Shown here piece by piece: positions 1-9,784 of a stretch of 9,784 bases of DNA. The stretch lies in NCBI GenBank assembly GCA_937897495.1, contig CALCBL010000217.1, positions 1 to 9,784 of the forward strand, written 5' to 3'. How positions within the stretch are numbered: position 1 is the stretch's first letter; the number at the start of each line of letters is the position of its first letter. The position numbers were made by a program, and so were the translations under genes. The notes below the pieces were generated by a model. The model was not told the origin of the DNA and did no database searches. It saw only the letters and a program-made list of their open reading frames with translations. The stretch comes from an uncultured Burkholderiales bacterium (GTDB taxonomy: Bacteria; Pseudomonadota; Gammaproteobacteria; Burkholderiales; Burkholderiaceae_C).

Positions 1-31
1 GCTCCGAAGTGGCTTTAGCTTTGGTGGTCAT
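1..31 (-). CDS. Start of a Phe-attenuated gene, probably DAHP synthase (partial)
   Basis: Only the first ten codons are inside the window, reading M-T-T-K-A-K-A-T-S-E, and the gene runs off the left edge. The start is well supported: the minus strand carries AGGAG six bases before the ATG. It lies directly behind an intrinsic terminator and a phenylalanine-rich leader peptide, so its expression should respond to charged tRNA-Phe. Genes controlled this way in proteobacteria include Phe-sensitive 3-deoxy-7-phosphoheptulonate (DAHP) synthase, chorismate mutase/prephenate dehydratase and pheST. I favour DAHP synthase, the first step of the shikimate pathway, partly because I recall this gene lying next to tldD in Comamonadaceae. 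The ten visible residues alone cannot prove the product. Confidence 0.5.
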   Translation of the reverse strand, partial: MTTKAKATSE

Positions 32-37
32 CTGGTG

Positions 38-42
38 CTCCT
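38..42 (-). promoter_or_regulatory. Shine-Dalgarno site of the attenuated gene
   Basis: The minus strand reads AGGAG here, six bases before the ATG at 31-29. It is the best ribosome binding site in this part of the window. It lies downstream of the terminator, so the gene can be translated only when transcription reads through. Confidence 0.75.
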
Positions 43-81
43 TTTGAAAATGAAAACTTTGAATGCTGATTGACTTGTGGC

Positions 82-115
82 AAAAAAAAACCGCCGGGGG
101 TTGAGTCCGGCGGTT
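82..115 (-). terminator. Intrinsic terminator of the Phe attenuator
   Basis: On the minus strand a perfect 9-bp stem forms from AACCGCCGG (115-107) and CCGGCGGTT (97-89), with a 9-base loop at 106-98. A run of Us follows directly, from the nine As at 82-90 of the plus strand. A GC-rich stem followed by a U-tract is a textbook rho-independent terminator. It sits between the leader peptide stop and the ribosome binding site of the next gene, not after that gene, so it is an attenuator. The same site could also end transcripts from tldD. Its 5' arm is the sequence captured by the antiterminator. Confidence 0.92.
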
Positions 116-158
116 GGTAGAGGGGTTCAGTGACTTATGCGCTGGCCTCTCGTCCGCC
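109..158 (-). promoter_or_regulatory. Antiterminator of the Phe attenuator
   Basis: On the minus strand GGCGG (158-154) can pair with CCGCC (113-109), and AGAGG (150-146) with CCTCT (123-119). Together they form a two-part stem split by a small internal loop. CCGCC is the core of the terminator's 5' arm, so this fold and the terminator exclude each other. The upstream half lies inside the leader peptide coding sequence, just after the Phe codons. A ribosome stalled early at Phe codons leaves it free to pair, whereas a ribosome that reaches the stop codon covers it. Pairing was found by eye and no folding energy was computed. Confidence 0.75.
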
Positions 159-209
159 TAGGACAGAGAATGCAAAATAAAAGCTAAAAGAGCTAATGCG
201 CTTGGTCAT
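135..209 (-). CDS. Phenylalanine-rich attenuator leader peptide
   Basis: This 24-codon minus-strand reading frame runs from ATG at 209-207 to TAA at 137-135. It begins M-T-K-R-I and continues with SSFSFYFAF, so residues 8, 10, 12 and 14 are Phe (TTT, TTT, TTT, TTC) and residue 11 is Tyr. Four Phe codons in seven positions, followed by alternative hairpins and a terminator, mark a sensing peptide like E. coli PheL, not a working protein. Translation speed through the Phe codons would report the level of charged tRNA-Phe. The Tyr codon could add minor tyrosine sensitivity. No Shine-Dalgarno sequence precedes the ATG, and a possible -10 element ends only eight bases before it, so the message may be leaderless. 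The peptide is too short for standard gene callers. Confidence 0.88.
   Translation of the reverse strand: MTKRISSFSFYFAFSVLGGREASA
147..168 (-). promoter_or_regulatory. Pause (1:2) hairpin of the Phe attenuator
   Basis: On the minus strand CTCTGTCC (168-161) can pair with GGAC (155-152) and AGAG (150-147), leaving one bulged G at 151 and a five-base loop at 160-156. That makes eight base pairs. The 5' arm begins in the last Phe codon of the leader and the 3' arm uses the bases that build the antiterminator. This is the expected place for the 1:2 hairpin, which pauses polymerase and, when the leader is not translated, blocks the antiterminator. Confidence 0.65.
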
Positions 210-217
210 GGAGATCG

Positions 218-226
218 AATGTAGCA
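218..226 (-). promoter_or_regulatory. Possible extended -10 promoter of the Phe leader
   Basis: The minus strand reads TGCTACATT at 226-218, a TGn extension followed by a -10-like hexamer TACATT. It lies in the 61 bases between the tldD stop and the leader ATG. A start point six or seven bases downstream would fall on or next to the leader ATG. No good -35 box is found at 16-18 bases: a TTGTCA lies at 251-246 but the spacing would be 22. This is a prediction from the sequence only. Confidence 0.35.
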
Positions 227-270
227 CAAGTTTTTGGCAGATTTCTGACAATTTACAGGCCCCAAGGCAT

Positions 271-1731
271 TTAAGCCGTGCCGCCCACCGTCAAACCTTC
301 AATGCGAAGGGTGGGTTGGCCCACACCCACTGGCACGCTTTGACCTTCTTTGCCGCAAACGCCCACACCGCTGTCAAGCCGCATGTCGTTGCCAATCATG
401 CTGACTTGTTTCAAGCATTCAGGGCCACTGCCAACCAATGTGGCGCCCTTCACAGGGTATTGAATTTTGCCGTTTTCCACCCAATAGGCTTCGGAGGCAG
501 AGAACACAAACTTGCCACTGGTGATATCGACCTGGCCACCGCCAAAGTTGGTGGCGTACAAGCCCTTCTTCATGCTGGCCACGATTTCTTCGGGCGACTT
601 GTCGCCACCCAACATGTAAGTGTTGGTCATGCGGGGCATGGGAATGTGGGCGTAACTTTCGCGTCGGCCATTGCCTGTGGGCTTGACGCCCATCAAACGC
701 GCATTCATGGCGTCTTGAATGTAGCCTTTCAAAATGCCGTCTTCAATCAAGACGTTGCGCTGGCTGGGGCAACCTTCATCGTCCACATTCAAAGAACCAC
801 GTCGATCTGAAATGGTGCCATCGTCAAGCACGGTGACACCTTTGGCCGCCACGCGTTTGCCAATCATGCCGCTGAAGGCGCTAGAGCCTTTGCGATTGAA
901 GTCGCCTTCAAGGCCGTGGCCAATGGCCTCGTGCAACAACACGCCTGGCCAACCCGGGCCCAACACCACGGTCATGACACCTGCAGGCGCTGGTCTGGCG
1001 TCTAAGTTGGTCAGTGCAGCATGCACCGCATCGTTGACATACTCATTCAACATGGCATCGTCAAAATAAGCCAAACCAAAGCGGCCACCACCACCGCCAC
1101 TGCCGACTTCACGGCGACCTTTTTGTTCGGCAATGACTGTGACAGAAAGGCGAACCAAAGGACGGACATCGGCTGCCAATGTGCCGTCTGCTCGGGCCAC
1201 CATGACCACGTCATATTCGCTGGCCAGACCGGCCATGACTTGCACCACACGCGGATCTTTGGCGCGTGCCAGTTGCTCGACTTTTTCAAGGAGCTTGACT
1301 TTGTCTGTGCTGTTCAGGGTGCCCATCGGGTCGAGTGAGGGGTACAAAGAACGAATACCCGCTACTTTGCGGGCTGGCACTTTAGCCTTGCGATTTTGCT
1401 GAGCTTGGGCAATGGAGCGCACAGTGAGCGCCGCGTCCATCAGGGAGGCCTCAGAGATGTCATCTGAATAGGCGAAGGCTGTTTTCTCGCCAGCCACTGC
1501 ACGCACACCTACACCTTGATCAATGCTGAAGCTGCCCGTCTTCACGATGCCTTCTTCCAAACTCCAACCCTCAGATCGGGTGTACTGAAAGTACAAATCG
1601 GCATCGTCAACCTTGTGCGCCTTGATGGCAGAGAGCGCTTTGGAGAGATGGGTTTCATCCAAACCAAAAGGTTCAAGCAAGAGGGACCTGGCCGTGGCCA
1701 AACGTTCGATGGTGGGTTCGCGTGAAATCAT
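271..1731 (-). CDS. tldD: TldD metalloprotease subunit
   Basis: TldD pairs with TldE (PmbA) in a cytoplasmic zinc metalloprotease. In E. coli that complex trims the microcin B17 precursor and degrades the CcdA antitoxin. The 486-residue protein has full family length. The metal-binding HExxxH motif is seen as HEAIGHGLEGDFNR starting at residue 267. A Gly-rich stretch (VGSGGGGGRFG) lies near 209-219. The C-terminal SGVGVCGKEGQ segment has Cys459, which should correspond to the Cys ligand known in this family. The ATG at 1731 gives the usual N-terminus, although no clear Shine-Dalgarno precedes it. The gene lies 71 bases after rodA on the same strand and may share its transcript. The TldE partner is not in this window, as is common. 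Identification is firm; the physiological substrate in this organism is unknown. Confidence 0.96.
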   Translation of the reverse strand: MISREPTIERLATARSLLLEPFGLDETHLSKALSAIKAHKVDDADLYFQYTRSEGWSLEEGIVKTGSFSIDQGVGVRAVAGEKTAFAYSDDISEASLMDAALTVRSIAQAQQNRKAKVPARKVAGIRSLYPSLDPMGTLNSTDKVKLLEKVEQLARAKDPRVVQVMAGLASEYDVVMVARADGTLAADVRPLVRLSVTVIAEQKGRREVGSGGGGGRFGLAYFDDAMLNEYVNDAVHAALTNLDARPAPAGVMTVVLGPGWPGVLLHEAIGHGLEGDFNRKGSSAFSGMIGKRVAAKGVTVLDDGTISDRRGSLNVDDEGCPSQRNVLIEDGILKGYIQDAMNARLMGVKPTGNGRRESYAHIPMPRMTNTYMLGGDKSPEEIVASMKKGLYATNFGGGQVDITSGKFVFSASEAYWVENGKIQYPVKGATLVGSGPECLKQVSMIGNDMRLDSGVGVCGKEGQSVPVGVGQPTLRIEGLTVGGTA

Positions 1732-1759
1732 GGTGACATTGTAGGCAAGCCCAGAAGGC

Positions 1760-1774
1760 CCTGCACACTGCAGG
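1760..1774. repeat. Inverted repeat in the rodA-tldD gap
   Basis: A perfect 6-bp inverted repeat, CCTGCA-3 bases-TGCAGG, lies in the 71-base space between the rodA stop and the tldD start. In RNA it would form a small hairpin. No U-tract follows on the minus strand, so it is not a convincing terminator. It could be a pause, an RNA processing site or chance. Confidence 0.4.
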
Positions 1775-1802
1775 CTTGAGAACCACCCATTTTGAGCTGG
1801 AT

Positions 1803-2957
1803 CTAAGTCTGAACCAAGCGTTTGGCCTTGGCAATGGACATCAAAATACCCAGCCCCAAGCCCAGCGTGACCATGGCAGTGCCGCCGTAACTGATAAAGG
1901 GCAAAGGCACACCCACAACGGGCAAGATGCCGCTGACCATGCCCATGTTGACAAAGGCATAGGTGAAGAAAATCATGCTGATACTGCCCGCCAACAAACG
2001 GGTAAAGAGGGTGGGGGCCTCGCGCGCAATGACCAAACCTCTGAAGACCAAAAAGAAAAAGCCTGAAATCAGGAGCAAGGTACCCACAAGACCAAACTCT
2101 TCAGAAAATGCAGCAAAGATAAAGTCGGTGGTTCTTTCGGGAATGAACTCCAAATGAGTTTGGGTACCCTGCATAAAGCCTTTTCCCCAAAAACCGCCTG
2201 AGCCAATGGCAATCATGCCTTGAATGATGTGGAAGCCCTTGCCCAGCGGGTCTCGTTCAGGGTCTAGCAAGGTGCACACACGTTGTCGCTGGTACTCATG
2301 CAGCACTTTCCAATCGACCCCATCGGCGCACAATTGAGTCTCAAACATGACCAGCAAAATGATGCCGATCAAACCAAGCACAACAGGCGGCAAAATCAAG
2401 CGCCAACTTAAGCCTGCAAAGAACAGCACGGCCACACCTGTGCTTAAAACCAGCAGCGCTGTTCCCAAATCGGGTTGACGCATGATGAGGCCCACCGGCA
2501 CCATGAGCAGAAGCCCTGCCACCAAAAAGTCCAAGGGTCGAAGTTGGCCTTCTCGCTTTTGGAACCACCAAGCCAACATCAAGGGCATGGCAATTTTCAG
2601 AATTTCACTGGGCTGAATGACGATTCCCACGTTGAGCCATCTTCGAGCCCCTTTTTTGGTGATGCCAAATATGGCCACTGCTATCAACAAAATGACGCCC
2701 ACGGTGTAAATGGGCACCGCCAGGGTCATGAGGCGTTGGGGTGGAATTTGCGCCACCACAAACATGATGCTGCCCGCGATGAACATGTTTCTGGCATGGT
2801 CCACAAAGCGCGTGCCGTGGTCATAGCCAGAAGAAAACATGATGATCAGGCCTGCACACGCCAAGATAAAGACGGCGAAGGCCAAGGGGCCATCGAATCC
2901 TACAAACAAATGCAGTAAACGAGACCACCAGCTGGGTTTTTCAATCACACGCGACAT
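1803..2957 (-). CDS. rodA: RodA, SEDS peptidoglycan glycosyltransferase
   Basis: RodA polymerises glycan strands from lipid II during side-wall growth, working with a class B PBP (PBP2/MrdA) and the MreBCD elongation complex in the inner membrane. The 384-residue protein is almost entirely hydrophobic helices, as expected for a ten-pass SEDS protein. Family motifs appear in order: GARRWLNVG near 103, RQPDLGTALLVL near 160, a long periplasmic segment with LLDPERDPLGKGFH near 230-243, and ERTTDFIFAAFSEEFG at 274-289, where Asp278 is the probable catalytic Asp. PFISYGGTAM follows near 353-362. The ATG at 2957 is preceded by AAGGA ten bases upstream (2972-2968). It is the first gene of its unit and diverges from the exoribonuclease gene. 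mrdA and mreBCD, often neighbours of rodA, are not in view. FtsW is excluded by overall sequence and by the absence of division-cluster neighbours. Confidence 0.95.
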   Translation of the reverse strand: MSRVIEKPSWWSRLLHLFVGFDGPLAFAVFILACAGLIIMFSSGYDHGTRFVDHARNMFIAGSIMFVVAQIPPQRLMTLAVPIYTVGVILLIAVAIFGITKKGARRWLNVGIVIQPSEILKIAMPLMLAWWFQKREGQLRPLDFLVAGLLLMVPVGLIMRQPDLGTALLVLSTGVAVLFFAGLSWRLILPPVVLGLIGIILLVMFETQLCADGVDWKVLHEYQRQRVCTLLDPERDPLGKGFHIIQGMIAIGSGGFWGKGFMQGTQTHLEFIPERTTDFIFAAFSEEFGLVGTLLLISGFFFLVFRGLVIAREAPTLFTRLLAGSISMIFFTYAFVNMGMVSGILPVVGVPLPFISYGGTAMVTLGLGLGILMSIAKAKRLVQT

Positions 2958-3056
2958 GCCGCAATTATCCTTCGCTTACCCAGCAAATTGGGCTTTCCCA
3001 TAAATTTGACCACGCTTCAAGGCCGCCAAGGGCCGGCTCATGGGACAATCTAACCC
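2958..3056. promoter_or_regulatory. Divergent intergenic region rodA / exoribonuclease
   Basis: These 99 bases separate two divergent genes and must hold both promoters or lie within longer leaders. On the plus strand a weak candidate is TTACCC at 2976-2981, a 17-base spacer and CATAAA at 2999-3004; agreement with the sigma-70 consensus is only partial. I found no convincing pair on the minus strand. The rodA ribosome binding site (minus-strand AAGGA) is at 2968-2972. A 6-bp inverted repeat lies at the right edge. Confidence 0.35.
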
Positions 3057-3059
3057 ATG
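3039..3059. repeat. Inverted repeat over the exoribonuclease start codon
   Basis: CATGGG (3039-3044) and CCCATG (3054-3059) form a perfect 6-bp inverted repeat with a nine-base loop. The second arm ends with the start codon of the exoribonuclease gene. In RNA it would bury the ATG in a stem; in DNA it could be an operator. It may also be chance. Confidence 0.4.
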
Positions 3060-5135
3060 TTTTTATTGTTTGAAGAAGCCGGCAAATTTGTTGCCGGACG
3101 TGTCCTGTCAGAAGCAGAAGCTTCGGTTCAGGTGGAATTGGACAGCGGCAAACGGGTCAAGGTCAAAGGTGCCAATGTGCTTTTGAAATTTGAGAAACCT
3201 GCACCTGCCCAACTTCTAGCTGAAGCCGCCCAAATTAGCCAAAGCATCGAGCTTGATTTGGCTTGGGAATTTGCGCCCGAAGACGAATTCGGCTTTGCCG
3301 ATGTGGCACGTGACTATTTCAGTGCAGACGCCAGCACCGTTCAGCAGGTGGGTGCACTCATGCGCCTTTTCGAAGCGCCGCATTATTTCCGCCGAGCTGG
3401 CAAGGGTCGTTTTAAAAAAGCTTCTGCCGAAACCGTTCAATTGGCTTTGGCGGGCATTGAGAATAAAAAACAAATCTTGGCGCAAATTGAGCTGTGGTCA
3501 CAAGACTTGATCAAAGGCAAGTGCCCAGCGCCCATTAAAGAGCAGCTGTACAAAATTTTGTTCAGGCCCGATAAAAACGCGGCTGAATACAAGGCCGTGG
3601 TGGAAGCCAGCCGGGCCAGCCAAACAGCGCCCCTTACTTTGCTGCAAAACGCTGGCGCCATTGCCAGCGCTTACGATTTTCATTGGCAACGTTTCTTGTT
3701 CGACAACTTTCCCAAAGGCACTGGCTTTCCCAAATTGGAAGCGCCAGCCATTGCCCAAGAGTTGCCCTTGGCTGCTGTGCAGGCCTATTCCATTGACGAC
3801 TCGCAAACCACCGAAATTGACGATGCCCTTTCGATCCAAGGCTTGGGCACAGGCACCGTGGTCATAGGCATTCACATTGCTGCGCCCGGCTTGGCCATTC
3901 AGCCCAACAGCCCCATTGACCAGGTGGGCAGAGCGCGCTTGTCAACGGTGTACATGCCGGGCTACAAAATCACCATGTTGCCCGACGAAGTGGTGCAAGG
4001 CTATACCTTGGCAGAAGGCCAGGCTTGCCCTGCAGTCTCTTTGTATGTCACTTTCGACGAAGCCACCTTGGCCATTCAAAACAGTGAAACCAAATTGGAG
4101 CGCGTGCCTATTGCCGCCAATTTGCGCCACGACCAACTCGATCAGTGGGTCACACAAGCATGGCTTGAGGAAAGCCAACCCTCAGCGCGCGACAACGAGC
4201 CCCACCTAGGCATCACTCACACACAGTTGGCGTTCTTCTGGCGCTTGGCGCAGCATTTGAAAGCGGGTCGTGAAGTGGTTCGCGGCAAACCCGAAACATT
4301 CAATCGACCCGACTACAACTTTCGATTGGCGCGCCCCAACTCAGACACACCACCTGAAGGTCATGAAACCGTTCAAATCAGTGTGCGACAACGCGGCGCA
4401 CCCCTTGACTTGATCGTCGCAGAAGCCATGATTTTGGCCAACAGCACATGGGGTCAATGGTTGGCCAGTTTGGGTGTGCCGGCCATCTACAGAAGTCAAG
4501 CCAGTTTGTCACCGGGCATCAAAGTTCGCATGGGCACCAAAGCCTTGCCTCACGCCGGCATTGGTGTACCTGCCTACGCATGGAGCACTTCGCCGCTGCG
4601 TCGCTATACCGACTTGGTCAATCAGTGGCAAATCATTGCTTGCGCACAGCACGGCGCAACAGCCGCTTTGGCGGCCCCCTTCAAACCCAAAGACGCGCAA
4701 ATGTTTGCCATCATCAGCGCCTTCGAAGCAGCCTACACGGCCTACAACAGCTACCAATCCGGCATGGAACGTTTTTGGACGCTTCAATATGTGAAGCAAG
4801 AAAACATCACCGAAGTAGTGGCCAGTTTGGTCAAAGAAATGGGCGGCGGCAGTTGGTTGGTTCGTGCCGACCATTTGCCCCTGATGTTAAGTGTCATGGG
4901 TGCAGCCGGCTTGATGCGTGGCGACAAAGTCAAGGTTCAGCTGGGCAGCATTGACGCCATGGCCTTGGATATCACGGGCACTGTGATCGAAAAAATCATA
5001 TCTTCTGACAACACCTTGGATGCTGAAAATGCATCCGGAGACGAGTCGATGGAAGACTTGGAAGAAGCCGCTACAGGGCCCATTGCCATTGCCCTGAATG
5101 TGAACGAAACACCCTCAGAAGACGCCCCAGCCTAA
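3057..5135 (+). CDS. RNase II-family (RNB domain) exoribonuclease
   Basis: The 692-residue protein is a 3'-to-5' hydrolytic exoribonuclease of the RNB family, acting on single-stranded RNA in the cytoplasm. The metal-binding motif is IDDSQTTEIDDALS at residues 246-259. Asp247, Asp255 and Asp256 match three of the four catalytic aspartates of RNase II, while the fourth position is Glu253. The second hallmark, TSPLRRYTDL at 511-520, is intact. The N-terminus (about 1-45) looks like a small beta-barrel, and an S1/OB-like stretch follows the RNB domain around 600-650. The last 40 residues are acidic and probably disordered. Length is near E. coli RNase II (644) and below RNase R (813). The ATG at 3057 lacks a clear Shine-Dalgarno. 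It heads the plus-strand operon, 26 bases before the TonB-like gene. The family is certain; the exact substrate class is not. Confidence 0.93.
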   Translation: MFLLFEEAGKFVAGRVLSEAEASVQVELDSGKRVKVKGANVLLKFEKPAPAQLLAEAAQISQSIELDLAWEFAPEDEFGFADVARDYFSADASTVQQVGALMRLFEAPHYFRRAGKGRFKKASAETVQLALAGIENKKQILAQIELWSQDLIKGKCPAPIKEQLYKILFRPDKNAAEYKAVVEASRASQTAPLTLLQNAGAIASAYDFHWQRFLFDNFPKGTGFPKLEAPAIAQELPLAAVQAYSIDDSQTTEIDDALSIQGLGTGTVVIGIHIAAPGLAIQPNSPIDQVGRARLSTVYMPGYKITMLPDEVVQGYTLAEGQACPAVSLYVTFDEATLAIQNSETKLERVPIAANLRHDQLDQWVTQAWLEESQPSARDNEPHLGITHTQLAFFWRLAQHLKAGREVVRGKPETFNRPDYNFRLARPNSDTPPEGHETVQISVRQRGAPLDLIVAEAMILANSTWGQWLASLGVPAIYRSQASLSPGIKVRMGTKALPHAGIGVPAYAWSTSPLRRYTDLVNQWQIIACAQHGATAALAAPFKPKDAQMFAIISAFEAAYTAYNSYQSGMERFWTLQYVKQENITEVVASLVKEMGGGSWLVRADHLPLMLSVMGAAGLMRGDKVKVQLGSIDAMALDITGTVIEKIISSDNTLDAENASGDESMEDLEEAATGPIAIALNVNETPSEDAPA

Positions 5136-5161
5136 TTCAGGTACTTCACGCGATCAGCACC

Positions 5162-6094
5162 ATGCTCTCCCCCTCAATGCCCCTGTCGCACCATCAAGGC
5201 TCGCACCGTGCCTTGCTTTGGGCCTTGGGCTTGTCGCTGGTTTTTCATGCGGGTCTGCTCAGCTTGAAGTGGGCCGCCCCGGCCACATTCGATCGAATCT
5301 TTGAAACCAACACTTTAGAAGTGGTGCTGGTCAATTCAAGCAGCAAGAATGCCCCCGATTCGCCCTTGGCCTTGGCTCAAGTGAACTTGGCGGGTGGCGG
5401 GCAAGTGCCGGGCACTGGCCTGCAAACCAGCCCCTTCAGTGCGTCAACAGCCAATGCCAACACGCAAGAGTTAGAGCAACTGCAACAACAAATCGAATCG
5501 CTCAAGAATGAAGAACAGCGATTGATTCAACAACTGAAGCAAGCGTTATTTCAACTCAACAGCCCAAATCAACTTCAAGTCAGTGAAGCCAAGGCGGCAG
5601 ATGCATTGGCTGAACGCAAGAAACAACTCGCCAACCAATTGGCTCAAATTGAAAAACAATCTCAGGCTCTTCAAGGGGGTCCTAAAAAACGCTTCATCGG
5701 CCCTGCCACAAAAGAGGTTTCATTTGCGCGCTATTACGACAAAATGCGCCGCACCATCGAAGTGACTGGCACTGAAAATTTTCCTCAAGCAGCGGGTCAA
5801 AAAATCTACGGCCAGCTCACCATGGTCATCACCTTGGACAAGCAGGGCCACGTTTTGAACACCGAGGTGGCCAGCGGTTCTGGACAATTCGTTTTGGACC
5901 AACGCGCTCAAGCCATTGTTCGCGGTGCATCACCCTTTGGTGCTTTCACAGCAGACATGAAAAAAGAGGCGGACCAATTGGTGGTGGTCACACGCTTCCA
6001 ATTCGCCCGCGACGAAACGCTTGAAACCCAAATGCTGGCTCCCGATTCAAGCGCAGCATCAAAGCGTGCTGTTCAAACTCAGTCCAAAAATTAA
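5162..6094 (+). CDS. TonB-family energy transducer
   Basis: The 310-residue protein has a short cytoplasmic N-terminus, one hydrophobic segment at about 17-36, a low-complexity periplasmic linker and a C-terminal TonB-like domain at roughly 185-285. The membrane helix contains Ser25-LVF-His29, matching the SxxxH motif by which TonB couples to ExbB/ExbD. Residues 102-170 are very rich in Gln, Glu, Leu and Lys with heptad-like spacing and should form a long coiled coil. Typical TonB instead has a Pro-rich spacer here. TonB-type proteins pass proton-motive energy to outer-membrane receptors. No exbB, exbD or receptor gene lies nearby, so its partners are unknown. The start is uncertain because neither ATG 5162 nor ATG 5177 has a Shine-Dalgarno. 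The gene is 12 bases before aroE. A TolA-like role is a possible alternative. Confidence 0.82.
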   Translation: MLSPSMPLSHHQGSHRALLWALGLSLVFHAGLLSLKWAAPATFDRIFETNTLEVVLVNSSSKNAPDSPLALAQVNLAGGGQVPGTGLQTSPFSASTANANTQELEQLQQQIESLKNEEQRLIQQLKQALFQLNSPNQLQVSEAKAADALAERKKQLANQLAQIEKQSQALQGGPKKRFIGPATKEVSFARYYDKMRRTIEVTGTENFPQAAGQKIYGQLTMVITLDKQGHVLNTEVASGSGQFVLDQRAQAIVRGASPFGAFTADMKKEADQLVVVTRFQFARDETLETQMLAPDSSAASKRAVQTQSKN

Positions 6095-6106
6095 CGGGTA
6101 CTTTTC

Positions 6107-6952
6107 ATGGACTCCTATTGCGTTTTCGGCCATCCCATTGAACACAGCAAGTCGCCTTGGATTCAAGCGCGGTTTGCCGAACTCACAGGTCAAACACTGC
6201 AGTACGAAAAAACCTGGGTGCCACTCGACGCTTTCAACGCCACCGTTCATGCGTTCAGGGCTGCTGGCGGCAAAGGCTGCAATGTCACCTTGCCTTTTAA
6301 AACAGAGGCCGCCGCGCTGGCCACTGAATGCAGTCCCCGCGTGGCATTGGCACAGGCCTGCAACACCCTCAAATTTGATGGCGAACACATCTACGGTGAG
6401 AACACCGATGGCCTAGGCTTGGTGACCGATTTGGTCAGCAATGCTGGTTTCTCATTGCAAGGTCGCCGAATTTTATTAATTGGCGCAGGCGGCGCATCAG
6501 CGGGTGTGCTGGGGCCCTTGTTGGCTCAAAAACCGCAATGTATTTGGGTGGCTAACCGAAGCGTTGACAAAGCAATTCACCTTGTCGCAAGGCATGCCAG
6601 CTTGGCTGCATCAGAAGGCGTAGATTGCCAAGCCTTTGGCTTGACCCACGAAGCCATTCTGAGCCAGTCCTTTGACTTGGTCATCAACGCCAGCAGCAGC
6701 AGCCTTCAACAAGCGGCATTGCCCGTGCCCGCCACAGTGCTTCAAGCCAATGGCTTGGCCTGCGATTTGATGTATGGCCCAGCAGCGCAAGGCTTTCTTG
6801 AATGGGCCCGTGCGCACGGCACCGAAGCGCGCGATGGTCTTGGTATGCTGGTCGAACAAGCAGCGGCTTCATTCCAATTGTGGCGCGGCGTTCAACCACC
6901 GACCCAACAAGTGCTGGCTGAATTAAGGGCCTTGGTCTCTCCTTCTCAGTGA
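6107..6952 (+). CDS. aroE: Shikimate dehydrogenase (NADP+)
   Basis: AroE reduces 3-dehydroshikimate to shikimate with NADPH, the fourth step toward chorismate and the aromatic amino acids, in the cytoplasm. The 281 residues match the usual length of about 270-290. The substrate site is seen as HSKSP at 13-17, NVTLPFK at 59-65 with catalytic Lys65, and ENTDG at 98-102 with catalytic Asp101. The nucleotide fold follows with GAGGAS at 126-131 and NRS at 150-152, which places the NADP phosphate-binding Arg at 151. The C-terminal helix carries GLGMLVEQAA. The gene starts 12 bases after the TonB-like gene and its stop is one base from the mtgA start, so translational coupling with mtgA is likely. 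Its shikimate role links it to the Phe-attenuated gene at the window's left end, though they are on opposite strands and separately controlled. Confidence 0.96.
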   Translation: MDSYCVFGHPIEHSKSPWIQARFAELTGQTLQYEKTWVPLDAFNATVHAFRAAGGKGCNVTLPFKTEAAALATECSPRVALAQACNTLKFDGEHIYGENTDGLGLVTDLVSNAGFSLQGRRILLIGAGGASAGVLGPLLAQKPQCIWVANRSVDKAIHLVARHASLAASEGVDCQAFGLTHEAILSQSFDLVINASSSSLQQAALPVPATVLQANGLACDLMYGPAAQGFLEWARAHGTEARDGLGMLVEQAAASFQLWRGVQPPTQQVLAELRALVSPSQ

Positions 6953-6953
6953 C

Positions 6954-7703
6954 ATGTTGACTTCCATTCTGAATGCTTTGAAACAATGGCTCTGGCTGGT
7001 CTTAGCAGGCTTTGTCATTTTGCAATTGTTCTTTGTTGGACGCGTTGCATTCATGGCTGTGGTCGACCCTTCGTCCACGGCTTTTGAAAGATCGCAAGCT
7101 TGGCAAATCGTCAGCACCCAAGGTCGAATCAATTGGCGGCAGCAATGGCAATCTGACGATCAAATTGCAAAGACACTTAAACGGGCGGTGCTGGCATCTG
7201 AAGACAGTGCCTTCACAACGCACAAGGGCATCTGGTGGGATGCGATTGAAAAAGCATGGCAAAAAAATGCCAAAACCCAAGCTAAATTAGAGGCGCAAGC
7301 CGCTAAGAAAAATGGCGCTAAAACTGCAGCACCTAAAATTGTGGGCGGCTCTACCATTACCCAGCAATTGGCCAAGAATTTGCTCTTAAGTGGTGAGCGT
7401 ACGCTGCTGCGAAAGGGCCAAGAGTGGGTCATCACCATGGCCTTAGAAACTTTCCTGAGCAAAAAGAAAATTCTCACGCTCTACCTTAACCATGTGGAGT
7501 GGGGTCAAGGTATTTTTGGTGCAGAAGCTGCCGCACAGCATTACTTTCAAAAGCCAGCGGCCAAGCTCAGTGCTTGGGAGGCTGCACGCTTGGCTGTCAT
7601 GCTGCCGCGGCCTCGTTATTTTGAAAAATTGCCACAGTCGGTATATTTAAGCGATCGCGCAGAAACCATCATGGCGCGCATGAACGATGTTGCCCTGCCC
7701 TGA
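6954..7703 (+). CDS. mtgA: Monofunctional peptidoglycan glycosyltransferase
   Basis: MtgA polymerises lipid II into glycan strands from the periplasmic face of the inner membrane (family GT51) and has no transpeptidase domain. The 249-residue protein has one N-terminal membrane helix at about 11-34. GT51 motifs follow in order: EDSAFTTHKG at 83-92 with catalytic Glu83, GGSTITQQLAKNLLL at 131-145, KKKILTLYLNHVEWG at 170-184 and EAARLAVMLPRPRYF at 209-223. Between the first two motifs, residues about 103-128 are rich in Lys and Ala and look longer than in the E. coli enzyme. The start ATG lies one base after the aroE stop. With no Shine-Dalgarno visible, it probably relies on coupling to aroE. 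A class A PBP is excluded because the protein ends after the glycosyltransferase domain. Confidence 0.96.
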   Translation: MLTSILNALKQWLWLVLAGFVILQLFFVGRVAFMAVVDPSSTAFERSQAWQIVSTQGRINWRQQWQSDDQIAKTLKRAVLASEDSAFTTHKGIWWDAIEKAWQKNAKTQAKLEAQAAKKNGAKTAAPKIVGGSTITQQLAKNLLLSGERTLLRKGQEWVITMALETFLSKKKILTLYLNHVEWGQGIFGAEAAAQHYFQKPAAKLSAWEAARLAVMLPRPRYFEKLPQSVYLSDRAETIMARMNDVALP

Positions 7704-7724
7704 TCATTGCTTCACAATCGCCCT

Positions 7725-8273
7725 ATGAGAATTCTTGGCATTGACCCCGGCCTCCAAACCACTGGCTTTGGCGTCATTGATGTGAGCGGCTCTCAGCTTA
7801 CTTATGTGGCCAGCGGTGTCATTCGCACCGACAAGGTGAACCAAGGCAATTTGCCCAATCGCTTGCGCGTGATTTACGATGGCATTTTAGAAATCAACCA
7901 GCGCTATCAACCTGAATCGGCTTCGGTCGAAATTGTGTTTGTCAACGTGAACCCTCAAGCCACTTTGCTTTTGGGTCAAGCGCGCGGTTGTTGCGTGACG
8001 GCCTTGGTATCTTGCAATTTGGATGTGGCTGAATACACTGCGCTGCAAATGAAAAAAGCCATTACGGGCCAAGGTCGTGCAGCAAAGTCTCAAGTTCAGG
8101 AGATGGTCAAACGAATGTTGAAGCTACCCTCAGTTCCAGGGCCCGACGCAGCCGATGCATTGGGATTGGCCATCACTCACGCACATGCAAGCCCCTCAAT
8201 GAACAAATTGGCAGCTTTAGATGTGCTCAATCGCAAGACCCATGGCATGTACCGAGGTGGCCGGAGTCACTAG
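7725..8273 (+). CDS. ruvC: Holliday junction resolvase RuvC
   Basis: RuvC is a dimeric endonuclease that cuts Holliday junctions during recombinational repair, normally with the RuvAB branch-migration motor. From ATG 7725 the protein has 182 residues, close to the 173 of E. coli RuvC, and begins MRILGIDPG as family members do. The four acidic catalytic residues are present: Asp7, Glu69, Asp141 and Asp144, the last two within DAADALG. The segment LLLGQARG at 81-88 and the basic GRAAKSQVQ at 117-125 are also typical. A TTG 18 bases upstream is in frame but would add six atypical residues. The gene follows mtgA by 21 bases and ends the plus-strand operon. ruvA and ruvB are not next to it. It faces the MFS gene with only 16 bases between the stop codons. 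Confidence 0.96.
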
Positions 8274-8289
8274 TCTGGTTGGGAACCGT

Positions 8290-9519
8290 TTATTTAGGCA
8301 AGACCATTCTGTCGCGATTGGCCAAGTCTGGAAAAATTTTGATGGCGACCAGGGCAACGCCTACAGTGGCTAGACCGCCAAAGACGACTGAGCCCACTGG
8401 GCCCCACATTGATGCTGTTGCACCCGATTCAAATTCGCCCAGTTGATTGGAAGCACCGATGAAAATGGAGTTGACTGCTGCGACTCGCCCGCGCATATCT
8501 TCTGGCGTTTCGAGTTGAAGCAATGTGATTCGGGTGACGACGCTGACATTGTCTGCAGCACCTGTAACCATGAGCGCGGCGATTGACAAGGCCATGTTGG
8601 TTGAAAGGCCAAAGACCAAGTTGGCAACGCCAAACACAGCGACAGCCACCAACATAAAGCGGCCTACTTTGCGTTCAATGGGCCATTTGGTCAAAATCAC
8701 AGCCATGAGCAAAGCACCCACTGCAGGTGAAGATCTCAAAATACCCAAACCTTCTGGGCCTGTATGCAAAATGTCTTTGGCAAAAATAGGAAGCAATGCC
8801 GTCGCTCCACCTAAAAGCACCGCAAACAAGTCAAGGGCGATAGCCCCTAAAAGTACTTTGTGATGCCAGACAAAATGCGCGCCTGCCAACACACTCTTGA
8901 GATCCGCTGCAGCTCGAGAAGGTTTGTGATCATAGCGAACGGTGAGTGTGAACAAAAAAGCCAACAACAAAAATATGGCACAAATGGCGTAGACGGCATT
9001 GACGTGGGTGGCATACAAAATACCGCCCAATGCAGGACCACTGATGACCGCAGTTTGAACACCGGTGGAACTTAAGGCAACAGCACGCTGCAATAAATTG
9101 GCCGGTACCAAGTGGGGCGTGAGGGCTTGTTGCGTAGGCATTTGGAAAGCGCGAACCATGCCCAAAATAGCGGACACAAAAAGCACCAACTCGCGGGTAA
9201 TGCCATCGGCCTGTGTGCCCCATACCAATAAACAAGCCACTGCGGCTTGTATCAACATGCAGGTAGCGTAGATGTGCACCTTGTTGAGCTTGTCCACAAT
9301 GTGTCCCGCTGGCAAGGTCAAAATCAAAGCGGGTACGAATTGAAACAGACCCACCAAACCTAAGTCCCAGGCGCTGCCCGTGATTTCGTACATGTGCCAA
9401 GCCAAAGCCACAGAAAGCATTTGGTTGGCCAAGATACCCGAGACACGCGCCAGCCAAAAGCGCAGAAATGGTTTTTGCGCCAGCAAATCTTGCAGCGTTG
9501 CTTGAGTATCCGTGCTCAT
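8290..9519 (-). CDS. MFS transporter (drug/siderophore exporter-like)
   Basis: The protein has 409 residues from ATG 9519 and about twelve hydrophobic helices, so it sits in the inner membrane as a major facilitator superfamily secondary transporter. The loop after the second helix carries GHIVDKLNKVHIY, a version of MFS motif A, in which acidic and basic residues gate the cycle. The N-terminal QKPFLRFWLARVSGILANQM and the overall pattern resemble the EntS-like/MFS_3 exporter group. The substrate cannot be read from sequence. The ATG at 9519 lies nine bases after the lpxC stop, so it is probably co-transcribed with lpxC. A TTG at 9528 abuts the lpxC stop and would add only three residues, so I prefer the ATG. 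No terminator is seen before ruvC. Confidence 0.88.
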   Translation of the reverse strand: MSTDTQATLQDLLAQKPFLRFWLARVSGILANQMLSVALAWHMYEITGSAWDLGLVGLFQFVPALILTLPAGHIVDKLNKVHIYATCMLIQAAVACLLVWGTQADGITRELVLFVSAILGMVRAFQMPTQQALTPHLVPANLLQRAVALSSTGVQTAVISGPALGGILYATHVNAVYAICAIFLLLAFLFTLTVRYDHKPSRAAADLKSVLAGAHFVWHHKVLLGAIALDLFAVLLGGATALLPIFAKDILHTGPEGLGILRSSPAVGALLMAVILTKWPIERKVGRFMLVAVAVFGVANLVFGLSTNMALSIAALMVTGAADNVSVVTRITLLQLETPEDMRGRVAAVNSIFIGASNQLGEFESGATASMWGPVGSVVFGGLATVGVALVAIKIFPDLANRDRMVLPK

Positions 9520-9528
9520 GGATTTCAA

Positions 9529-9784
9529 TTACCAGGCACGCACTGGCAAAGCAAATCCTTCGGGGGCTTTGTGAATGTCGTCAAAGCTCACTATTTCGTA
9601 AGCATCCGGTTGATCGAGCAAAGCCCTTAGCAACTGATTGTTCATGGCATGGCCAGAGCGGAAGGCTGTGTAACTGGCAATCAGGGGCTTGCCCACCAAG
9701 TACAAGTCGCCCATGGCATCGAGAATTTTGTGCTTCACAAATTCATCGTCGTAGCGCAGGCCATCGCTGTTCAAGACTTTGTAA
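9529..9784 (-). CDS. lpxC: UDP-3-O-acyl-GlcNAc deacetylase LpxC, C-terminal part
   Basis: The last 84 or so codons of lpxC enter from the right edge and end at TAA 9531-9529. LpxC removes acetate from UDP-3-O-acyl-N-acetylglucosamine, the committed step of lipid A synthesis, as a cytoplasmic zinc enzyme. The visible part contains [21 protein letters not shown], in which the His and the later Asp match zinc ligands of the family, and SGHAMNN, in which the His matches the catalytic His. The frame is open to the window edge, so the true start is outside. lpxC usually closes the division and cell wall cluster after ftsZ; that part would lie to the right. The MFS gene follows closely on the same strand. 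Confidence 0.95.

What the first reader, a model, noticed from the sequence alone, without database searches (positions are those of the whole stretch)
82..209. Complete phenylalanine attenuator, unannotated by gene callers
Seen directly on the minus strand: a 24-codon leader peptide with F-S-F-Y-F-A-F, an 8-bp pause hairpin (168-147), an antiterminator (158-146 with 123-109) and a 9-bp terminator with a long U-tract (115-82). All overlap exactly as classical attenuation requires, then come a strong ribosome binding site and an ATG. Known attenuation logic (E. coli pheL-pheA, trpL) predicts read-through when charged tRNA-Phe is low. The inference is that the downstream gene is Phe-controlled, probably DAHP synthase.
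Basis: partly seen in the sequence, partly recalled or inferred. Interest (0 to 1): 0.8.

Follow-up and report, generated by a model that had tools for sequence, protein, structure and literature searches.

The report
Phenylalanine attenuator controlling aroG
In front of what its relatives show to be the gene for the first enzyme of aromatic amino acid synthesis, this Limnohabitans-like bacterium carries a short phenylalanine-rich reading frame followed by RNA segments that can pair in two competing ways, which likely act as a switch that would turn the gene up when phenylalanine runs short.

Summary
Observation confirmed: minus strand 209-82 holds a 24-codon leader (MTKRISSFSFYFAFSVLGGREASA), a 1:2 hairpin, an alternative 2:3 pairing and a 9-bp terminator with nine U. 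Interpretation supported. The contig ends 10 codons into the next gene, but in relatives that gene is a class I DAHP synthase, AroG. The leader stands directly before aroG in 73 of 73 aroG-bearing tldD loci, eight of them with an ORF between tldD and the leader, and in 40 of 70 sampled aroG genes of the order (2 of 7000 shuffles). Strand 2 is read in all three frames while its RNA is kept, and one position covaries over strands 2, 3 and 4 (C-G-C 61, T-A-T 13 of 99; 25 depart, the window among them). Phe codons are nearly fixed; Trp is common in relatives but labile. Additions: an extended -10 element ends 6-8 nt before the leader AUG (77 of 103), predicting a leaderless leader mRNA; leader-bearing AroG have the Ser recalled for Phe-sensitive enzymes, while nine Gly-type copies lack the leader. 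No Rfam family matches. Regulation is untested. A new member of a known kind.

The parts
218..228 (-). Extended -10 promoter-like element TGTGCTACATT, ending 8 nt before the leader AUG; predicted start of a (near-)leaderless leader transcript
   Evidence: Sequence; TGnTAnnnT ends 6-8 nt before the AUG in 77 of 103 leaders, mononucleotide-shuffle rate 0.3%. Promoter function is inferred; the simple -35/-10 scan lists no promoter in 1-1500.
135..209 (-). Leader peptide ORF, 24 codons plus TAA, MTKRISSFSFYFAFSVLGGREASA; four Phe and one Tyr codon
161..170 (-). Strand 1 (UUCUC-U-GUCC), includes the last Phe codon
146..158 (-). Strand 2 (GGCGGACGAGAGG): pairs with strand 1 (pause) or strand 3 (antiterminator)
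107..123 (-). Strand 3 (CCUCU 123-119 and AACCGCCGG 115-107): pairs with strand 2 or strand 4
89..97 (-). Strand 4 (CCGGCGGUU), second arm of the terminator
82..90 (-). U-tract of the intrinsic terminator (nine U)
38..42 (-). Ribosome binding site AGGAG of aroG
   Evidence: Sequence
1..31 (-). Start of aroG (MTTKAKATSE..., class I DAHP synthase); the rest lies beyond the contig end
   Evidence: Resembles the start MITKAKVTSEP... of the L003 protein, NCBIfam aroFGH/AroG; the window is the whole contig G000:C217
271..1731 (-). tldD, upstream neighbour used to find relatives; not part of the switch
   Evidence: Pfam PmbA/TldD domains

Best explanation
This is a predicted ribosome-mediated transcription attenuator of aroG (DAHP synthase), in which a ribosome held at the clustered Phe (and Tyr) codons of a short leader would mask strand 1, let strand 2 pair with strand 3, and so likely keep the terminator from forming. 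When charged tRNA-Phe is plentiful the ribosome would run on to the stop codon, interfere with strand 2, and strand 3 would pair with strand 4 to terminate after the U-tract. Shown: the ORF, the mutually exclusive pairings, their conservation, a three-strand covariation in other families, and the link to aroG in relatives. Inferred: translation of the leader, stalling, read-through, and a start of transcription at or within about 2 nt of the leader AUG. Phe is likely the main input; Tyr is a likely second input; Trp, present in many relatives' leaders, is replaced by Ala in this clade.
For: Leader and terminator next to tldD in 68 of 80 tldD loci; 8 of the other 12 have them directly upstream of aroG after an intervening ORF. 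So 73 of 73 aroG genes found in those loci have them (72 of 73 by the detector; the last, L069). 40 of 70 aroG upstream regions of the order, in 12 of 26 families; same detector 2 of 7000 dinucleotide shuffles, 1 of 70 reverse strands, 0 of 8 second DAHP synthases of the family. Base before GGYGG in strand 2, partner in strand 3, base in strand 4: C-G-C 61, T-A-T 13 of 99. GGYGG of strand 2 lies in frames 0, 2 and 1 of the leader in 66, 30 and 3 of 99. In 53 in-frame leaders of 55 distinct stretches, anchored on the last Phe codon, the codon two before it is Phe in all and the next one upstream Tyr in 51 (TAT 31, TAC 20). With 209-160 masked and strand 4 not yet made, 2:3 forms at -16.7 kcal/mol; the free full-length RNA gives 1:2 plus terminator at -38.7. 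The 24 leader-bearing AroG among L084-L113 all have Ser where E. coli Phe-sensitive AroG has Ser.
Against: No expression data. At equilibrium the terminator wins even with strand 1 masked (-25.1), so the switch must be kinetic; before strand 4 is made the free RNA prefers an extended 2:3 pairing (-24.8) to the pause hairpin; with an assumed footprint of -14 to +16 a ribosome at the stop codon leaves GGCGG (158-154) free, and a 2:3 helix remains until strand 4 appears (-15.1) (all). In the window's clade the covarying base of strand 2 is a mismatch (A-G-C, 16 of 99, mostly that clade), so its 2:3 helix has only 5+5 pairs; 9 further cases of the 99 depart from C-G-C and T-A-T, and 4 leaders were unresolved. 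30 of 70 sampled aroG upstream regions had no such leader by the detector (one of them, L150, has a weaker candidate). In L057 the last Phe codon is Leu.
Confidence: 0.9

Rival explanations
1. A general aromatic sensor (an extension of the best explanation rather than its opposite): shortage of Phe, Tyr or Trp would each stall the leader ribosome and open aroG, with the Trp input dropped in the window's clade.
For: Trp codon in 29 of 47 distinct leaders of the tldD loci (window included) and 22 of 40 of the order sample; Tyr in 44 of 47 and 38 of 40. In family leaders the Trp codon lies just before the last Phe codon, next to strand 1.
Against: Trp is labile: TGG 35, GCA 12, GGA 6 of 53; 6 changes on a quick AroG tree, at least 4 forced by starred branches. 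Phe is never below 3 in the order sample, whereas Trp is absent from 18 of 40.
Confidence: 0.4
2. The hairpin at 115-82 is only the terminator of tldD and the small ORF is fortuitous.
For: It follows tldD and folds as a strong intrinsic terminator.
Against: A conserved promoter-like element lies between tldD and the ORF. The element stays with aroG when another ORF intervenes. Phe/Tyr codons and a competing strand 2 are conserved.
Confidence: 0.03
3. Besides acting in cis, the terminated RNA of about 127 nt or the peptide acts in trans, as reported for rnTrpL/peTrpL of Sinorhizobium meliloti.
For: Similar predicted leaderless layout (PMC7298713, passages).
Against: The peptide's tail is not conserved as peptide: strand 2 is read in three frames. 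No target was sought.
Confidence: 0.1

Closest known systems
E. coli pheL-pheA attenuator (recalled)
   Same: Phe-rich leader, 1:2/2:3/3:4 logic, intrinsic terminator upstream of an aromatic biosynthesis gene
   Different: Controls aroG, not pheA; leader often mixes Phe, Tyr and Trp; predicted leaderless start; no Rfam family matched
Sinorhizobium meliloti trpLE(G) attenuator (PMC7298713, passages)
   Same: Attenuator of an aromatic pathway gene whose transcript begins with the leader ATG (stated there, predicted here)
   Different: Trp leader, alphaproteobacterial, different gene
Putative attenuators before the DAHP synthase-tyrA operon of Vibrio (PMC1173090, Table 7 passage)
   Same: Predicted attenuator ahead of a class I DAHP synthase gene
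   Different: Tyr-inhibited enzyme in an operon with tyrA, gammaproteobacterial; leader and structure were not seen or compared here
Multi-amino-acid leaders such as ilvGMEDA and thrABC (recalled)
   Same: More than one kind of regulatory codon in one leader
   Different: Branched-chain or Thr/Ile codons; here Phe with Tyr and, in relatives, Trp

Membership tests
Ribosome-mediated transcription attenuators (amino acid leader peptides) | Short ORF with a cluster of codons for the pathway's product | tested here: met
Ribosome-mediated transcription attenuators (amino acid leader peptides) | Mutually exclusive antiterminator and intrinsic terminator | tested here: met
   in the window's clade the 2:3 helix lacks the covarying pair
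Ribosome-mediated transcription attenuators (amino acid leader peptides) | Regulatory codons next to strand 1, stop codon near strand 2 | tested here: met
   Last Phe codon 170-168 is part of strand 1; the stop at 137-135 lies 8 nt after strand 2; with the footprint assumed it covers strand 2 only in part
Ribosome-mediated transcription attenuators (amino acid leader peptides) | Downstream gene makes the sensed amino acid | tested here: met
   AroG in relatives; only its first 10 codons are in the window
Ribosome-mediated transcription attenuators (amino acid leader peptides) | Read-through rises on starvation; premature 3' ends in replete cells | not testable with these tools
   Needs RNA data
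Described Rfam families (leader families such as Phe_leader, name recalled) | Covariance-model match at gathering score | tested here: not met
   0 matches in the window, none convincing up to E 5, none at the leader in 11 relatives (one tRNA elsewhere)
Leaderless leader mRNAs (S. meliloti trpL type) | Transcription starts at the leader AUG | tested here: inconclusive
   -10-like motif 6-8 nt before the AUG in 77 of 103; 24 of 103 lack the motif, 2 have it 13-14 nt away; no start site mapped

The most novel reading that the evidence does not exclude
A betaproteobacterial aroG leader family works as a leaderless aromatic OR-gate: want of Phe, Tyr or Trp each opens the entry step of the shikimate pathway. 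The window's clade, for which this gene is the only DAHP synthase found, has cut the Trp input, so Trp starvation would no longer open the pathway.
Probability: 0.35. Interest if true: 0.6.

Novelty: new member of a known kind. Interest (0 to 1): 0.45.

Why it matters
It would give a mechanism for control of the first step of aromatic synthesis in a large group of bacteria, and it links a Phe leader to the DAHP synthase copy that looks Phe-sensitive while the Gly-type copies examined lack one. Natural variants with and without the Trp codon, and with three reading frames over the same RNA strand, make input logic and leaderless start directly testable. No Rfam 15 family matched it.

Tried and rejected
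The only PF00793 hit in the own genome (C63) lies between genes that read as pyrG and eno and looks like KdsA, not a second DAHP synthase (names by reading sequence and gene order). Three weak model hits in other genomes of the genus (L183-L185) look like terminators beside ribosomal protein genes without a leader (by eye); the other weak hits were not looked at.

I tested whether loss of the Trp codon goes with lack of the Gly-type second enzyme. Among 36 genomes at least 90% complete with a leader: W with paralogue 15, W without 7, no W with 1, no W without 13, Fisher p 4e-4. Independent pairs on an AroG tree do not support it (median p 1; 3 pairs on starred branches, 2 among genomes at least 90% complete), so I do not claim it.

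A first control on paralogue upstream regions ignored strand and was redone (0 of 8). The strand finder returned nothing for 36 of 139 inputs, among them leaders seen (L004, L036, L064, L078, L106, L132, L134); the strand and promoter counts (99, 103) rest on its 103 successes, the prevalence counts.

Literature: searches listed no paper that I recognised as describing this element (listings only, except the papers named with passages). Subscription journals are not held, and Merino's attenuator database (mentioned in PMC1173090) and older comparative surveys (recalled, not seen) may list it, so I do not claim first description. Search 55, for the Ser/Gly residue, gave nothing that I used.

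Full report
What is in the window. The window is a complete contig of a draft genome (G000:C217, 2.7 Mb, 682 contigs). Its tldD product is 98-99% identical to those of Limnohabitans sp. MMS-10A-178 and two Comamonadaceae MAGs. The minus strand reads tldD (1731-271), a promoter-like TGTGCTACATT (228-218), a 24-codon leader with four Phe and one Tyr codon (209-135), hairpin strands and a terminator (115-82), AGGAG and an ATG at 31-29. The contig then ends, and the rest of the gene was not found in the assembly: an AroG query finds no match in G000.

The downstream gene. In relatives a similar start (MITKAKVTSEP... against MTTKAKATSE...) opens a 374-residue class I DAHP synthase (L003): TIGR00034 aroFGH is above its cut-off, and the AroG model NF006723 is the best hit though below its cut-off (548.8 against 568). 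E. coli Phe-sensitive AroG is among the best solved relatives.

Conservation with the gene. Of 80 tldD loci, 68 have leader and terminator next to tldD. Eight of the other 12 have another ORF after tldD, and the leader then stands directly before aroG. The remaining four (L025, L037, L048, L080) hold no aroG in the fetched stretch; L048 ends inside a leader. So all 73 aroG genes found in these loci have the leader (72 by the detector; L069). Three leader loci (L004, L036, L075) end before aroG. In the genus, 56 of 60 genomes have a strong hit of the model built from these leaders (E below 1e-20). The other four (two weak hits, two none) also lack a full-length match to this AroG; two of them have a full-length match of 53-54% identity, the second type.

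Across the order. 239 of 300 genomes have a match to AroG. I read 70 upstream regions: the 30 loci of that call, which are its best matches, and 40 more fetched over families from its listed places. 40 of 70 have an aromatic-rich leader with a GGYGG-type terminator, in 12 of 26 family codes. The same detector fires on 2 of 7000 dinucleotide shuffles and 1 of 70 reverse strands and on 0 of 8 second DAHP synthases. The detector demands this stem, so other leader types could be missed; the sample leans to close AroG relatives.

RNA or peptide. The 3' half of the leader ORF is strand 2. Its GGYGG core lies in frame 0 in 66, frame 2 in 30 and frame 1 in 3 of 99 resolved leaders; the peptide tails differ accordingly (for example PGGREASA, PLAEG, SPRRS), while the RNA core is the same. 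The base before GGYGG covaries with its partner in strand 3 and the matching base in strand 4: C-G-C 61, T-A-T 13. The other 25 of 99 are A-G-C 16 (mostly the window's clade), T-G-C 3, C-A-T 2, A-A-T 2, G-A-T 1 and T-A-A 1; four leaders were left out as unresolved. The sequences are related, so these counts are not independent events. By my reading, T-A-T occurs in six family codes (f4, f10, f12, f22, f31, and f43 through L150, which the detector does not count) and C-G-C in six others (f1, f3, f9, f11, f19, f39).

Codons. Counting back from the Phe codon that forms part of strand 1, in 53 in-frame leaders (of 55 distinct stretches, rows without TTCTC there, such as L057, being dropped): position -1 is TGG 35, GCA 12, GGA 6; -2 is Phe in all; -3 is Tyr in 51, split TAT 31 and TAC 20. 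Phe is present at least three times in 45 of 47 distinct leaders of the tldD loci (window included) and 40 of 40 of the order sample; Tyr in 44 of 47 and 38 of 40; Trp in 29 of 47 and 22 of 40. On a quick DNA tree of 40 AroG genes of the genus the Trp/non-Trp state needs 6 changes, at least 4 of them forced by starred branches. Phe thus looks like the fixed input and Trp like an optional one.

Start of the transcript. TGnTAnnnT ends 6, 7 or 8 nt before the leader start in 16, 38 and 23 of 103 leaders, against 0.3% in mononucleotide shuffles; 24 lack the motif and two have it 13-14 nt away. With usual sigma-70 spacing (recalled) this puts the start at or within about 2 nt of the AUG, so the leader would be a leaderless mRNA. 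Most of the 103 are from the window's own family. Some leaders of other families (for example L100, L101) have their likely -10 farther away by eye. S. [quoted passage not shown]

Which enzyme. Eight of nine genomes of the family have a second class I match, and 7 of these 8 show Gly in place of Ser at one site (HAFMGMTKMG against HHFLSVHKNG; L161 is different). E. coli Phe-sensitive AroG has Ser there. That this site decides Phe against Tyr sensitivity is recalled, not taken from a call. Of the 30 AroG loci L084-L113, 28 have Ser and 2 Gly; the 24 with a leader are all Ser, and both Gly ones (L096, L108) lack it. Four Ser genes also lack it (L093-L095, L111). In the window's clade, seven genomes (G300, G305, G311, G318, G329, G334, G340) and their sister G332 have a single class I match, and no class II enzyme was found in any of 16 genomes searched, so this gene would gate the whole pathway there.

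Mechanism and its weak points. With 209-160 masked and strand 4 not yet made, the RNA forms 2:3 (-16.7); the free complete RNA forms 1:2 plus terminator (-38.7). But the terminator also wins at equilibrium with strand 1 masked (-25.1), the free RNA before strand 4 prefers an extended 2:3 (-24.8), and a ribosome at the stop codon with an assumed footprint of -14 to +16 leaves the GGCGG core free (all). The switch must therefore work by timing during transcription, as in classical attenuators (recalled).

Literature. Searches listed nothing that I recognised as this element. PMC2965389 (outline, abstract and passages) has no occurrence of aroG, DAHP or phenylalanine in its main text. PMC1173090 (passages) tabulates putative attenuators of operons with tyrA; the rows shown include a Bordetella operon and, in Vibrio, operons that begin with a DAHP synthase gene, which is the nearest precedent seen. 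Rfam 15 has no match in the window or at the leader in 11 relatives.

Verdict.

Noticed in passing
window 228-218, strand -: Extended -10-like element at 6-8 nt from the leader AUG in 77 of 103 leaders, predicting a leaderless leader mRNA.
   Followed up: yes
window 173-171, strand -: Ala codon GCA where most relatives have Trp TGG and some Gly GGA; the state changed at least four times in the genus on a quick AroG tree.
   Followed up: yes
genomes G300, G305, G311, G318, G329, G334, G340 and sister G332: A single class I DAHP synthase and no class II, while many other genomes of the genus have a second copy of about 54% identity.
   Followed up: partly
L093, L094, L095: Close AroG orthologues directly behind a tldD-like end without the leader, in small genomes of 1.7-2.1 Mb.
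   Followed up: no
L071, L072, L074, L077, L081: A gene whose start reads like RPFFAGARDT (AzlC-like by my reading) between tldD and the aroG leader.
   Followed up: no
window 6107-6952, strand +: A second shikimate pathway gene, shikimate dehydrogenase (aroE), lies in the same window; the leader model has no further strong site in the genome.
   Followed up: no
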